Assembly (NCBI GenBank): GCA_947448725.1
Contig: CANFOM010000003.1
Location: 99,094-163,093 of the forward strand
Length of the DNA stretch: 64,000 nucleotides
Reading direction: 5' to 3'
From: Bacteroidota bacterium
GTDB taxonomy: Bacteria; Bacteroidota; Bacteroidia; Chitinophagales; Chitinophagaceae
Notes under the pieces: model-generated
Database searches by the model: none
What the model saw: the letters and a program-made list of their open reading frames with translations, nothing else
Told to the model about the DNA's origin: nothing
Translations under genes and position numbers: made by a program
Shown here: piece after piece, positions 1 through 64,000 of the stretch
Layout of the letters: every line of letters starts with the position of its first letter
Numbering within the stretch: position 1 is the first letter of the stretch

Positions 1-1301
1 AATTAGGTAATGAGAATTCTCCAGAAATCAGAAATGCTGGTCGTGTATACACCGATTTAACTGAAAATATTTATGGTGGCAATTTAAACATGACTAAGAA
101 CTTCCAATATTTGGGTAATTCACAAAAACTGAAATTTGGATCTATGATTTATTATAGAGAAAGAACAGTGAAAGTAAATGCCTTAGGGTTTGCCTCTACC
201 AACGCATTTGGAACTTTAATTAGCGAGAATACTTCGACTACATTCAATAACATTTTTAGTGCTTCAAACATTGACAAATACAATTTAACCTTAGCAGATA
301 TTGCCACCAACTCTGTAGGATATGACGCCAATGCATTAATGTCCTCTGGTTATGCGATGTATGATGGTAAAATTTCCAATAATATTAAATTAACTGCTGG
401 CGCAAGAGTTGAAAGTTATACTCAAAAACTAAACACCTTAAATCAAAAGGAAATAAATCTTAATAATTTTGATGTATTGCCCTCTGCCTTATTGACTTAC
501 TCTTTATCCAATAAAACAAATTTTAGACTAGGCGCTTCACAAACAGTGAATAGACCAGAATTTAGAGAATTGGCTAATTATAGCGTTTATGACTATGAAA
601 ACAACGTTGTTATTAGAGGTAATCCGAATTTGATCAGAAGCCAAGTAACCAACTTTGATTTACGTTATGAGTATTTTCCAAATTCTGGTGAGATTATTTC
701 GGTAAGTACTTTTTATAAAAATTTCAACAATCCTATTGAGCAGGTGAATAAAGGAAATGATGTATATAGTTATAACAATGTGGCTTCAGCTAATGCATAT
801 GGATTTGAATTTGAATTAAGAAAAAAACTTGATTTTATCAATAACCCCTTATTTAAAAAATTAACCTTTTATTCTAACGTAGCCATCATTGACGGTTCTG
901 TTCAATTTGGGAGTATTAGTTATAAATCGCCTTTACAAGGTCAATCACCTTATTTGATTAATGGTGGACTTACCTATACTACTACAGATGATAAATTTTC
1001 ATTCAATATCCTATACAATCAAATTGGATCAAGACTTAAGTACAGATCGGTAACCAATGGGGGTATGAATATTTATGAAAAACCAAGAGATTTAATTGAC
1101 TTACAATTAAGTCAAAAATTATACAAAGACAAGCTTGAGTTAAAATTATCAGTAAGTGATATACTAGCGCAACCTTTTGTATGGTATTATAAATTCGAAT
1201 CAAATCCATCCAATATTGGTTATGCTGCAACAAAAGACAGGATAATTAATTCAGGGGCCTATGGTACGACAAGTACCTTGTCCTTAAAATGGAAATTATA
1301 A
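1..1301 (+). CDS. TonB-dependent outer-membrane receptor, C-terminal part (5' end outside window)
   Basis: The reading frame is open from base 3, upstream of the first ATG at 90, so this is the C-terminal part of a larger gene and not a 403-residue protein. The sequence alternates aromatic and polar residues as in outer-membrane beta-strands, includes 'NRPEFRELANYSVYDY', which is typical of TonB receptors of the outer-membrane beta-barrel family, and ends in a barrel-closing strand 'STLSLKWKL'. The protein would import a large substrate across the outer membrane using TonB energy. A beta-helix lipoprotein follows 46 bases downstream, probably in the same operon. The plug domain and substrate are not visible. 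Confidence 0.9.
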   Translation, partial: LGNENSPEIRNAGRVYTDLTENIYGGNLNMTKNFQYLGNSQKLKFGSMIYYRERTVKVNALGFASTNAFGTLISENTSTTFNNIFSASNIDKYNLTLADIATNSVGYDANALMSSGYAMYDGKISNNIKLTAGARVESYTQKLNTLNQKEINLNNFDVLPSALLTYSLSNKTNFRLGASQTVNRPEFRELANYSVYDYENNVVIRGNPNLIRSQVTNFDLRYEYFPNSGEIISVSTFYKNFNNPIEQVNKGNDVYSYNNVASANAYGFEFELRKKLDFINNPLFKKLTFYSNVAIIDGSVQFGSISYKSPLQGQSPYLINGGLTYTTTDDKFSFNILYNQIGSRLKYRSVTNGGMNIYEKPRDLIDLQLSQKLYKDKLELKLSVSDILAQPFVWYYKFESNPSNIGYAATKDRIINSGAYGTTSTLSLKWKL

Positions 1302-1347
1302 TTCTCTTCAATATCAAATAAAAAACAAACACCAAAAAACAAAAAAA

Positions 1348-2751
1348 ATGAAAAAGCAATTTTTTTATTTGTTGGCATTGGTAATAGTTATGTTTGCGTC
1401 ATCTTGTAGCAAGTCTGACACAACAACAACAACAACGCCAACACCAACACCAACACCAGCGGTGTTCGATCCAAACATTCGTGGGATCATTACAGCCAAC
1501 AGGACTTTGAAAAAAGACAGCGTTTACATCCTTAGAGGATATGTATACGTTGCAACTGGCGTAACCTTAACTATCGAACCTGGCACTAAAATCACTTCTA
1601 AGAAGGATTCTGCAGGCGTATTAGTAGTGTACAGAGGTGCAAAAATTATTGCTGAAGGTACAGCAACTGCTCCTATTGTATTTACATCAGGAGAAGCTAC
1701 ACCAGCTGCTGGAGATTTAGGCGGTATTGTCATTGTAGGACAAGCTCCAGGTAATAACAACCACTCTGTTGTTGAAGGTGGCGTTGATGCTGCTTTTAGT
1801 GCATTTGGTGGAACTGACAAAACAGATAATTCTGGTATTTTAAAATATGTAAGAATTGAATACGGCGGGAAAGCCGTTAACCCAGGTGATGAAATCAATG
1901 GATTGTCATTGTATGGCGTTGGAAGTGGAACTACTATTGATTATGTTCAAGTATTACGTGGATACGATGATGCATTTGAATTCTTTGGTGGTACAGTAAA
2001 CTGTAAACACCTTATTGCTTACAATTCTGCTGATGATGATTATGATATGGATGATGGTTATTCTGGAAAAATCCAATTCGCTTTATCTATTAAAGATCCT
2101 AAGTTTACAGATCCTAAAGGAACAACAGGTGACGTTTCAAATAATTTTGAAGTGGACAATGTAAACCCAGCGAATGGTTTCGTATTGTCTAGACCTCCAA
2201 TTACATTTCCTGTAATGTCTAACTTTACTGCAGTGGGTCCAAATACGGCTCCAGGTGCTAATGGTACTTCAGCTGATTATGGTTGGGGTATGCGTTGGAG
2301 AAGAGGAACTAAGTTTATCTTAGCGAACTCTGCTGTTATTGGTAGTGCAAAAGGTGGATTCCGTTTACAAGAAGATTCTACTATTGCTTATTTCGCAAGA
2401 GGTACTAGTGGATTCTACAATAGCTACATTAATGTGGCAGCTGGATTAGCAGTTGACGTTCAAACTGGTTTATCTATTCCTGGTATCACTTATGATGCAG
2501 CTTCAATTTTAGCATTAATTAAAGGTTCTAATAAATCTGAAGTAGTTACAGATGTAACTGCTTTGAAATTAGGCGATCCATTTAACAATGCTGCTCCAAA
2601 TTTAAAACCACTTGCAGGTTCTCCATTGCTTACAGGTGCCTTGTTTGATTTTGGTGGATTGACTGATTCTTTCTTTGAGAAAGTTGCTTACAAAGGTGCT
2701 TTTGATGGCACAACAGACTGGACCACAGGTTGGGCAGTTTGGGGAAGATAA
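1348..2751 (+). CDS. Secreted lipoprotein with predicted right-handed beta-helix
   Basis: 467 residues. The N-terminus 'MKKQFFYLLALVIVMFASSC' is a lipoprotein signal with a lipobox Cys at residue 20, followed by a Thr/Pro linker (TTTTTTPTPTPTP). The body begins with 'LRGYVYVATGVTLTIEPGTKI', the usual opening of Bacteroidota surface proteins that fold as parallel beta-helices, and contains an acidic 'SADDDYDMDDGYSGK' segment that could bind metal. No enzymatic motif is recognised. The gene follows the TonB receptor by 46 bases and ends at a strong terminator, so it is probably the surface partner of that receptor. The substrate is unknown. Confidence 0.75.
   Translation: MKKQFFYLLALVIVMFASSCSKSDTTTTTTPTPTPTPAVFDPNIRGIITANRTLKKDSVYILRGYVYVATGVTLTIEPGTKITSKKDSAGVLVVYRGAKIIAEGTATAPIVFTSGEATPAAGDLGGIVIVGQAPGNNNHSVVEGGVDAAFSAFGGTDKTDNSGILKYVRIEYGGKAVNPGDEINGLSLYGVGSGTTIDYVQVLRGYDDAFEFFGGTVNCKHLIAYNSADDDYDMDDGYSGKIQFALSIKDPKFTDPKGTTGDVSNNFEVDNVNPANGFVLSRPPITFPVMSNFTAVGPNTAPGANGTSADYGWGMRWRRGTKFILANSAVIGSAKGGFRLQEDSTIAYFARGTSGFYNSYINVAAGLAVDVQTGLSIPGITYDAASILALIKGSNKSEVVTDVTALKLGDPFNNAAPNLKPLAGSPLLTGALFDFGGLTDSFFEKVAYKGAFDGTTDWTTGWAVWGR
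1420..1458 (+). repeat. Thr/Pro-coding simple repeat in lipoprotein linker
   Basis: Five ACA codons and one ACG are followed by alternating CCA/ACA codons, giving a 6-base period inside the coding region. It encodes the flexible linker between the lipid anchor and the beta-helix. Copy changes in 3- or 6-base steps would keep the frame and only alter linker length. Confidence 0.7.
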
Positions 2752-2776
2752 TTTTCTTAAAAAGTATTTATATTTT

Positions 2777-2810
2777 AAAGTAGCCTTGCGGAAGCAAGGC
2801 TACTTTTTTT
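2777..2810 (+). terminator. Intrinsic terminator of the receptor/lipoprotein operon
   Basis: A 13-bp perfect stem (AAAGTAGCCTTGC with GCAAGGCTACTTT) and a GGAA loop are followed by a T run. It lies 25 bases after the lipoprotein stop and separates it from the convergent arsC gene. Confidence 0.9.
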
Positions 2811-2848
2811 ATGGGTATACTATACTATACTATGTTAGAGGAAAAAAA

Positions 2849-3262
2849 CTATAAGTAGTCTTGAACAAACTTCTCGCAGTAATCTTTAATTAAAGATCTT
2901 ACAAATCTAAACTGCTCATTTATTTCATCTTCCGTTCCAACCGCCTTGGCAGGATCGGGGAAATTATAATGTAATTTAACGGCCTTGGTAGGAAAATATG
3001 GGCAGCGCTCTTTAGCATTATCACATACGGTAATCACATAATCAAAATCAATACCAAAGTATTCTGTGATATTATTAGAAGTATGGTGGCTAATATTTAT
3101 GCCTATTTCTTTCATAGTGGCAATGGCCTTTGGATTCACGCCATGTGTTTCCACACCTGCAGAATAGACATGGGCCTTGCCCGCTGTCATACTTGCTAAA
3201 AACCCATGGGCAATTTGGCTTCTGCAACTATTGCCTGTACATAGTACTAAAATATTTTTCAT
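2849..3262 (-). CDS. arsC: Arsenate reductase, low-molecular-weight phosphatase type
   Basis: 137 residues. It starts 'MKNILVLCTGNSCRSQIAHG'; CTGNSCR is the CX5R phosphate/arsenate-binding loop of the thioredoxin-coupled ArsC family, and 'NFPDPAKA' is the matching DP loop that carries the general acid. Further cysteines ('ITVCDNAKERCPYFP') are placed for the disulfide relay of this family. It reduces arsenate to arsenite in the cytoplasm. It is the last gene of arsR-arsM-arsC, with 20 bases between arsM and arsC. No arsenite efflux gene lies in the operon, so the arsenite made here is presumably handled by ArsM or by a pump elsewhere. Confidence 0.92.
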   Translation of the reverse strand: MKNILVLCTGNSCRSQIAHGFLASMTAGKAHVYSAGVETHGVNPKAIATMKEIGINISHHTSNNITEYFGIDFDYVITVCDNAKERCPYFPTKAVKLHYNFPDPAKAVGTEDEINEQFRFVRSLIKDYCEKFVQDYL

Positions 3263-3282
3263 GCGCGCTTTAGTTTATTTCA

Positions 3283-4122
3283 TTAGCAACACCCTGCACC
3301 AGGCACACAGGCGGCTTTTGGTTTTTGTGCAAAAACAGTTACAGAAAATATGCCCATTTGAGAAGCTTTAAAAGCAGCAATTTCTGTAGCATTTAAATAA
3401 TTCACTAAAATATCATCAGGAATAATAATGGCTTTTTCTTTTTGAATAACCACATTTTCAAAACCATTTGCATGTATTAATTCCATATACACTTGTTTTT
3501 GAATAGCGCCCGATACACAACCTGCATACATTTCTGCAGCATTTCTTAAAGCTTCGGGTAAAGCACCCACTAATACAACATCGGATATACTAAAGTGACC
3601 ACCTGGTTTTAAAACTCTAAAAATATCTTGAATCACCGCATGTTTATTAGGCACTAAGTTCAATACACAATTGCTCACCACCACATCTGCAATATTAGAT
3701 GTAATAGGCATGTTTTCAATATCACCTTGTCTAAATTCAACATTGTGGTAGCCCATGTTTTCTGCATTGGCTCTTGCCTTTTCAATCATCGCAGGTGTAA
3801 AATCAATTCCTATAACTTTACCAGTAGCCCCTGTACTTCTTCTAGCTACAAAACAATCATTGCCTGCACCTGAACCTAAATCTACTACTACATCTCCTTC
3901 TTTTATTTTTGCAAACTCGGTAGGTAAGCCACAGCCTAGTCCTAAATCGGCACCTTCCACATAACCTGGTAGTTTTGTATAGTCGTCCGACATAATATTG
4001 TAAATTTCGGTACTGCATCCACCTGCACCACAACAAGATGACATATTGGTCTCTTTGTCTTGTAAAGCAATCTCACTGTATTTTGCTTTCACGATTTCTT
4101 TTAATTCTAATTCTGTTTTCAT
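3283..4122 (-). CDS. arsM: Arsenite S-adenosylmethionine methyltransferase
   Basis: 279 residues. A Rossmann methyltransferase core is marked by the SAM motif 'VVDLGSGAGNDCFVARR' and by 'GDIENMPI'. Cysteines typical of ArsM are present: an N-terminal 'SSCCGAGGCS', 'LGLGCGLP', 'VSNCVLNLVP', 'EMYAGCVSGA', and a C-terminal 'CVPGAGCC'. The family methylates As(III) to mono-, di- and trimethyl forms using SAM and reducing thiols. It is the middle gene of the ars operon, 18 bases after arsR, so it is probably induced by arsenite through ArsR. The cysteine-rich tail is like that of ArsR next door, which also ends in CC. Confidence 0.92.
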   Translation of the reverse strand: MKTELELKEIVKAKYSEIALQDKETNMSSCCGAGGCSTEIYNIMSDDYTKLPGYVEGADLGLGCGLPTEFAKIKEGDVVVDLGSGAGNDCFVARRSTGATGKVIGIDFTPAMIEKARANAENMGYHNVEFRQGDIENMPITSNIADVVVSNCVLNLVPNKHAVIQDIFRVLKPGGHFSISDVVLVGALPEALRNAAEMYAGCVSGAIQKQVYMELIHANGFENVVIQKEKAIIIPDDILVNYLNATEIAAFKASQMGIFSVTVFAQKPKAACVPGAGCC

Positions 4123-4140
4123 AGTTTCAATTTTATATTG

Positions 4141-4455
4141 TTAACAACAAGATTTTGCTTTGTAGCTAGTAGTAAATAAGCCATCAAATAGCTTTCCAAT
4201 TTTTTTCCAGTTAGACTCATTAATACAATAACATGTTTTTACGCCTGTAATTTCTCCCTGTATCAATCCCGCTTCTTTTAATTCTTTTAAATGTTGCGAA
4301 ACAGTACTTTGTGATAGCGGTAATTCGTGTACAATATCTCCACAAATACAGGTTTGTTTTTTCAACAACAATCTAATAATTGCAACTCTAGCTGGGTGAC
4401 CCATGGCCTTGGCTAATAATGCAATTTGTTCATCTTTTTCTGTGTAGGGGGTCAT
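4141..4455 (-). CDS. arsR: ArsR-family arsenic-responsive transcriptional repressor
   Basis: 104 residues. A winged-helix ArsR fold is clear: '[25 protein letters not shown]' then the recognition helix '[20 protein letters not shown]'. 'TCICGD' matches the ELCVCD-type metal site in alpha-3 of classical ArsR proteins, and two terminal cysteines (KAKSCC) may add ligands. It heads the operon arsR-arsM-arsC. The perfect inverted repeat at 4462-4489 lies only six bases upstream of its start codon and is the likely operator, so the gene should repress itself until arsenite binds. Confidence 0.93.
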
Positions 4456-4461
4456 TGTATG

Positions 4462-4489
4462 TTATTAATCGTAAAATTACGATTAATAA
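4462..4489 (-). promoter_or_regulatory. Probable ArsR operator (perfect 13-bp inverted repeat)
   Basis: TTATTAATCGTAA and TTACGATTAATAA form perfect 13-bp arms around two bases. The repeat ends six bases before the arsR start codon, so bound repressor would cover the transcription and translation start. Dyads of this kind in front of arsR are the rule in the family; binding here is inferred. Confidence 0.75.
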
Positions 4490-4560
4490 GGGATGTGCAA
4501 AATATTTTACAATGTATTTTTTAAAACTGATCAAGATCATACCTAATAAACCCATATACT

Positions 4561-4594
4561 AAAAAAGGGCCTAGTCTTTTGAACTAGGCCCCTT
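4561..4594 (-). terminator. Intrinsic terminator of alanine dehydrogenase gene
   Basis: Read on the minus strand, a 9-bp stem (ACTAGGCCC / GGGCCTAGT on the plus strand) is followed by six T residues. It lies 27 bases after the ald stop and separates it from the arsR promoter. Confidence 0.85.
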
Positions 4595-4620
4595 AAACGA
4601 TAAACATAAAAAATGATCTC

Positions 4621-5706
4621 TTATAAGTTGAATGCTTCAGCTACGCCTTTATGTAAAATTTTTCCTGCTTTAATATTTAATCCTTTCGCTAAAGCTGCAT
4701 TTTCCACACAGGCTTTCTCCCAGCCTTTGTTGGCAATGGCAATAGCATAAGGCAAAGTAGCTTGTGTAAGTGCGCGTGTAGATGTTTGTGGAACCGCTCC
4801 TGGCATATTGGCTACACAGTAATGCAAAATATTTTGCTCCATGTACACAGGGTTTTCATGGGTGGTTGGTTTGCAAGTTTCAATACAACCTCCTTGGTCA
4901 ACAGCAACATCTACCACTATGGTGCCTGCTTCCATTAAAGCTAAATCGGCTTTCTTAATTAAATGTGGTGCTTTGGCACCATGTAATAATACGGCACCTA
5001 TCACTAAATCAACAGTGGGTAATTTTTCTTGAATAGCCATTAAGGTAGAATATTGAGTAACTACATTTGCTGGCATCACATCCGATAAATATCTTAGTCT
5101 TGTTAAGTTGGTATCCATAATAGTAACATTGGCACCTAAGCCTGCAGCCATTTTAGCGGCCTGTGTTCCCACAATACCACCACCTATAATTAAAACCTCT
5201 GCTGGTTTTACCCCTGGCACACCGCCTAATAATTTTCCTTTGCCTCCAAATGGTTTTCCTAAATAATAAGCACCTACGTTTACTGCCATTCTTCCTGCTA
5301 CTTCCGACATGGGTACTAATAAGGGTAAACTACCATCGGGTAATTCAACGGTTTCATAAGCTATACATACGGCCAATGATTTCATCATGGCTTCGGTTAA
5401 TTCCTTAGAAGCTGCAAAGTGGAAATAAGTAAATAAAATTTGGCCTGCTTTTATCAAAGGATATTCAACGGCTAAAGGTTCTTTTACTTTTATAATCATT
5501 TCGGCAATGGCATACACTTCTTGAGCAGTTGGTAAAATTTTTGCACCTGCTTTCAAATAGGCTTCATCTGCAAATCCCGAACCTGCCCCTGCATTAGTTT
5601 CAATGTAGACTTGGTGACCTTGCCTAACTAAGGTATCTACACCTTCGGGGGTCAAACCTACACGGTACTCTTGTACCTTAATTTCTTTGGGAACGCCTAT
5701 GATCAT
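4621..5706 (-). CDS. ald: Alanine dehydrogenase
   Basis: 361 residues. The N-terminus 'MIIGVPKEIKVQEYRVGLTP' with 'LFTYFHFAA' and the NAD-binding motif 'VLIIGGGIVGTQAAKMAAGLGA' identify the alanine dehydrogenase/PNT family, and the C-terminal 'VANMPGAVPQTSTRALTQATLPYA' is specific to Ald. It catalyses reversible NAD-dependent oxidative deamination of L-alanine to pyruvate and ammonia. It is transcribed away from an Lrp/AsnC-type regulator, and the shared 159-base region holds phased repeat sites. A plausible promoter reads CAAAGTTC (5730-5737, complement of a near -7 box) with CAA at 5760-5762, placing those sites upstream of -33 as for an activator. Confidence 0.95.
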   Translation of the reverse strand: MIIGVPKEIKVQEYRVGLTPEGVDTLVRQGHQVYIETNAGAGSGFADEAYLKAGAKILPTAQEVYAIAEMIIKVKEPLAVEYPLIKAGQILFTYFHFAASKELTEAMMKSLAVCIAYETVELPDGSLPLLVPMSEVAGRMAVNVGAYYLGKPFGGKGKLLGGVPGVKPAEVLIIGGGIVGTQAAKMAAGLGANVTIMDTNLTRLRYLSDVMPANVVTQYSTLMAIQEKLPTVDLVIGAVLLHGAKAPHLIKKADLALMEAGTIVVDVAVDQGGCIETCKPTTHENPVYMEQNILHYCVANMPGAVPQTSTRALTQATLPYAIAIANKGWEKACVENAALAKGLNIKAGKILHKGVAEAFNL

Positions 5707-5774
5707 GGTTTCTTGTTTTTATTTCGGTACAAAGTTCATATAAAAGGAAATATTAGTATCAATAACTAAATAAT

Positions 5775-5860
5775 CAGTAAAAATTACCTTTAATAGTAAT
5801 TATTTAAGTAAAAATTAGTATTTTAGAGCAGTTATTTGCCTATTTTTCAGTAATAATTAC
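5775..5860. promoter_or_regulatory. Three phased Lrp-type binding sites between ald and its regulator
   Basis: CAGTAAAAATTAC (5775-5787), AAGTAAAAATTAG (5806-5818) and CAGTAATAATTAC (5848-5860) share the core AGTAAWAATTA. Their spacings of 31 and 42 bases are close to three and four helical turns, so all lie on one DNA face, as expected for an Lrp octamer wrapping DNA. The last site contains a perfect dyad AGTAAT-A-ATTACT five bases from the regulator's ATG, consistent with autoregulation. Binding is inferred. Confidence 0.55.
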
Positions 5861-5865
5861 TTGCT

Positions 5866-6324
5866 ATGAATTTAGACGACTTGGATATGGCCATTTTGCG
5901 ATTGCTTCAATCGAATGCACTCATCACTATCAAAGAAATAAGTGCGGCCATTAATTTATCCATGAGCCCAGTTCATGATCGAATTAAGCGATTAGAACAG
6001 GAGGGTGTCATTCAAAAATATGTAACCCTATTGGACCGAAAAAAATTAGACCTTGGATTAGTAGTGCATTGCCAAGTAACCCTAGACAAACAAACCAGAA
6101 ATAATTTTTCTGAGTTTGAACAAACCATTGCCAAATTTCCCGAGATTATTTCTTGCAGTTTGGTATCGGGGAGTTTTGATTATTATTTAAAATTGGTCAC
6201 CAAAGATGTAGAAACCTACAACAAATTTTATCAAGAAAAACTAGCCGTGCTTCCTATGGTGGCACATATCAATAGTTTATTTGTGATGGATGAAATTAAA
6301 ACCACTACCGAGCTTCCTCTTTAA
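5866..6324 (+). CDS. Lrp/AsnC-family transcriptional regulator
   Basis: 152 residues. The N-terminal helix-turn-helix 'LDMAILRLLQSNALITIKEISAAINLSMSPVHDRIKRLEQEGVI' is followed by the ligand-binding RAM domain ('SGSFDYYLKLVTKDVETYNKF'). Length and order are standard for Lrp/AsnC proteins. The divergent neighbour is alanine dehydrogenase, so it is probably the alanine-responsive activator of ald, as AldR-type proteins are elsewhere; that role is inferred from position. The start is set by the ATG immediately after the AGTAATAATTACT dyad. Confidence 0.9.
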   Translation: MNLDDLDMAILRLLQSNALITIKEISAAINLSMSPVHDRIKRLEQEGVIQKYVTLLDRKKLDLGLVVHCQVTLDKQTRNNFSEFEQTIAKFPEIISCSLVSGSFDYYLKLVTKDVETYNKFYQEKLAVLPMVAHINSLFVMDEIKTTTELPL

Positions 6325-6329
6325 AAAAT

Positions 6330-6728
6330 TTACTTATTTGAAGGCTCAATCAGATCCCATAAATTTCCATAGATATCTTTAAATACCGCAACCATCCCAT
6401 ATTCTTCTTTGTGTGGTAAAATGGTAAATTGAATGCCTTTGGAAATATAATTTTGGTAATCTCTTTCGAAATTGTCGGTATGTAAAAATAAAAATACACG
6501 CCCACCTGTTTGATATCCTATAAATTTTTCTTGTTCAGGCGTTGCAGCTTTAGCAAGTAATAACATGCAACCATTGTCGGCACCATTAGGTTGCACCATT
6601 ACCCATCTTTTAGTTTCGGACAATACAGTGTCTTCGATTAATGTAAAACCTAAAACATTGGTATAATAAGCAATGGCTTCGTCGTAATCTCTTACTACAA
6701 TGGCTATATGTGCTAAGTGCTGTTTCAT
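6330..6728 (-). CDS. VOC-family (glyoxalase/bleomycin-resistance fold) protein
   Basis: 132 residues with paired beta-alpha-beta-beta-beta modules: 'LAHIAIVVRDYDEAIAYYTNVLGF' at the N-terminus and 'VFKDIYGNLWDLIEP' at the C-terminus, the usual ends of a single-chain VOC protein. His3/His6 region and the Glu in 'DLIEP' are in metal-ligand positions. Substrate cannot be read from sequence. The promoter box TACATTTG (minus strand, 6733-6740) ends four bases before the ATG, so the mRNA is likely near leaderless. The stop lies only five bases from the end of the convergent Lrp-type gene. Confidence 0.85.
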   Translation of the reverse strand: MKQHLAHIAIVVRDYDEAIAYYTNVLGFTLIEDTVLSETKRWVMVQPNGADNGCMLLLAKAATPEQEKFIGYQTGGRVFLFLHTDNFERDYQNYISKGIQFTILPHKEEYGMVAVFKDIYGNLWDLIEPSNK

Positions 6729-6732
6729 ATTT

Positions 6733-6740
6733 CAAATGTA
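6733..6740 (-). promoter_or_regulatory. -7 promoter box (TACATTTG) of VOC gene
   Basis: Exact match on the minus strand to the Bacteroidota -7 consensus TAnnTTTG, four bases before the start codon. No clear -33 element is seen. Confidence 0.45.
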
Positions 6741-6803
6741 CAATTAATTAAAATGTTTCATTATCTTCATTATTCTATTTATCCCCAATAAATACTCCAC
6801 TCA

Positions 6804-7427
6804 ATGGCTGCTATCAAGAATTTAATTTTCGACCTAGGCAATGTTTTGTACGATATTGATTTTAAAAAAATGAATGTTGCTTTTAAATCGATGGGTGTGG
6901 AAGACTTTGATAAGTTTTTTACTTTGAATAAGTCAGATCCATTATTTCTAGACCTTGAAATGGGTTTTGTTAATGAGCAAGAGTTTTTTGATGGATTGAG
7001 GGCTTTGACCAATTTGACTTTATCCAATGAGCAAATCGTTTTTGGTTGGAATGCATTATTGATAGGTTTCAGGAAAAAAAGTATTGAGTGGATTAAAGAA
7101 AATAATACTAGATACCGTACTTTTTTATATTCCAATACCAATCAAATACACCATGATCATTTTATACCCGAATTTGAAAAAGACGTAGCTAATTATCCTT
7201 TTGTGTCTCTTTTTAAGACACCTTATTATTCGCACGAAATGGGTATGCGGAAACCCGATCCTGGTTCTTTTACTTATATAGTAGATAAAGAAGGGTTGGT
7301 GGCAGGAGAAACCCTATTTATAGATGATAATGAGCCCAATATAATCGCTGCTGCCTCTGTTGGCTTGCAAGTACTTCACTTAAAAGAAGGGATGACGGTG
7401 GAAAAGGATATCGCAGCCTATTTATAG
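6804..7427 (+). CDS. HAD-superfamily hydrolase, YihX-like
   Basis: 207 residues. Motif I is 'LIFDLGNVLYDIDFKKM', in which the second acidic residue of DxD is Gly, as in the YihX (glucose-1-phosphate phosphatase) branch 'FDLGNV'. Motif II is 'LYSNTNQIHHDHF', motif III the Lys of 'GMRKPDPGSF', and motif IV 'TLFIDDNEPNI'. These are the four haloacid-dehalogenase motifs in order, with a helical cap between I and II. It probably dephosphorylates a small phosphorylated metabolite; the exact substrate is unknown. It stands alone, between divergent VOC and convergent small membrane-protein genes. Confidence 0.88.
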   Translation: MAAIKNLIFDLGNVLYDIDFKKMNVAFKSMGVEDFDKFFTLNKSDPLFLDLEMGFVNEQEFFDGLRALTNLTLSNEQIVFGWNALLIGFRKKSIEWIKENNTRYRTFLYSNTNQIHHDHFIPEFEKDVANYPFVSLFKTPYYSHEMGMRKPDPGSFTYIVDKEGLVAGETLFIDDNEPNIIAAASVGLQVLHLKEGMTVEKDIAAYL

Positions 7428-7442
7428 GGCTTTTTAAAAGGC

Positions 7443-7685
7443 TTATTTTTTCTTAACTTCCTCAAATTCAATGTATTCGGCCTCAACTGGTGCCTCTTTT
7501 TTGGGTGCAGCGGCCTTTGCAGTATTGGCTTCTTGGGCCTTTTTAATGGCTTCGGCCTGTTGTTGCTGCATTTTCTCCATATTGGCCCTTACGGTCTTCA
7601 CTCCATTGCTTACTGGTACCACTACTTGGAATATTACTTTGTATAAAAAGTAGATCAACATTCCGTAAATAATTAGCTTCATCAT
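7443..7685 (-). CDS. Small membrane-anchored protein (DUF4834-like)
   Basis: 80 residues if started at 'MMKLIIYGMLIYFLYKVIF'. One N-terminal membrane helix is followed by a Gln/Ala/Lys-rich segment (about residues 35-65, likely coiled or disordered) and an acidic end 'AEYIEFEEVKKK'. This resembles DUF4834-type small proteins of Bacteroidota, but the match is from memory. The ORF track extends it to base 7751; that would place the start inside the rimP promoter and add an unlikely hydrophilic leader, so the inner start is preferred. Function unknown. Confidence 0.6.
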   Translation of the reverse strand: MMKLIIYGMLIYFLYKVIFQVVVPVSNGVKTVRANMEKMQQQQAEAIKKAQEANTAKAAAPKKEAPVEAEYIEFEEVKKK

Positions 7686-7712
7686 ACTGCAAAAATAAGG
7701 CGCTTGGCAATA

Positions 7713-7747
7713 TTTTTGGGATATTTCATCCTCTTTTATTACCTTTG
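7713..7747 (+). promoter_or_regulatory. Promoter of the rimP-nusA-infB operon
   Basis: -33 element TTTTTG (7713-7718) and -7 element TACCTTTG (7740-7747) are separated by 21 bases, matching the Bacteroidota TTTG-N(19-21)-TAnnTTTG pattern. Transcription would begin near 7754, about 52 bases before the rimP start. Confidence 0.7.
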
Positions 7748-7768
7748 GCATAGAATAGAAGAAAATGT

Positions 7769-7801
7769 GAAGGGAACGATTTCGTTCCCTTCTTCTTTTT
7801 T
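7769..7801 (+). terminator. Attenuator-like hairpin in the rimP leader
   Basis: GAAGGGAACG and CGTTCCCTTC form a 10-bp perfect stem with an ATTT loop, followed by TTCTTTTTT. It has the form of an intrinsic terminator and ends four bases before the rimP ATG at 7806, downstream of the operon promoter. Read-through must be allowed for rimP, nusA and infB to be made. Confidence 0.8.
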
Positions 7802-7805
7802 AAGT

Positions 7806-8276
7806 ATGCAAGCAAACGAGATCATAGACTTAGTGAATCCAATTTTGGAGCAACTCCTTAAAGAGGAGCCCAACTACTTCTGTGTTCAGATTAAAGTAAA
7901 GCCAACCAACAATATCAAAATATTTTTGGACGGCGATCAAGGTTTGCCCATTGAAAAGTGCACTTTCATCAATCGGAAATTATACCGAATTATGGAAGAA
8001 GCTGCTTGGTTTCCAGAAGGAGATTTTTCCTTAGAAGTTTCTTCGCCTGGAATTGATGAGCCGCTATTATTGAATCGTCAGTATGTAAAAAATATAGGAC
8101 GTAAAGTAGAAGTCACTTTTTTGGATGAAAGTATTAAAGAGGGTATTTTAAAAACAGTAACAGAAAAAGATATTTTAATAGAATGGACAGAAGGGAAAGG
8201 TAAAAAAGCAGCAGTGCAAGAATTACTAATTCCTTTTGAACAAATAAAAACAACCATAGTTCAAATTCAATTTTAA
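7806..8276 (+). CDS. rimP: Ribosome maturation factor RimP
   Basis: 156 residues from 'MQANEIIDLVNPILEQLL'. The family features are 'IKIFLDGDQGLPIEKCTFINRKLYRIME' and 'FSLEVSSPGIDEPLLLNRQYVKNIGRKV', the RimP N-domain/SH3-domain junction. It assists 30S subunit maturation. The ORF track starts 34 codons earlier, but that extension would run back through the leader hairpin and promoter and has no family counterpart, so ATG 7806 is chosen. It is the first gene of rimP-nusA-infB, the order conserved across bacteria. Confidence 0.93.
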   Translation: MQANEIIDLVNPILEQLLKEEPNYFCVQIKVKPTNNIKIFLDGDQGLPIEKCTFINRKLYRIMEEAAWFPEGDFSLEVSSPGIDEPLLLNRQYVKNIGRKVEVTFLDESIKEGILKTVTEKDILIEWTEGKGKKAAVQELLIPFEQIKTTIVQIQF

Positions 8277-8317
8277 CAAACAAAAAATCAGGCAGAAGTC
8301 TGAAAAAAAATTATGTT

Positions 8318-9568
8318 ATGGCAAGTATAAATTTGATAGAAGCCTTTCAGGAGTTTAAAGACGCAGAAAGCATTGATCGTCCTACGATGATGAAAGTAGT
8401 GGAAGACGTTTTCAAAACCTTATTGAGAAAAAAATACGGTAGCGATGAAAACTTTGATGTAATTGTAAACGCCGAAAAGGGTGACCTTGAAATTATTCGT
8501 CGTCGTCAAATTAGAGACGATGATGATGTGGACAATCCCTTAGAGGAAGTGTCTTACTCCGAAGCAATAAAAATTCAACCCGATTACGAAGTGGGGGAAG
8601 ATTTATTAGAGGAAGTAGATATCTTAGACTTCGGAAGAAGAGCCATCCTAGCGGCTAAGCAAACCTTAGCTTCTCGTATTAACGACTTGAAGAAAACCGC
8701 TTTGGTTAAAAAATATTCAGATAGAATTGGCGAAATTATCAACGCGGAAATTTATCAAGTTTGGAAAAAAGAAGTGTTGTTATTAGATGAGGAAGGCAAT
8801 GAATTAATCTTACCTAAGACAGAGCAAATTCCACAAGATTTTTTCAAGAAAGGTGAAAATATTAGATCGGTGATTGCTAGAGTGGATATGAAAAACAATT
8901 CACCAGTAATTATCTTATCTAGAACAAGTCCTTTATTCTTGGCTAAATTATTAGAAATAGAAGTGCCTGAAATTTTTGACGGTTTAATTACCATCAAGAA
9001 AATTGTACGTGAGCCAGGAGAGCGTGCTAAAGTAGCCGTTGAATCTTTTGACGATCGTATCGATCCAGTAGGGGCTTGCGTAGGTATGAAAGGTTCTCGT
9101 ATTCATGGTATTGTTAGAGAATTGAAAAATGAAAATATTGATGTAATTAATTTTACGACCAATACACAATTGTTAATTCAACGTTCTTTAACTCCATCAA
9201 AAATAAGTTACATGAATATTGATGCCGAAAAAATGCACGTGGATGTGTATTTAAAAGCAGATCAAGTTTCTTTGGCTATTGGACGTAGAGGTGTGAATAT
9301 TAAATTGGCTTCTGAGTTAACCGGTTATGAATTAGATGTGTACCGTGAAGACGAAGAAATTGTAGATGAATTTGATATTGACTTGGATGAATTTACAGAT
9401 GAAATTGAAACTTGGATCATTGATGAATTTAAGCGTGTGGGTTGTGATACGGCAAGAAGCGTATTAAACTTAGGCGCTGAAGAATTAGAAAAAAGAACCG
9501 ATTTAGAGAAAGAAACGATTGCAGATGTGCGTCGAATCTTACAAGAAGAATTTGATAAAGGTGAATAG
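8318..9568 (+). CDS. nusA: Transcription termination/antitermination factor NusA
   Basis: 416 residues. Domain order is standard: N-terminal RNA-polymerase-binding domain (about 1-130), S1 domain (about 135-200, 'GENIRSVIARVDMKNNSPVIILSRTSP'), KH1 and KH2 (about 205-345, with 'VGMKGSRIHGIVREL' and 'VSLAIGRRGVNIKLASELTG'). A short acidic C-terminal part ends with a helix-hairpin-helix-like segment; the two long AR repeats of E. coli NusA are not evident. It binds RNA polymerase and nascent RNA and modulates pausing, termination and antitermination. It could act on the terminator-like hairpin in its own operon leader (inference). Confidence 0.95.
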   Translation: MASINLIEAFQEFKDAESIDRPTMMKVVEDVFKTLLRKKYGSDENFDVIVNAEKGDLEIIRRRQIRDDDDVDNPLEEVSYSEAIKIQPDYEVGEDLLEEVDILDFGRRAILAAKQTLASRINDLKKTALVKKYSDRIGEIINAEIYQVWKKEVLLLDEEGNELILPKTEQIPQDFFKKGENIRSVIARVDMKNNSPVIILSRTSPLFLAKLLEIEVPEIFDGLITIKKIVREPGERAKVAVESFDDRIDPVGACVGMKGSRIHGIVRELKNENIDVINFTTNTQLLIQRSLTPSKISYMNIDAEKMHVDVYLKADQVSLAIGRRGVNIKLASELTGYELDVYREDEEIVDEFDIDLDEFTDEIETWIIDEFKRVGCDTARSVLNLGAEELEKRTDLEKETIADVRRILQEEFDKGE

Positions 9569-9584
9569 CCTTTGATTTTTGAAA

Positions 9585-9625
9585 TATATTTGTATTAGGT
9601 GACTCGTCCCGTCAAATCGGGGCAA
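9585..9625 (+). promoter_or_regulatory. Possible internal promoter and leader hairpin of infB
   Basis: TATATTTG (9585-9592) matches the -7 consensus and lies in the 68-base nusA-infB gap. Downstream, GTCCCG and CGGGGC form a short 6-bp hairpin (about 9607-9624) before an A run, not a T run. No -33 box at standard distance is seen, so the promoter call is weak. Confidence 0.3.
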
Positions 9626-9636
9626 AAAACAACAGA

Positions 9637-12513
9637 ATGTCAGAATTGAAACTACCAAGACTGTTAGCAGCTGCTAAAGAGTTCAACATCGGTCAAGATA
9701 CCTTGATTGAATTCTTAGTGAAAAAAGGTTTTCCGAAAGACGACCTTAAGGCTACAGCTAAATTAACTGAGGATCAGTATTATTCTCTGCAAGCAGAATT
9801 TCAAAGCGATAAAGTAGCTAGAAATAAAGCAGACCATGTAGAATTACCTAAAAATGCTGTAGCCGATAAAGACAAGGTGAAGAAACCTGTTGTAGCTGAA
9901 GTAGAGGCACCTAAAGTGGAAGTAAAGCCAGCCGAAATTAAAGCATGGCCTCCTGCAGAGGAAGAAGTAAAGCCTGTAGCAAAAGCAGAAGCAGAGAAGC
10001 CGAAGAAAACAAAATTGGCTTCGCCAGAATTGGAATCTCCTAAAGTGGTAGATAAAATTGATCTTTCTTTAATTGATTCTTCTACCAGACCTAAAAAAAC
10101 TGCTAAAAAAACAGAAGAGCCTGAAGCAAAACCTGCTAAGGAAACTCCTGCAAAAAAATCTGCTAAAAAAGTAGAAGAGCCTGCTCCTGCAAAAGAAAAG
10201 CCTGCTCCTGTAGATCATTCCATTGCTCCTGAAAATGTGCATGGAAAAATTGAAAACATTCAATCTAAAAAATTAGAAGGTCCAAAAATTATGGGCAAAA
10301 TTGATTTGCCTATAAATAGTGATACGCGTCCTAAACCAATGAGTCAAGAGGAAAAGCGCAAACGCAAACGTATTCCTTCTCAAGGGGGTAATCCAAATCA
10401 ACCTCAACAAGGTGGTGCTCAAGGTGGCGGCCAAAGACCAGGTGGTGGATATCAAGGACAAGGTGGTGGAGCAAGACCAGGTGGTGGATATCAAGGACAA
10501 GGTGGTGGAGCAAGACCAGGTGGTGGTGCTAGGCCAGGTCAAGGTGGCGCTAGAGGCGGTAATAGAAATGCACCTCAAACTGCCGAACAAAAAGAAATTG
10601 GTCAAAAAGCAATTCAAGATAAGATTAAAGAAACGCAAGCGAAATTAGCTGGCGCAGGTGGAAGAGGAAAAAGTTTGAAATCAAAATACAGACGTGCTAA
10701 AAGAGATGAAGCTGCAGAAAATGAAACCAATGAAGTAACAGATAATAAATTACAGGTTACAGAATTTGTAACGGTAAGTGAGTTATCAAGTTTGATGGAT
10801 GTAAGCTTTGCTGATATTATTAGTAAGTGTATGAATTTAGGCATCATGGTTTCTATTAACCAACGTTTAGATGCTGAAGTAATAGAATTAGTGGCCAGTG
10901 AATTTGGATTTGAAGTAGAATTTGTTGGATTGGAAGATGCAGAAGAAATGGATGAGGAGGAAGAAGCAGAAGATTTAGCCAACTTAGTAGAGCGCCCTCC
11001 AATTGTAACAATTATGGGTCACGTAGATCATGGTAAAACTTCTTTGTTGGATTATATTCGTAATGCCAATGTAGTAGCTGGAGAAGCAGGAGGAATCACT
11101 CAACATATTGGTGCCTATGAAGTGACTTTACCTAATGGTAAAGCCATTACTTTCTTAGATACACCTGGTCACGAAGCCTTTACGGCAATGCGTGCGCGTG
11201 GTGCCAAAGTAACGGATATTGCTATTATTGTAGTGGCTGCAGATGATGCAGTGATGCCTCAAACCAAGGAAGCCATTAGTCACGCACAAGCGGCGAATGT
11301 GCCAATGATATTTGCAGTCAATAAAATTGATAAAGATGGCGCCAATCCTCAAAAAATATATGAGCAATTATCTCAAATGAATATTTTAGTAGAAGCTTGG
11401 GGAGGTAAATTCCAAAACCAAGAATTATCTGCTAAACAAGGTTTGAATGTAGATTCTTTATTAGAGAAAGTTATTTTAGAATCTGATTTATTAGATTTAA
11501 AAGCAAATCCAAACAGAGAAGGTTCGGGAAGTATTATTGAAGCTTCTTTGGATAAAGGCCGCGGTTATGTAGCTACGATATTAGTTCAAAATGGAACTTT
11601 ACGTCAAGGTGATTTAATTTTATCGGGTCAATATTATGGTAGAGTAAAAGCGATGTTTAACGAGCGTAATCAACGTATCGAAGTAGCTCCTCCTTCAACA
11701 CCAGTGGTAATTTTAGGATTAAATGGAGCGCCGCAAGCGGGTGAGAAATTTAAAGTGTTTGAAGACGAAGGGGAAGCAAAAGAATTAGCTACTAAACGTG
11801 CACAATTATTAAGAGAGCAAGGTTTAAGAACTAGAAAACATATTACATTGGATGAAATTGGTCGTCGTTTGGCCTTAGGTAATTTCAAGGAATTAAATAT
11901 TATCATCAAAGGAGACGTGGATGGTTCTGTAGAAGCCTTAAGTGATTCCTTACAAAAATTATCTACCGAAGAAATTGCGATTAGAGTTATTTTAAAAGGA
12001 GTAGGACAAATTTCTGAATCGGATGTATTGCTTTCTGCTGCTTCTGACGCCATCATTATTGGATTTAACGTAAGACCTTCTATGCAAGCCAATAAATTGG
12101 CCGAAACAGAAGGGGTAGAGATAAAACTATATTCTATCATTTACAACGCCATTGATGAAATTAAGAGTGCGATGGAAGGTATGTTGGAGCCAAAGATTCA
12201 AGAAAAAATTGTGGCCAACGTAGAAGTAAGAGAAGTATATAAGTTTGACAAAGCAACCGTAGCAGGATGTTTTGTACTAGATGGTAAATTAAGTAGAAAT
12301 AGTAAAATACGTATTATCCGTGATGGTATTGTGGAGTATCCAAAAGGCGAAGGACAAAGTGCAGAGTTGGGTAGCTTAAAACGTTTCAAAGACGACGCCA
12401 AGGAAGTAGTGTCTAATATGGAATGTGGACTTACCATTAAAAACTTTATCGATTTGAAAGTGGGTGATATTGTGGAAGCTTTTGAAGAAGAAGAAGTTAA
12501 ACGTACTTTATAA
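9637..12513 (+). CDS. infB: Translation initiation factor IF-2
   Basis: 958 residues. An N-terminal IF2_N domain ('[26 protein letters not shown]') is followed by a long Lys/Glu/Pro/Ala linker (about 50-240) and a Gly/Gln/Arg-rich stretch (about 245-310) with a 13-residue tandem repeat. A second IF2_N-like domain precedes the G domain starting near residue 460 ('[16 protein letters not shown]', '[15 protein letters not shown]', '[10 protein letters not shown]'). Domains II-IV complete the factor to the C-terminus. It places initiator tRNA on the 30S subunit and promotes subunit joining with GTP hydrolysis. Last gene of rimP-nusA-infB. Confidence 0.97.
10441..10518 (+). repeat. 39-base tandem repeat (two exact copies) in the infB linker
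   Basis: Copies at 10441-10479 and 10480-10518 are identical and encode [13 protein letters not shown] twice. A partial third unit (GGGARP) follows. The exact identity at DNA level suggests recent duplication in a disordered linker. Confidence 0.85.
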
Positions 12514-12582
12514 AAAAATTAGGATTTACTATTTGGAAGTCAATTCTAAGTAGTAGTACTTTGTATATTAATAAATATTTTG

Positions 12583-13974
12583 ATGAAATTATTTAAGATC
12601 ATTTTTTCTTTTGTCTTTTTAATAGGCTCTTTTCAGTCAAAAGCGCAAATAAAAAAAGTATTGGCCGATAAAATCGTGGCTACGGTAGGGGATAAATTTA
12701 TCTTAAGGTCTGATATTGAAAATGCCATTGCCGATTATAAAAGACAAGCCCAAGGACAAGAGAACGTGATATTGCCTTCTGGTTGTCAAATTATTGAAGG
12801 GGTATTATTTCGCAAAGCATTGGTTTTACAAGCGCAAAAAGATTCTATCAATGTTACAGAAGAAGAAGTAGAAAATGCCATTGATAGCCGTATTAGAAAT
12901 TTTATTCAACAATTTGGATCCAAAGAAGCTTTAGAAGAAGTAGCAGGTAAATCTGTTACTCAATTAAAAGAGGATTTTCGTGCATTGATTAAAGAGCAAA
13001 AATTGGCTGATCAAATGCAGGAAAAAATTGTAGATAAAATAAAAATAACGCCGAATGAAGTAAGGGCTTTTTATGATAAAATAAATGTGGATAGCTTGCC
13101 TTTGTATGAAAGTGAAGTGCAAGTAATATCATTGGTCATGCATCCCAAGGCTAATAGAGATGTGGAAGAATATGTGATTCAACAAATGCTTGGCTATAGA
13201 AAACAGATTGAAGCGGGTATTAATACTTTTGATCAATTGGTAAAATTGTACTCCGAAGACCCTAGTGCCAAAGAAAACTTAGGGCAGTTTAATTTAAATA
13301 GAAATGAACATAATTATGACCCAGCCTTTATGTCTGGATCCTTTAGATTAAAAGAAGGCCAAATTTCTGCGCCCATCAAATCAAAATTTGGTTACCACAT
13401 TATACAACTTCTTTCAAGATCCGGGGATGACGCAGTGGTGAAACATATATTACGTATTCCGCCCATAACAAATGATGAGATTAAAGAAACCAAACGTTTT
13501 TTAGACAGTATTAGGAAAGAGATTGTCGCCGGTAGAATTTCTTTTGGAGAAGCGGTTAATAAAAATAGCGATGATGATCAAAGCAAATTTAGTGGCGGTG
13601 CTGTTACCGCACGCGATGGATCTACCTATGTAAATATTGACCAGTTGGACAAGGACATGGTGATGCTCATTAAAAATATGAAACCAGGTGATATTTCCGA
13701 ACCTCAAGTATACGCAGATGATCGTGGTAGAAAAACACTAAGATTGGTTTATTTTAAAGAAAGAACTACGCCGCACAAAGAAAACTTAAAAGAAGATTAT
13801 AATAAAATTTCTCAAAGAGCTTTGGAAGTTAAAAAATCAAAAGCATTAGAAAATTGGTTTAAAGTACATGTACCTGGTTATTATGTTTTTATAGATACCG
13901 ACTACCAGGCTTGTGAAGAATTAAAGGACTGGAACAAAGTAGCCACTGAAATGGCTAAAGAAAAAGTGTATTAA
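12583..13974 (+). CDS. SurA-like periplasmic chaperone / peptidyl-prolyl isomerase
   Basis: 463 residues from ATG 12583; the track's start is a TTG one codon earlier. A cleavable signal peptide 'MKLFKIIFSFVFLIGSFQSKAQ' precedes a SurA N-domain ('ADKIVATVGDKFILRSDIENAI'). Two parvulin-type PPIase modules follow: about 180-280 ('SEDPSAKENLGQFNLNRNE', 'GSFRLKEGQISAPIKSKFGYHII') and about 285-390 ('FGEAVNKNSDDDQSKFSGGAV'). This is the SurA architecture, which escorts outer-membrane proteins through the periplasm. It lies 69 bases after infB, probably with its own promoter. Confidence 0.9.
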   Translation: MKLFKIIFSFVFLIGSFQSKAQIKKVLADKIVATVGDKFILRSDIENAIADYKRQAQGQENVILPSGCQIIEGVLFRKALVLQAQKDSINVTEEEVENAIDSRIRNFIQQFGSKEALEEVAGKSVTQLKEDFRALIKEQKLADQMQEKIVDKIKITPNEVRAFYDKINVDSLPLYESEVQVISLVMHPKANRDVEEYVIQQMLGYRKQIEAGINTFDQLVKLYSEDPSAKENLGQFNLNRNEHNYDPAFMSGSFRLKEGQISAPIKSKFGYHIIQLLSRSGDDAVVKHILRIPPITNDEIKETKRFLDSIRKEIVAGRISFGEAVNKNSDDDQSKFSGGAVTARDGSTYVNIDQLDKDMVMLIKNMKPGDISEPQVYADDRGRKTLRLVYFKERTTPHKENLKEDYNKISQRALEVKKSKALENWFKVHVPGYYVFIDTDYQACEELKDWNKVATEMAKEKVY

Positions 13975-13991
13975 TATATTATTCGCATTGT

Positions 13992-14711
13992 ATGCAAATC
14001 ACATCTTTTCCAAATAATGAAAGAGGCCATGTTCAATTTGATTGGCTAGATACCTACCATAGTTTTAGTTTTGGTCAATACCATGATCCCAATAAAGTAC
14101 ATTATGGAGCACTTCGAGTATTGAATGATGATAAAATTGACGAAGGCATGGGTTTTGGGACACATCCTCACGACAATATGGAAATTATTACCATTCCATT
14201 ATTTGGCGACTTACACCACCGAGACAGCACTGGACGTGATTGTATTATCAAGGAACACGATGTGCAAATTATGAGTGCTGGAAGTGGCATCCAACACAGT
14301 GAGGTAAATCCCAATAGAGACAAAAGAGTAGAATTATTTCAAATTTGGATATTCCCTAAGGAACGAAATATTACCCCTAGGTATGATCAAAAATCATTCC
14401 TTCCAAAAGACAGAGAAGACCAATTGTTAACGGTTGTTTCACCCAATGATCCCAATACCTTATTTATCAATCAAGATGCCTGGTTGTCTTTAGGCCATTT
14501 TATCAAGCCTTTTACCTCCGAATACACCTTTCACCAGAAAGGACAAGGCCTATACGCCATGTGTATAGAGGGCAATTGTACGATTGGAGGCCAAGCCCTT
14601 GGTCGCAGGGATGCGGTTGGAATAAGCGGGGTAGATTCGGTTTCCATTGAGGCCTCCGCTGGTGCCGACCTTTTATTGATTGAAATTCCTTATTTCATTG
14701 CTGGCGCTTAG
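13992..14711 (+). CDS. Pirin family protein
   Basis: 239 residues. The N-terminal cupin has 'GTHPHDNMEIITIPLFGDLHHRDSTG' and 'IQHSEVNPNR', carrying the His-His-His-Glu metal ligands of pirins (YhhW type). The C-terminal cupin is divergent. The start 'MQITSFPNNERGHVQFDWLDTYHSFSFGQYHDP' is typical of the short bacterial pirins. Reported activities of the family include quercetin 2,3-dioxygenation; the physiological role here cannot be read. It follows the SurA-like gene by 17 bases, so the two may be co-transcribed, though no functional link is evident. Confidence 0.92.
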   Translation: MQITSFPNNERGHVQFDWLDTYHSFSFGQYHDPNKVHYGALRVLNDDKIDEGMGFGTHPHDNMEIITIPLFGDLHHRDSTGRDCIIKEHDVQIMSAGSGIQHSEVNPNRDKRVELFQIWIFPKERNITPRYDQKSFLPKDREDQLLTVVSPNDPNTLFINQDAWLSLGHFIKPFTSEYTFHQKGQGLYAMCIEGNCTIGGQALGRRDAVGISGVDSVSIEASAGADLLLIEIPYFIAGA

Positions 14712-14757
14712 TTGAAAAGTTTTTTACTACTTAAGACTAAACAATACCGAACTATTG

Positions 14758-14765
14758 TAAATTTG
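14758..14765 (+). promoter_or_regulatory. -7 promoter box (TAAATTTG) of the PurF-like gene
   Basis: Exact TAnnTTTG match 19 bases before the ATG at 14785. No good -33 element is seen at the standard distance. Confidence 0.5.
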
Positions 14766-14784
14766 TAGCTCTTTAAACTCCATC

Positions 14785-16632
14785 ATGAGCGACGAAATCA
14801 AACACGAGTGTGGGCTAGCCTTCATTCGACTTAGAAAACCACTTTCTTATTATCTTCAAAAAAGAGGGTCGGTTACCTACGGATTAAATAAGCTCTACCT
14901 TTTGATGGAAAAACAGCACAATCGTGGACAAGATGGGGCTGGTTTGGCTACCCTTAAATTAAATATTGAACCAGGTAATCCTTTTTTATACCGATTGCGC
15001 AGTAATGCACAACAACCTATTGCCGATTTATTTTATAAAATTGGATTAGAAATTCAAGAGCTAGAAAAATTTCAACCAGACATTTCAAAACATCCTGGTT
15101 TAATGAAAGGTCATTTACCTTTTATGGGGGAGATTTTATTGGGGCATTTGCGTTATGGCACCCAGGGAAAAAACAATGTTGAATTTTGTCATCCTTTTAT
15201 CAAGCGAAATTTAGTACCAGGAAAAAATTTAGCCTTAGCAGGTAATTTTAATTTAGTCAATACCGATGAGCTTTTTGAGCATATTAAATTAGACCCAGGT
15301 CCTTTTGAAAAAGAAAGTGATTTGGCCGCGATGATGGAAGTGATACATCATTTCTTGACTTTGGAGGAAACAATCAATCCCAATAAACCGAATATTGCTG
15401 ATGCACTTAAAAAAGCAGTGCCTTTATTTGATGGAGGTTTCACTGTTGGCGGTTTGGTAGGAAATGGCCATAGCTTTATATTAAGAGATGCCAATGGTAT
15501 TAGACCTGCATATTATTACATTGATGATGAAGTTATTGTTGCAGCTAGTGAAAGGGCAGCCATCAGAACTACTTTTAATGTGGCAGAAAACGAAGTCCTA
15601 GAACTAATGCCAGGACAGGCTTTGCTTGTAGATGATGAAGGAAAATACAGTATTGAACAAATAATTGAGCCCAAAGAACGAAGAGCTTGCTCTTTTGAGC
15701 GTATCTATTTTTCGAGAGGAAGCGATGAAAAAATTTATAGAGAACGTATTGCCTTAGGCAATCATTTAAGTAAGATTGTTTTAGAAAGAATTGACAACGA
15801 TTTAAAAAATACCATTTTTTCTTATATCCCTAATACGGCCGAAGTGGCATTTTATGGTTTGGTCAAAGGCATGGAGGAATACCTCAATAAAATTAAAGTA
15901 GAAAGAATTTTAAGTTGGGGGAAGGAGGTGGATCCTGAAAAATTGGAAGCCATGATTAATCGTAAAATTAGACAGGAAAAAATTGCGATTAAAGACGTGA
16001 AATTGCGCACCTTTATTACCGAGGACACCAACAGAAATGAAATGGTGCAACACGTGTATGACATTACTTATGGCACCGTTAGAAAAGACGAAGACACTTT
16101 AGTTATTATAGATGATAGTATTGTGAGAGGAACCACTTTAAAGGAGAGCATTATAAGAATGTTGTCTCGTTTAGGGCCTAAAAAAATTATAGTTGTTTCT
16201 TCTGCTCCTCAAATAAGGTATCCCGATTGTTATGGTATTGATATGAGTAAGATGGGCGATTTCATTGCCTTTAGAGCGGTGATTTCCTTACTTAACGATA
16301 AGGGCATGACCAAGGTAATAGACGAAGTGTACCAAAAAATTAAGCAATTAGAAGCCTCCAATGAATTGCATACAGAGAATGTGGTTCGTCAATTGTATAA
16401 ACCTTTTACACCTGAAGATATTTCAATTAAAATTGCGGAATTAATTACACCTGAAAATATTAAAATTCCAGTGGAAGTGATTTATCAAACTATTGAGGAC
16501 TTACATGAGTGCTGTCCTACCAATACAGGCGATTGGTATTTTACAGGCAATTATCCAACCCCAGGTGGCAATAAGGTTTGCAACAAAGCCTTCAAAAATT
16601 ATATCGAAGGGAAAAATGTTAGAGGGTATTAA
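14785..16632 (+). CDS. Amidophosphoribosyltransferase-like protein, long form
   Basis: 615 residues, about 100 more than ordinary PurF. The N-terminus 'MSDEIKHECGLAFIRLRK' places Cys9 where propeptide cleavage exposes the catalytic Cys of Ntn-type glutamine amidotransferases. 'RGQDGAGLA' and 'GHLRYGTQGKNN' fit the glutaminase domain, but the usual HNGNL motif reads 'LAGNFNLVN'. The C-terminal phosphoribosyltransferase domain has the PRPP loop 'LVIIDDSIVRGTTLKES' and 'IRYPDCYGIDM'. Extra cysteines end the protein ('HECCPTNTG', 'NKVCNKAF'). Either it makes phosphoribosylamine for purine synthesis or it is a paralogue with another acceptor; no other purine gene is nearby. Confidence 0.8.
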   Translation: MSDEIKHECGLAFIRLRKPLSYYLQKRGSVTYGLNKLYLLMEKQHNRGQDGAGLATLKLNIEPGNPFLYRLRSNAQQPIADLFYKIGLEIQELEKFQPDISKHPGLMKGHLPFMGEILLGHLRYGTQGKNNVEFCHPFIKRNLVPGKNLALAGNFNLVNTDELFEHIKLDPGPFEKESDLAAMMEVIHHFLTLEETINPNKPNIADALKKAVPLFDGGFTVGGLVGNGHSFILRDANGIRPAYYYIDDEVIVAASERAAIRTTFNVAENEVLELMPGQALLVDDEGKYSIEQIIEPKERRACSFERIYFSRGSDEKIYRERIALGNHLSKIVLERIDNDLKNTIFSYIPNTAEVAFYGLVKGMEEYLNKIKVERILSWGKEVDPEKLEAMINRKIRQEKIAIKDVKLRTFITEDTNRNEMVQHVYDITYGTVRKDEDTLVIIDDSIVRGTTLKESIIRMLSRLGPKKIIVVSSAPQIRYPDCYGIDMSKMGDFIAFRAVISLLNDKGMTKVIDEVYQKIKQLEASNELHTENVVRQLYKPFTPEDISIKIAELITPENIKIPVEVIYQTIEDLHECCPTNTGDWYFTGNYPTPGGNKVCNKAFKNYIEGKNVRGY

Positions 16633-16707
16633 TAAACAGGAATATCGAGCACTAGGGAGATTCTCTTTTTATCTTTTTAAAACTTACTTTTAATACTAAG
16701 TATCTAC

Positions 16708-17772
16708 TTATACTCTGTAACAAATGGCATTGATATTCATGCCTGCACCAACAGATGCAAAAATAACTACATCGCCTTTATTTAATTGATGCTCTTTGTA
16801 TTTTCCGTGTTTCACCATGTCGTACAAAGTAGGAATGGTAGCGACCGAGCTATTGCCTAAATCATGAATGCTCATGGGCATTACATTGGCAGGGATGTCT
16901 TTGATACCGTATAATTTAAATAAGGCTTTTATAAAACCTTCATCCATTTTTTCATTGGCCTGATGCAAAAAGAATTTTTTTACATCATGAATATCAACAC
17001 CTGCCTTTTCAATACATTCTTTCATCGCCAAAGGCACATTTTTAATGGCATACTCGTAAACCTTACGCCCTTTCATTTTTATATACCTAGTGGCTTCCTC
17101 TCCATCGGGATGATAGGATTTTCCTAAGTATAAAAAATAAGTTTCATCCACACAATGGCTTTGAACACTACTTGCTAATATACCGCTTTGTGCATCTGTT
17201 GAATTTTCTACGATACAGGCACCTGCGCCATCACTAAAAATCATACTATCTCTATCATGTGGGTCAACAACACGACTTAATGTTTCAGCACCAATCACCA
17301 AACATCTTTTAGCCAAACCTGATTTAATAAAAGAATCGGCTTGAATCACACCTTGTATCCATCCAGGGCAACCAAATAAAATATCGTAAGCCACACAGCT
17401 AGGATTACGTATGCCTAATAAGTTTTTTACTCGAGAAGCAATGGCTGGAATGGTATCCGACTGAGTGGTTCCTGACAATACATTGCCAAAATTATGTGCT
17501 ACTATAATTTGATCTATGGATTCAGGATCTATGCCTGCATCTTTAATGGCCAATTCGGCGGCTTTGGCAGCTAGGTCGGAAGTATTTACATTTTTCTCCG
17601 CGTACCTTCTTTCGTAAATACCAGTGATGTCTTTAAATTTTTCAAATATTTCTGCATTGGGTGTAGCAATTTTTACACCATCTTCTCCGTAAAAACTATG
17701 CGCATTAAAAGAGTTATTAGAAATTACAACTCCAGGAATGTAACTGCCCGTTCCAGTAATTATTGTAGCCAT
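16708..17772 (-). CDS. Beta-ketoacyl-ACP synthase III-like protein (FabH family)
   Basis: 354 residues with the thiolase fold of FabH: active-site Cys in 'AYDILFGCPGWIQG', His in 'KKFFLHQANEKMDEG' and Asn in 'IHDLGNSSVATIP', giving the Cys-His-Asn triad of condensing enzymes. It would condense an acyl-CoA or acyl-ACP with malonyl-ACP. The 'LFGCPGW' replacement of the usual 'SAACAGF' suggests a paralogue with a different substrate pocket rather than the main FabH. It sits downstream of the mannose-1-phosphate guanylyltransferase gene on the same strand, in an envelope-type cluster, and is convergent with the PurF-like gene. Confidence 0.85.
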   Translation of the reverse strand: MATIITGTGSYIPGVVISNNSFNAHSFYGEDGVKIATPNAEIFEKFKDITGIYERRYAEKNVNTSDLAAKAAELAIKDAGIDPESIDQIIVAHNFGNVLSGTTQSDTIPAIASRVKNLLGIRNPSCVAYDILFGCPGWIQGVIQADSFIKSGLAKRCLVIGAETLSRVVDPHDRDSMIFSDGAGACIVENSTDAQSGILASSVQSHCVDETYFLYLGKSYHPDGEEATRYIKMKGRKVYEYAIKNVPLAMKECIEKAGVDIHDVKKFFLHQANEKMDEGFIKALFKLYGIKDIPANVMPMSIHDLGNSSVATIPTLYDMVKHGKYKEHQLNKGDVVIFASVGAGMNINAICYRV

Positions 17773-17835
17773 TTATAAAAGTGGTTATTGTTTAGCAATC
17801 GTTAGCTATTACTAAGGTAAGTATTTATAGTGAAT

Positions 17836-18921
17836 CTAAATGTATTTGTCTCCTTTGTGCCTTTTTACTTCGGCAACATATTCTTTGATGGATTGCTCTT
17901 TTTCTTTACTACAAATTAATAAAACGTCCTTAGTATCAACAATGATAAAATCATCTACACCTTGTACCACTACTAATTTATCCTTAGGCGCATTAATCAT
18001 ACACTTGGTAGCATCAATTACAATCACATTATCGGAAGCCACTGCATTTCCGAAATAATCTTTTTCCATATTCTCATAGGCGCTATTCCAAGTACCTAAG
18101 TCGCTCCATCCAAAAGCGGAGGGCAATACATATACATTTTCTGCTTTTTCCATGATAGCAATATCAATAGAAATATTTGTACACTGAGGATATATTTTTT
18201 CTATGGCTTGTTTTTCATTTTCAGTATTAAAGTTTGCTTTTTCTTGATCAAACAATTCAAACATTTCTGGTTGATATTTTTCAAATGCTTTTAAAATAGT
18301 ATTGGCTTTCCATGCAAAAATACCCGCATTCCATAAAAAGTCACCACTGGCTAAAAACGATTCTGCAATTTCATGGGTAGGCTTTTCGGTAAATGTTTTT
18401 ACTTTATATACGCCATTGCTTACTTCTAAACCTTCGTATTGTATATATCCATAACCAGTATTAGGATTAGTGGGTTTAATACCTAAAGTAGCTAATGCGT
18501 TGATATTGGCTACAAAGTCAAGTGCTTTTTCTACAATTTTTTGAAAATTATCTTGTTCCAATATAAGATGATCACTCGGCGCTACAATAAAAGTAGCCTT
18601 GGGATCTATTTGTGCTAATTTGAAAGAGATATAAGCAATACAGGGCGCCGTATTTTTTTTACTAGGTTCCGCTAATATATTTTGTACTGGCAATTGAGGT
18701 AATTGCTTTTTTACAATCTCAACATACTCATTTGAAGTAACGATAAAAATGTTTTCGGCAGGAATGAATGGCAAATACCTTTCGTAGGTCCATTGAATTA
18801 AAGTTTTTCCTGTATTTAAAACATCCAAAAATTGTTTAGGATAGGCTGTTCTGCTCATTGGCCAAAATCTACTTCCAATTCCACCAGCCATGATGGCTAC
18901 ATAATGATGTTTATTTTGCAT
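17836..18921 (-). CDS. manC: Mannose-1-phosphate guanylyltransferase
   Basis: 361 residues. The nucleotidyltransferase signature 'VAIMAGGIGSRFWPMSRTAYPKQFLDV' is followed by 'EPSKKNTAPCIAYIS', 'VAPSDHLI', 'FTEKPTHEIAESFLASGDFLWNAGIFAWK' and 'SFGWSDLGTW' type motifs (here 'SAFGWSDLGTWNSAYENM'). It makes GDP-mannose from mannose-1-phosphate and GTP for surface glycans. It is the short single-domain form with no phosphomannose isomerase domain. Its start lies 13 bases after the arabinose-5-phosphate isomerase stop, so the two are co-transcribed and both feed lipopolysaccharide or capsule synthesis. Confidence 0.93.
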   Translation of the reverse strand: MQNKHHYVAIMAGGIGSRFWPMSRTAYPKQFLDVLNTGKTLIQWTYERYLPFIPAENIFIVTSNEYVEIVKKQLPQLPVQNILAEPSKKNTAPCIAYISFKLAQIDPKATFIVAPSDHLILEQDNFQKIVEKALDFVANINALATLGIKPTNPNTGYGYIQYEGLEVSNGVYKVKTFTEKPTHEIAESFLASGDFLWNAGIFAWKANTILKAFEKYQPEMFELFDQEKANFNTENEKQAIEKIYPQCTNISIDIAIMEKAENVYVLPSAFGWSDLGTWNSAYENMEKDYFGNAVASDNVIVIDATKCMINAPKDKLVVVQGVDDFIIVDTKDVLLICSKEKEQSIKEYVAEVKRHKGDKYI

Positions 18922-18934
18922 AAGCAGTTTTAAT

Positions 18935-19897
18935 TTATAAAATTCCTTCTTTCATTAAATCATGAATATGTATCATTCCTATATATTTATGATTGTCTGC
19001 TACAATCAATTGACTAATATCGTGTTGTTCCATTAAGGCCAAGGCTTCTACGGCCAATGCATTTGGACTAATAGTGACCGGGCCAGTATGTGCAATTTGA
19101 ACAGCTGTTAAATCTTGTAAACTGGCATACTGTTCTAACATACGACGTATGTCACCATCTGTAATTATACCTAATACTTTTTCTTGCTCATCGATGACTA
19201 CTGCGGCGCCTAATCTATTTTTTGAAATAGTTATAATGACTTCTTTTAAGGAAGTCGTATTTAATACCGAAGGTTTAGGATTTACTTGTGCCATTTGTCC
19301 GGCAGTAAGTGTTAATCTTTTTCCTAAATTACCACCGGGATGAAATTTAGCAAAATCGATTGCTTTAAATTCTTTTATTTCCATTAAGCACATAGCCAAT
19401 AAATCACCCATCACCATTTGAGCAGTGGTAGAGGCGGTAGGGGCTAAATTATGTATACAAGCTTCTTTGGTTACCGTGGTGTTTAAAATCCAGTTGGCTT
19501 CTTTGGCTAAATAACTTTCGGTATTGCCCACCATGGCTACTAATGTATTTCCAAATTGTTGAACTAGTTGCACTAAATTTTTTATTTCAGGACTTTCGCC
19601 ACTTTTGCTAATAATTAAAACAATATCAGCTGGATGAATCATTCCTGAATCTCCATGGATAGCGTCGGCTGCATGCAAATACAAGGAAGCAGTTCCAGTA
19701 GAGTTTAAAGTAGCTACTATTTTTTGTGCAATGATGGCGCTTTTGCCAATCCCGCTAATGATCAAGCGGCCCTTTGAGGAATAAATAGCTTTGACTACTT
19801 CCACAAAGGCAGCATCAATATGATTGTGTAAACCATTGATAGCTTCCGCTTCAATGGCAAGCGTTCTATTAGCAATGGAAATAATTCTTTGGTCCAT
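18935..19897 (-). CDS. kdsD: Arabinose-5-phosphate isomerase (KdsD/KpsF/GutQ family)
   Basis: 320 residues from 'MDQRIISIANRTLAIEAEAI'. The SIS domain spans about 30-180 ('GRLIISGIGKSAIIAQKIVATLNSTGT', 'LIISKSGESPEI', 'APTASTTAQMVMGD'), followed by two CBS domains ('NRLGAAVVIDEQEKVLGIITDGDIRRML', 'HDISQLIVADNHKYIGMIHIHDLM'). It converts ribulose-5-phosphate to arabinose-5-phosphate, the first step to the Kdo sugar of lipopolysaccharide. The ORF track starts seven codons earlier (19918); the family N-terminus fits the inner ATG better. First gene of the minus-strand envelope group. Confidence 0.92.
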   Translation of the reverse strand: MDQRIISIANRTLAIEAEAINGLHNHIDAAFVEVVKAIYSSKGRLIISGIGKSAIIAQKIVATLNSTGTASLYLHAADAIHGDSGMIHPADIVLIISKSGESPEIKNLVQLVQQFGNTLVAMVGNTESYLAKEANWILNTTVTKEACIHNLAPTASTTAQMVMGDLLAMCLMEIKEFKAIDFAKFHPGGNLGKRLTLTAGQMAQVNPKPSVLNTTSLKEVIITISKNRLGAAVVIDEQEKVLGIITDGDIRRMLEQYASLQDLTAVQIAHTGPVTISPNALAVEALALMEQHDISQLIVADNHKYIGMIHIHDLMKEGIL

Positions 19898-20066
19898 AGG
19901 CGGTATAAGAAGCAGCAAAGTTAATGTTTCGTCGACATTGAGACTCGATTTTTCAAAAAGCTTTATTTATTTAAAAATATTTGACCTAGTTTAAACAATA
20001 GTGAATTATTTTCGTTAACTTATATACCGACTCACACAGAAACAGCTGATTTTAAGATAATTACAA

Positions 20067-22322
20067 ATGGCCACCACCAAAAAAACCATAAAAAAGGCCC
20101 CGGCAGCCGCTAAAAAGGAATCCCCCTTTAGTTTAGCAGCCATTTTAAGCGCTTTGGAGCAATATTTTGGTTTTAAAGCTTTTAAAGGAACCCAGGAAAA
20201 AGCGATTTTGTCCCTTTTAAGTGGCAGAGATACTTTTGTGATTATGCCTACCGGTGGGGGAAAAAGCTTGTGCTATCAATTGCCTGCCTTAATGCTTCCT
20301 GGATGTGCCATTGTTGTTTCCCCTTTGATTGCATTAATGAAAAACCAAGTAGACTTAGTAAGAGGGTATAGTGAAAATGACGAAGTAGCTCATTTTTTAA
20401 ATTCTTCTTTAAATAAGGGGCAAATTAAAGAAGTCAAAGCCGACTTGTTAAGCGGGAAAACCAAATTGTTATATGTGGCCCCCGAAACTTTAACTAAGCA
20501 AGAAAATCTAGATTTTTTTAGTGACTTAGAAGTTTCATTTTTTGCAGTGGATGAAGCGCATTGTATTTCAGAATGGGGGCATGATTTTAGACCCGAATAC
20601 AGAAGGCTGAAAGAAATGATGGAAGAAATAAATCCATCAGTACCCATTATTGCATTAACTGCAACAGCTACACCTAAAGTTCAAAGTGATATTGTAAAAA
20701 ACCTAGCCTTACGCGATCCTGAAGTTTTAATTTCTTCTTTTAACAGAGCTAACTTATACTATGAGGTACAACCCAAAGTAAAAAAAGAAGTTACGGTTAA
20801 ACATATAGTTAGGTATATCTCACAACACAAAGGCAAGAGTGGTATTATTTATACACTCAATCGAAAAACCACCGAAGAGTTGGCAGACTTATTAAAAGCC
20901 AACAAAATAAAAGCAGTAGCCTATCATGCTGGGTTGGATCAAAAACTAAGGGCAGATAGACAGGATCAATTTTTAAATGAAGACGTCCAAGTTATTGTAG
21001 CCACCATTGCCTTTGGCATGGGCATTGATAAGCCAGATATTAGATTTGTAATACATTATAATATTCCAAAGTCGATTGAAAATTATTATCAAGAAACAGG
21101 GCGTGCTGGTCGTGATGGATTAGAAGGGAATTGTATTTTATATTATTCGCATAAAGACGTTTCTAAACTCGAACATTTTTTAAGAGACAAGCCGCTCAAT
21201 GAAAGAGAGGTTGGCGCACAGCTCATTGATGAAACTGTAGCTTTTGCTGAAAGCGGTGCTTGTAGAAGAAGAAGTTTGTTGCATTATTTTGGGGAAAGTT
21301 GGGCCGATACTAATTGCGGCAACTGTGACAACTGTTTACATCCAAAAGAAAAAATAGAAGCCAAAGAACAGTTGGTTCAATTGTTGAAAGTGATTGAGGT
21401 ATTGAATGAGCGTTTTGTTGCCGATTATGTAATTCAGGTTTTAGCCGGGGAATATACACCACAGCTTGGTTTGTATAGACATGAAAAATTGCCCGTATTT
21501 GGAATTGGAAAGGAATATGACAATTTATTTTGGAATAGCATGGTACGTCAGGCTATGTTGGACACCATGATTGAAAAAGACATTGAAGAATACGGTTTGT
21601 TAAAAATTACCAGCAAAGGGCATAAATTTTTAAAGAAACCCACAAGCTTTAAAATTGTATTAAACAATGTTTTTGATGACGCCAATGCAGAAGATGATGA
21701 GCAGGAAGATCCTGATGGAGCGGCCACCACAGACGACGTGTTGTTTGAAATGTTAAAAAGTCTAAGACAAACAGAAGCTAAGAAAATAGCCTTGCCTCCT
21801 TTCGTTATTTTTTTAGAAACCTCTTTGCAGGATATGGCTACTTTGTATCCTACTACTTTAGAAGAATTGGAAAGATGTCAGGGAGTGAGCAAAGGGAAAG
21901 CCATTAAGTATGGTAAGCCTTTTGTAAAAATGATTGAAAAATATGTGGAAGAAAATAATATAGAAAAGCCAGACGATTTTGTAATGAAGTCGGTGGCGAA
22001 TAAATTTAACCATAAAATTTACATCATCCAAAATGTAGATAAAAAAATTCCATTAGAGACCATTGCAAAAAACAAAGACCTTAAGCTAGAAAATTTATTA
22101 GAAGAAATGGAAACCATTGCAGCCAGCGGCACTAAATTAAATTTAGATTATGCCATTGATGAATGGTTAGACGAATATGACCAGGCCGAAATTTTAGAAT
22201 ATTTCAAAAATTGCGAAACCTCTTCACTACAAATTGCACAAGAGGAATTAAGTGAGAACAATTATTCTTGGGAGCAATTAAAAATTATGCGCATTAAATT
22301 CTTAAGCGTAGTAGGCAATTAA
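20067..22322 (+). CDS. recQ: ATP-dependent DNA helicase RecQ
   Basis: 751 residues. Helicase motifs appear in order: 'QEKAILSLLSGRDTFVIMPTGGGKSLCYQLPAL' (Q motif and Walker A), 'FFAVDEAHCISEWGHDFRPEY' (DEAH and the RecQ aromatic loop), 'ALTATATPKV', 'VIVATIAFGMGIDKPDIRFV' and 'QETGRAGRDG'. The zinc-binding cysteines are in 'SGACRRRSLLHYFGESWADTNCGNCDNC'; RQC and HRDC ('LYPTTLEELERCQGVSKGKA') domains and a further C-terminal helical domain follow. It unwinds DNA 3' to 5' in recombination and fork repair. Its stop codon directly abuts the stop of the convergent DUF3089 gene. Confidence 0.97.
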   Translation: MATTKKTIKKAPAAAKKESPFSLAAILSALEQYFGFKAFKGTQEKAILSLLSGRDTFVIMPTGGGKSLCYQLPALMLPGCAIVVSPLIALMKNQVDLVRGYSENDEVAHFLNSSLNKGQIKEVKADLLSGKTKLLYVAPETLTKQENLDFFSDLEVSFFAVDEAHCISEWGHDFRPEYRRLKEMMEEINPSVPIIALTATATPKVQSDIVKNLALRDPEVLISSFNRANLYYEVQPKVKKEVTVKHIVRYISQHKGKSGIIYTLNRKTTEELADLLKANKIKAVAYHAGLDQKLRADRQDQFLNEDVQVIVATIAFGMGIDKPDIRFVIHYNIPKSIENYYQETGRAGRDGLEGNCILYYSHKDVSKLEHFLRDKPLNEREVGAQLIDETVAFAESGACRRRSLLHYFGESWADTNCGNCDNCLHPKEKIEAKEQLVQLLKVIEVLNERFVADYVIQVLAGEYTPQLGLYRHEKLPVFGIGKEYDNLFWNSMVRQAMLDTMIEKDIEEYGLLKITSKGHKFLKKPTSFKIVLNNVFDDANAEDDEQEDPDGAATTDDVLFEMLKSLRQTEAKKIALPPFVIFLETSLQDMATLYPTTLEELERCQGVSKGKAIKYGKPFVKMIEKYVEENNIEKPDDFVMKSVANKFNHKIYIIQNVDKKIPLETIAKNKDLKLENLLEEMETIAASGTKLNLDYAIDEWLDEYDQAEILEYFKNCETSSLQIAQEELSENNYSWEQLKIMRIKFLSVVGN

Positions 22323-23393
22323 TTAGTGGGTGTAATTATTATTTGCACTCAAATAAGAGTTCACTCTTTCTGCAACATTTTTTCTTACACTTAGATAATA
22401 GAAATTATAATCTGCGATATGGAAGTTTTTTGTTTTGTATAAAAAGCTGCCCAAAAATTGAGGTTTTTTAGTCCACAAAATGCCTCCATGATTTATCGCG
22501 CCAACTACATGGGTAGTTATCTTATTGAAGTTATACAATACAGCACCTTCATTCAATGATCGATCTACCAAAGTGTCTTTTGAATTCCAAGAAATAGGGT
22601 TGGTTACAATAGATGTAAATTTTTCTTTTTCTACAAAGTCAGGGGTATAACCTTCTTGATAAGTTCTCCAAGCGCAAATGCATCCAATAGAATTAGGTTT
22701 TTCGCAAGGCTTTATTTGAACATAATCAGCAGGATCAATGGCCATGCCTACTACATAAGCAGCAACCAATTTTTTTCCAAGTGGTTTATTGTCAAAAAAT
22801 TCTTTTAATAAACGTTTGGCATGGGTCGATCCTTGACTATGCGAAGCGATAATGATTGGCCTACCCTTATTTTCATGTTCCAAATAATATTCAAAAGAAG
22901 CCTTAACATCTTGATAAGCTAATTCAAAGGCTGCAATGGCGATCACCGTATCTTTTTTATCAACCGGACTATAAGATTTAATATGGGCTTGACGATACCT
23001 AGGCGCATAAATTCGGCCTACTTCATTAAAGATACTCGCCTGATTGAGGATGGCGGTGTAGTCGGTACTGATATTTGTTTTAATGTCCTTAAAGGAGGCG
23101 TTCATTCCATAGGGCTTGGTGGAATCTAAATAGGTGGTAGGGTGTATAAAAAAAACATCTACTAATTGAACTGGGTGATAAGTTTTACTTAATTCGGCAG
23201 GAACGCTATCCGAAGGACTTTTTTTATTGGGATGAGACGCCCAATAATTTAAGTTACTATAGTCTGGCATGTCGCCTAAGTTCTGTTTTTCGTAGAAAGG
23301 TTCTAATTTGGCGTAATTGCTTTGAGCGCAGCTGCTCATCAAAACAATGATAAAAAGGGATAATAAAGTGCGCATTAAGTTTAAGTTTTTCAT
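22323..23393 (-). CDS. DUF3089-type lipoprotein, alpha/beta-hydrolase fold
   Basis: 356 residues. The N-terminus 'MKNLNLMRTLLSLFIIVLMSSCAQ' is a lipoprotein signal with a lipobox Cys. The body carries 'VDVFFIHPTTYLDS', 'YAPRYRQAHI' and the nucleophile elbow-like 'IIASHSQGSTHAKRLL', all characteristic of DUF3089 proteins, which have an alpha/beta-hydrolase core. It is probably a cell-envelope esterase or acyl hydrolase; no substrate is known to me. The -7 box TACCTTTG (minus strand) lies 11 bases before the ATG. Confidence 0.85.
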   Translation of the reverse strand: MKNLNLMRTLLSLFIIVLMSSCAQSNYAKLEPFYEKQNLGDMPDYSNLNYWASHPNKKSPSDSVPAELSKTYHPVQLVDVFFIHPTTYLDSTKPYGMNASFKDIKTNISTDYTAILNQASIFNEVGRIYAPRYRQAHIKSYSPVDKKDTVIAIAAFELAYQDVKASFEYYLEHENKGRPIIIASHSQGSTHAKRLLKEFFDNKPLGKKLVAAYVVGMAIDPADYVQIKPCEKPNSIGCICAWRTYQEGYTPDFVEKEKFTSIVTNPISWNSKDTLVDRSLNEGAVLYNFNKITTHVVGAINHGGILWTKKPQFLGSFLYKTKNFHIADYNFYYLSVRKNVAERVNSYLSANNNYTH

Positions 23394-23404
23394 AAGTTCG
23401 GATG

Positions 23405-23412
23405 CAAAGGTA
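23405..23412 (-). promoter_or_regulatory. -7 promoter box (TACCTTTG) of the DUF3089 gene
   Basis: Exact minus-strand match to TAnnTTTG, followed by GCATCC and the ATG 11 bases downstream. The leader would be only a few bases long. Confidence 0.5.
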
Positions 23413-23512
23413 AAGTAGCTTGTTCGAATTAGACAGAGCGGAGGCTATTTTGTTTAAATAAAACATGTTATGCTTAAAAATTAATATTTTTAAGGAGCAA
23501 TTCTAATTTACA

Positions 23513-24775
23513 TTGAAACTATTACGCCATATTCCTTTTTTAACAGCTGTTTTTAAACACAGCTTAACCGCCTTTGGAGGGCCTCAGGTTCATTTAGGTT
23601 TAATGCAACACCGATTTGTAGATAAACGCAAAGACCTTAGTGCCGAGGAGTTAATGGAGTATAACGCATTTTGTCAATTGTTACCAGGCGCTTCTTCTAC
23701 CCAAACCATTATTTTGGTGGCACATAAAAGAGGGGGCACTTCCTTGGCTTTTATTACTTTGTTGGTTTGGATTTTGCCTGCTACTTTATTAATGGCCTTG
23801 GTAGCAATTTTATATAGCTACTTTGATTTTAAACAAGAGCTAAAAAGTTTAAGCTTATTGCAACCTATGGCCATTGGATTTATTGCCAGCGCCACCATTA
23901 TGTTGTATCAAAAAGCAATTAATAGCACCATCACTAAAGTTATTTTTATTGTTAGTAGTTTAATTATTTTAATCAGCTTTAAAAACCCTTGGGCCATTCC
24001 TTTAGTCATTATTATGGCTGGCTTAGCTACCAATTTTAGCAAGAAAAGAATTCCCAATGACGGCGCAGCACCCAAAGCGGTGAAGTGGGGCGGCCTTATT
24101 ATTTTTAGTTTGCTTTTTATGATTGCCGGTTTTTTGTCAGAGCAAGCCTCTCGACAAAACTGGCATAATCGAAAAGCTTTTAATTTATTTGAAAACAATT
24201 ATCGTTTTGGTAGTATGGTATTTGGTGGCGGAGATGTACTCATACCTATGATGTATGAACAATATGTAGCAAGACCTAATTCGGAACAGGTCAAAAAAAG
24301 TAAAAGAGAGGTATTAAAAATATCCAAGGAAGCTTTTTTAACAGGCTCTGGTATGGTGCGCGCCATGCCTGGTCCTGTTTTTTCCGTCGCTAGTTTTACC
24401 AGTGCTTTATTATTAAAAGACAAAGGATTGGTTTGGCAATTTGCAGGGGCTTTCCTAGGAAGTCTCGGTATTTTTTTACCCAGCTTTTTTATAGTTTTAT
24501 TTTTTTTTCCTATTTGGCAAAACTTAAAAAAGTATGCCATTTTTTATAGATCACTAGAAGGTATTTATGCAGCGGTAGTAGGCATTATGCTAGGTGCCAT
24601 GTTGTATTTTATTAAAGACATCCTAGTCGAAATAAACCCCTTAAGCAGTTTCACTTTTATGAGTTATTTATTTGTTTTTGTAGCAAGTACTTATCTCATC
24701 TACACACACAAAATAGCATCACAGTGGATTGTACTAATGACCATTGCTTTAGGTTTTTTAACTACTTTGCTATAA
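23513..24775 (+). CDS. chrA: Chromate transporter (CHR family)
   Basis: 420 residues, starting at TTG 23513 ('MKLLRHIPFLTAVFKHSLTAFGGPQVHLGLM'); no in-frame ATG precedes the conserved N-terminus. The CHR signature 'AFGGPQVHL' and its counterpart 'YRFGSMVFGGGDVLIPMMYEQYV' in the second half show the two homologous domains of long-chain ChrA proteins. 'YNAFCQLLPGASSTQ' and 'FLTGSGMVRAMPGPVFSVASF' are the paired PG motifs. About ten membrane helices are expected. It exports chromate from the cytoplasm; some members have other roles. The gene stands alone, with no chrB-like regulator beside it. Confidence 0.9.
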   Translation: MKLLRHIPFLTAVFKHSLTAFGGPQVHLGLMQHRFVDKRKDLSAEELMEYNAFCQLLPGASSTQTIILVAHKRGGTSLAFITLLVWILPATLLMALVAILYSYFDFKQELKSLSLLQPMAIGFIASATIMLYQKAINSTITKVIFIVSSLIILISFKNPWAIPLVIIMAGLATNFSKKRIPNDGAAPKAVKWGGLIIFSLLFMIAGFLSEQASRQNWHNRKAFNLFENNYRFGSMVFGGGDVLIPMMYEQYVARPNSEQVKKSKREVLKISKEAFLTGSGMVRAMPGPVFSVASFTSALLLKDKGLVWQFAGAFLGSLGIFLPSFFIVLFFFPIWQNLKKYAIFYRSLEGIYAAVVGIMLGAMLYFIKDILVEINPLSSFTFMSYLFVFVASTYLIYTHKIASQWIVLMTIALGFLTTLL

Positions 24776-24859
24776 AGGTTTTGTTAAAAGGTAAAAACCT
24801 GTTAATTGTCCTAAGTTCCGAATATTTTTAAACTAAGCTTTCTTAATATTGCAGTCGAC

Positions 24860-25594
24860 ATGAATGTAAAGCGCTACTTAATCTTATTTTTTTTAGTTGT
24901 TTTGATTTCCAAGACAAAGGCACAAAATACAATAGTAAGTGGCGTAGTGTATGATATTTCGGGAAGGAGACCTATCGAATCGGTGATTGTATTTAGCAAT
25001 AACAATCACGCTTTTACCGATTCACTTGGCAGGTATAGTATTGTAGTAAAAGCCAAAGATTCTATTTGGTTTTCTTTATTTGGTAAAAACACACATAAGT
25101 ATCCATTGGATACGGTAGAAGATCTGCGTAATTTTAATGTGATGATTCATGTGGCTGGTTTTGATTTGCCGGAAGTACGTGTTAGAAATAGCTATTACCG
25201 ACTCGACTCCATTCAAAACCGAATGGAGTACGCTCAATTTTTTAATTACCATCCTCCAGGTATTAAATTAGGTGGGGGCAATCAACAATTATTTGGACCT
25301 AATGGATTAACCATTGGTTTGGATTTAGACGAAATAATTAATATGTTTCGCGTTAAACGAAATCGAAATTTACAATTTCTACAAACAAGGTTGTTGAAGC
25401 AGGAGCAAGAGAAGTATGTTGAATATCGTTTTACCAAGCGATTTGTTATAAAATTGACCCATTTAGAGGGTGAGGAATTGAATCGTTTTATGAGTTACTG
25501 TAGGCCTTCCTATGAAGTGCTAGGATTATTAAACGACCTAGAGTTAGGGTATTATATTGAAAAAAAATATCAAGCCTTTAAAGCCCTTCATTAA
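24860..25594 (+). CDS. Secreted protein with carboxypeptidase-regulatory-like beta-sandwich
   Basis: 244 residues with signal peptide 'MNVKRYLILFFLVVLISKTKAQ'. Residues about 25-95 ('VSGVVYDISGRRPIESVIVFSNNNHAFTDSLGRYSIVVKAKDSIWFSLFGK') form the CarboxypepD_reg-like fold found at the N-terminus of TonB-linked receptors. The rest is a basic, helix-rich domain found in short Bacteroidota exported proteins. No catalytic motif is seen. It precedes the RND efflux genes by 86 bases; a link with them is not established. Confidence 0.65.
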   Translation: MNVKRYLILFFLVVLISKTKAQNTIVSGVVYDISGRRPIESVIVFSNNNHAFTDSLGRYSIVVKAKDSIWFSLFGKNTHKYPLDTVEDLRNFNVMIHVAGFDLPEVRVRNSYYRLDSIQNRMEYAQFFNYHPPGIKLGGGNQQLFGPNGLTIGLDLDEIINMFRVKRNRNLQFLQTRLLKQEQEKYVEYRFTKRFVIKLTHLEGEELNRFMSYCRPSYEVLGLLNDLELGYYIEKKYQAFKALH

Positions 25595-25680
25595 GCTACA
25601 CTTAAGGCCTTGGCCGTTCATCTATATTTTTTCCATAAAAAGTATATTTTGGCTATCTTCAAGGCCTAAAATTTAGCGTT

Positions 25681-26730
25681 TTGAGAAAGATATCAATTTT
25701 AGCTGTGGCTTGCTTATTTACTGCCTTCGGTTGTAAAGACAAGTCAAAAGCTTTCGATAAGTTTAATCCCAATGCACCTGTTACGGTGGATATTGCCATT
25801 GCTGCCAACCAACAAGTAGACAAAGTGGTAGAAGTAAATGGAGCAGTATCAGCAACCGATTTTGTGGAATTGCATGCAGAGACCAATGGGCGTGTGGTAT
25901 TTTTACAAATTCCAGAAGGAAAAATAGTTCAAGCTGGAACTGTACTTGCTAAACTGAATGATGCTGATTTACAAGCACAGTTGGAAAAAATTAAAGTTCA
26001 ATTAGAGCTAGCCAATATCAATGAACAAAGAAATTTACAATTGTTAAAAGTGAAAGGCATCAATCAAAGCGATTATGATATTTCATTACAACAAGTAAAA
26101 AGTTCTAAAGCCGATTTAGCGTATACTCAATCATTAATTGATAAGACGATTGTAAAAGCACCTTTTACAGGTCAGATGGGCTTGAGACAAATTAGCTTAG
26201 GGGCATTTGTAAATACAGCCACTACCATTGCGACTTTGCAAAAAACAGATCATTTAAATATTGATTTTACCTTACCTGAAATGTATGGATCTTATGTTAA
26301 GGTAGGTAAGAATGTGAAATTAGAAGGTATCAATGCGACCAACCAAAAGCTTTCGGCTGTCATCTTTGCTATTGAGCCTCAAATTATAACTACTACTAGA
26401 AATATTAAAGTGCGTGCAACTTTGCTAGGTAAAATGCTACCAGGAGCTTACGTAAAAGTTTATTTAAGTGATAATCTTCAAAAGCCTTCTATTTTGGTAC
26501 CTGCCAATGTACTTATCCCTGAATCAAAAAGCAAACAAATAGTATTGGTTAAAAATGGCATGGCTAGTTTGGTAGAAGTGGAGACTGGTTATAGAACTGC
26601 TACTTCGGTTGAAATTACGAAGGGCGTGAATGTAGGTGATACCGTAGTTGTGGCTGGTATGTTATTTGTAAGAAATGGCAATAAAATAAAAGTAGGTAAA
26701 ACAATACCTATTTTAGAAATTGCAAAATAG
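25681..26730 (+). CDS. RND efflux pump, periplasmic adaptor subunit
   Basis: 349 residues from TTG 25681. The leader 'MRKISILAVACLFTAFGC' ends with a Cys and looks like a lipoprotein signal. A lipoyl/barrel-sandwich domain ('VELHAETNGRVVFLQIPEGKIVQAGTVLAKLND'), a coiled-coil hairpin, the second lipoyl half ('IVKAPFTGQMGLRQISLGAFVNTATTIATL') and beta-barrel and membrane-proximal parts ('GAYVKVYLSDN', 'LVPANVLIPESKSKQIVLVKNG') follow in the order of the MFP/HlyD family. It links the inner-membrane pump to an outer-membrane channel. The permease gene starts 22 bases downstream. Confidence 0.92.
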   Translation: MRKISILAVACLFTAFGCKDKSKAFDKFNPNAPVTVDIAIAANQQVDKVVEVNGAVSATDFVELHAETNGRVVFLQIPEGKIVQAGTVLAKLNDADLQAQLEKIKVQLELANINEQRNLQLLKVKGINQSDYDISLQQVKSSKADLAYTQSLIDKTIVKAPFTGQMGLRQISLGAFVNTATTIATLQKTDHLNIDFTLPEMYGSYVKVGKNVKLEGINATNQKLSAVIFAIEPQIITTTRNIKVRATLLGKMLPGAYVKVYLSDNLQKPSILVPANVLIPESKSKQIVLVKNGMASLVEVETGYRTATSVEITKGVNVGDTVVVAGMLFVRNGNKIKVGKTIPILEIAK

Positions 26731-26752
26731 TCCCATTAAATAGTATTATTAG

Positions 26753-29700
26753 ATGAATATATCTGAACTTTCTCTCAAGCGCCCAGTTTTAGCAACGGTA
26801 ATGAATATTGCTATTGTAATATTTGGGTTGGTAGGATTTTCTTTTTTAGCATTAAGGGAATATCCCGCTATCGATCCTCCCATAGTGAATGTAATGACTT
26901 CTTATACAGGGGCTAATTCAGAAGTAATACAAAGTCAAATTACCGAGCCGCTTGAAAAATCAATTAATGGAATTCCAGGTATAAGAACCATCAACTCTTC
27001 TAGTTCAGTGGGATCGTCCAATATTACTGTTGAATTTAATTTAGGCGTCAATTTAGAAACAGCCACCAATGATGTGAGAGATAAGGTAAGTCAAGCCTTA
27101 CGTAATTTGCCACAGGATATTGATGCACCTCCTATCGTTTCAAAAGCGGATGCCAATGCCGACTTTATTGTTATGATGACTTTAAGAAGTAAAACAAAAA
27201 GTGCTTTAGAATTAACCGAATACGCAGAGAATGTTTTACAACAACGTTTCCAAACCATTGATGAAGTAAGTACTGTGGCGGTTAGAGGGAAGCGTTTCTC
27301 CATGCGCATTTTCCCTGATCCCGATTTATTAAATGCTTATGGTATTGCTTTTAATGATATTCAAACTGGTTTGAATAAAGAAAATGTGGAATTGCCTGCC
27401 GGTAAAATTTATGGTCAAAAAACAGAATTCATTATTAGAACCTTGGGTAGATTAACTACAGAATCAGATTTTAGAAATATCATTTTAAAACAAGATGCAA
27501 CTGGTATTGTTAGACTTGGCGATGTAGCCAAAGTGGAGTTGGGTCCAGAACAAGAAGACCAAGGGGTTTATTTTAATGGAGTGCAAGCGGTAATGATTTC
27601 TTTGTCTCCTCAACCAGGAGCCAATTATATCAAAATAGCAGATGAGTTTTATAAAAGATTAGAGGAAGTTAAAAAAAGTAATAAATCTGATATTGAATTT
27701 GCAGTACCCATTGATAATACAAAAAGTGTTCGTAGAGCGCTAGAAGAAGTAAAGGAGACTATTTTCATTTCATTTACTTTAGTGGTTTTGGTTATCTTTT
27801 TCTTTTTTAGAAACTGGCTAATTGCTATTAGACCTTTAATTGATATTCCAATTTCATTGATTGCCACTTTTTTCATCATGTACATAGCAGGGTTTTCAGT
27901 AAATGTATTAACACTATTGGCTATTGTATTAGCAACTGGCTTAGTGGTAGACGATGGAATTGTGGTCACGGAAAATATATTTAGAAAAATAGAAGAAGGC
28001 CTACCACTAAAAGATGCAGCTAGAGAAGGAAGTAAAGAAATATTTTTCGCAGTTATTTCCACCTCTATTACTTTGGCGGTGGTATTTATGCCTGTTATCT
28101 TTTTACAAGGATTCGTGGGGTCTTTATTTAAAGAATTTGGAGTAGTAGTAGCCAGTGCGGTATTGGTATCTGCATTTGTATCTTTAACCATTACTCCAGT
28201 TTTAAATGTTTATTTAAACAGGAAGGACGGCAAGCATGGTAAATTTTATGAGCGTACCGAACCTTTCTTTAAAGGATTAGAATCTGGTTATAAAAATTTA
28301 TTAAATAAATTTTTGAATGTGCGTTGGATGGCATGGGTAATTATTGTTGTTTGTATTGGATTGATATTCTTTGTTGGAAAAAATATACAAAGTGAATTAG
28401 CGCCCATAGAAGACAAAGGGATGGTAAGGTATACTTTAACTTCTCAAGAAGGTACTAGCTATGAGGATATGAAAGGGAATTTAATAAAAACTATTCGTAT
28501 GATGCAAGATTCTATCCCTGAACATGCGTTTACATGGGGTAGTGTACCTGGGTATGGTGGTTCAAGTGGTAATAGTTCGGCTTCCGGAAGAATTGGATTT
28601 GTGCCTATTGAAAATAGAAAAAGATCTCAAACTGAAATTGTAAATGAGTTAAATAAAAGATTCAAAAAATATAAAGATGTAAGAATATTTTCCATCGAAG
28701 AACAAACTATTTCTGTGGGAATGATGTCGAGAGGATCTTTACCCGTTCAATTTATTATTGAAAATTTAGATTTTGCAAAAATTCAAGCAGTTATTCCTAA
28801 ATTTTTAGAAGCAGCCAGAAAGGATAAAACTTTCCAAAATGTAGATGTTAATTTAAAGTTCAATAAACCAGAATTTGATTTAAACATTGACAGAATGCGT
28901 GCAAGGGATTTAGGTTTAACCACTGCAGATATTTCTCAAGCATTACAATCTGCTTTTAGTGGAGCTCGTTCGGCCTATTTTATTATGAATGATCGTCAAT
29001 ACCAAGTGATCACTCAAGTAGTAAGAGGCGACAGGACCAAAGCCACTGATATTAATAAAATATATTTAAGAAATAATAGAGGCGAAAGTATTCCTATATC
29101 AAGTGTGTTGAAAGTAGTGGAAAATAGTAATCCTCCAAATTTATACCATTACAACAGATTTAATGCTGCAACTATTTCAGCATCACTCGCCGAAGGCAAG
29201 ACGATTGGGGATGGCGTAAATGCAATGAATACAATTGCTAAAAATTTATTGGATGAAAGTTTCCAAACGGCATTGAGTGGACCATCTAGAGATTTTGCAG
29301 AAAGCTCTTCTAATATTGCTTATGCTTTATTGTTAGCGCTTATTTTAATTTATCTAGTATTGGCAGCGCAATTTGAAAGTTTTAAAGATCCTTTTATTAT
29401 TATGCTTACAGTGCCATTGGCTATCGCAGGTGCTTTATTGTGCTTATGGTTATTTGGCCAAACCTTAAATATATTCTCTGAAATTGGAATTATTATGTTG
29501 ATTGGCTTGGTAACCAAGAATGGTATCTTGATTGTTGAATTTGCCAATAAGAAAAGAGCAACAGGGTTAACTTTAAAAGCAGCAGTATTAGAAGCGGCAG
29601 CGCAACGTTTTAGACCCATTTTAATGACCAGCTTAGCAACCGCCTTAGGGGCATTGCCCATTGCAATAAGTTTAGGCGCAGCAGCCACCAGTCGTAAACC

Positions 29701-29812
29701 TTTAGGCACTGTAGTGGTAGGCGGATTGATATTTTCTTTAGTGCTTACTTTATTTGTTATTCCTGCGGTGTATACTTATTTGTCTGGTAAGAAAGACCAT
29801 CCTATAGAATAA
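26753..29812 (+). CDS. RND efflux pump, inner-membrane permease (AcrB/MexB type)
   Basis: 1019 residues with the HAE-1 architecture: first helix at the N-terminus ('SLKRPVLATVMNIAIVIFGLVGF'), porter domain, helices including 'LATGLVVDDGIVVTENIFRKIEEG', in which the DD pair is the proton-relay signature, then the repeated second half. The C-terminal 'LVTKNGILIVEFANKKRATG' and 'LATALGALPIAISLGAAATSRKPLG' are also family hallmarks. It expels hydrophobic compounds by proton exchange. It is paired with the adaptor just upstream; no TolC-like gene follows, so the outer-membrane channel is encoded elsewhere. Confidence 0.96.
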   Translation: MNISELSLKRPVLATVMNIAIVIFGLVGFSFLALREYPAIDPPIVNVMTSYTGANSEVIQSQITEPLEKSINGIPGIRTINSSSSVGSSNITVEFNLGVNLETATNDVRDKVSQALRNLPQDIDAPPIVSKADANADFIVMMTLRSKTKSALELTEYAENVLQQRFQTIDEVSTVAVRGKRFSMRIFPDPDLLNAYGIAFNDIQTGLNKENVELPAGKIYGQKTEFIIRTLGRLTTESDFRNIILKQDATGIVRLGDVAKVELGPEQEDQGVYFNGVQAVMISLSPQPGANYIKIADEFYKRLEEVKKSNKSDIEFAVPIDNTKSVRRALEEVKETIFISFTLVVLVIFFFFRNWLIAIRPLIDIPISLIATFFIMYIAGFSVNVLTLLAIVLATGLVVDDGIVVTENIFRKIEEGLPLKDAAREGSKEIFFAVISTSITLAVVFMPVIFLQGFVGSLFKEFGVVVASAVLVSAFVSLTITPVLNVYLNRKDGKHGKFYERTEPFFKGLESGYKNLLNKFLNVRWMAWVIIVVCIGLIFFVGKNIQSELAPIEDKGMVRYTLTSQEGTSYEDMKGNLIKTIRMMQDSIPEHAFTWGSVPGYGGSSGNSSASGRIGFVPIENRKRSQTEIVNELNKRFKKYKDVRIFSIEEQTISVGMMSRGSLPVQFIIENLDFAKIQAVIPKFLEAARKDKTFQNVDVNLKFNKPEFDLNIDRMRARDLGLTTADISQALQSAFSGARSAYFIMNDRQYQVITQVVRGDRTKATDINKIYLRNNRGESIPISSVLKVVENSNPPNLYHYNRFNAATISASLAEGKTIGDGVNAMNTIAKNLLDESFQTALSGPSRDFAESSSNIAYALLLALILIYLVLAAQFESFKDPFIIMLTVPLAIAGALLCLWLFGQTLNIFSEIGIIMLIGLVTKNGILIVEFANKKRATGLTLKAAVLEAAAQRFRPILMTSLATALGALPIAISLGAAATSRKPLGTVVVGGLIFSLVLTLFVIPAVYTYLSGKKDHPIE

Positions 29813-29861
29813 TGCCATAATAATAAGTGGACACTTTTAAAGAAGGTGTTTAAATAAATGC

Positions 29862-30845
29862 CTACTGTTTGATTATTTTATCTGCAATAAACTTTGCTGT
29901 TTCTTTTTGAACACCTTCCACATCTTTAGATACCAGTGGAGAAGCAATTACATGGTTCCCTGTATTGGGCATTGCTTTTATTACTTTTAAATTTTCTGGC
30001 GTACTTAATTGTGCAAACATTTTTTTGGTAGCCGTTACTTTAACCACTTTGTCTTGATGTTCCTCATCTTTGTAATAGTAAAGGGTTAAACAAGGTTGAT
30101 GAACTTTTTTAAATAGCGCTTCGTTCATGGTAGCTTCTATTAAGTTTTCCAAAGCAACCGTAGCTTCTAATCGGTAATGTACATTCCAATATTTTGGGTA
30201 GTCTTTATGTACATATTTAATGTTATTGTATTTTCCTCCTTGCACCAATCTTGCAATTTGCAAACCCCAAGGATTATTTAACAAAGGGGCAGTTGGGTTA
30301 TAAATTTCGATATTAGGTGAATATAAAATGAGTCCCGCAATTTCGGGATAAGTAGCGGCTAATTGAAGTGCTAAAGTGCCTCCCGTAGAAGTGCTCATTA
30401 AAATTACTTTCTTGCCAATTTTTTTCCCTATCGCATAAGCTTCTTTAGCAGATTCCCATAAATTTTCGGCAGTTAAATTTTGTAATGCTTCCGATCCAAT
30501 TAAACCATGTTCTGCCAATCTGGATAAGTATAAGTTACAATGAAATTGTTTGGCAATGTTGATATGTACAGGGTCGCCTTCCATTTGACTAGCACTAAAA
30601 CCATGTAAATAAACAATTGCATATTCGGTAGGTTGGTGTGCTGTATCCGCCCAAATAATTTTAGCCTCATTGTTTGACTTTATTTTATAGTTGCTTTCGT
30701 TTTTGCTCACATAATCATCAATAGCTATTTTGTCTGATAGGGCAGGTAGTACGTTGTCAAAAAAAGGTTTATCTGGATGAGGGCCTAATAGATAAAGGGC
30801 AACGATGTTGATGGTAATAATTAATCCAATTCTCAACTTGCGCAT
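29862..30845 (-). CDS. Alpha/beta hydrolase
   Basis: 327 residues with a single N-terminal membrane anchor ('LRIGLIITINIVALYLLGPHP'). The alpha/beta-hydrolase core shows the oxyanion region 'AIVYLHGFSASQMEGDP' and the nucleophile elbow 'ILMSTSTGGTLALQLA', in which the first Gly of GxSxG is Ser. An acid in 'YYYKDEEHQDKVV' and His in 'NTGNHVIASPL' complete a plausible triad. It is probably an esterase or lipase of the inner membrane facing the periplasm. It is convergent with the RND permease. Substrate unknown. Confidence 0.83.
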   Translation of the reverse strand: MRKLRIGLIITINIVALYLLGPHPDKPFFDNVLPALSDKIAIDDYVSKNESNYKIKSNNEAKIIWADTAHQPTEYAIVYLHGFSASQMEGDPVHINIAKQFHCNLYLSRLAEHGLIGSEALQNLTAENLWESAKEAYAIGKKIGKKVILMSTSTGGTLALQLAATYPEIAGLILYSPNIEIYNPTAPLLNNPWGLQIARLVQGGKYNNIKYVHKDYPKYWNVHYRLEATVALENLIEATMNEALFKKVHQPCLTLYYYKDEEHQDKVVKVTATKKMFAQLSTPENLKVIKAMPNTGNHVIASPLVSKDVEGVQKETAKFIADKIIKQ

Positions 30846-30928
30846 TTATCTCCTTTTGCGATAAAACTAGGCCAAATGCCTTGTTTTAAAAAAATTTTTT
30901 ATGTACCTTAAATTTCTAAAATGTTAGT

Positions 30929-32017
30929 ATGTCCAATCAAAGATTTTTATCCCTAGATGTTTTTAGAGGGATGACGATATGTTTAATGATTATTGTTAAT
31001 ACACCAGGGGATGGTTCGGCTACTTTCGCTCCTTTTTTACATGCAAAGTGGAATGGATTCACTCCTACGGATTTAGTCTTCCCCTCTTTTCTATTTGCAG
31101 TGGGAAATGCTATGAGCTTTGTTTTACCTAAATGGGAAAAACTAAGCAATACAACCGTGCTATTTAAAATTATAAAAAGAACAGCACTTATATTTTTATT
31201 AGGCTACCTGATGTATTGGTTTCCTTTTACTGGTCCATTAAGTGATACCCGAATATTAGGCGTGCTACAAAGGATTGCGCTTTGTTATGGAATAGCTTCT
31301 ATCATTGCTTTATATATGCATGAGCGGGTTGTGATGATATTGTCTGCATTAATTTTAATAGGCTATTGGTATATTAGTATGGCATTTGGGTCTCCTACCG
31401 ATCCTTTAAGTATTACGGGTAATGTGGGTATTGTTTTTGATAAATGGCTGATGGGGGAAAGTCATATGTATCATGGTGAAGGATTTGCATTTGATCCAGA
31501 AGGCTGGATAAGCACTTTGCCCGCTATTGTAAATGTACTCATTGGATATATTGTAGGAAAATTTATACAAGAAAAGGGGAAAACCTATGAAGGGCTCACC
31601 CATTTATTAATGTGGGGTGCAGGATTTGTTTTTTTAGCTTTTATGTGGAATTACCAATTTCCGATCAATAAAAAATTATGGTCCAGTTCCTTTGTATTAT
31701 TAACGGTGGGTTTAGATATGATTATTATTGCCACCATTATTTACCGAATTGAATTGCATCATCAACATCAATTTGCAAGCTTTTTTGAGGTTTTTGGTAA
31801 AAATCCATTGGTCATCTATCTTTTTTCAGAACTCTTGGTCACCAGCCTTCATCTGTTATCCGTTGGTGATCAGTCCTTATTAGACTGGATTTATCAAAAC
31901 AGTTTTGCTCATTTAGCTGCTTATTGGGCTTCCCTTGCCTTTGCCATTTCTTATATGCTTGTTTGCTGGTTATTGGGTTATATATTAAATAAATATAAAA
32001 TATATATTAGAGTGTAA
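30929..32017 (+). CDS. Heparan-alpha-glucosaminide N-acetyltransferase-like membrane protein (DUF5009/NagX type)
   Basis: 362 residues, about ten membrane helices. The start 'MSNQRFLSLDVFRGMTICLMIIVNTPG' and 'FLHAKWNGFTPTDLVFPSFLFAVGNAMSF' are signatures of the HGSNAT/YeiB-like acyltransferase group; the conserved His in 'FLHAKW' is in the position of the acceptor His. Bacterial members (NagX) lie in amino-sugar uptake loci and are thought to act on N-acetylglucosamine or its oligomers at the membrane. No amino-sugar genes are next to it here, so the substrate is open. Confidence 0.82.
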   Translation: MSNQRFLSLDVFRGMTICLMIIVNTPGDGSATFAPFLHAKWNGFTPTDLVFPSFLFAVGNAMSFVLPKWEKLSNTTVLFKIIKRTALIFLLGYLMYWFPFTGPLSDTRILGVLQRIALCYGIASIIALYMHERVVMILSALILIGYWYISMAFGSPTDPLSITGNVGIVFDKWLMGESHMYHGEGFAFDPEGWISTLPAIVNVLIGYIVGKFIQEKGKTYEGLTHLLMWGAGFVFLAFMWNYQFPINKKLWSSSFVLLTVGLDMIIIATIIYRIELHHQHQFASFFEVFGKNPLVIYLFSELLVTSLHLLSVGDQSLLDWIYQNSFAHLAAYWASLAFAISYMLVCWLLGYILNKYKIYIRV

Positions 32018-32069
32018 ATCTTATTACTCCATTTTCTTCCTTTTGTTTTTTTTAGGAGTTTAAACAATG

Positions 32070-32077
32070 TACCTTTG
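32070..32077 (+). promoter_or_regulatory. -7 promoter box (TACCTTTG) of typA
   Basis: Exact TAnnTTTG match followed by CAGCC, 17 bases before the ATG at 32095. TTTTG at 32041-32045 could be the -33 element but is a few bases too far. The leader would be about 10 bases. Confidence 0.55.
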
Positions 32078-32094
32078 CAGCCTCAAAACAGTAC

Positions 32095-33897
32095 ATGGAA
32101 ATAAGAAACATCGCTATAATCGCTCACGTTGACCACGGCAAAACCACCCTGGTAGATCGTATTTTACACGCTACAAAAGTATTCAGAGACAACCAGGAAA
32201 CTGGGGACTTGATCATGGATAGCAATGAGCTAGAACGTGAAAGAGGAATTACCATTTTAAGTAAGAATGCTTCCGTTACTTATAACGGAGTTAAAATTAA
32301 CGTAATTGATACCCCAGGTCACTCTGATTTTGGTGGTGAAGTAGAACGTGTTTTGAAAATGGCGGATGGTGTTTGTTTATTAGTAGATGCTTTTGAAGGC
32401 CCTATGCCTCAAACTCGTTTCGTTTTACAAAAAGCATTGCAATTGAATTTGAAGCCTATTGTAATTATCAATAAAGTAGATAAAGAAAACTGTCGTCCAG
32501 ACGAAGTGCATGATGCAGTTTTTGAATTATTTTTCAATTTAGATGCTACCGAAGAACAATTAAATTTCCCTACTTTTTACGGTAGTGGTAAAAATGGTTG
32601 GTTCAATGATAGCTTAACGCAATGCGAAGATATTTTTCCTTTAATGGATGGTATCTTAAAATATGTACCAGGACCAGATGTGAAAGAAGGGCATACACAA
32701 ATGCAAATTACTTCTTTGGATTATTCATCTTTCTTAGGTCGTATTGCTATTGGTAAAGTAGAAAGAGGCACCATTAAAGAAGGACAAAATATTGTATTGG
32801 TTAAAGCAGACGGAAGCTTAAAGAAAAATAAAGTAAAAGAATTATACGTCTTTGAAGGAATGGGCAAACGTAAAGTAACAGAAGTAGTTTCTGGTGATTT
32901 ATGTGCTGTGGTAGGATTAGAAGATTTTAGTATTGGTGATACCATTGCTGATCCTGAAAATCCAGAAGCATTGCCAGTTATTAGTGTAGATGAACCAACG
33001 ATGAGTATGACCTTTAGTATTAACAACTCTCCTTTCTTTGGTAAGGAAGGTAAGTTTGTAACTTCTCGTCACATCCGTGATCGTTTAATGAAAGAGACAG
33101 AAAAGAATTTAGCATTACGTGTAGAAGAAACAGATAGTGCAGATAGTTTCTTGGTATTTGGTCGTGGTATTTTGCATTTAGGTGTATTAGTAGAGACAAT
33201 GCGTCGTGAGGGATATGAGTTAACAGTTGGTAATCCTCAAGTATTGGTTAAAGAAATTGATGGCCGTAAACATGAGCCGTTTGAAATATTAGTAGTAGAT
33301 GTTCCCGCTGATTTTAGCGGTAAAGTAATTGACTTGGTTACCCAAAAGAAAGGGGAAATGTTAATTATGGAATCTAAAGGAACCATGCAACATTTAGAGT
33401 TCGATATCCCATCAAGAGGATTGATTGGACTACGTTCTCAAATGCTAACACAAACTGCAGGTGAAGCTGTAATGGCACATCGTTTTAACGAATACAAGCC
33501 TTGGAAAGGACCTATTCCTGGAAGAAGCAATGGTGTACTAGTCGCAAAATTCGCTGGATTAACCACTGCTTATTCTATTGATAAATTACAAGACAGAGGC
33601 CGTTTCTTTATAGAACCAGGTGAGGAAATTTATGCTGGTCAAGTATTGGCAGAGCATATTAAGCCAGGTGATTTAAATATCAACGCGGTAGAGATGAAAA
33701 AATTAACTAACCACCGTGCAAGCGGTAGTGATGATAGCGTACGTATTACCCCTAAAGTATTATTTACTTTAGAAGAGTGTATGGAATACATTCAATTTGA
33801 TGAGTGTATTGAAGTAACTCCAAAATCGGTTCGTATGCGTAAATCTATTTTAGACGAAAATAATAGAAGTAAAGCCACCAAGGCAGCTTCGAATTAA
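32095..33897 (+). CDS. typA: Translational GTPase TypA/BipA
   Basis: 600 residues. G-domain motifs 'IIAHVDHGKTTLVDRI', 'RERGITILSKNASV', 'DTPGHSDFGGEVERVL' and 'NKVDKENCRP' are followed by domain II, EF-G-like domains III and V and the BipA-specific C-terminal domain ('PWKGPIPGRSNGVLVA', 'GLTTAYSIDKLQDRG'). Length matches BipA (about 600-610). It binds ribosomes and helps 50S assembly, mostly under stress or cold. It is monocistronic, with its own promoter and a strong downstream terminator. Confidence 0.97.
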   Translation: MEIRNIAIIAHVDHGKTTLVDRILHATKVFRDNQETGDLIMDSNELERERGITILSKNASVTYNGVKINVIDTPGHSDFGGEVERVLKMADGVCLLVDAFEGPMPQTRFVLQKALQLNLKPIVIINKVDKENCRPDEVHDAVFELFFNLDATEEQLNFPTFYGSGKNGWFNDSLTQCEDIFPLMDGILKYVPGPDVKEGHTQMQITSLDYSSFLGRIAIGKVERGTIKEGQNIVLVKADGSLKKNKVKELYVFEGMGKRKVTEVVSGDLCAVVGLEDFSIGDTIADPENPEALPVISVDEPTMSMTFSINNSPFFGKEGKFVTSRHIRDRLMKETEKNLALRVEETDSADSFLVFGRGILHLGVLVETMRREGYELTVGNPQVLVKEIDGRKHEPFEILVVDVPADFSGKVIDLVTQKKGEMLIMESKGTMQHLEFDIPSRGLIGLRSQMLTQTAGEAVMAHRFNEYKPWKGPIPGRSNGVLVAKFAGLTTAYSIDKLQDRGRFFIEPGEEIYAGQVLAEHIKPGDLNINAVEMKKLTNHRASGSDDSVRITPKVLFTLEECMEYIQFDECIEVTPKSVRMRKSILDENNRSKATKAASN

Positions 33898-33902
33898 TTA
33901 TT

Positions 33903-33946
33903 ATATTTTGTCAATTTTTCTTTGAAAAAATAAACTGACAAAATAT
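33903..33946 (+). repeat. Inverted repeat directly after typA
   Basis: ATATTTTGTCA (33903-33913) and TGACAAAATAT (33936-33946) are perfect 11-base arms. The enclosed segment itself pairs (ATTTTTC with GAAAAAT). It lies between the typA stop and the terminator, so it may form a 3'-end structure that protects the mRNA. Confidence 0.6.
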
Positions 33947-33963
33947 TTCTCCGATGAATTATT

Positions 33964-33995
33964 AAAAAGCCCTCTGAGAACTCGGAGGGCTTTTT
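33964..33995 (+). terminator. Intrinsic terminator of typA
   Basis: AAAAAGCCCTCTGA / TCGGAGGGCTTTTT forms a 14-bp stem with one G-T pair and a GAAC loop, ending in five T residues. Confidence 0.88.
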
Positions 33996-34035
33996 AAATT
34001 CTTTTAGCCAATTTTTCTTTGAAAAATAAGTTCAT

Positions 34036-34069
34036 AAAAAAAGAGTCCCATTTTTAGGACTCTTTTTTT
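34036..34069. terminator. Bidirectional terminator between typA and obgE
   Basis: AAAAAAAGAGTCC and GGACTCTTTTTTT are perfect 13-base arms around CATTTTTA. With A and T runs on both sides it can end transcription from either direction; it lies 27 bases after the obgE stop on the minus strand. Confidence 0.88.
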
Positions 34070-34095
34070 ATGGGGGAATGCTTATTGGTAATATT

Positions 34096-35097
34096 TTAGA
34101 TGGGCTTGTTCAAGGCCTTCCACAAAATATCTTTTAGCTCTACTAAGTTTTTTTGAGTAGCAGAAGAAATAAAAATATGAGGAATGTTTTTAGGAAGCTC
34201 TTTGGTAATAGCATCCGTTAACTCTTGATCTAACAAATCAGATTTGCTAATGGCAATGATAAATTCTTTTTGAAGCAATTCTGGGTTGAATTGTTCTAAT
34301 TCGTTTTTTAAGATTTCAAATTCTTTTTTGTGATCATTCGAATCTGCAGGAATTAAAAATAGTAAAACTGCATTACGTTCGATATGTCTTAAAAATCGAT
34401 GTCCCAAACCTTTGCCTTCTGCAGCACCTTCGATAATACCTGGCAAATCTGCAATACAAAAAGATAGGTTGTTACGGTATTCTACCATGCCTAATTGTGG
34501 CGTTAAAGTGGTAAATGCGTAATTGGCAATTTTAGGTTTAGCGGCGGTTATCACCGAAAGTAAAGTGGATTTACCTGCATTAGGAAATCCAACCAATCCC
34601 ACATCGGCCAATACTTTTAATTCAATGTTTTTCCAGCCTTCAAAACCATCTTCTCCTGGTTGAGCATATTCGGGTACCTGTTGTGTAGGGGTAGCAAAAT
34701 TGCTATTGCCTAAGCCCCCTCGGCCCCCTTTAACTAATATTATTTCTTGTCCGTCCTTTAATATTTCTGCTTCCACTTTTCCGGTAAGTTCATCTCTGGC
34801 AATGGTGCCCAAAGGAACTTCTATGATAATATCTTGACCATCTTTACCGGTGCACTTATTCTTAGTCCCATTTTCGCCATCATCTGCAATCACATTTTTA
34901 TAATAGCGTAGATGCAGTAAGGTCCAAAGTTGAGCATTTCCTCTAAGAATGATATGACCTCCACGGCCACCATCACCACCATCTGGGCCTCCTTTGGCAG
35001 TTAATTTATTGCGTAAAAAGTGCTTGCACCCTGCACCCCCATGTCCGCTATGGCAAAAAATTCGGATGTAATCAATAAAATTGTTTCTTTCTGACAC
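34096..35097 (-). CDS. obgE: Obg-family GTPase
   Basis: 333 residues from GTG 35097. The glycine-rich Obg fold covers about 1-160 ('[36 protein letters not shown]') and the G domain follows ('[35 protein letters not shown]', '[22 protein letters not shown]', 'SKSDL'). The variable C-terminal OCT domain of some Obg proteins is missing, as is usual in this phylum. It is an essential GTPase in 50S maturation and stress control. A -7 box TAACTTTG on the minus strand lies just upstream. Confidence 0.96.
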
Positions 35098-35114
35098 TTT
35101 GTTGTAATGAATGG

Positions 35115-35122
35115 CAAAGTTA
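35115..35122 (-). promoter_or_regulatory. -7 promoter box (TAACTTTG) of obgE
   Basis: Exact minus-strand TAnnTTTG match 17 bases before the GTG start. This supports the GTG start because no in-frame ATG lies between the box and 35097. Confidence 0.5.
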
Positions 35123-35245
35123 ACTAAATCTGGTGGCTAAAGCAGGATTATTATAATACCTCCTTCAACACTATTGGCAAAAAGCTTTGCTGTATTGAAT
35201 TAAAAATTTGCTTGCTAAGTAGGTAAGTAAAAAAATGCGGAAATT

Positions 35246-35842
35246 TTATTTGTTGGCTTTTAATCCATCAATTAAAATAGCCACCATGTTTTGTTCTAAT
35301 TCGGCAGCGCTTATTTTTTTGGTAGATCTATGCCAACTTTCAATACCACTTACTGCGTGTAAAAAAATTAAAACAACGGTAGGCGCGTCAATGGCTTTGA
35401 TTTCTTTGTTTCTAATTCCTTCTTCAATAATCGCTGCAATCCTTTTGCGGTATACTCTTCGTTGATTTTGATAATTGGATAAATAAGGATCAGACAAATG
35501 TTTCCATTCTCTATCACTTACATATACTTCCTCATAACTATTAATCATTTCACTGATGTGAAAGCGTAATAACTTTTCCATTTTTTGAAGAGAGCTGATG
35601 GGCTCTGACTCAATCTCGTCCATCTTTAATACAAATCTATTGGCCACATTAAAAACCAACTCATGCAGTAATTCGCTTTTTGATTTGATGTGATTGTATA
35701 AACTAGCTGCTTCTACCCCTACAGCCTCTGCTAAATCACGCATACTTGCTGCCTTGTATCCTTTTTCTCTAAAAAGAGTGGCTGCTTTACTAACAATTAC
35801 ATCTTTTCTTGATCCGTTTTTCTCCGTTTTAATTCTGGCCAT
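35246..35842 (-). CDS. TetR/AcrR-family transcriptional regulator
   Basis: 198 residues. The N-terminal DNA-binding domain is clear: 'VIVSKAATLFREKGYKAASMRDLAEAVGVEAASLYNHIKSKSELL'. The C-terminal ligand domain is all-helical and divergent ('MEKLLRFHISEMINSYEEVY'), with a shape like TetR proteins of fatty-acid or phenylacetate metabolism, though this is only an impression. It is divergent from the PfkB kinase gene and probably controls itself through a dyad over its own promoter. Target genes are not evident nearby. Confidence 0.9.
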   Translation of the reverse strand: MARIKTEKNGSRKDVIVSKAATLFREKGYKAASMRDLAEAVGVEAASLYNHIKSKSELLHELVFNVANRFVLKMDEIESEPISSLQKMEKLLRFHISEMINSYEEVYVSDREWKHLSDPYLSNYQNQRRVYRKRIAAIIEEGIRNKEIKAIDAPTVVLIFLHAVSGIESWHRSTKKISAAELEQNMVAILIDGLKANK

Positions 35843-35871
35843 ATAACTATAAAATTGGTAATTTGTTAGTA

Positions 35872-35890
35872 CAAAATTATAGAATAATTT
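35872..35890 (-). promoter_or_regulatory. tetR promoter box overlapping a candidate operator dyad
   Basis: CAAAATTA (35872-35879) is the complement of a perfect -7 box TAATTTTG for the TetR-type gene. AAATTAT-AGA-ATAATTT (35874-35890) is a perfect 7-base dyad over the same position. Autoregulation is inferred; AT-rich dyads of this length can occur by chance. Confidence 0.4.
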
Positions 35891-36042
35891 CTTTAAAAAG
35901 GGGGTCTAATTTAAAAAAACAAGCTTTTTTGTTAGTTTTTTGATTATCAACCACTTAGAACAAATACGGGTTAGTTTCTTATTCTAAAATCTAGTTAGCA
36001 GTAAAAATCGTAGTTTCGCAGCTGAAAATTAAACAATAAAAC

Positions 36043-36963
36043 ATGTCATTAGTAGTAGTAGGATCCATGGCCTTTGATGCCATTGAAACCCCATTTGGGA
36101 AAAGCGATAAAATAATTGGAGGAGCGGCTACCTATATTGCATGGTGTGCTTCTAATTTCACTACCGTTAAGCAAATTTCTGTTGTGGGAGGTGATTTTCC
36201 CCAATCTGAATTAGATGCACTTGCTGCTCGAGGTGTAAATTTAGAAGGCGTACAAATAAAGAAAGACGAGAAAACTTTTTTCTGGAGTGGTAAGTATCAT
36301 TTAGATATGAACACCCGTGATACCGTGGAGACCCAATTAAATGTATTGGAAAATTTTCAACCTGTTGTACCAGATAGTTACCAAGATTGTGAAATTTTAA
36401 TGTTGGGCAATTTAATGCCAGGCGTTCAAAGTAGTGTGATTAAACAAATGAAAAATCGTCCTAAATTAATCGTAATGGATACGATGAATTTTTGGATGGA
36501 AGTAATGTTGGACGATTTATTACATACCATAAGTTTGGTAGATGTATTAATGGTGAATGATAGTGAAGCACGTCAATTAAGTGGAGAATATAGTTTAGTG
36601 AAAGCGGCTAAAAAAATTATGGCTATGGGGCCTAAATTTTTAATTATTAAGAAGGGAGAACATGGAGCACTTTTATTTCATAATACTGAAGTATTTTTTG
36701 CACCGGCCTTGCCATTAGAAGATGTGTTTGATCCAACTGGTGCTGGAGATACTTTTGCTGGTGGTTTTGTAGCTCACTTGGCAAGAACAAAAGACTTCTC
36801 TTTTAATAATATGAAGTCGGCAATTATTGTGGGTAGTGCCTTGGCAAGTTTTTGTGTTGAAAAATTTGGTACTCAACGTTTGACTGAAATTAATGAAGCA
36901 GACATCAAAGAACGCATACAATCGTTCGTTCAGCTGGTTAATTTTGATATTGAATTAGTATAA
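36043..36963 (+). CDS. PfkB-family carbohydrate kinase
   Basis: 306 residues. Ribokinase-fold features: N-terminal 'SLVVVGSMAFDAIETPFGKSDKIIGGAATYIAWCAS' and the C-terminal PfkB signature 'VFDPTGAGDTFAGGFVAHLA', with the catalytic Asp in DTFAGG and the anion hole GAGD. It would phosphorylate a sugar or nucleoside with ATP. The close match of the start to adenosine-kinase-like or bacterial 'sugar kinase' entries does not settle the substrate. The -7 box of the downstream asd leader overlaps its stop codon. Confidence 0.88.
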   Translation: MSLVVVGSMAFDAIETPFGKSDKIIGGAATYIAWCASNFTTVKQISVVGGDFPQSELDALAARGVNLEGVQIKKDEKTFFWSGKYHLDMNTRDTVETQLNVLENFQPVVPDSYQDCEILMLGNLMPGVQSSVIKQMKNRPKLIVMDTMNFWMEVMLDDLLHTISLVDVLMVNDSEARQLSGEYSLVKAAKKIMAMGPKFLIIKKGEHGALLFHNTEVFFAPALPLEDVFDPTGAGDTFAGGFVAHLARTKDFSFNNMKSAIIVGSALASFCVEKFGTQRLTEINEADIKERIQSFVQLVNFDIELV

Positions 36964-36968
36964 ATTTG
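36961..36968 (+). promoter_or_regulatory. -7 promoter box (TAAATTTG) of the asd leader
   Basis: Exact TAnnTTTG match whose first three bases are the TAA stop of the PfkB kinase gene. Transcription would start near 36975, giving a leader of about 165 bases before asd. TTTTG at 36942-36946 is a possible but closely spaced -33 element. Confidence 0.5.
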
Positions 36969-37004
36969 GTGATTCATTAGTTTCGAATTAATTTCGTTCT
37001 CGAT

Positions 37005-37049
37005 ATGACAAAATATAAACATACAAAACAAATTAAGAAACCTCTATAA
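37005..37049 (+). CDS. Candidate leader peptide of asd (14 residues, Lys/Thr-rich)
   Basis: ATG-to-TAA frame encoding MTKYKHTKQIKKPL: five Lys and two Thr in fourteen residues. Aspartate semialdehyde dehydrogenase, the downstream gene, is on the common path to lysine, threonine and methionine, so Lys/Thr codons are what a ribosome-stalling sensor would need. The stop codon lies two bases before GGAAGG, which can pair with one arm of the downstream terminator. Too short for the ORF track. Translation is inferred, and Lys codons are common in this AT-rich genome. Confidence 0.5.
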   Translation: MTKYKHTKQIKKPL

Positions 37050-37073
37050 TAGGAAGGTGCTGATTGTTTGTAT
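37021..37073 (+). promoter_or_regulatory. Antiterminator/anti-antiterminator arms in the asd leader
   Basis: ATACAAA (37021-37027) inside the leader peptide pairs with TTTGTAT (37067-37073), and CAA/TTG extends this stem past a bulge. GGAAGG (37052-37057) between them can pair with CCTTCC (37094-37099), the 5' side of the terminator. These are mutually dependent pairings as in amino-acid attenuators. Confidence 0.45.
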
Positions 37074-37091
37074 ACTAAAAATATATTCAGA

Positions 37092-37119
37092 AGCCTTCCA
37101 AGAAATTGGGAGGCTTTTT
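37092..37119 (+). terminator. Terminator hairpin immediately upstream of asd
   Basis: AGCCTTCCAA and TTGGGAGGCT form a 10-bp stem with one G-T pair and a GAAA loop, followed by five T residues. It ends 20 bases before the asd ATG. It may end the kinase transcript, act as an attenuator of asd, or both. Confidence 0.82.
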
Positions 37120-37139
37120 AAATTAATAAAACAAATAAA

Positions 37140-38138
37140 ATGAAAGTTGCAGTTGTTGGTGCCACAGGGCTGGTAGGCACAAAAATGTTACAAGTATTAG
37201 CGGAAAGAAATTTTCCAGTGACTGAATTAATCCCAGTGGCTTCGGCTCGTTCTGTAGGCAAGGAAGTTAGCTTTAAAGGGAAGTCTTATAAAATAGTAGG
37301 TATGGAAGAGGGTATTGCTGCTCAACCAACGGTGGCTATTTTTTCTGCAGGTGGAAGCACGTCCTTAGAGTGGGCGCCAAAATTTGCAGCGGCAGGCATT
37401 AGAGTGATTGATAATTCTTCTGCATGGAGAATGGACCCTACTAAAAAATTAGTAGTCCCAGAAGTAAATGCAAATGTATTAACTGCCGAAGATTTAATTA
37501 TTGCCAATCCAAATTGTTCTACCATACAAATGGTAGTGGCTTTGCAACCCTTGCACGCAAAATATAAAATTAAAAGAGTTATTGTTAGTACCTATCAAAG
37601 TGTCACTGGTACCGGTAAAAAAGCAGTTGATCAATTAATGGAAGAAAGAAGAGGAGGCAAGTTAGCTGCCGAAGATATGGCGTATAAATATGCTATTGAT
37701 TTAAATGCCATTCCTCAAATTGATGTGTTCTTAGAAAACGGATATACTAAAGAGGAAATGAAAATGGTCAAAGAAACCTGTAAAATTATGCAAGATGATA
37801 GCATTAAAGTAACGGCGACCACTGTTCGTATTCCAGTGATGGGTGGACACAGTGAGAGTGTAAATGTAGAATTTGAAAATGAATTTGATTTAAAGGAATT
37901 GATTGCCGAGCTGGCTGCAGCGCCAGGTGTAGTGGTTCAACAAAATGATGCTGAACAATTTTATCCAATGCCTTTATGGGCGCATGAAAAAGACGAAGTG
38001 TTTGTGGGCCGTTTGCGCCGCGATGAAACACAAGCAAAAACTTTAAACATGTGGATTGTGAGTGATAACCTTCGTAAAGGAGCTGCTACCAATGCAGTTC
38101 AAATAGCCGAGTACTTGGCTTTGAAGGGAATTATTTAA
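37140..38138 (+). CDS. asd: Aspartate-semialdehyde dehydrogenase
   Basis: 332 residues. NADP-binding 'MKVAVVGATGLVGTKMLQVL', catalytic Cys in 'IIANPNCSTIQMVVAL', substrate-binding 'STYQSVTGTGKKAVDQL' and His in 'RIPVMGGHSESVNVEFE' are all present. It reduces aspartyl phosphate to aspartate semialdehyde, the branch-point for lysine/diaminopimelate, threonine and methionine. No other gene of the pathway is adjacent. The 176-base upstream region holds a promoter box, leader peptide and terminator (separate entries), suggesting control by amino-acid supply. Confidence 0.96.
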   Translation: MKVAVVGATGLVGTKMLQVLAERNFPVTELIPVASARSVGKEVSFKGKSYKIVGMEEGIAAQPTVAIFSAGGSTSLEWAPKFAAAGIRVIDNSSAWRMDPTKKLVVPEVNANVLTAEDLIIANPNCSTIQMVVALQPLHAKYKIKRVIVSTYQSVTGTGKKAVDQLMEERRGGKLAAEDMAYKYAIDLNAIPQIDVFLENGYTKEEMKMVKETCKIMQDDSIKVTATTVRIPVMGGHSESVNVEFENEFDLKELIAELAAAPGVVVQQNDAEQFYPMPLWAHEKDEVFVGRLRRDETQAKTLNMWIVSDNLRKGAATNAVQIAEYLALKGII

Positions 38139-38142
38139 GACT

Positions 38143-38242
38143 AAATAATAAATATTCATTCGAAATACTAATTTTTCGACTCTCCATCGCTTCGCTCAAA
38201 GGTTCGCTCAAAATTGTATTTCCTCATTACTATTTATTATTT
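38143..38242. repeat. 100-base imperfect palindrome between asd and ligA
   Basis: The outer arms AAATAATAAATA / TATTTATTATTT (38143-38154, 38231-38242) are perfect, GAAATAC / GTATTTC (38162-38168, 38216-38222) pair next, then AATTTT / AAAATT. The centre holds a direct repeat of TTCGCTCAAA. It fills the gap between two convergent genes and may be a bidirectional terminator or a member of a dispersed REP-like family. Confidence 0.6.
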
Positions 38243-38250
38243 GTAACTAG

Positions 38251-40347
<2,097 letters not shown>

Positions 40348-40450
40348 CTAAAATACAAATTGTTTTATTCTTTTATTTCGTATTTTGAGTTCTGAAAAAA
40401 TTATTTTTTCCAAGGCTTAACTTACGCAAAATTCAGTTGACCCCATCATT

Positions 40451-41191
40451 ATGCCTAATACCAATCAGTCAATCCTAGCTAACGCTCCCAATGGAAATAA
40501 AGATGCAGTGCAATTGGTTAACTCCTATCCAAAAGTGCCTTTGACCGTGGATTGTGTCTTATTTGGCTTTGAGGAGAATACTTTGCAAGTGCTGTTAATT
40601 AAGAGCGATTTAGACCTTTTCAAAGGAAAATTGTCCTTATTGGGCGACAAGGTAAACTCCAATGAAGATTTAGCTACGGCGGCCAATCGGGTACTAGAGG
40701 AAAGAACGGGTATGAAAAAAGTGTATTTAGAACAAGTACAAACTTTTAGTCAACCCAATAGGCATCCTGGAGGGAGGGTTATTACAACGGTCTACGCATC
40801 GCTTATCAATATCAAACACCATTCATTAGAAATAACAGACAATGAATTAAAGTGGCATCCAGTGCATCAAATTCAAGAAATGGCTTTTGACCATAAAGAA
40901 ATATTGGATTGCTGCTATACTTGGCTACAAAAGCGCATACAAGAGCATCCTTTGGCATTAAATTTATTACCTGAAAAATTCTCATTAAGGCAATTGCAAA
41001 ATGTATATGAGGCTATTTTAGACACTAAATTAGATCGTCGAAATTTTAGGAAAAAATTTGCCAGTATGGGCTTTTTAATTGACACCCATGAAATGGAGCA
41101 GCAGGTAAGCCATCGTCCAGGTAAGTTGTATAGTTTTGATTTTGAACAATACCAGCTCCGTAAAAAGAATTGGGTGGGAATCGATTTCTAA
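40451..41191 (+). CDS. NUDIX-domain transcriptional regulator (NrtR/AraR-like)
   Basis: 246 residues. An N-terminal NUDIX-like domain (about 30-150, 'VPLTVDCVLFGFEENTLQVLLIKSD') is joined to a C-terminal winged helix (about 170-240, 'FSLRQLQNVYEAILDTKLDRRNFRKKFASMGFL'), the NrtR layout. The Nudix box 'ATAANRVLEERTGM' lacks the canonical RE and EE acidic residues, so it should bind but not hydrolyse its ligand. Relatives in Bacteroidota regulate sugar catabolism (AraR type) or NAD metabolism. No such genes are adjacent, so target and ligand are open. Confidence 0.85.
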   Translation: MPNTNQSILANAPNGNKDAVQLVNSYPKVPLTVDCVLFGFEENTLQVLLIKSDLDLFKGKLSLLGDKVNSNEDLATAANRVLEERTGMKKVYLEQVQTFSQPNRHPGGRVITTVYASLINIKHHSLEITDNELKWHPVHQIQEMAFDHKEILDCCYTWLQKRIQEHPLALNLLPEKFSLRQLQNVYEAILDTKLDRRNFRKKFASMGFLIDTHEMEQQVSHRPGKLYSFDFEQYQLRKKNWVGIDF

Positions 41192-41251
41192 AAAATGCTT
41201 TTGCTTGCCTATTATTTAATACCTTTATTCACTATTTAAACAGGTATTACT

Positions 41252-42127
41252 ATGTTACATTCCATGACTGGATATGGCCGTTCCGAAGCCACTTATAAAG
41301 ACAAAACATTTTTAATGGAAGTAAAATCTTTAAATGGCAAACAATTTGATTTGCGTTTAAATATACCTTCTTTGCTTAAACCTTATGAAGTTGAAATTAG
41401 AAACAAATTAAATGAGACTTTGTTTCGTGGTAGTGTGGAGTGTACTATTTCAATTAAATCCAATGGAGTAGCTAAGCCAGTTAGTATCAATAAAGAATTG
41501 GCAAAATCTTATTATCAGCCCATCATAGAATTGGCCAACGAGTTAGGTATTGAAAAAGAAAACATATTAAGTACTTTATTAAAAATGCCCGATGTGGTTT
41601 CCTCTAGCAATGAGGTTTTAACAGATGAAGAATGGAGTTCATTAAGCGAATTGCTTCAACAAGCTATTACGCATTTAATTAAGCATCGTCAAGACGAAGG
41701 AAAGAGTATTGAAAAAGATTTATTAGAAAGGGTAGCAGCCATCGAAAAGCAACAAGCATTAATTGAGCAATTCGAACCCAATCGTCGAACAAAAATAAAA
41801 GAGGGCTTGGTGAAATTATTAGAGCAATATGTAGGGGCGGATAAGTATGATAACAATAGATTAGAGCAAGAGCTTATTTATTATATTGAAAAAATTGACA
41901 TTTCGGAAGAAAGAGTAAGGCTCACCAATCATTGTGTTTATTTTAAAAGCATTTTAAAAGAAGCGGAAGCGTCTAAGGGAAAAAAATTATCTTTTATTTT
42001 GCAAGAAATGGGCAGAGAAATTAATACCACCGGATCAAAAGCCAATGATGTTGATATACAAAAAGCGGTTATTCTAATGAAAGATGAATTAGAAAAAGCA
42101 AAAGAACAAATTTTAAACGTGTTGTAA
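41252..42127 (+). CDS. yicC: YicC/YloC-family endoribonuclease
   Basis: 291 residues. 'MLHSMTGYGRSEATYKDKTFLMEVKSLNGKQFDLRLNIPSLL' is the signature start, and the C-terminal DUF1732 part has 'ERVRLTNHCVYFKSILKEAEASKGKKLSFILQEMGREINTTGSKANDVDIQ'. YicC homologues are endoribonucleases acting on structured RNA, including small RNAs. It opens an operon: gldH starts one base after its stop, followed by a kinase/regulator pair. Confidence 0.93.
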   Translation: MLHSMTGYGRSEATYKDKTFLMEVKSLNGKQFDLRLNIPSLLKPYEVEIRNKLNETLFRGSVECTISIKSNGVAKPVSINKELAKSYYQPIIELANELGIEKENILSTLLKMPDVVSSSNEVLTDEEWSSLSELLQQAITHLIKHRQDEGKSIEKDLLERVAAIEKQQALIEQFEPNRRTKIKEGLVKLLEQYVGADKYDNNRLEQELIYYIEKIDISEERVRLTNHCVYFKSILKEAEASKGKKLSFILQEMGREINTTGSKANDVDIQKAVILMKDELEKAKEQILNVL

Positions 42128-42128
42128 A

Positions 42129-42608
42129 ATGAAGGGGTTAATTAAAAAAGGTCTTGGCTTATTGATGGTAGTAGGATTGTTTTTAACAAGCTGTCAAACC
42201 ATACCCCTTTTCGAACAAACTACTATTTTCCCAGAGCATAGTTGGCCTGCGAAACAAGCCAATACCTATCAATTTAATATTACCGATACCAGTGCCTTAT
42301 ATAAAGTATATTTTGTCATTAGGCATCACAATGCTTATCATTATAAAAATATTTGGTTGCAAGTAAGTATTAAAACACCAAATGATTCTTCCACCCTACA
42401 AAACCTAAATTTAAATATGGCAGATGAAGCCAAGGGTTGGCTGGGAACGGGCATGGATGACCTTTTTGATCAAAGAATTCCATTAATTAATACGCCCACC
42501 CATTTTAAGAAAGGAGTGACCAGTTTTACGCTGCAGCATACCATGCGGGAAGATCCATTACAAAATATATTGTCTACGGGCATTAGGGTTGAAAAGGTTA
42601 AATTATGA
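42129..42608 (+). CDS. gldH: Gliding-motility-type lipoprotein GldH
   Basis: 159 residues. Lipoprotein signal 'MKGLIKKGLGLLMVVGLFLTSC', then 'WPAKQANTYQFNITDTSALYKVYFVIRHHNAYHYKNIWLQVSI' and 'GWLGTGMDDLFDQRIPL', which fit GldH. In Flavobacterium johnsoniae GldH is required for gliding; homologues also occur in non-gliding relatives, so motility is not proven. It overlaps the histidine kinase gene by four bases (ATGA) and follows yicC by one base, showing tight co-translation. Confidence 0.85.
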   Translation: MKGLIKKGLGLLMVVGLFLTSCQTIPLFEQTTIFPEHSWPAKQANTYQFNITDTSALYKVYFVIRHHNAYHYKNIWLQVSIKTPNDSSTLQNLNLNMADEAKGWLGTGMDDLFDQRIPLINTPTHFKKGVTSFTLQHTMREDPLQNILSTGIRVEKVKL

Positions 42609-43588
42609 AATGGCCATTATTTAAAATAAACAAACTCAAATTAGTCAGTTTTATTTATTGGGTTTTCTTAACCTATATGATTGCTGCGTTTATTTGGTGG
42701 TATGTTTCATTACAGAGACAGAACAATGAAATTGCAGCCATTAAATTCCAATCCATTCAGCTAAGCGATGCAGCACTAAAGCAAAAACTAAAGTTTATCC
42801 AGGATTTTCAATTAAGAAAAACAAAACAATTTATTGGCGAAGGGCTTACATTTTTATTTCTATTTTTAGTAGGGGCGATTTATGTGTATCGATCTTTATT
42901 GAAACAATTGCGTTATTCTAATCAGCAACAAAATTTTATGATGGCTGTAACCCATGAGTTAAAAACGCCTATCGCTATTTCTCATTTAAATATTGAAACG
43001 CTTTTAAAAAGAACTTTGGATCCAGCACAACAAAACAAGTTATTAGAAGCCACGCTTAAAGAAACCAAAAGATTAGATGCGCTTTCCAATAATATTTTAT
43101 TGGCTTCTCAATTAGATATGGGGCAGTATGAAGCCAATCAACAAGAAATTGACTTATCAAAACTGGTAAAAGATATAGTCCATTCTTTTCAAGAACGATT
43201 CCCTTTACGCCCTTGCAATTCTTTTGTGGAAGAAGCTATTTTTATTCAGGGAGAAACTTTGTTAATTCAAATTTTAGTGAATAATTTATTGGACAATGCA
43301 AACAAGTATTCGCCAGGCAATACGCCTATAGCGATTCATTTGCAATCGGTTGATCAAAAAATTATTTTAACAGTAAAGGATCAAGGCATTGGCGTGCCCG
43401 TGATGGATAGAGAAAAAATATTTGAAAAATTTTATAGAGTGGGGGATGAAAGCACCAGGGCAAGCAAAGGCACGGGCTTAGGGCTTTATTTATGCAAAAA
43501 AATTACTGCTTTTCACAATGCCAGCCTTCAAGTACAATCCAATGATTTAAAAGGAAGTATTTTCACTGTCACTTTTACCAATTTATAA
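42605..43588 (+). CDS. Sensor histidine kinase
   Basis: 327 residues. Two membrane helices ('LVSFIYWVFLTYMIAAFIWWYV' and 'GLTFLFLFLVGAIYVYRSLL') flank a small periplasmic segment of about 60 residues. Directly after the second helix come the H box 'MMAVTHELKTPIAISHLN' without a clear HAMP domain, then N box 'NNLLDNANKYSP', G1 'VKDQGIGVP', F and G2 'GTGLGLYLCKKI'. It autophosphorylates on His and passes phosphate to the response regulator encoded two bases downstream. The pair resembles RprX/RprY of Bacteroides in order, without proof of orthology. Confidence 0.93.
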   Translation: MKWPLFKINKLKLVSFIYWVFLTYMIAAFIWWYVSLQRQNNEIAAIKFQSIQLSDAALKQKLKFIQDFQLRKTKQFIGEGLTFLFLFLVGAIYVYRSLLKQLRYSNQQQNFMMAVTHELKTPIAISHLNIETLLKRTLDPAQQNKLLEATLKETKRLDALSNNILLASQLDMGQYEANQQEIDLSKLVKDIVHSFQERFPLRPCNSFVEEAIFIQGETLLIQILVNNLLDNANKYSPGNTPIAIHLQSVDQKIILTVKDQGIGVPVMDREKIFEKFYRVGDESTRASKGTGLGLYLCKKITAFHNASLQVQSNDLKGSIFTVTFTNL

Positions 43589-43590
43589 AC

Positions 43591-44286
43591 ATGGCAAAAT
43601 TTGAAATATTATTAGTGGAGGATGAAGAGCATTTGCATGATGCATTAAAGTTGAATCTTGAAATGGAAGGCTATATCGTAAGCTCTGCTTTTGACGGACC
43701 TAATGCTTTAAAGCAAATACAACAAGCGCATTTTGATTTAATTATTTTAGATGTTATGTTACCTGAATTAGATGGCTTTGCCATTACCGAAACTGTTCGT
43801 TTAAATAATATTACTACCCCTATTCTTATACTTAGTGCAAAAAACACCAGTGCCAATAGGGTACATGGTTTAAAATTAGGGGCAGATGATTATCTGACTA
43901 AGCCTTTTAATTTAGAAGAACTCTTATTACGAGTATCAAAACTCATTCAAAAATCTACTGCCATTCATCAGCCAGCACAAATAGACGAATATCTATTCTC
44001 TGGCAATGCCATTCAATTTAAATCTTTAGAAGCTACAAATAAAGCCGGCGAGAAAATAACTTTAACAAAAAAAGAAGCCATGCTTTTGAAGTTATTAATA
44101 GAAAATAAAAATACGGTTATTACTAGAGAAAGAATTTTACAAACTGTTTGGGGATACCATGTTTTTCCTAATACAAGAACAATTGATAATTTTATTCTAA
44201 GTTTTAGAAAATATTTTGAGCTGGATCCTAAAAACCCTATCCATTTTATTTCCATTAGAGGGGTGGGCTATAAATTTCAAGATTAG
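43591..44286 (+). CDS. OmpR/PhoB-family response regulator
   Basis: 231 residues. Receiver domain with acidic pocket 'VEDEEH', phospho-acceptor Asp in 'LIILDVMLPELDGF', Thr/Ser and Lys in 'ILSAKNTSANRVHGLKLGADDYLTKPF'. The C-terminal winged helix has 'LTKKEAMLLKLLIENKNTVITRERILQTVWGYHVFPNTRTIDNFILSFRKYFE'. It is the DNA-binding partner of the kinase upstream and ends the yicC-gldH-kinase-regulator operon. Its regulon is unknown. Confidence 0.94.
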   Translation: MAKFEILLVEDEEHLHDALKLNLEMEGYIVSSAFDGPNALKQIQQAHFDLIILDVMLPELDGFAITETVRLNNITTPILILSAKNTSANRVHGLKLGADDYLTKPFNLEELLLRVSKLIQKSTAIHQPAQIDEYLFSGNAIQFKSLEATNKAGEKITLTKKEAMLLKLLIENKNTVITRERILQTVWGYHVFPNTRTIDNFILSFRKYFELDPKNPIHFISIRGVGYKFQD

Positions 44287-44346
44287 CCCCTTTTTATACA
44301 ATCTTTTGGTGCTTTAAGCGTTAATTCTAGTAGTTAATACCAACAC

Positions 44347-45480
44347 ATGTCCTTAACTTCTATCAAAGACTATCTTGAACCTGTCAATCTGGACCTACTG
44401 TCCAAGGACGAAGGCTATCGGGATACCCAATTGGGAAAGCATATTAAAGCAAACGAAGGGGAAATTCCAGACATCAGCTTAGCAGATTTGGTCATCATAG
44501 GTGCGGGAGAATCTAGAGGGGGCGGATATGCTTTAAATGGATTTGAAGCAGCCAATGGTATTAGGTCGGCATTGTATTCACTTTATTATTGGCATACACA
44601 AGTGAATATTGTTGATATAGGCAATGTGAAATTGGGGCAATCTATCCAAGATAGTTACGCAGCATTAAGAACCGTTATTTCAGAATTGCTTTTACAAAAT
44701 AAAAAAATAGTCATTATAGGAGGTTCGCATGATTTAACATTGGCTCAATACCATGCTTACACTTCGGTGCCTACTTTAGTGAATGCCGTTTTGGTGGACG
44801 CTAAGATAGATTTAGATTTAGAAGCAAGATTACCATCGGATCATTTTTTAGAAGAATTATTTACCGGCCTACCAAATCACTTAAATCACTATGCACATAT
44901 AGGATTCCAAAGTTATTTTATGCATCCGCAAATGTTGGAGACCATTGATAAATTAAGATTTGATTGTTTTAGACTAGGCAAGGTAAGAGAGGATTTAGAG
45001 GAAATGGAGCCAGTGATTAGAGACAGTCATATGATGAGTTTTGATATTAGTGCTATTCAAAATGCACAAGCCCCTGCTAATATTATTACACCCAATGGTT
45101 TTAATGGGGAAGAAGCTTGCGTACTTATGCAGTATGCTGGAATGAGCTGGAAAACGAGCACCATTGGTTTATTTGGCTATCAAGCCGAATTAGACACCAA
45201 CCATTTAACCGCCATTCAAATGGCACAAATGATTTGGTATATTTTAGATGGAGTACAAAAAGGAAAAAAAGAATCACCATTGTCTGATTCGGAAAGATTT
45301 AAAGAATTTCATATAGCTTTTGCTGATATTGAAACCAATTTTTTACAAAGCAAAAGCACCGGTAGATGGTGGATGCAAACGCATAATAATGAATGGGCTC
45401 CTTGCAGTTACAAAGATTATTTAGTAGCTTCCAATAACGAAATTCCAGAAAGATGGTTAAGAGCATTAGAAAGAGAATAA
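44347..45480 (+). CDS. Arginase/formimidoylglutamase-fold protein with altered metal site
   Basis: 377 residues. The ureohydrolase fold is shown by 'KIVIIGGSHDLTLAQYHAYTSV' (the GG-x-H motif), 'VLVDAKIDLDLE' (normally DAHxD) and 'MMSFDISAIQNAQAPA' (normally SFDxD). Thus one His is Lys and one Asp is Ser among the usual manganese ligands. Typical enzymes hydrolyse arginine, agmatine or formiminoglutamate. This protein is probably inactive in that sense or has changed function. It overlaps the dacB start by 28 bases. Confidence 0.8.
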   Translation: MSLTSIKDYLEPVNLDLLSKDEGYRDTQLGKHIKANEGEIPDISLADLVIIGAGESRGGGYALNGFEAANGIRSALYSLYYWHTQVNIVDIGNVKLGQSIQDSYAALRTVISELLLQNKKIVIIGGSHDLTLAQYHAYTSVPTLVNAVLVDAKIDLDLEARLPSDHFLEELFTGLPNHLNHYAHIGFQSYFMHPQMLETIDKLRFDCFRLGKVREDLEEMEPVIRDSHMMSFDISAIQNAQAPANIITPNGFNGEEACVLMQYAGMSWKTSTIGLFGYQAELDTNHLTAIQMAQMIWYILDGVQKGKKESPLSDSERFKEFHIAFADIETNFLQSKSTGRWWMQTHNNEWAPCSYKDYLVASNNEIPERWLRALERE

Positions 45481-46769
45481 ATATTTCCTCCTATTTTACG
45501 AGTATATTTTTTTGTAGTTTAATAAGTGCCTGTTCGATTCAAAAAGCGCAACACCACTTATTACAGGATCCTTCTTTACAAGGCGCCCATATCGGTACAG
45601 CTGTTTACAATCAGAGCAATCAAACCTGGGTAGATCGTTATCAAAGCAATAAATATTTTACACCTGCGAGTAATACTAAAATTATTTCTTGTTATGTAGG
45701 GATGAAATATTTAATGGATTCTATTCCAGGATGGCAAATAAAAGAAACTGCTGATAGTATTTTTTTATTACCCATGGGGGACCCCACTTTTTTACATCCC
45801 GATTTTTCTTATCAACCCGTAGCGGAAATCATAAAAAATACTAACAAGCAAGTGGTATTGTGTTTGCCTACTACACCCGATGCATTTTCCATGTATGGCA
45901 AAGGCTGGGCTTGGGATGATTATGCAGATGATTATCAACCCGAAAGAAGTAGATTCCCAATCTATGGCAATGTAGTATCTATAAGCAATGCTAAAAATAG
46001 CGTACAAGTTGAGCCAAATTATTTTATTCAAGGACAAGAGGTCGCTTCAAAAAATAGTGTTTGGACAAGGGATTTTCATAACAATCATTTTTATGCCACT
46101 GGTAAAAATAGTAATGAGCGCCTACAACAAATCCCATTTATAACAGATCCAACGTATAGTCTTACTAAGGCTTTGATGGAAGATACACTTCATCCTAAAC
46201 ATCCATTGTTGATCCAAAAGGGATGGGATGCCAATTCGGCAAGTCTTTTGAAAACAGTACCTACCGATAGCCTTCTTAAAATAATGATGAACAGAAGCGA
46301 TAATTTTTATGCAGATCAAATTTTATTAATGGCTAGTGCGCAATTACTAAATAAAATAGATGACGCGGCCACTATCGATGCTATTTTAAAAACAGATTTA
46401 AACTTTTTGCCTCAAACCACTGAATGGGCAGATGGCAGCGGGTTGAGTAGGTTTAATTTAAATACCCCAGAAAACTTTATAGCCTTGCTGCAAAAAATGC
46501 AAGCTCAATTTGGAATGGATCGAATAAAAAATATTTTTGCAGAAGGAGGTAAAGGAACTTTAAGCGCCTATTATAAAAATATACCAGGAGTTGTCTATGC
46601 AAAAACGGGTACTTTGGGCAATCAGGTGGCACTCAGTGGGTTCATAGTTACCCAAAAAGGAACCGAGCTTATTTTTTCTGTAATGGTAGCCAATCATGTG
46701 AGTCCTTCGGCTAGTTTGGTAAGAAAGGCGGTAGAAAAATATTTGACTACTTTAATGCGCCAGTATTAA
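45453..46769 (+). CDS. dacB: D-alanyl-D-alanine carboxypeptidase/endopeptidase (PBP4, S13 family)
   Basis: 438 residues. A lipoprotein-type signal 'SSYFTSIFFCSLISAC' ends in Cys. The S13 active-site motifs are SxxK in 'YFTPASNTKIISCYVG', SxN in 'MMNRSDNFYADQILL' and KTG in 'VVYAKTGTLGNQVA'. It trims or cleaves D-Ala-containing cross-links of peptidoglycan in the periplasm. It begins inside the end of the arginase-fold gene (28-base overlap, different frame), so they are translated from one mRNA. ATG 45453 gives the basic n-region needed for the signal. Confidence 0.93.
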   Translation: MVKSIRKRINISSYFTSIFFCSLISACSIQKAQHHLLQDPSLQGAHIGTAVYNQSNQTWVDRYQSNKYFTPASNTKIISCYVGMKYLMDSIPGWQIKETADSIFLLPMGDPTFLHPDFSYQPVAEIIKNTNKQVVLCLPTTPDAFSMYGKGWAWDDYADDYQPERSRFPIYGNVVSISNAKNSVQVEPNYFIQGQEVASKNSVWTRDFHNNHFYATGKNSNERLQQIPFITDPTYSLTKALMEDTLHPKHPLLIQKGWDANSASLLKTVPTDSLLKIMMNRSDNFYADQILLMASAQLLNKIDDAATIDAILKTDLNFLPQTTEWADGSGLSRFNLNTPENFIALLQKMQAQFGMDRIKNIFAEGGKGTLSAYYKNIPGVVYAKTGTLGNQVALSGFIVTQKGTELIFSVMVANHVSPSASLVRKAVEKYLTTLMRQY

Positions 46770-46822
46770 TTATGCAAAGATGATGCTATCAAAGGATGGT
46801 CCGGTGAATAAGAACTAAATGG

Positions 46823-48685
46823 TTATTTACTAAACAATCCGTTTAAGTAATCTTCTTTAAATTCAACAAAAGTGGGTGCGCCTGAGGCGGTAATATTAGG
46901 TATATCGCATTCGCTTAATCCTTCTATGAGTACATGCATTTCTTTTTGTGTTAAAGATTGTCCCGATTTGATGGCCATTTGACGCGCCATACATCGTATT
47001 AATTTTTCTCTTTTACTATATTTAACCTCCCCGCTAAAATGCTTGAATTGCTCTAATAATAATTCTATTGCATTTTTTTCATTACCCGCATTCACATCTG
47101 CTGGAATTCCTTGTATGATAAAACTATTGGGTCCAAAGGCTTCTATTTCATAACCAATTAAGGCAAGATCTTCAATGATTTCTTCTAATAAAATCGCGTC
47201 ACTTACGCTTAACTCTAAAACTACTGGAAATAAACTTTTTTGAGTGGCGTGAGGATGTGCGCTGGCTTTTTGAAATTTCTCATACAAAATTCTTTCATGC
47301 GCTAATTGCTGGTGAAGGATGATGCAACCACTATGACTTGGGGCTATAATAAAGGTTTGATGCAATTGTAATAAACTTGCTTCGGGACTAATTTGTAATG
47401 GGCTTCCGTCTTTATAAAACCCCATGGAAGATGGCTTTACAATATAACTGTCCTTATCAAGCCCTTCTTGACCTACTGTATTTTCTGAACCAGGAATTGT
47501 GGTGAAAAAACTTTTCCAATCCTGCTTAGAAGCATTTTCTGATTTGGATATAAAATGCGCTTGATTTTTTTTCGTAAAACCTTCATACAAAGATTGACTT
47601 GCGGTAGCATTGGCATTTTCTGCAGTGAAAGGTTTTTGAATCGCATCCAATTGTTGAATGGAGGCATCCAAAGAAAAATCCAAAGAAGGGGCAATACTAA
47701 ATTGCGCCAAGGCGTGTTTGACTGCTGCCTGAACAAAGGCGTAAATTATTTTATCATCCTCGAATTTAATTTCTTGTTTGGTGGGGTGCACATTGATATC
47801 CACCTGCGTGGGATCCACATCAATGTATAAAAGATAACTTGGAAAATTTTCTTTGGCAATTAAACCGTCAAAAGCGTTGGCTACTGCATGATGTAAATAA
47901 GCACTCTTAATATAGCGACGGTTTACAAAAAAATATTGATCACTTCTTGTTTTTTTAGCGGTCTCTGGTTTTCCTACAAACCCTGTAATGGTCAAGTAAT
48001 CTGTTTGTTCACCTACCGTTACTAATTTTGTTTGATAGCTATTGCCTAAAACCTGAATAGCTCTTTGTTTAAAACTGCCGCCTTCCCAATGATACACATC
48101 TTGTCCATTGCTGGTTAAACTAAAATGAACTTCAGGAAAAGCCAAAGCCACTCTAGTAAATTCTTCAATGATATGTTTAAATTCGGCACTATTGCTTTTT
48201 AAAAAATTCCGACGAGCCGGCACATTAAAAAATAAATTTTTCATACTAATGGTAGTACCCACTGCACAGGCTACTGAGCTCGTCTCGGTCACCTTGCTAT
48301 TTTCAATCTCTACACTGGTACCTAATTCATCTTCGGCCCTTCTGGTTTTTAAACTTACTTGGGCTACAGCGGCAATAGAAGCCAAAGCTTCTCCACGGAA
48401 TCCCATGGTCCTAATCTGAAATAAATCTTCAATGGTGGTTATTTTACTAGTAGCATGACGGGCAAATGCATTTTGGGCATCTTTTGGACTCATCCCTTTT
48501 CCATTGTCAATGACTTGAATCAATGCTTTACCAGAATCGTTCACCAATAAGCGAATTTCGGTAGCACCTGCATCTACCGCATTTTCCAATAATTCCTTTA
48601 CTGCACTGGCAGGTCTTTGAATGACCTCCCCGGCAGCAATTTGATTGGCAATGTGGTCTGGAAGTAAGTGAATGGTGTCGGACAC
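46823..48685 (-). CDS. mutL: DNA mismatch repair protein MutL
   Basis: 620 residues. The GHKL ATPase domain is intact: 'IAAGEVIQRPASAVKELLENAVDAGA', 'DNGKGM', 'RHATSKI', 'GFRGEALASIAAV' and 'GTTISMKNLFFNVPARRNFL'. In the C-terminal domain the position of the metal-binding endonuclease motif DQHA(x)2E(x)4E reads 'HQQLAHERILYEKF', and the last cysteine motif (usually C-P-H-GRP) reads 'ECDIPNITASGAPTFVEF'. It couples MutS recognition to downstream repair. Divergent from the M3 peptidase gene. Confidence 0.96.
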   Translation of the reverse strand: MSDTIHLLPDHIANQIAAGEVIQRPASAVKELLENAVDAGATEIRLLVNDSGKALIQVIDNGKGMSPKDAQNAFARHATSKITTIEDLFQIRTMGFRGEALASIAAVAQVSLKTRRAEDELGTSVEIENSKVTETSSVACAVGTTISMKNLFFNVPARRNFLKSNSAEFKHIIEEFTRVALAFPEVHFSLTSNGQDVYHWEGGSFKQRAIQVLGNSYQTKLVTVGEQTDYLTITGFVGKPETAKKTRSDQYFFVNRRYIKSAYLHHAVANAFDGLIAKENFPSYLLYIDVDPTQVDINVHPTKQEIKFEDDKIIYAFVQAAVKHALAQFSIAPSLDFSLDASIQQLDAIQKPFTAENANATASQSLYEGFTKKNQAHFISKSENASKQDWKSFFTTIPGSENTVGQEGLDKDSYIVKPSSMGFYKDGSPLQISPEASLLQLHQTFIIAPSHSGCIILHQQLAHERILYEKFQKASAHPHATQKSLFPVVLELSVSDAILLEEIIEDLALIGYEIEAFGPNSFIIQGIPADVNAGNEKNAIELLLEQFKHFSGEVKYSKREKLIRCMARQMAIKSGQSLTQKEMHVLIEGLSECDIPNITASGAPTFVEFKEDYLNGLFSK

Positions 48686-48715
48686 TTTAATCGCTTTTGA
48701 AGTGTGTAAAAGTAG

Positions 48716-48723
48716 TAAATTTG
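48716..48723 (+). promoter_or_regulatory. -7 promoter box (TAAATTTG) of the M3 peptidase gene
   Basis: Exact TAnnTTTG match 19 bases before the ATG at 48743; TTTTG at 48695-48699 is a possible -33 element with slightly short spacing (16 bases). Confidence 0.55.
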
Positions 48724-48742
48724 CCTCTTAAAATTTCATCTT

Positions 48743-50467
48743 ATGCCAAGAACGGCCGACATTCAAAAATTGCCCCACCATTACTTACCTAAAGCCTATG
48801 TTTTAACGGATTGGGCCAGTATTGAGTCCTTTTTTAAAGAGTTATTGGAAAGGCCAATTACCCAGGTGGAAACACTTGAAAAATGGCTTTTGGATTTGAG
48901 TGAATTGGAGGCTTTTATAAGTGAGGATGCCTGCTGGAGACAAATAAAAATGACCTGTGACACTACCGATAAAACATTGGAAGAGGCTTTTAATTATTTC
49001 TGCATGGAAATTCAACCCAAAATGCAGCCCTATGCTGACGCCCTTAATAAAAAATTAATTAACTGTCCTTATACCAAAGAGCTTAATCAAGAATTGTATT
49101 TTACTTATTTAAGATCGGTTAAAAAAAATATAGAACTTTTTAGAGAACAAAATATTCCTATACAGGCAGAGTTAAGTGTACTTCAACAACAATATGGAAC
49201 CATTGCAGGAAAGATGACCATTAGTTTTAGAGAGCAGGAATATACCTTACAACAAGCCGCTCAATTTTTAGAAGATGCCGATAGAGCAGTGAGAGAAGAA
49301 GTATATCGTAAAGTGTGTGAGCGTCGCTTGCAAGATCAAGATAGCCTTCATGATTTATTTACCAGCTTGGTACAAAAAAGAAATCAAATAGCGTTGAATG
49401 CAGGCTTTGCCAATTATAGAGATTATAAGTTTGTAGAACTGGGTAGGTTTGATTATACAAAAGAAGATTGTTATCAATTTCACGAAGCCATTAAATTACA
49501 TGTACTACCCTTGATTGATAAAATTTATGCGCGTAAAAAAAAGAAATTAGGTTTAACCACCTTAAAGCCATGGGATACAGAAGCGGAACCCGCAGGCACT
49601 CAGCCATTGAGGCCATTTACCGATGGCAAAGATTTGTTTGAAAAGTCGGTGACTTGTTTCGAACAACTCAATCCTTTTTTTGCCGATTGCTTGAAAAAAA
49701 TGAATGAGCTAAAGCATTTTGATTTAGAAAGCAGAAAAGGAAAGGCGCCTGGCGGATACAATTGTCCATTGGCGGAATCGGGTGCGCCATTTATTTTCAT
49801 GAATGCAGCAGGGCAAATGGGGGATGTTACCACCATGGTGCATGAAGGCGGACACGCTATACATTCTTTTTTAGCACATCCATTGTCATTGAGTGCTTTT
49901 AAAGAATACCCTATGGAAATAGCCGAGGTGGCTAGTATGTCTATGGAATTATTTACAATGAATCATTGGCAATCTTTTTTTGATAAAGAAGCCGACTTAA
50001 ACCGAGCCAAAGAACATCAGTTAGAACGTACCATTACTATTTTTCCTTGGATAGCGATTATAGATAAATTCCAACATTGGGTGTATGAAAATCCAAATCA
50101 CAGTATTCAAGAAAGAACAAACACTTGGAATGCTATCACCAAAGAATTTTCTACGGATAGTATTGATTATACAGGCTTAGATGCTTTTAGAGCTATTTCT
50201 TGGCAAAGACAATTGCATTTATTTGAAGTGCCTTTTTATTATATTGAATATGGCATTGCTCAATTAGGGGCCATTGGCATGTGGATGCAATATCAAAATA
50301 ATCCAACTAGCGCTTTAGAAAATTATATGGCTGCATTAAGTTTAGGCGGTACTAAAACATTGCCCGCTTTGTATGATGCAGCGGGGATTGAATTTAATTT
50401 TTCACCTAATTATGTAAAAAAATTAATGGACTTTACCAACGAAGAGTTAGAAAAACTATATGTTTAA
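48743..50467 (+). CDS. M3-family oligoendopeptidase (PepF-like)
   Basis: 574 residues. The zinc site is 'TTMVHEGGHAIHSFLA' (HExxH) with the downstream Glu in 'EIAEVASMSMELFTM', as in the thimet/PepF family. Other family marks are 'PGGYNCPLAESGAPFIFMN' and 'FYYIEYGIAQLGAIGMW'. It has no signal peptide, so it cleaves short peptides in the cytoplasm. The length is typical of the Bacteroidota M3 oligoendopeptidases. Own promoter, divergent from mutL. Confidence 0.94.
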   Translation: MPRTADIQKLPHHYLPKAYVLTDWASIESFFKELLERPITQVETLEKWLLDLSELEAFISEDACWRQIKMTCDTTDKTLEEAFNYFCMEIQPKMQPYADALNKKLINCPYTKELNQELYFTYLRSVKKNIELFREQNIPIQAELSVLQQQYGTIAGKMTISFREQEYTLQQAAQFLEDADRAVREEVYRKVCERRLQDQDSLHDLFTSLVQKRNQIALNAGFANYRDYKFVELGRFDYTKEDCYQFHEAIKLHVLPLIDKIYARKKKKLGLTTLKPWDTEAEPAGTQPLRPFTDGKDLFEKSVTCFEQLNPFFADCLKKMNELKHFDLESRKGKAPGGYNCPLAESGAPFIFMNAAGQMGDVTTMVHEGGHAIHSFLAHPLSLSAFKEYPMEIAEVASMSMELFTMNHWQSFFDKEADLNRAKEHQLERTITIFPWIAIIDKFQHWVYENPNHSIQERTNTWNAITKEFSTDSIDYTGLDAFRAISWQRQLHLFEVPFYYIEYGIAQLGAIGMWMQYQNNPTSALENYMAALSLGGTKTLPALYDAAGIEFNFSPNYVKKLMDFTNEELEKLYV

Positions 50468-50497
50468 AAAAGCTAAACAATAATTTTTGCTTTTTAA

Positions 50498-51913
50498 TTA
50501 AGCTGGTTCATTATTGGAGGGTGCATTAGAAGGACCTTGATTGGGTCTTGAAGGACCATTATTAGGTCTTGGACCGTTGTTGTTATTTGGTCTTGGTCCG
50601 TTACCTCCTTGATTAGGCCTATTGAAATGACTATTGGGTCTATTGTTATTTGGCCCATTATTCGGTTCATTGTTTTGTCTATTATTGGGTCCAGCAGATC
50701 TATTGTTATTGTTGCGGTCCTGACTTCTATCATTATTCCTATCATTACCTCTGTCATTAAACCTGTCATTAGGGTTAGGTCTACGATCGTTGTTATTTCT
50801 TTGTTGATCTCTGCGACGACGATCATTTTTCTCTAATGTCCTCAAACTTATTTGACCAACTACATCCACAAAGGAAGGTTCTACCTCTTTTGGTTTACCA
50901 CTAATTAATTCAATGGCTTGCAATTCTTCTACCGCTATACCTTGCTTGTTTAATTGTTTTATTTCTACCACACGATCAATGGTTAAAGGAAAATGCTTTG
51001 TGTTATTAGGCAAAGTGTACCACATTAGGTTTTTGAAAATGTCTTTCTTAATTAGAAATGCTTGGCCCATCACTGTTTGTAAAGTATCCGCATAATCAGG
51101 AAAAGCCTGCAATGCATCCAAGTAAGTATCTAATTCAAAATTCAAACAACATTTTAAACGACCACATTGGCCACTTAATTTGGTTTGATTGATAGATAAG
51201 TTTTGATAACGTGCTGCCGTAGTGTTGACGCTTTTAAAATCGTGCAACCAAGTACTACAACATAATTCTCTGCCACAACTTCCAATGCCACCCACTTTTG
51301 CTGCTTCTTGTCTAATTCCAATTTGGCGCATCTCTACTTTCACTTTAAACTCACCCGCAAAAGTTCTGATTAATTCTCTAAAATCGATACGGTCATCGGC
51401 CGTGTAAAAGAAAGTTCCTTTTTTGCCATCGGCTTGCAATTCCACCTCACTTAATTTCATCTCCAACCTAAGGTCTCTTGCAGCGGCACGACTTCTGGCT
51501 AGCATGGCCGCTTCTCTGCTTTTACTAATATGATAAGTTTCTAAATCTCTTTCGTTGCTAGGTCTAAGAATTTTTTTCATTTCGGGACTAAATTCATCTG
51601 TCCCTCTTTTCTTTAATTGTAATCTAACCAATTCGCCAGTTAAGGCAATTTCGCCCAGGTCAAATCCATTGACACCTTCCACAGTGACATAGTCCCCTTT
51701 CTCAAAATTTTGTAAAGTAGTGTTTTTGAAAAATTCTTTTCGGCTGCCTTGTTTAAAACTTACTTCAACTACTTTGCATTGAGTAGCTGCATCATCCATT
51801 GGCAGGTCACGAAGCCAATCATGTACATTGAGTCTGTTACAGCCACCAGTACTACAACCTCCATTGCTTTTACAGCCGTTAGGCGTTCCAGTTCCACATG
51901 ATCCACATCCCAT
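50498..51913 (-). CDS. ricT: PSP1/RicT (YaaT)-family protein with long Asn/Arg-rich tail
   Basis: 471 residues. It starts with a Cys-rich head 'MGCGSCGTGTPNGCKSNGGCSTGGCN', then a PSP1 domain with 'SRAAARDLRLEMKLSEVELQADGKKGTFFYTADDRIDFRELIRTFAGEFKVKVEMRQIGIRQEAAKVGGIGSCGRELCCSTWL' and 'SGQCGRLKCCLNFE', which carry the iron-sulfur-type cysteines of RicT. About 100 C-terminal residues are an N/R/P/G/D-rich low-complexity tail. In B. subtilis RicT with RicA/RicF aids RNase Y processing; partners here are unknown. It lies 72 bases after holB, as often in this phylum. Confidence 0.9.
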   Translation of the reverse strand: MGCGSCGTGTPNGCKSNGGCSTGGCNRLNVHDWLRDLPMDDAATQCKVVEVSFKQGSRKEFFKNTTLQNFEKGDYVTVEGVNGFDLGEIALTGELVRLQLKKRGTDEFSPEMKKILRPSNERDLETYHISKSREAAMLARSRAAARDLRLEMKLSEVELQADGKKGTFFYTADDRIDFRELIRTFAGEFKVKVEMRQIGIRQEAAKVGGIGSCGRELCCSTWLHDFKSVNTTAARYQNLSINQTKLSGQCGRLKCCLNFELDTYLDALQAFPDYADTLQTVMGQAFLIKKDIFKNLMWYTLPNNTKHFPLTIDRVVEIKQLNKQGIAVEELQAIELISGKPKEVEPSFVDVVGQISLRTLEKNDRRRRDQQRNNNDRRPNPNDRFNDRGNDRNNDRSQDRNNNNRSAGPNNRQNNEPNNGPNNNRPNSHFNRPNQGGNGPRPNNNNGPRPNNGPSRPNQGPSNAPSNNEPA

Positions 51914-51985
51914 ATATTCTAAATTCTACTGTTAATGATTAAAATACCATGCATGGGTACTAAGCGCCACTTTCCTTTTCACGAC

Positions 51986-53188
51986 CTATGCTTCTGTCAA
52001 AATTAAGGTTTTGTTCTGAATGATATGATAGAACTTGATGCCCAAGGCCATAAATAGCATTTTTGCGTTGGCATTGCGCTCTATATAATAGGTGGCTTTG
52101 TCTATTTCCTGTACAATGGCCTCCATTTGTCCTACGCCGGCAATTTTATTAATCCTTAGGGCAAAATCTTTTAAAGCAGGGTCAAGGGGCAGGTCATTAC
52201 CCAATACTTTTAAGCGGATACTTTGTTCTAATAAGTGATTAAAATATTTTAAAAACTGCTTTTGAGGTTCACGGCCCATTTTACTCATATCATCCACCCA
52301 TTTCATCTGCGCTACGGGACCATTTTTAAGAATGGCGTTGAGCCATTCTCTAATTTGAGTTAAAAAGTCGGCATCGCTATGTTGCAATAAATGCAAAGCC
52401 TCTCGATAATTTCCATCCGACATAGAGGCTATTTGACCTGCTTTTTCAGGCTCTATTTTCCCTTTGGTAATTAAGGCTTGTTCGATTGCATCTTTGGAAA
52501 GGCGAGGTACTTTAATAAACTGACATCTACTTAATATAGTGGGTAATATATTTTCTTCACTAGCAGCCACCAATAAAAAAATAGTATTGTCTGGTGGCTC
52601 TTCAATTAATTTTAATAATTTATTTCCTTCTTTGCCTAAATATTCAGGCATCCAAAGCACTAAAACTTTATATGCACTTTCGAAACTTTTAAAAGAAAGT
52701 TTTTTTATAATTTCAGCACATTCATCTGCGCTAATATTTCCTTGTTTGTTTTCGGCCTTTATAAATTGAAGCCAATCAAATGCATTACCATAAGGATAAA
52801 TATTTATGAACTCTCTCCACTCTTCTATAAAGTTGGCGCTAATATTTTTTTGTCCTGGTTTTTCTGTAATGGATGGAAATGAAAAATGTAAATCGGGATG
52901 CATTAAACTACTCGCTCTATGATAAGCAGGCAAAGCGGCAATTTCATCGGGGCTATAAATAGATGCTGGCACTTCGTTTGCTGCGGCGGCTCCAAATAAA
53001 TCGGCTGCGTCCGAAGTTTTTTGATTAGGGATGCTCACAATATATTGCGCAAAAGCAATGGCCAAAGGCATAGCGCCTGATCCCTCTGGGCCAACAAACA
53101 ATAAGGCATGACTTAGCCTTTGCTGTTGCACCATTTGAACCAATTGTTTTTTTAAAGGTTCTTGTCCAATTACTTCACTTAATAACAT
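51986..53188 (-). CDS. holB: DNA polymerase III subunit delta-prime
   Basis: 400 residues. Clamp-loader AAA+ features: 'IGQEPLKKQLVQMVQQQRLSHALLFVGPEGSGAMPLAIAFAQYI', where the Walker A Lys is Ala as expected for a non-hydrolysing delta-prime, 'NKLLKLIEEPPDNTIFLLVAASEENILPTILSRCQFIKVPRLS' (the SRC motif). The four-cysteine zinc module normally between the P-loop and 'HPDLHFSFP' is absent: no cysteine occurs there. It loads the sliding clamp onto primed DNA. First gene of holB-ricT. Confidence 0.92.
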   Translation of the reverse strand: MLLSEVIGQEPLKKQLVQMVQQQRLSHALLFVGPEGSGAMPLAIAFAQYIVSIPNQKTSDAADLFGAAAANEVPASIYSPDEIAALPAYHRASSLMHPDLHFSFPSITEKPGQKNISANFIEEWREFINIYPYGNAFDWLQFIKAENKQGNISADECAEIIKKLSFKSFESAYKVLVLWMPEYLGKEGNKLLKLIEEPPDNTIFLLVAASEENILPTILSRCQFIKVPRLSKDAIEQALITKGKIEPEKAGQIASMSDGNYREALHLLQHSDADFLTQIREWLNAILKNGPVAQMKWVDDMSKMGREPQKQFLKYFNHLLEQSIRLKVLGNDLPLDPALKDFALRINKIAGVGQMEAIVQEIDKATYYIERNANAKMLFMALGIKFYHIIQNKTLILTEA

Positions 53189-53231
53189 GCAACGAAGATA
53201 ATGGATAGTTAATGAAAGGGGGCCTGTAAAA

Positions 53232-53756
53232 TTATTTCAGATACGACAAAATAGATTCGCTGTCTGGTTTTACATTGCTTGGGAAATAAGCAATCATTTT
53301 ACCATTCTCGTCAATCAAAAATTTATTAAAATTCCATGCAATGCTTGCATCTAATATACCATTCTTTGCTTTTTGAGTAAGCCATTGATAAATAGGCGCA
53401 ATGTTATCGCCTTTAACATCTATTTTATCAGCCAATGGGAAAGTAACGCCATAATTTTTTTTACAAAAAGCAACAATTTCTTCATTGCTACCTGGTTCTT
53501 GACCACCAAATTGATTGCAAGGAAATCCAACGATTACTAATTTATCCTTGTATTGCTCGTATACTTTTTCCAAAGCTTCGTATTGTGGAGTGTAGCCACA
53601 TTTAGAAGCGGTATTTACAATGAGTATTTTTTTGCCTTTAAACTTGGCTAAATCGAGTGAGCTGCCATCGATGCTTTTTACATTAAAACTATGAATGCTT
53701 TGTGCCGATAAGCTAATGCTAAAGGCCAATAATAAAGTGCTTAAAATAAATTTCAT
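53232..53756 (-). CDS. Glutathione peroxidase-family thiol peroxidase, exported
   Basis: 174 residues with signal peptide 'MKFILSTLLLAFSISLSAQS'. 'ILIVNTASKCGYTPQYEALEKVYEQYK' has the active-site Cys in place of selenocysteine, with Gln in 'VGFPCNQFGGQEPGSNEEI' and Trp-Asn in 'ASIAWNFNKFLID' completing the tetrad. Members of this Cys type normally use thioredoxin instead of glutathione. It detoxifies peroxides, here in the periplasm. Separated from holB by 43 bases on the same strand. Confidence 0.92.
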   Translation of the reverse strand: MKFILSTLLLAFSISLSAQSIHSFNVKSIDGSSLDLAKFKGKKILIVNTASKCGYTPQYEALEKVYEQYKDKLVIVGFPCNQFGGQEPGSNEEIVAFCKKNYGVTFPLADKIDVKGDNIAPIYQWLTQKAKNGILDASIAWNFNKFLIDENGKMIAYFPSNVKPDSESILSYLK

Positions 53757-53805
53757 AAGTAGGTTTTGAGTTTTAAAAATAACAAATTATCCGTTAAAAA
53801 GTTTA

Positions 53806-54519
53806 CTAGAGAGTATAAGCGGCAGCTGCCAAGCAAACAGATTGAGGTTTGCCCAGCCAAAGGCAAGTACAAGCTGCTTCCAGGGTAGCGCCTGTGGTAA
53901 TAACGTCGTCTATAACTAGTAAACTAGCCCCTTTAATGGAAATTGGATCTGCAAGGGCAAATAAATGCTCATATTGTTTACTTCTTTGCAGCCGCCCTTT
54001 AAAGGTTTGACTGCGGGTGGATCTTGGCTTTTTTAAAACGGAAGCTATTTTTAAAGCAGGTAAAATTTGTTGTATGCCCTCGCAAATAATAATGGATTGA
54101 TTAAAACCTCTTTGTCTTTCTTTTTTACGAGTGATAGGAATAGGGATAAGTAAATCAATTGTATTAAAACGATCTAAGTATTGAATGGAGCTGCCAATAA
54201 TTCTTCCTAATAGCCAGCCAGCTTTTTTATTTTGTTTGTATTTTAATTCAAAAATTAAAATTTGTACAATGCTATCTTTAGTAAAAAATAAACCCGCACC
54301 CGCTGCTGTAATTTCTCCTCTTCCCCAAAAAACTTTTTCAATAATATTATTTTCAATCTGAAAAAAATCCGTGAAAGGTAAACTATTTTCGCAGGCGGTA
54401 CATAAAACAGTATGGCTTGAAACTAAGTCTGTACCACATTCTAAACAAATATGCGGATAAAATAAATGTATAAAAGCATTAGCATAATCTACTGCTTTAT
54501 TGTACAAAGAAAGCAACAC
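53806..54519 (-). CDS. ComF family phosphoribosyltransferase-like protein
   Basis: 237 residues from GTG 54519. An N-terminal zinc finger 'CLECGTDLVSSHTVLCTACENSLPF' and a PRTase domain with 'KERQRGFNQSIIICEGI' and the PRPP loop 'LLVIDDVITTGATLEAACTCL' are typical of ComF. In competent bacteria ComF (ComFC) supports uptake or processing of single-stranded DNA, but most species keep it without known competence. Its GTG overlaps the radA TAG by one base, so it is translationally coupled to radA. Confidence 0.9.
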   Translation of the reverse strand: MLLSLYNKAVDYANAFIHLFYPHICLECGTDLVSSHTVLCTACENSLPFTDFFQIENNIIEKVFWGRGEITAAGAGLFFTKDSIVQILIFELKYKQNKKAGWLLGRIIGSSIQYLDRFNTIDLLIPIPITRKKERQRGFNQSIIICEGIQQILPALKIASVLKKPRSTRSQTFKGRLQRSKQYEHLFALADPISIKGASLLVIDDVITTGATLEAACTCLWLGKPQSVCLAAAAYTL

Positions 54520-55889
54520 TAGAAAAATAATTGATACGCTTCGTCTACTCTTTCAATAGCTACTATTTCAATGCTGTGTTTTTTGGTATCTAGTCCTTTG
54601 CTATTAAATCCGGCGATGTAAATTTTTTCGAATCCTAATTTTTCTGCTTCTGCAATTCTTTGTTGAATTCTATTCACGGCTCTGATTTCTCCATTCAATC
54701 CAACTTCACCTGCAAAACAAATTCCCTGTGGCAATGGAATATCTTCATAAGAGGAAAGCAGTGATAATATAATTGCTAAGTCCAAGGAAGGGTCTTCAAT
54801 TTTTAAGCCTCCCGCTATGTTTACAAAAACATCTTTCATACCAAAGGCAAACCCACCTCTTTTTTCTAAAACGGCTAATAGCAATTGTAAGCGTCTTAAG
54901 TCAAAGCCAGTGACGGTTCTTTGAGGGGTGCCATATACACTTTGCGTTACAAGTGCTTGAACCTCAATTAATAAGGGGCGCATTCCTTCCATGGAAGCGG
55001 CAATCGTGCTACCACTGAGGGATTCATTTCTTTGAGCGATTAAGAAGGCGGAAGGGTTGGTGACCACTTTCATACCCTCTCCTGTCATTTCATAAATACC
55101 CAATTCACTGGTGCCTCCAAAACGATTTTTTAAAGTACGCAACATTCGATAAGCATAATGCCTGTCTCCTTCAAATTGCAACACGGTATCCACCATATGC
55201 TCTAAAATTTTTGGACCAGCAATAGTACCCTCTTTGGTGATATGTCCAATTAAAAAAACAGGGGTACCGGTTTCTTTAGCAAAGCGTTGAAATTCGGCAG
55301 CAGTTTGTTTAATTTGAGAAACACTTCCTGCAGCTGCTTCAATTAAATTGGATTCCAATGTTTGTATAGAATCGACAATGACTACGGTGGGTTTTAATTT
55401 TTTGATGGCTTTAAAGATAGGCCCAGTATGCGTTTCCGTAAGTAAGAAAAAGTTTTCATTTTTTAAATTCAATCTATCGGCGCGCATTTTTATTTGCTGA
55501 ATACTTTCTTCTCCACTGATGTACAAAACAATTTGATCTTTCATCATCAAACCTTGTTGCAAGAACAAAGTACTTTTCCCAATGCCAGGTTCACCTGCCA
55601 CTAGTACAATTGAACCAAGTACAATTCCTCCTCCTAAAACCCTATTTAATTCTGGATCGGAACTGTCAATTCTTTTTTCCGTTAAACTGTTTACTTCGTT
55701 GATGGAAATAACCTGTGTCCCTTTTTGGTTATTGTGGTAACCTTCCCAACTATCTGCTTTTTCCTTGCCACTATCGATGAGTTCTTCGGTAAACGTATTC
55801 CATTCATTACAGGAAGGGCATTTGCCCACCCATTTGGTGGACTCATAGCCACAGTTATTGCAAAAAAAAGCCGATTTGGACTTGCTCAT
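54519..55889 (-). CDS. radA: DNA repair protein RadA
   Basis: 456 residues from 'MSKSKSAFFCNNCGYESTKWVGKCPSC'. The C4 zinc finger leads, then the RecA-like core with Walker A 'LVAGEPGIGKSTLFLQQG', 'VVIVDSIQTLESN', the RadA signature KNRFG in 'LKNRFGGTSELGIYEM', and the Lon-like C-terminal domain ('IAGGLKIEDPSLDLAIILSLLSS'). It promotes branch migration in recombination repair. The ORF track adds 12 codons upstream, but family proteins begin just before the zinc finger. Followed with 1-base overlap by comF. Confidence 0.95.
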   Translation of the reverse strand: MSKSKSAFFCNNCGYESTKWVGKCPSCNEWNTFTEELIDSGKEKADSWEGYHNNQKGTQVISINEVNSLTEKRIDSSDPELNRVLGGGIVLGSIVLVAGEPGIGKSTLFLQQGLMMKDQIVLYISGEESIQQIKMRADRLNLKNENFFLLTETHTGPIFKAIKKLKPTVVIVDSIQTLESNLIEAAAGSVSQIKQTAAEFQRFAKETGTPVFLIGHITKEGTIAGPKILEHMVDTVLQFEGDRHYAYRMLRTLKNRFGGTSELGIYEMTGEGMKVVTNPSAFLIAQRNESLSGSTIAASMEGMRPLLIEVQALVTQSVYGTPQRTVTGFDLRRLQLLLAVLEKRGGFAFGMKDVFVNIAGGLKIEDPSLDLAIILSLLSSYEDIPLPQGICFAGEVGLNGEIRAVNRIQQRIAEAEKLGFEKIYIAGFNSKGLDTKKHSIEIVAIERVDEAYQLFF

Positions 55890-56023
55890 GGTGTAAATAT
55901 AATGAGAATGGACATTTAAAATCAAGTATTTACCGCAATTTATTTAATGATAGTTAATTATACATTAATTAAATATATATTATGTTCTAATTTTATTAAA
56001 TCATTACCTGAATGTTTAATAAA

Positions 56024-56050
56024 TGTTAAAAATTATTTTCTTATTTAACA
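56024..56050. promoter_or_regulatory. Inverted repeat in the susC promoter region
   Basis: TGTTAAA (56024-56030) and TTTAACA (56044-56050) are perfect 7-base arms, ending ten bases before the -7 box of susC and covering the expected -33 region. It could be the operator of an unknown regulator; the region is very AT-rich, so chance cannot be excluded. Confidence 0.35.
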
Positions 56051-56059
56051 ATTTCATAA

Positions 56060-56067
56060 TAAATTTG
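56060..56067 (+). promoter_or_regulatory. -7 promoter box (TAAATTTG) of the susC operon
   Basis: Exact TAnnTTTG match. Transcription would start near 56073, at the base of the leader hairpin. No -33 TTG element is visible, consistent with an activated promoter. Confidence 0.5.
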
Positions 56068-56072
56068 GGAGG

Positions 56073-56101
56073 CCTGATACTTTATGGTATCGGGTTTTCT
56101 T
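56073..56101 (+). terminator. Hairpin with T-run in the susC leader
   Basis: CCTGATAC and GTATCGGG pair over 8 bp with one G-T pair and a TTTATG loop, followed by TTTTCTT. It ends 23 bases before the susC ATG and would be at the very 5' end of the mRNA, so it may attenuate or stabilise the transcript. Confidence 0.6.
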
Positions 56102-56124
56102 AACATTAAATTTAAAACAACAAC

Positions 56125-59100
56125 ATGAGAAAAAAACTACTATGGTGTTTGTTTGTTGCATTTTTCTCTTTTAAAGCTGCAATTGCACAAAACGCAAATG
56201 TAACTGGAAAAGTGTCAGACGACAAGGGAGCTGCGGTGGAAGGCGCACTCGTATCAGAGAAAGGTTCAACAAAAAACAAAACACTTACTGACGCAAATGG
56301 TGTGTACAAAATCAGTGTTAAAAGTGGTGCAATTTTGCAAGTATCAAGCGTAGGATTCCAAAAAGTGGAAGCTGCAGCAAAATCTGTAACAAACTTTACA
56401 CTAAAAAATCTTAGCCAGGAATTAGGCGAGGTGGTTGTAACAGCACTTGGTATCAAGCGTGAAAAAAAGGCCTTAGGATACGCTGTATCTTCTGTAGGTA
56501 AAGAACAATTAGAGTTAAGTGCAGAAACAGATGTAGCTAGAATATTAAGCGGTAAAGCGCCGGGTTTAAATATCTTAAGTACAAGTGGTCTTAGTGGATC
56601 TGGTACAAATATTAATATTAGAGGTATCAGTACTATCACAGGAGGTTCTCAACCATTGTTTATTGTGGATGGAGTTCCTTTTGATGCAAGTACCAATGCT
56701 ACTTCTAATTTTACTTTTGGTAACCAAACACCAAGCCGTTTCTTAGATTTAGATCCTAACACTATCGAAAACTTAAACGTATTAAAAGGTTTGAGTGCGA
56801 CTACACTTTATGGTGAGGCAGGTCGTAATGGTGTAATCTTAATTACTACTAAGAATGGTTCTACTCAAAAAATAAAGAAGAAAACAGAAGTTACTGTTTC
56901 TCAGTCGATGTTTAATACTGAAGCAATTTTACCAGAATACAATACAATGTATGGTGGTGGATTTGATAACTCAGTGGGTATTGCGTTTTTTAGTAACTGG
57001 GGAGGTTTGATGCAGAATCAAAATGTACACCACCCTTATGATAGAGCGCCTTGGAATATTGAGTATCCTCAATTTAAAAATGCTCCTTACTATGTACACT
57101 ATTATAATAGTGTACCTGAGTTTTTCAGAAAAGGTTCAATGAACAATACCTCTATTAACTTAGCGGGTTCTACAGACAATGCTAACTTCAATGTAAGTTA
57201 TAGCTATACAGATGATAAAGGTTATGTAATAGGTAACGGACTTACTAAAAATGTATTTGGAATGGGAGGTAATGCAAGATTAACCAATAAAATTACAGTA
57301 AGTGGTACTGTGAATTTTGCTATTACGGATCAAGTTTCTCCTCCTACTTCAGATGGTTATGGTAACAACCCGATAAATGCTTCTGTATTTGGTAATACTA
57401 TGTTTACCCCAACTTCTATGGATTTAATGGGTTTGCCTTATGAATTACCTTCTACACATGCTTCTATCTACTATAGAAATGATAATGGTATGCAAAATCC
57501 TCGTTGGAATTTGTACAATACTTTTACTGGAGATAAAACCAACAGAACTTATGGTCAAGTATCAGCAAAATATGAAATTCTTAAAGGTTTAAATTTAACC
57601 TACAGAACTGGTTTTGACGGATATTCTGAGTTTAACTTCTACTCTTCGAACAAAGGAGGGGTTTACCAACCATTAGGTTTGTTACGTACCAGTACAGCCT
57701 CTAATATGATTTGGGACCATAGTGTGATTTTAAATTATGACAAAAGATTAAACGAAGATTTCACAGTGAATGTGGATGCAGGTGCTAATTCAAGAAGTCG
57801 TGATTTCTCTCAAACTGGATTAAGAAGTACTGAACAATTAGTTTATGGATTATTTAGTCATAATAACTTCGTTTCTCACCTTACAACTGGTGAAGATGGC
57901 GGAGAATTAAACTACAAGAGTTCTAACTTAAGTTTAGGTATTTTTGCTCAAGGTACTATTGGTTACAAAGATTATTCTTATTTAACCATCGGTGGTCGTA
58001 ATAGCTGGGCTTCGACTGTAGAATCGGCGAATAGAAGTATCTTCTATCCTTCTGCAAGTTTGTCTTATATCCCAACTTCAGCCATTGAGGCCTTGAAAAA
58101 TAATAAATACATCAACTACTTAAAATTAAGAGTTGGTTATTCTACTAGTGCGAATTTCCCTGATCCTTATTCAACTCGTAATGCGTTGGTTATTGGAACT
58201 AAGATATTTACCACTGCAGGTGGAACCAATGTAAATTATAATTCATTATCTAGTTTCTTACCTAATCCAAATTTAAAACCAGAGTTGTTGAACGAGAAAG
58301 AGTTTGGAGTGGAGGGTAAGTTCTTTAACAGTCGCTTAAGCTTAGATTTGACTTTCTATCAAAAAGTGGCGAATGATCAAATCTTAAGACGTGACTTAGA
58401 TCCATCTACTGGTTTTACATCTACTCAAATAAATGCGGGTAATGTAGAAAATAAAGGTATTGAGATGGCTTTGGGTTATGATGTAATTAAAAGTAAAAAT
58501 TGGAGATGGCATACAGATGTACTATACACTCTAAATAGAAGTATGGTTTCAGGTATACCTTCTGATATTACTCGTATTAATATTTCTGGATATTCTAACC
58601 AAGGTACTTTTGCTCAAAATGGCCAACCTTATGGTGTAATTGTGGCAGACTATTTTGAGAAAGACGCCAAAGGCAACCGTTTAGTAGGTGCTGATGGAAA
58701 CTATATCGCTAGTAGTGATATTAAAGTAATTGGTGATCCAAATGCTTTATACCGTTTAACAAGTATCAACACTGTATCTTATAAAGCCTTTAGCTTTAAA
58801 ATGCAATGGGATTACTCAGTGGGTGGAGAAATGTACTCTGGTACAGCTGCAGCCTTAATTGGTCGTGGTGTATCAAAAGACACTCAATTTGATCGTTATT
58901 TACCATTGATACTTCCTGGAGTATTAGAAAATGGACAACCTAATAATATTCAAATTTCTGCCTCTCAAGCATTTTATGGTAATAGTATTACCAATGGTGC
59001 ACCCAATGAAAGTGCTATCTACGATGCTACTTTTGTAAAACTTAGAGAAGCTGCTTTGTCTTATAATTTGCCAGCAAAATATTTGACAACTACTCCTTTT

Positions 59101-59280
59101 GGATCCTTATCATTGAGCTTATCAGGAACCAATTTATGGTACCTAGCGCCTAATTTCCCTAAATATGTCCATTTTGATCCTGAAGCTTCTGCTACAGGGG
59201 TTGGAAATGGTCGTGGATATGAAGCAATTACAGGTCCATCTAGTCGTCGTTATGGTGTAAGCATAAAAGTAACATTCTAA
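56125..59280 (+). CDS. SusC/RagA-family TonB-linked outer-membrane protein
   Basis: 1051 residues. Signal peptide 'MRKKLLWCLFVAFFSFKAAIAQ', carboxypeptidase-regulatory-like domain (about 25-95, 'VTGKVSDDKGAAVEGALVSEKGSTKNKTLTDANGVYKI'), a TonB-box-like 'GEVVVTALGI', plug domain with 'GTNINIRGISTITGGSQPLFIVDGVPFD' and a long beta-barrel ending 'SRRYGVSIKVTF'. It imports a bound nutrient with its SusD-like lid protein, encoded 19 bases downstream. No glycosidase, protease or regulator gene lies nearby, so the substrate is not indicated. Confidence 0.96.
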   Translation: MRKKLLWCLFVAFFSFKAAIAQNANVTGKVSDDKGAAVEGALVSEKGSTKNKTLTDANGVYKISVKSGAILQVSSVGFQKVEAAAKSVTNFTLKNLSQELGEVVVTALGIKREKKALGYAVSSVGKEQLELSAETDVARILSGKAPGLNILSTSGLSGSGTNINIRGISTITGGSQPLFIVDGVPFDASTNATSNFTFGNQTPSRFLDLDPNTIENLNVLKGLSATTLYGEAGRNGVILITTKNGSTQKIKKKTEVTVSQSMFNTEAILPEYNTMYGGGFDNSVGIAFFSNWGGLMQNQNVHHPYDRAPWNIEYPQFKNAPYYVHYYNSVPEFFRKGSMNNTSINLAGSTDNANFNVSYSYTDDKGYVIGNGLTKNVFGMGGNARLTNKITVSGTVNFAITDQVSPPTSDGYGNNPINASVFGNTMFTPTSMDLMGLPYELPSTHASIYYRNDNGMQNPRWNLYNTFTGDKTNRTYGQVSAKYEILKGLNLTYRTGFDGYSEFNFYSSNKGGVYQPLGLLRTSTASNMIWDHSVILNYDKRLNEDFTVNVDAGANSRSRDFSQTGLRSTEQLVYGLFSHNNFVSHLTTGEDGGELNYKSSNLSLGIFAQGTIGYKDYSYLTIGGRNSWASTVESANRSIFYPSASLSYIPTSAIEALKNNKYINYLKLRVGYSTSANFPDPYSTRNALVIGTKIFTTAGGTNVNYNSLSSFLPNPNLKPELLNEKEFGVEGKFFNSRLSLDLTFYQKVANDQILRRDLDPSTGFTSTQINAGNVENKGIEMALGYDVIKSKNWRWHTDVLYTLNRSMVSGIPSDITRINISGYSNQGTFAQNGQPYGVIVADYFEKDAKGNRLVGADGNYIASSDIKVIGDPNALYRLTSINTVSYKAFSFKMQWDYSVGGEMYSGTAAALIGRGVSKDTQFDRYLPLILPGVLENGQPNNIQISASQAFYGNSITNGAPNESAIYDATFVKLREAALSYNLPAKYLTTTPFGSLSLSLSGTNLWYLAPNFPKYVHFDPEASATGVGNGRGYEAITGPSSRRYGVSIKVTF

Positions 59281-59299
59281 AAATTTTAAAAGATATATT

Positions 59300-61027
59300 A
59301 TGAAATATAAAAAAATTGTTTTTGGGCTATTGCTAGTTGCTACCAGCTTTACAGCTTGTACCAAACAGCTAGATAGCCTTCTTGAAAACCCTAACTATCC
59401 TAGCATGTCAACAGCGGACGTTGACTTGTATTTAAATACTATTCAAATTAATTTTAATAGTTTTCAAAATGCAGCTTCTTCAAATGGTGCTGGAATGTCC
59501 CGTCAATCTTATTGGGGTGGACCAAAGTATAACAATGGAACAAGACCAGCCGGTTTTGATGGAATTTGGACCACTGCCTATACTGGAATTTTTGCGAATG
59601 CAGATGCGATGATTCCTTTGGCCATTAGTCAAAAGAAATATGTTCAATCTGGTATCGCTCGAATTTTAAAAGCCTATACTTTGGGAACTTTGGTAGATCA
59701 ATTTGGTGACGTACCTTATTCTCAAGCGGTTAAAGGAACAGGCAACGAAACTCCAGCAGTAGATAAGGGTGCAGCGGTTTATGCGGCTGTAATTAGCCTT
59801 TTAGACTCTGCTATCGCAGAAATCAATAACCCAGCAGCAGCAGCAGCACCAAAAGTAGATTTGTACTATGGTGGTTCTAAGGCTAATTGGGTAACCCTTG
59901 CAAAAACTTTGAAATTAAAGTTTTACATGCAAGAGCGATTGGTGGTTTCAGTTAAAGACAAAGTACAAGCTTTAATTACTGAAAATGATTTAATTAATAC
60001 AGATGCACAAAGCTTTAGATTTAAATATTCTAAAATACTTTCACCAGATAGTAGACATCCATGGTATGGCGGCTACAATGACAATGGTGGCGGTGGGTAT
60101 TTATCTAACTATTTTTTATGGAAATTGGCTGTTGAAAAATACAATGGTAATGTGGCTGGTCTTGGTACACAATTAGTAGCAACAACTTCAGGTGATCCAA
60201 GATTGCGTTACTATTTTTACCGTCAAGCATTGAATTTTGCATGGGCAAATTCTGAATCTGAGCCTTGTTATTTAAATTCACAATTTGTGGGTGCAACTTA
60301 TCCAGCTTGGTTTCCTAAAGTACCTGAAGAAACACCTTTCTGCGTTGTAGGTAAAGGATATATTGGTAGAGACCATGGTGATAATAGTGGTGGACCCCCA
60401 GATGGTTCTTATGTAACTCAAGTGGGTATCTATCCTGCGGCTGGAGAATTTGATTACAGCCAAGGTGGAAAAGTATCATTTGGAATGGGTGCTGGTGGAA
60501 ATGGTATTAATCCAATTTGGATGTCATTTTTCACCTCTTTCTTAAAAGCAGAAGCAATAGAAGCATTGGGTGTTACTGCTCCAAAGACCTCAGCAGATTA
60601 TTTCCTTGAAGGGGTTTCAGGATCTATCACAAAAGTGACAGGATTTATTTCTGAAATTGGTTATGTAAATACTAAAATTCCTGCTGCTACTTTAGCGAAT
60701 GATGCACAAATTGCCAATTATAAAACTTTAGTAAGTGATTTATATTCAGCAGCAAGTACTACTTCTGCGAAGATAGACTTGATTATGTCTGAATATATGA
60801 TTGCAGCTTGGGGAAATGGGGTTGAACCATACAATAACCTAAGAAGAACTGGAAGTCCTAAAAATGTACAGTTGGTAGTGGGTGTTCAAAATCCTGGACT
60901 ATTTACAAGATCTTTCTACTATCCTTCGGTATTTGTTAATAGAAACTCAAATGCTCCTGCTCAAAAATCAGGAACAGCTGCAAATAAAGTTTTCTGGGAT
61001 AATAATCCAGACAACTTCATTAAATAA
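59300..61027 (+). CDS. SusD/RagB-type nutrient-binding outer-membrane lipoprotein
   Basis: 575 residues. Lipoprotein signal 'MKYKKIVFGLLLVATSFTAC'. The helical TPR-like start of the SusD_2-type family is visible: 'GIWTTAYTGIFANADAMIPLAISQKKYVQSGIARILKAYTLGTLVDQFGDVPYSQAV'. The C-terminal 'YMIAAWGNGVEPYNNLRRTGSPKNVQ' is also typical. It forms the surface lid of the SusC-like transporter and captures the substrate. Middle gene of a three-gene operon, 19 bases from each neighbour. Confidence 0.94.
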   Translation: MKYKKIVFGLLLVATSFTACTKQLDSLLENPNYPSMSTADVDLYLNTIQINFNSFQNAASSNGAGMSRQSYWGGPKYNNGTRPAGFDGIWTTAYTGIFANADAMIPLAISQKKYVQSGIARILKAYTLGTLVDQFGDVPYSQAVKGTGNETPAVDKGAAVYAAVISLLDSAIAEINNPAAAAAPKVDLYYGGSKANWVTLAKTLKLKFYMQERLVVSVKDKVQALITENDLINTDAQSFRFKYSKILSPDSRHPWYGGYNDNGGGGYLSNYFLWKLAVEKYNGNVAGLGTQLVATTSGDPRLRYYFYRQALNFAWANSESEPCYLNSQFVGATYPAWFPKVPEETPFCVVGKGYIGRDHGDNSGGPPDGSYVTQVGIYPAAGEFDYSQGGKVSFGMGAGGNGINPIWMSFFTSFLKAEAIEALGVTAPKTSADYFLEGVSGSITKVTGFISEIGYVNTKIPAATLANDAQIANYKTLVSDLYSAASTTSAKIDLIMSEYMIAAWGNGVEPYNNLRRTGSPKNVQLVVGVQNPGLFTRSFYYPSVFVNRNSNAPAQKSGTAANKVFWDNNPDNFIK

Positions 61028-61046
61028 ATTTTAAAACAAGAATTGT

Positions 61047-61955
61047 ATGAAAAAAATAATTTATTCTATAGTTTTTTGCAGTCTCCTGTTTGCAGTGAGT
61101 TCATGTAAAAAAACAGATGGCCCGGTAAATCCATTATCGTCCATCAATAATTTTAAAGTGGGTTCTTACTTGATTTTAGATAAAACAATCAATGAGAATT
61201 TCAATTTAAATACCATAGCAACTTCTGCTGTTGGTGTAACTGTTCATCAGTTTTCTGGTGGAGAAAAAATTGACCATATCGAAGTTTGGGCTTCCACAAG
61301 CTCCGATTACGATACCACCAAATGGAAAAAAGTAAAATCAGTTGCTTATGCTGGCGATGCAGTTAATTTAACTGTAAGCGGTGCAGAATTAGCCACTGCA
61401 TTAGGTGTTGCTACCTCTAGTTTCAAACCTGGAATATCATATACTTTTTTCAACAGAATTTTTACCAAATCTGGTGCGAGATATGATGTAAATAATACAG
61501 GTACCAACGACGGTTCTGGCTTGAATGGCGGACCTACTTACAATGCTAGCTTTGTATTCAATGGTATTATTATTTGCCCTTATGTAGCTCCAATGGCAGG
61601 TACTTATAAAGTAATCACTGATGACTGGTTAGGTTCTGCTGGTGCTTTAGTTACTGTAACTGATGGAACTGCAGCAAATACTTTAGACCTTAGTGGCGCA
61701 TGGCCTGGTGACTCTGGTTATCCAGTTGTTAGCCATTTAATAGTAAAAGTAGATCCTGCAACAGGAGCGGCTTCAGTTCCCGGTGTTATTTTTATGGATT
61801 TAGCTGCTGATGGTTATGGTACTGCTAAAGCCAATTCTGGTTCTGGCTATGTATTCTCTTGTACAGGAAGAATACAGTTAACTATTGATGTAACTTTATC
61901 TAATCCTTCTTATGGTGCTCAAGGTGGACAAAGATTGGTTTTACAAAAGCAATAA
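61047..61955 (+). CDS. Unrecognised lipoprotein, third gene of the susCD operon
   Basis: 302 residues. Signal 'MKKIIYSIVFCSLLFAVSSC' with lipobox Cys. The body looks like two beta-sandwich segments ('VGVTVHQFSGGEKIDHIEVWAS' and 'CPYVAPMAGTYKVITDDWLGSAGALVTVTDG'), rich in Gly, Ser and Thr. No catalytic motif or known family is recognised. Its position 19 bases after the SusD-like gene suggests a surface-exposed binding protein, in the way SusE/SusF accompany SusCD; this is inferred only from context. Confidence 0.7.
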   Translation: MKKIIYSIVFCSLLFAVSSCKKTDGPVNPLSSINNFKVGSYLILDKTINENFNLNTIATSAVGVTVHQFSGGEKIDHIEVWASTSSDYDTTKWKKVKSVAYAGDAVNLTVSGAELATALGVATSSFKPGISYTFFNRIFTKSGARYDVNNTGTNDGSGLNGGPTYNASFVFNGIIICPYVAPMAGTYKVITDDWLGSAGALVTVTDGTAANTLDLSGAWPGDSGYPVVSHLIVKVDPATGAASVPGVIFMDLAADGYGTAKANSGSGYVFSCTGRIQLTIDVTLSNPSYGAQGGQRLVLQKQ

Positions 61956-61956
61956 T

Positions 61957-61972
61957 ATTACGCTAGCGTAAT
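61957..61972. repeat. 16-base perfect palindrome after the susCD operon
   Basis: ATTACGCTAGCGTAAT is fully self-complementary and lies one base after the stop codon of the third gene. In RNA it would form a short hairpin with a CTAG loop, just upstream of the operon terminator. Confidence 0.5.
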
Positions 61973-61982
61973 TAAAAGCGAT

Positions 61983-62023
61983 AAAAAAAACTCCCCTCGA
62001 TTAATTCGGGGGGAGTTTTTTTT
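61983..62023. terminator. Bidirectional terminator after the susCD operon
   Basis: CTCCCCTCGA and TCGGGGGGAG pair over 10 bp with one G-T pair around TTAAT, flanked by eight A and eight T residues. It can serve the plus-strand operon and, 100 bases away, the convergent RNase G gene. Confidence 0.9.
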
Positions 62024-62124
62024 ATTGGATCTATTGAGAAGACGCAAAATGATTTATTTCATGAATAGGGATGAACTTATGGAGTCTCTATGGAGTTTCC
62101 TTCCTGTCTTAAGTCCTTCTAATT

Positions 62125-63672
62125 TTATATGACGATTTCTTCTTGTTGGTCGTCCAAGAATTGGTATTTCACCAAATGACTTGCATTGGAGGCCTGCGAT
62201 TTAAGTTTAATTTTATACTTCTTTTTCCAACGCTTTATAATGCTCGTAAATAGACCCTTGGTTAAATGAGAATGAATGATAGGGTGTACCACTAAAATCA
62301 AGGATTTATGCCCGTGTGTGGCCAAATAAGCCAATTTCTTCTCCATTTCATCCTCCAGTAATAAAGCCGAAGTTATTTTACCCGAACCAGCACAGGCTGG
62401 ACAGTCTTCAGAAGTATTAATATTTACTTCCGGTCTAATTCTTTGGCGGGTAGCTTGCAATAAACCAAACTTGGAAATTGACAAAATAGAATGCCTAGCA
62501 CGGTCGGTTTTCATATGCTCTTCCAAGGCTTCCTGCACTTTTCTTCGATTGTCGGGTAGTTTCATATCTATGAAATCAACCACAATGATGCCTCCAATAT
62601 CGCGCAGTCTTAATTGTCTGGCAATTTCCTCTGCAGCTTCCAAATTGGTTTGTAAAGCATTTTCCTCCTGGTTATTGCCCACACTTTTAAATCCACTATT
62701 CACGTCAATCACATGCAAAGCTTCGGTATGTTCTATTATTAAGTAAGCACCGCTATTTAAATTAACCGTTTTACCAAAACTAGATTTCACTTGTTTGGTA
62801 ATACCATATTGATCAAATATTTCTTGATCACCACTGTATAAACTTAATATATTGGTTTTGTGCGGCGCAATTCTTTGAAGATAGCTTAGCGTTAAATCAT
62901 ATATTTTTTTATCGTTGACTACAATTTTATTAAAGTCTTCACTTAGCAAATCTCTTAATATACTATTGGTTTTACTTTCCTCATTCATAATTCTAGCAGG
63001 AGGCAATGCGCCTTTCATATTAGATTGAATGTTTTTCCAGTTTTGTGTTAGGGTAAGTAAGTCCTCGTGTAATTCGGCAGTGGTTTTACCTTCAGCTGCT
63101 GTCCGCACAATGATGCCAAAGTTTTTAGGACGTACGCCTTCGAGTATTTTTTGTAATCTTTTACGTTCTTCACCGGAATGAATTTTTTTAGATACCGCCA
63201 CCATTTCATTAAAGGGCGTTAACACCACAAACCTTCCGGCTAAGGACAATTCACAAGTAAGTCGAGGTCCCTTGGCAGCAATAGGCTCTTTTAAAATTTG
63301 AACCAATAACGTAGGCTTGCCATTAAGTACTTCACTTATTTTTCCAGTTTTTATAATTTCTGGAGCTGTTTGAAATTTTGCAAAATCAAAGGAATTGTTG
63401 TCATCATTCATGGACAACTGTGAAAACTTGAGGACAGATTTTATGTAGGGGCTTAAATCGGTATAATGCAAAAACGCATCTTTTTCAAACCCAACATCTA
63501 CAAAGGCTGCATTTAAACCTGGAATAATTTTTTTAACTTTTCCTAGGTACAGATCGCCCACAGACCAACGGGCATCCATTTTTTCGTTGTGTATTTCTAC
63601 CAACTTTTTCTCTTCTAACAAGGCTATTTCTACCCCATTGTCTGAGCTATTAATTATTAATTCTTTGTTCAC
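62125..63672 (-). CDS. rng: Ribonuclease G/E
   Basis: 515 residues from GTG 63672 ('MNKELIINSSDNGVEIALLEEKKLVEIHNEK'). The S1 domain ('VGDLYLGKVKKIIPGLNAAFVDVGFEKDAFLHYTDL') is followed by the RNase-H-like and DNase-I-like catalytic parts, with the metal-binding Asp residues in 'ALHVIDVNSGFKSVG' and 'GGIIVVDFIDMKLPDNRRKV', and the zinc-link 'CPACAGSG'. Length is that of RNase G; the long E. coli RNase E scaffold is absent. It cleaves single-stranded RNA in rRNA maturation and mRNA decay. The ORF track starts at a TTG three codons earlier; GTG fits the family better. Confidence 0.95.
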   Translation of the reverse strand: MNKELIINSSDNGVEIALLEEKKLVEIHNEKMDARWSVGDLYLGKVKKIIPGLNAAFVDVGFEKDAFLHYTDLSPYIKSVLKFSQLSMNDDNNSFDFAKFQTAPEIIKTGKISEVLNGKPTLLVQILKEPIAAKGPRLTCELSLAGRFVVLTPFNEMVAVSKKIHSGEERKRLQKILEGVRPKNFGIIVRTAAEGKTTAELHEDLLTLTQNWKNIQSNMKGALPPARIMNEESKTNSILRDLLSEDFNKIVVNDKKIYDLTLSYLQRIAPHKTNILSLYSGDQEIFDQYGITKQVKSSFGKTVNLNSGAYLIIEHTEALHVIDVNSGFKSVGNNQEENALQTNLEAAEEIARQLRLRDIGGIIVVDFIDMKLPDNRRKVQEALEEHMKTDRARHSILSISKFGLLQATRQRIRPEVNINTSEDCPACAGSGKITSALLLEDEMEKKLAYLATHGHKSLILVVHPIIHSHLTKGLFTSIIKRWKKKYKIKLKSQASNASHLVKYQFLDDQQEEIVI

Positions 63673-63813
63673 GTATAGCAACTTTTTAAAAACAGTTAGC
63701 CAGCAAAATAGCGAGCAGCTGCTTTATGTTTTTTGAATCACGACCACTTTACAAAGGAAGGAAAAGGTAAGGTAAAGTTGCTTAGTAGATAAGTGGTGTG
63801 CAATTGGAAAAGA

Positions 63814-63848
63814 AGACAAGCGTATTTGAAATTCAAATACGCTTGTCT
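63814..63848 (-). terminator. 17-bp perfect inverted repeat, likely terminator of the small ribosomal-type gene
   Basis: AGACAAGCGTATTTGAA and TTCAAATACGCTTGTCT are perfect 17-base arms around one base. On the minus strand it lies 12 bases after the stop of the 31-codon gene and is followed by TCTTTT. Its length and perfection are beyond ordinary terminators in this window. Confidence 0.7.
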
Positions 63849-63860
63849 ATGGATATAGAA

Positions 63861-63956
63861 CTATTTGTTCTTTTTCTTATGACGATTCTTTCTTAAACGT
63901 TTTTTTCTTTTGTGCGTCGCAATTTTATGACGCTTTCTTTTTTTACCACAAGGCAT
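63861..63956 (-). CDS. Small basic AURKAIP1/COX24-type (bS22/mS38-like) protein
   Basis: 31 residues, too short for the ORF track: MPCGKKRKRHKIATHKRKKR, then LRKNRHKKKNK. More than half are Lys or Arg. The KKRKRHKxxTHKRKKRLRKNRHK pattern is that of the AURKAIP1/COX24 domain, known from mitoribosomal mS38 and mycobacterial bS22, and equivalent short proteins are conserved in Bacteroidota. It is therefore probably a small-subunit ribosomal protein. It ends 12 bases before a 17-bp palindrome, so it is likely its own transcription unit, separate from rng. Confidence 0.75.
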   Translation of the reverse strand: MPCGKKRKRHKIATHKRKKRLRKNRHKKKNK

Positions 63957-64000
63957 GTCGAATAATTTTTGTTATAAAATGTTATTTCTTTAATTCTTGA

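Follow-up and report, generated by a model that had tools for sequence, protein, structure and literature searches.

A Probable Lysine-Sensing Leader-Peptide Attenuator Upstream of asd in Chitinophagaceae

Results

The asd Locus and Its Leader Region

The window analyzed here, by which we mean the whole stretch of 64,000 nucleotides from a bacterium of the Chitinophagaceae (Bacteroidota), contains asd, the gene for aspartate-semialdehyde dehydrogenase, downstream of a gene for a pfkB-family kinase. The gap of 176 bases between the two genes holds a promoter, a short Lys-rich open reading frame and five arms that can pair with each other (table 1). A previous inspection of the DNA letters (hereafter the sequence-only reading) had singled out a 14-codon frame, the segments ATACAAA, GGAAGG, TTTGTAT and CCTTCC, a terminator and the ATG of asd, and each of these was found exactly where it had been placed. 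The terminator hairpin has 13 pairs (37090-37119); a simple terminator scan did not list it before asd and it was recovered by folding, in which the leader is more stable than 200 of 200 dinucleotide shuffles (z = -3.8).

Table 1. Features of the asd leader and its neighborhood, with positions in the window
Feature	Position	Strand	Description	Support
pfkB-family kinase gene	36043-36963	+	Upstream neighbor	
-33 promoter element	36965-36968	+	TTTG, part of TAAATTTGG at the pfkB stop	Spacing conserved in relatives
-7 promoter box	36989-36996	+	TAATTTCG, Bacteroidota sigmaA type TAnnTTTG	Box conserved in relatives
Leader ORF	37005-37049	+	14 codons, MTKYKHTKQIKKPL then stop; Lys-rich, expected to be near-leaderless	ATG and frame conserved in relatives
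Arm 1	37019-37027	+	ACATACAAA, within peptide codons K-H-T-K; includes ATACAAA (37021-37027); partner arm 3	Arm-swap
Arm 2	37052-37063	+	GGAAGG (37052-37057) plus CTGA, directly 3' of the leader stop; 5' side of the antiterminator, partner arm 4	Arm-swap, folding
Arm 3	37067-37073	+	TTTGTAT; partner arm 1	Folding, arm-swap
Arm 4	37087-37102	+	TCAG, then CCTTCC (37094-37099) and flanks; common to antiterminator (2:4) and terminator (4:5)	Folding, arm-swap
Arm 5	37107-37119	+	3' side of the terminator, with T-run; partner arm 4	Arm-swap
asd	37140-38138	+	Aspartate-semialdehyde dehydrogenase, regulated gene	NCBIfam TIGR01296 asd_B, 419 bits against a cut-off of 324; PF02774

Promoter and Predicted Transcription Start

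The sequence-only reading had placed a -7 box at 36961 and expected transcription to start near 36975. The motif TAAATTTG does exist at 36961, where it arises from the pfkB stop codon and the -33 TTTG that follows; the true -7 box, TAATTTCG, lies downstream at a spacing of 20 nt from this TTTG, which moves the expected start to about 37001. The same arrangement recurs in relatives, for a TAnnTTnG box ending 5-12 nt (mode 7-8) upstream of the leader ATG is present in 89 of 103, and 86 of these 89 box-bearing elements have TTTG (or TTTC/TCTG) 19-21 nt 5' of the -7 box. Since the sigmaA box TAnnTTTG has been mapped at -12 to -5 in Flavobacterium (PMC9723704), the asd leader would start near 37001, and its ORF is expected to be near-leaderless, with a predicted 5' UTR of about 4 nt. 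The conserved promoter sits 5' of the leader, not 5' of asd. Moreover, only 2 of 104 elements have a -7 box in the interval from terminator to gene, so that expression has to pass the terminator.

Distribution and Linkage to asd and dapA

A covariance model of the leader element, R1, was searched against 299 genomes of the family (104 genera) and matched the whole element in 161 of them, representing 69 genera; comparison across the family bears out the sequence-only reading, the small frame being conserved as a peptide, the pairings covarying (see below) and the element being tied to asd. Among the 30 closest loci, all of the same genus, the element is complete in 24, the window included, the alignment columns of the complete genus elements being 89% identical on average, and a 25th is cut by the end of its contig. 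Leader and terminator have been lost jointly in six relatives, in which asd follows pfkB after 1-26 nt. Limnovirga soli and Flavihumibacter are among the named carriers.

Family elements were picked by model score, independently of the neighboring gene. All 104 homologous family elements examined have either asd (92) or dapA (12, identified by TIGR00674 above its cut-off) as the next gene on their strand, and no other gene takes this place; the genes upstream vary in identity and strand. The distance from terminator to gene exceeds 100 nt in 19 of the 104. Several genomes carry asd and dapA copies of the element together (e.g. G205, G102, G277, G395 and G130), and no leader of the asd type lies upstream of dapA in the genome to which the window belongs.

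A broader model, R2, was run on 299 genomes of the order and 346 of the phylum; no homologue beyond the family scored above 50 bits. We also scanned asd upstream regions across Sphingobacteriaceae, Cytophagales and Flavobacteriaceae (Pedobacter, Mucilaginibacter, Dyadobacter, Hymenobacter, Flavobacterium and Polaribacter), where a simple scan, blind to divergent leaders, returned no matching leader. At the level of sequence similarity, the element appears restricted to Chitinophagaceae.

Leader Peptide and Sensed Residue

The peptides were compared in a set of 49 sequences with mutual identities below 80%, the same sample being used for the arm-swap test and the masked folding described below. 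Leader peptides in this sample have 13-23 residues, with a core consensus K-H-T-K-R-[TI]-K-K. Single-base codon differences are synonymous in 66% of cases, compared with 44% expected and with 10-15% in shifted frames, which indicates that the leader frame is under coding constraint and that the small frame noticed in the window is conserved in relatives as a peptide. The conservation of the peptide is in part RNA-structural, because H, T and the middle K of KHTK are encoded by arm 1.

Lys accounts for 26% of leader residues, and its share in the leader frame is 30%, compared with 4% and 13% when the alternative frames are read, an enrichment to be read with the caveat that Lys codons are frequent in A-rich DNA; Thr and Ile contribute 12.5% and 9% of the residues, respectively. 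Lys residues outside arm 1 are kept where arm 1 is altered, as in the peptides KQIKRIKK, KKYSSKK and YTTKRIKK. The sequence-only reading had left the choice between Lys and Thr: the comparison favors Lys over Thr as the likeliest sensed residue, with charged tRNA-Lys as the candidate signal, except in one genus, here called g49. The asd leaders of this genus (L045, L055, L067, L079 and L134) read TNTTIKTIK or similar, consisting mostly of Thr and Ile with one to four Lys, and their codons point to an apparent switch of the sensed amino acid from Lys to Thr/Ile.

RNA Pairings and Ribosome-Masked Folding

In the arm-swap test, the pairing of an arm with its own partner is compared with its pairing to the partner taken from another sequence. 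The three pairings claimed beforehand, namely peptide arm with TTTGTAT, GGAAGG with CCTTCC, and the terminator, all covary in this test, with z values of -7.4 for 1:3, -3.6 (refined -3.9) for 2:4 and -14.3 for 4:5, values from which the kinship remaining among sequences below 80% identity is not fully removed. Five control combinations of arms that are not partners stayed at |z| values of roughly 1 or below and show no covariation.

Arm 2 (GGGAAGG) is situated at the leader stop and forms the antiterminator with the 5' arm of the terminator. Antiterminator (2:4) and terminator (4:5) share arm 4 and are mutually exclusive, and both of them covary. Four loci (L063, L074, L091 and L104) combine CTTCTC in arm 4 with GAGAAG in arm 2, in full Watson-Crick pairing, the terminator taking a G-U pair; this pattern suggests that 2:4 is selected separately from 4:5.

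Folding with the ribosome represented as a mask gave a mean antiterminator pairing of 0.76 when the ribosome was stalled over arm 1, with values above 0.3 in 49 of 49 sequences, and of 0.06 when it was placed at the stop codon, where 3 of 49 sequences exceeded 0.3 and the pairing was lost in 46. The mean was 0.56 when no ribosome was present, and 0.35 under the stalled mask with the middle region shuffled. The competing logic first read from the window, in which stalling lets GGAAGG pair with the terminator arm and a ribosome at the stop codon leads to the terminator, is thus reproduced computationally in 46-49 of the 49 sequences. Equilibrium folding without ribosome still forms the antiterminator in many sequences, that of the window included, and the outcome without translation would consequently depend on the co-transcriptional order of pairing.

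Leaders of Similar Layout before Other Genes

Weak model matches combined with direct inspection uncovered sibling leaders before other biosynthetic genes. In the genome of the window, a His leader, MIIKSHTHHFHLLYKG followed by a stop codon, precedes hisG (L298:1183-1233, on contig C2 of G000, outside the window) and lies directly 3' of TAAATTTG; its arms GGGGTAAGC, GGGCTTACT and AGTAAGCCC have the same five-arm layout as the asd leader. A search of this genome for a His-codon pattern missed the leader, which was recovered by inspecting the region upstream of hisG. His-rich leaders with terminators were found before hisG in other genomes of the family, at L110, L183, L184, L188 and L189 (with HTHHH, HTHHHH, HIHHHH or HIHHH). 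In L120 (genome G323) a Trp leader, MKQVTNKSWWWYSTLRGL and stop, contains WWW and is accompanied by a terminator, 75 nt 5' of trpE (anthranilate synthase component I). Such siblings of the same layout suggest that leader-peptide attenuation is general in these bacteria, which renders the asd case more credible.

Some leaders of this kind were also noted elsewhere. A Lys-rich leader, MMIYKHKSSKRFLPKW and stop, lies before lysA in another family (L180, genome G459), and two more, MTRKLHKSKKHLPNR and MMNNKPYKKDKKRIPQR, each ending at a stop codon, lie before a PLP aminotransferase gene in genus g96 of the family (L178 and L294), with arms of the GGTAAGC type. A possible Val leader, MNNQTQTTSVIVNCKVRG and stop, containing SVIV, precedes valS in another family of the order (L191, genome G548), and MNFIITTTTISTTTTISSCRKVCL with its stop, containing TTTTISTTTT, precedes an aspartokinase gene in another family of the class (L287, genome G923); the best model for the latter gene is bifunctional aspartokinase/homoserine dehydrogenase I, on a partial sequence.

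Discussion

Proposed Mechanism and Its Alternatives

With its coding frame, three covarying pairings, promoter position and fixed link to asd or dapA established by comparison among relatives, the asd leader is, in our judgment, very probably a ribosome-mediated transcription attenuator of the classical type that senses Lys. Transcription would start about 4 nt 5' of the leader ATG, the leader would take up roughly the first 120 bases of the asd message, and a first ribosome would translate the Lys-rich peptide of 13-23 residues. When charged tRNA-Lys is ample, this ribosome would reach the stop codon and cover arm 2, the terminator 4:5 would form and asd, an essential gene of the lysine/threonine pathway, would be off. 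A ribosome stalled on Lys codons would instead cover arm 1 and leave arm 2 free, so that 2:4 could pair before arm 5 is made and asd would be transcribed. If the leader is not translated, 1:3 would be the first pairing to arise as the RNA is made and would enclose arm 2, favoring termination; this step is the weakest part of the mechanism, since for the leader in the window it is not favored by equilibrium folding. The signal that we infer is charged tRNA-Lys, with Thr (and Ile) as its counterpart in one genus.

The alternative that deserves most attention retains the attenuator and changes its signal, which would be Thr/Ile (or His) or else a small molecule acting as cofactor in nascent-peptide arrest. 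It draws on the H and T of KHTK, conserved as strongly as Lys, on the Thr/Ile-rich asd leaders of genus g49 (TNTTIKTIK) and on the fact that asd also feeds Thr, Met and Ile. However, H and T lie in arm 1 and can be kept by RNA pairing, whereas Lys is kept where arm 1 is altered and in dapA leaders that have neither H nor T (KKYSSKK); dapA, besides, belongs to the lysine branch only, and the His and Trp siblings obey the amino-acid rule. We therefore regard another signal as unlikely. A metabolite-binding riboswitch or T-box before asd would suit genes that are targets of lysine riboswitches in other phyla, as both asd and dapA are, but neither the window nor ten related loci gave any Rfam match at gathering score (a relaxed threshold brought only chance-level matches) and the conserved part is a frame of translated type, not an aptamer, which makes this idea most improbable.

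The element could also be a free-standing gene for a small RNA or small protein that has its own terminator and merely adjoins asd, possibly acting in trans like rnTrpL, and it does have its own promoter and terminator, a distance of more than 100 nt from terminator to gene in the 19 elements mentioned above, and members of the genus that lack it. Against this, 104 of 104 elements immediately precede asd or dapA in the same orientation, with varying genes upstream, and the antiterminator 2:4, which would have no role in such a gene, covaries; a free-standing small RNA was in fact our first idea after the genus comparison and was dropped once asd turned out to follow the element at 30 of 30 family loci. 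We hold it to be very unlikely, even if a role in trans may exist beside attenuation. Scarcely credible, finally, is an ordinary terminator of the upstream gene followed by asd with its own promoter, the short ORF being due to chance. Such a terminator would fit this genus, whose pfkB runs in the same direction and stops immediately 5' of the element, but elsewhere the upstream gene is often a different one or on the opposite strand, 102 of 104 elements lack a -7 box in the stretch that separates terminator and gene, and the conserved promoter precedes a leader that has both coding and covariation signals.

Returning to the Lys-sensing attenuator, we consider it somewhat probable that the asd leader is part of a wider regulon of near-leaderless attenuators in Chitinophagaceae, with Lys leaders for asd and dapA, His leaders for hisG and Trp leaders for trpE, and with lysA or aminotransferase (Lys), aspartokinase (Thr) and valS (Val) leaders elsewhere in the family, order or class. 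The asd leader would then stand in place of a lysine riboswitch and would have exchanged its Lys codons for Thr/Ile codons in one genus or more.

Relation to Known Systems

Two Rfam cis-elements are tied to asd or lysine genes, the asd RNA motif of streptococci and the lysine riboswitch; with no Rfam match here, the asd leader belongs to a different RNA class from either. It resembles the classical trp, his and thr attenuators of enterobacteria: its short ORF holds codons for the end product, the stop codon lies at the antiterminator arm, antiterminator and terminator exclude each other, and the gene downstream is biosynthetic. It differs from them in that its ORF is predicted to be near-leaderless and belongs to a phylum that does not use Shine-Dalgarno initiation, its Lys codons are interspersed (KHTKRTKK) rather than in one run, it has five arms of which arm 1 lies within codons, and its targets are asd and dapA.

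The nearest precedent that we found is SEP5 of Sinorhizobium meliloti, a translated sORF that lies in the 5'UTR of an 'aspartate dehydrogenase' gene, contains six Thr and three Lys codons and has been suggested to encode a leader peptide (PMC10117765). Compared by its description, SEP5 is likewise a Thr/Lys-rich leader of a gene that probably acts at the same pathway step, but it belongs to an unrelated phylum, is said to be conserved only in Sinorhizobium and comes with no structure or mechanism (PMC10117765). The rnTrpL/peTrpL system of S. meliloti has a leaderless attenuator ORF of 14 codons, whose short RNA, released upon termination, acts also in trans (PMC10117765); it shares with the window a leaderless-type ORF of 14 codons and differs in responding to Trp, in its alphaproteobacterial host and in this additional action. 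Within the same phylum, structured 5' elements of Flavobacterium psychrophilum, located before pheA, hisG and other genes, bear clues of leader-peptide attenuation (PMC9723704). These elements are similarly absent from Rfam and the same mechanism has been proposed for them; however, the main text of that study does not mention asd (PMC9723704), and our asd-leader model detects no such element outside the family.

In the literature accessible without subscription we found no asd or lysine attenuator described for Bacteroidota, in agreement with the statement of the sequence-only reading that it knew of no Lys/Thr leader for asd in this phylum. As far as could be found, the asd leader thus joins the class of ribosome-mediated attenuation and is itself apparently undescribed. 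Control of the aspartate pathway in Bacteroidota has been little described. In other bacteria, lysine control is usually credited to riboswitches, T-boxes and enzyme feedback. An attenuator before asd and dapA would be a testable regulator of peptidoglycan and of lysine/threonine supply in a large family of soil and freshwater bacteria, and the covariance model can be used to annotate it. The series of codons leading from Lys to Thr/Ile offers natural material on the evolution of attenuator specificity, and the leader itself offers a test of transcription-translation coupling on near-leaderless messages without Shine-Dalgarno sites.

Additional Observations

Several model matches were set aside. 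Twelve matches of R2 (L174-L177, L179, L181, L182, L185-L187, L190 and L286) resemble plain terminators by eye, and four weak matches of R1 (L111 and L121-L123) are terminators without leader. A second match in the genome of the window (L033, G000:C11:44517-44556) is only a look-alike terminator, AAGCCTTCC..GGGAGGCTT, with a near-identical hairpin and no leader; terminators of this sort seem to recur. In five loci of the same genus as the window (L010, L021, L026, L030 and L031), an extra hairpin-rich segment of about 100 nt is present between the attenuator terminator and asd.
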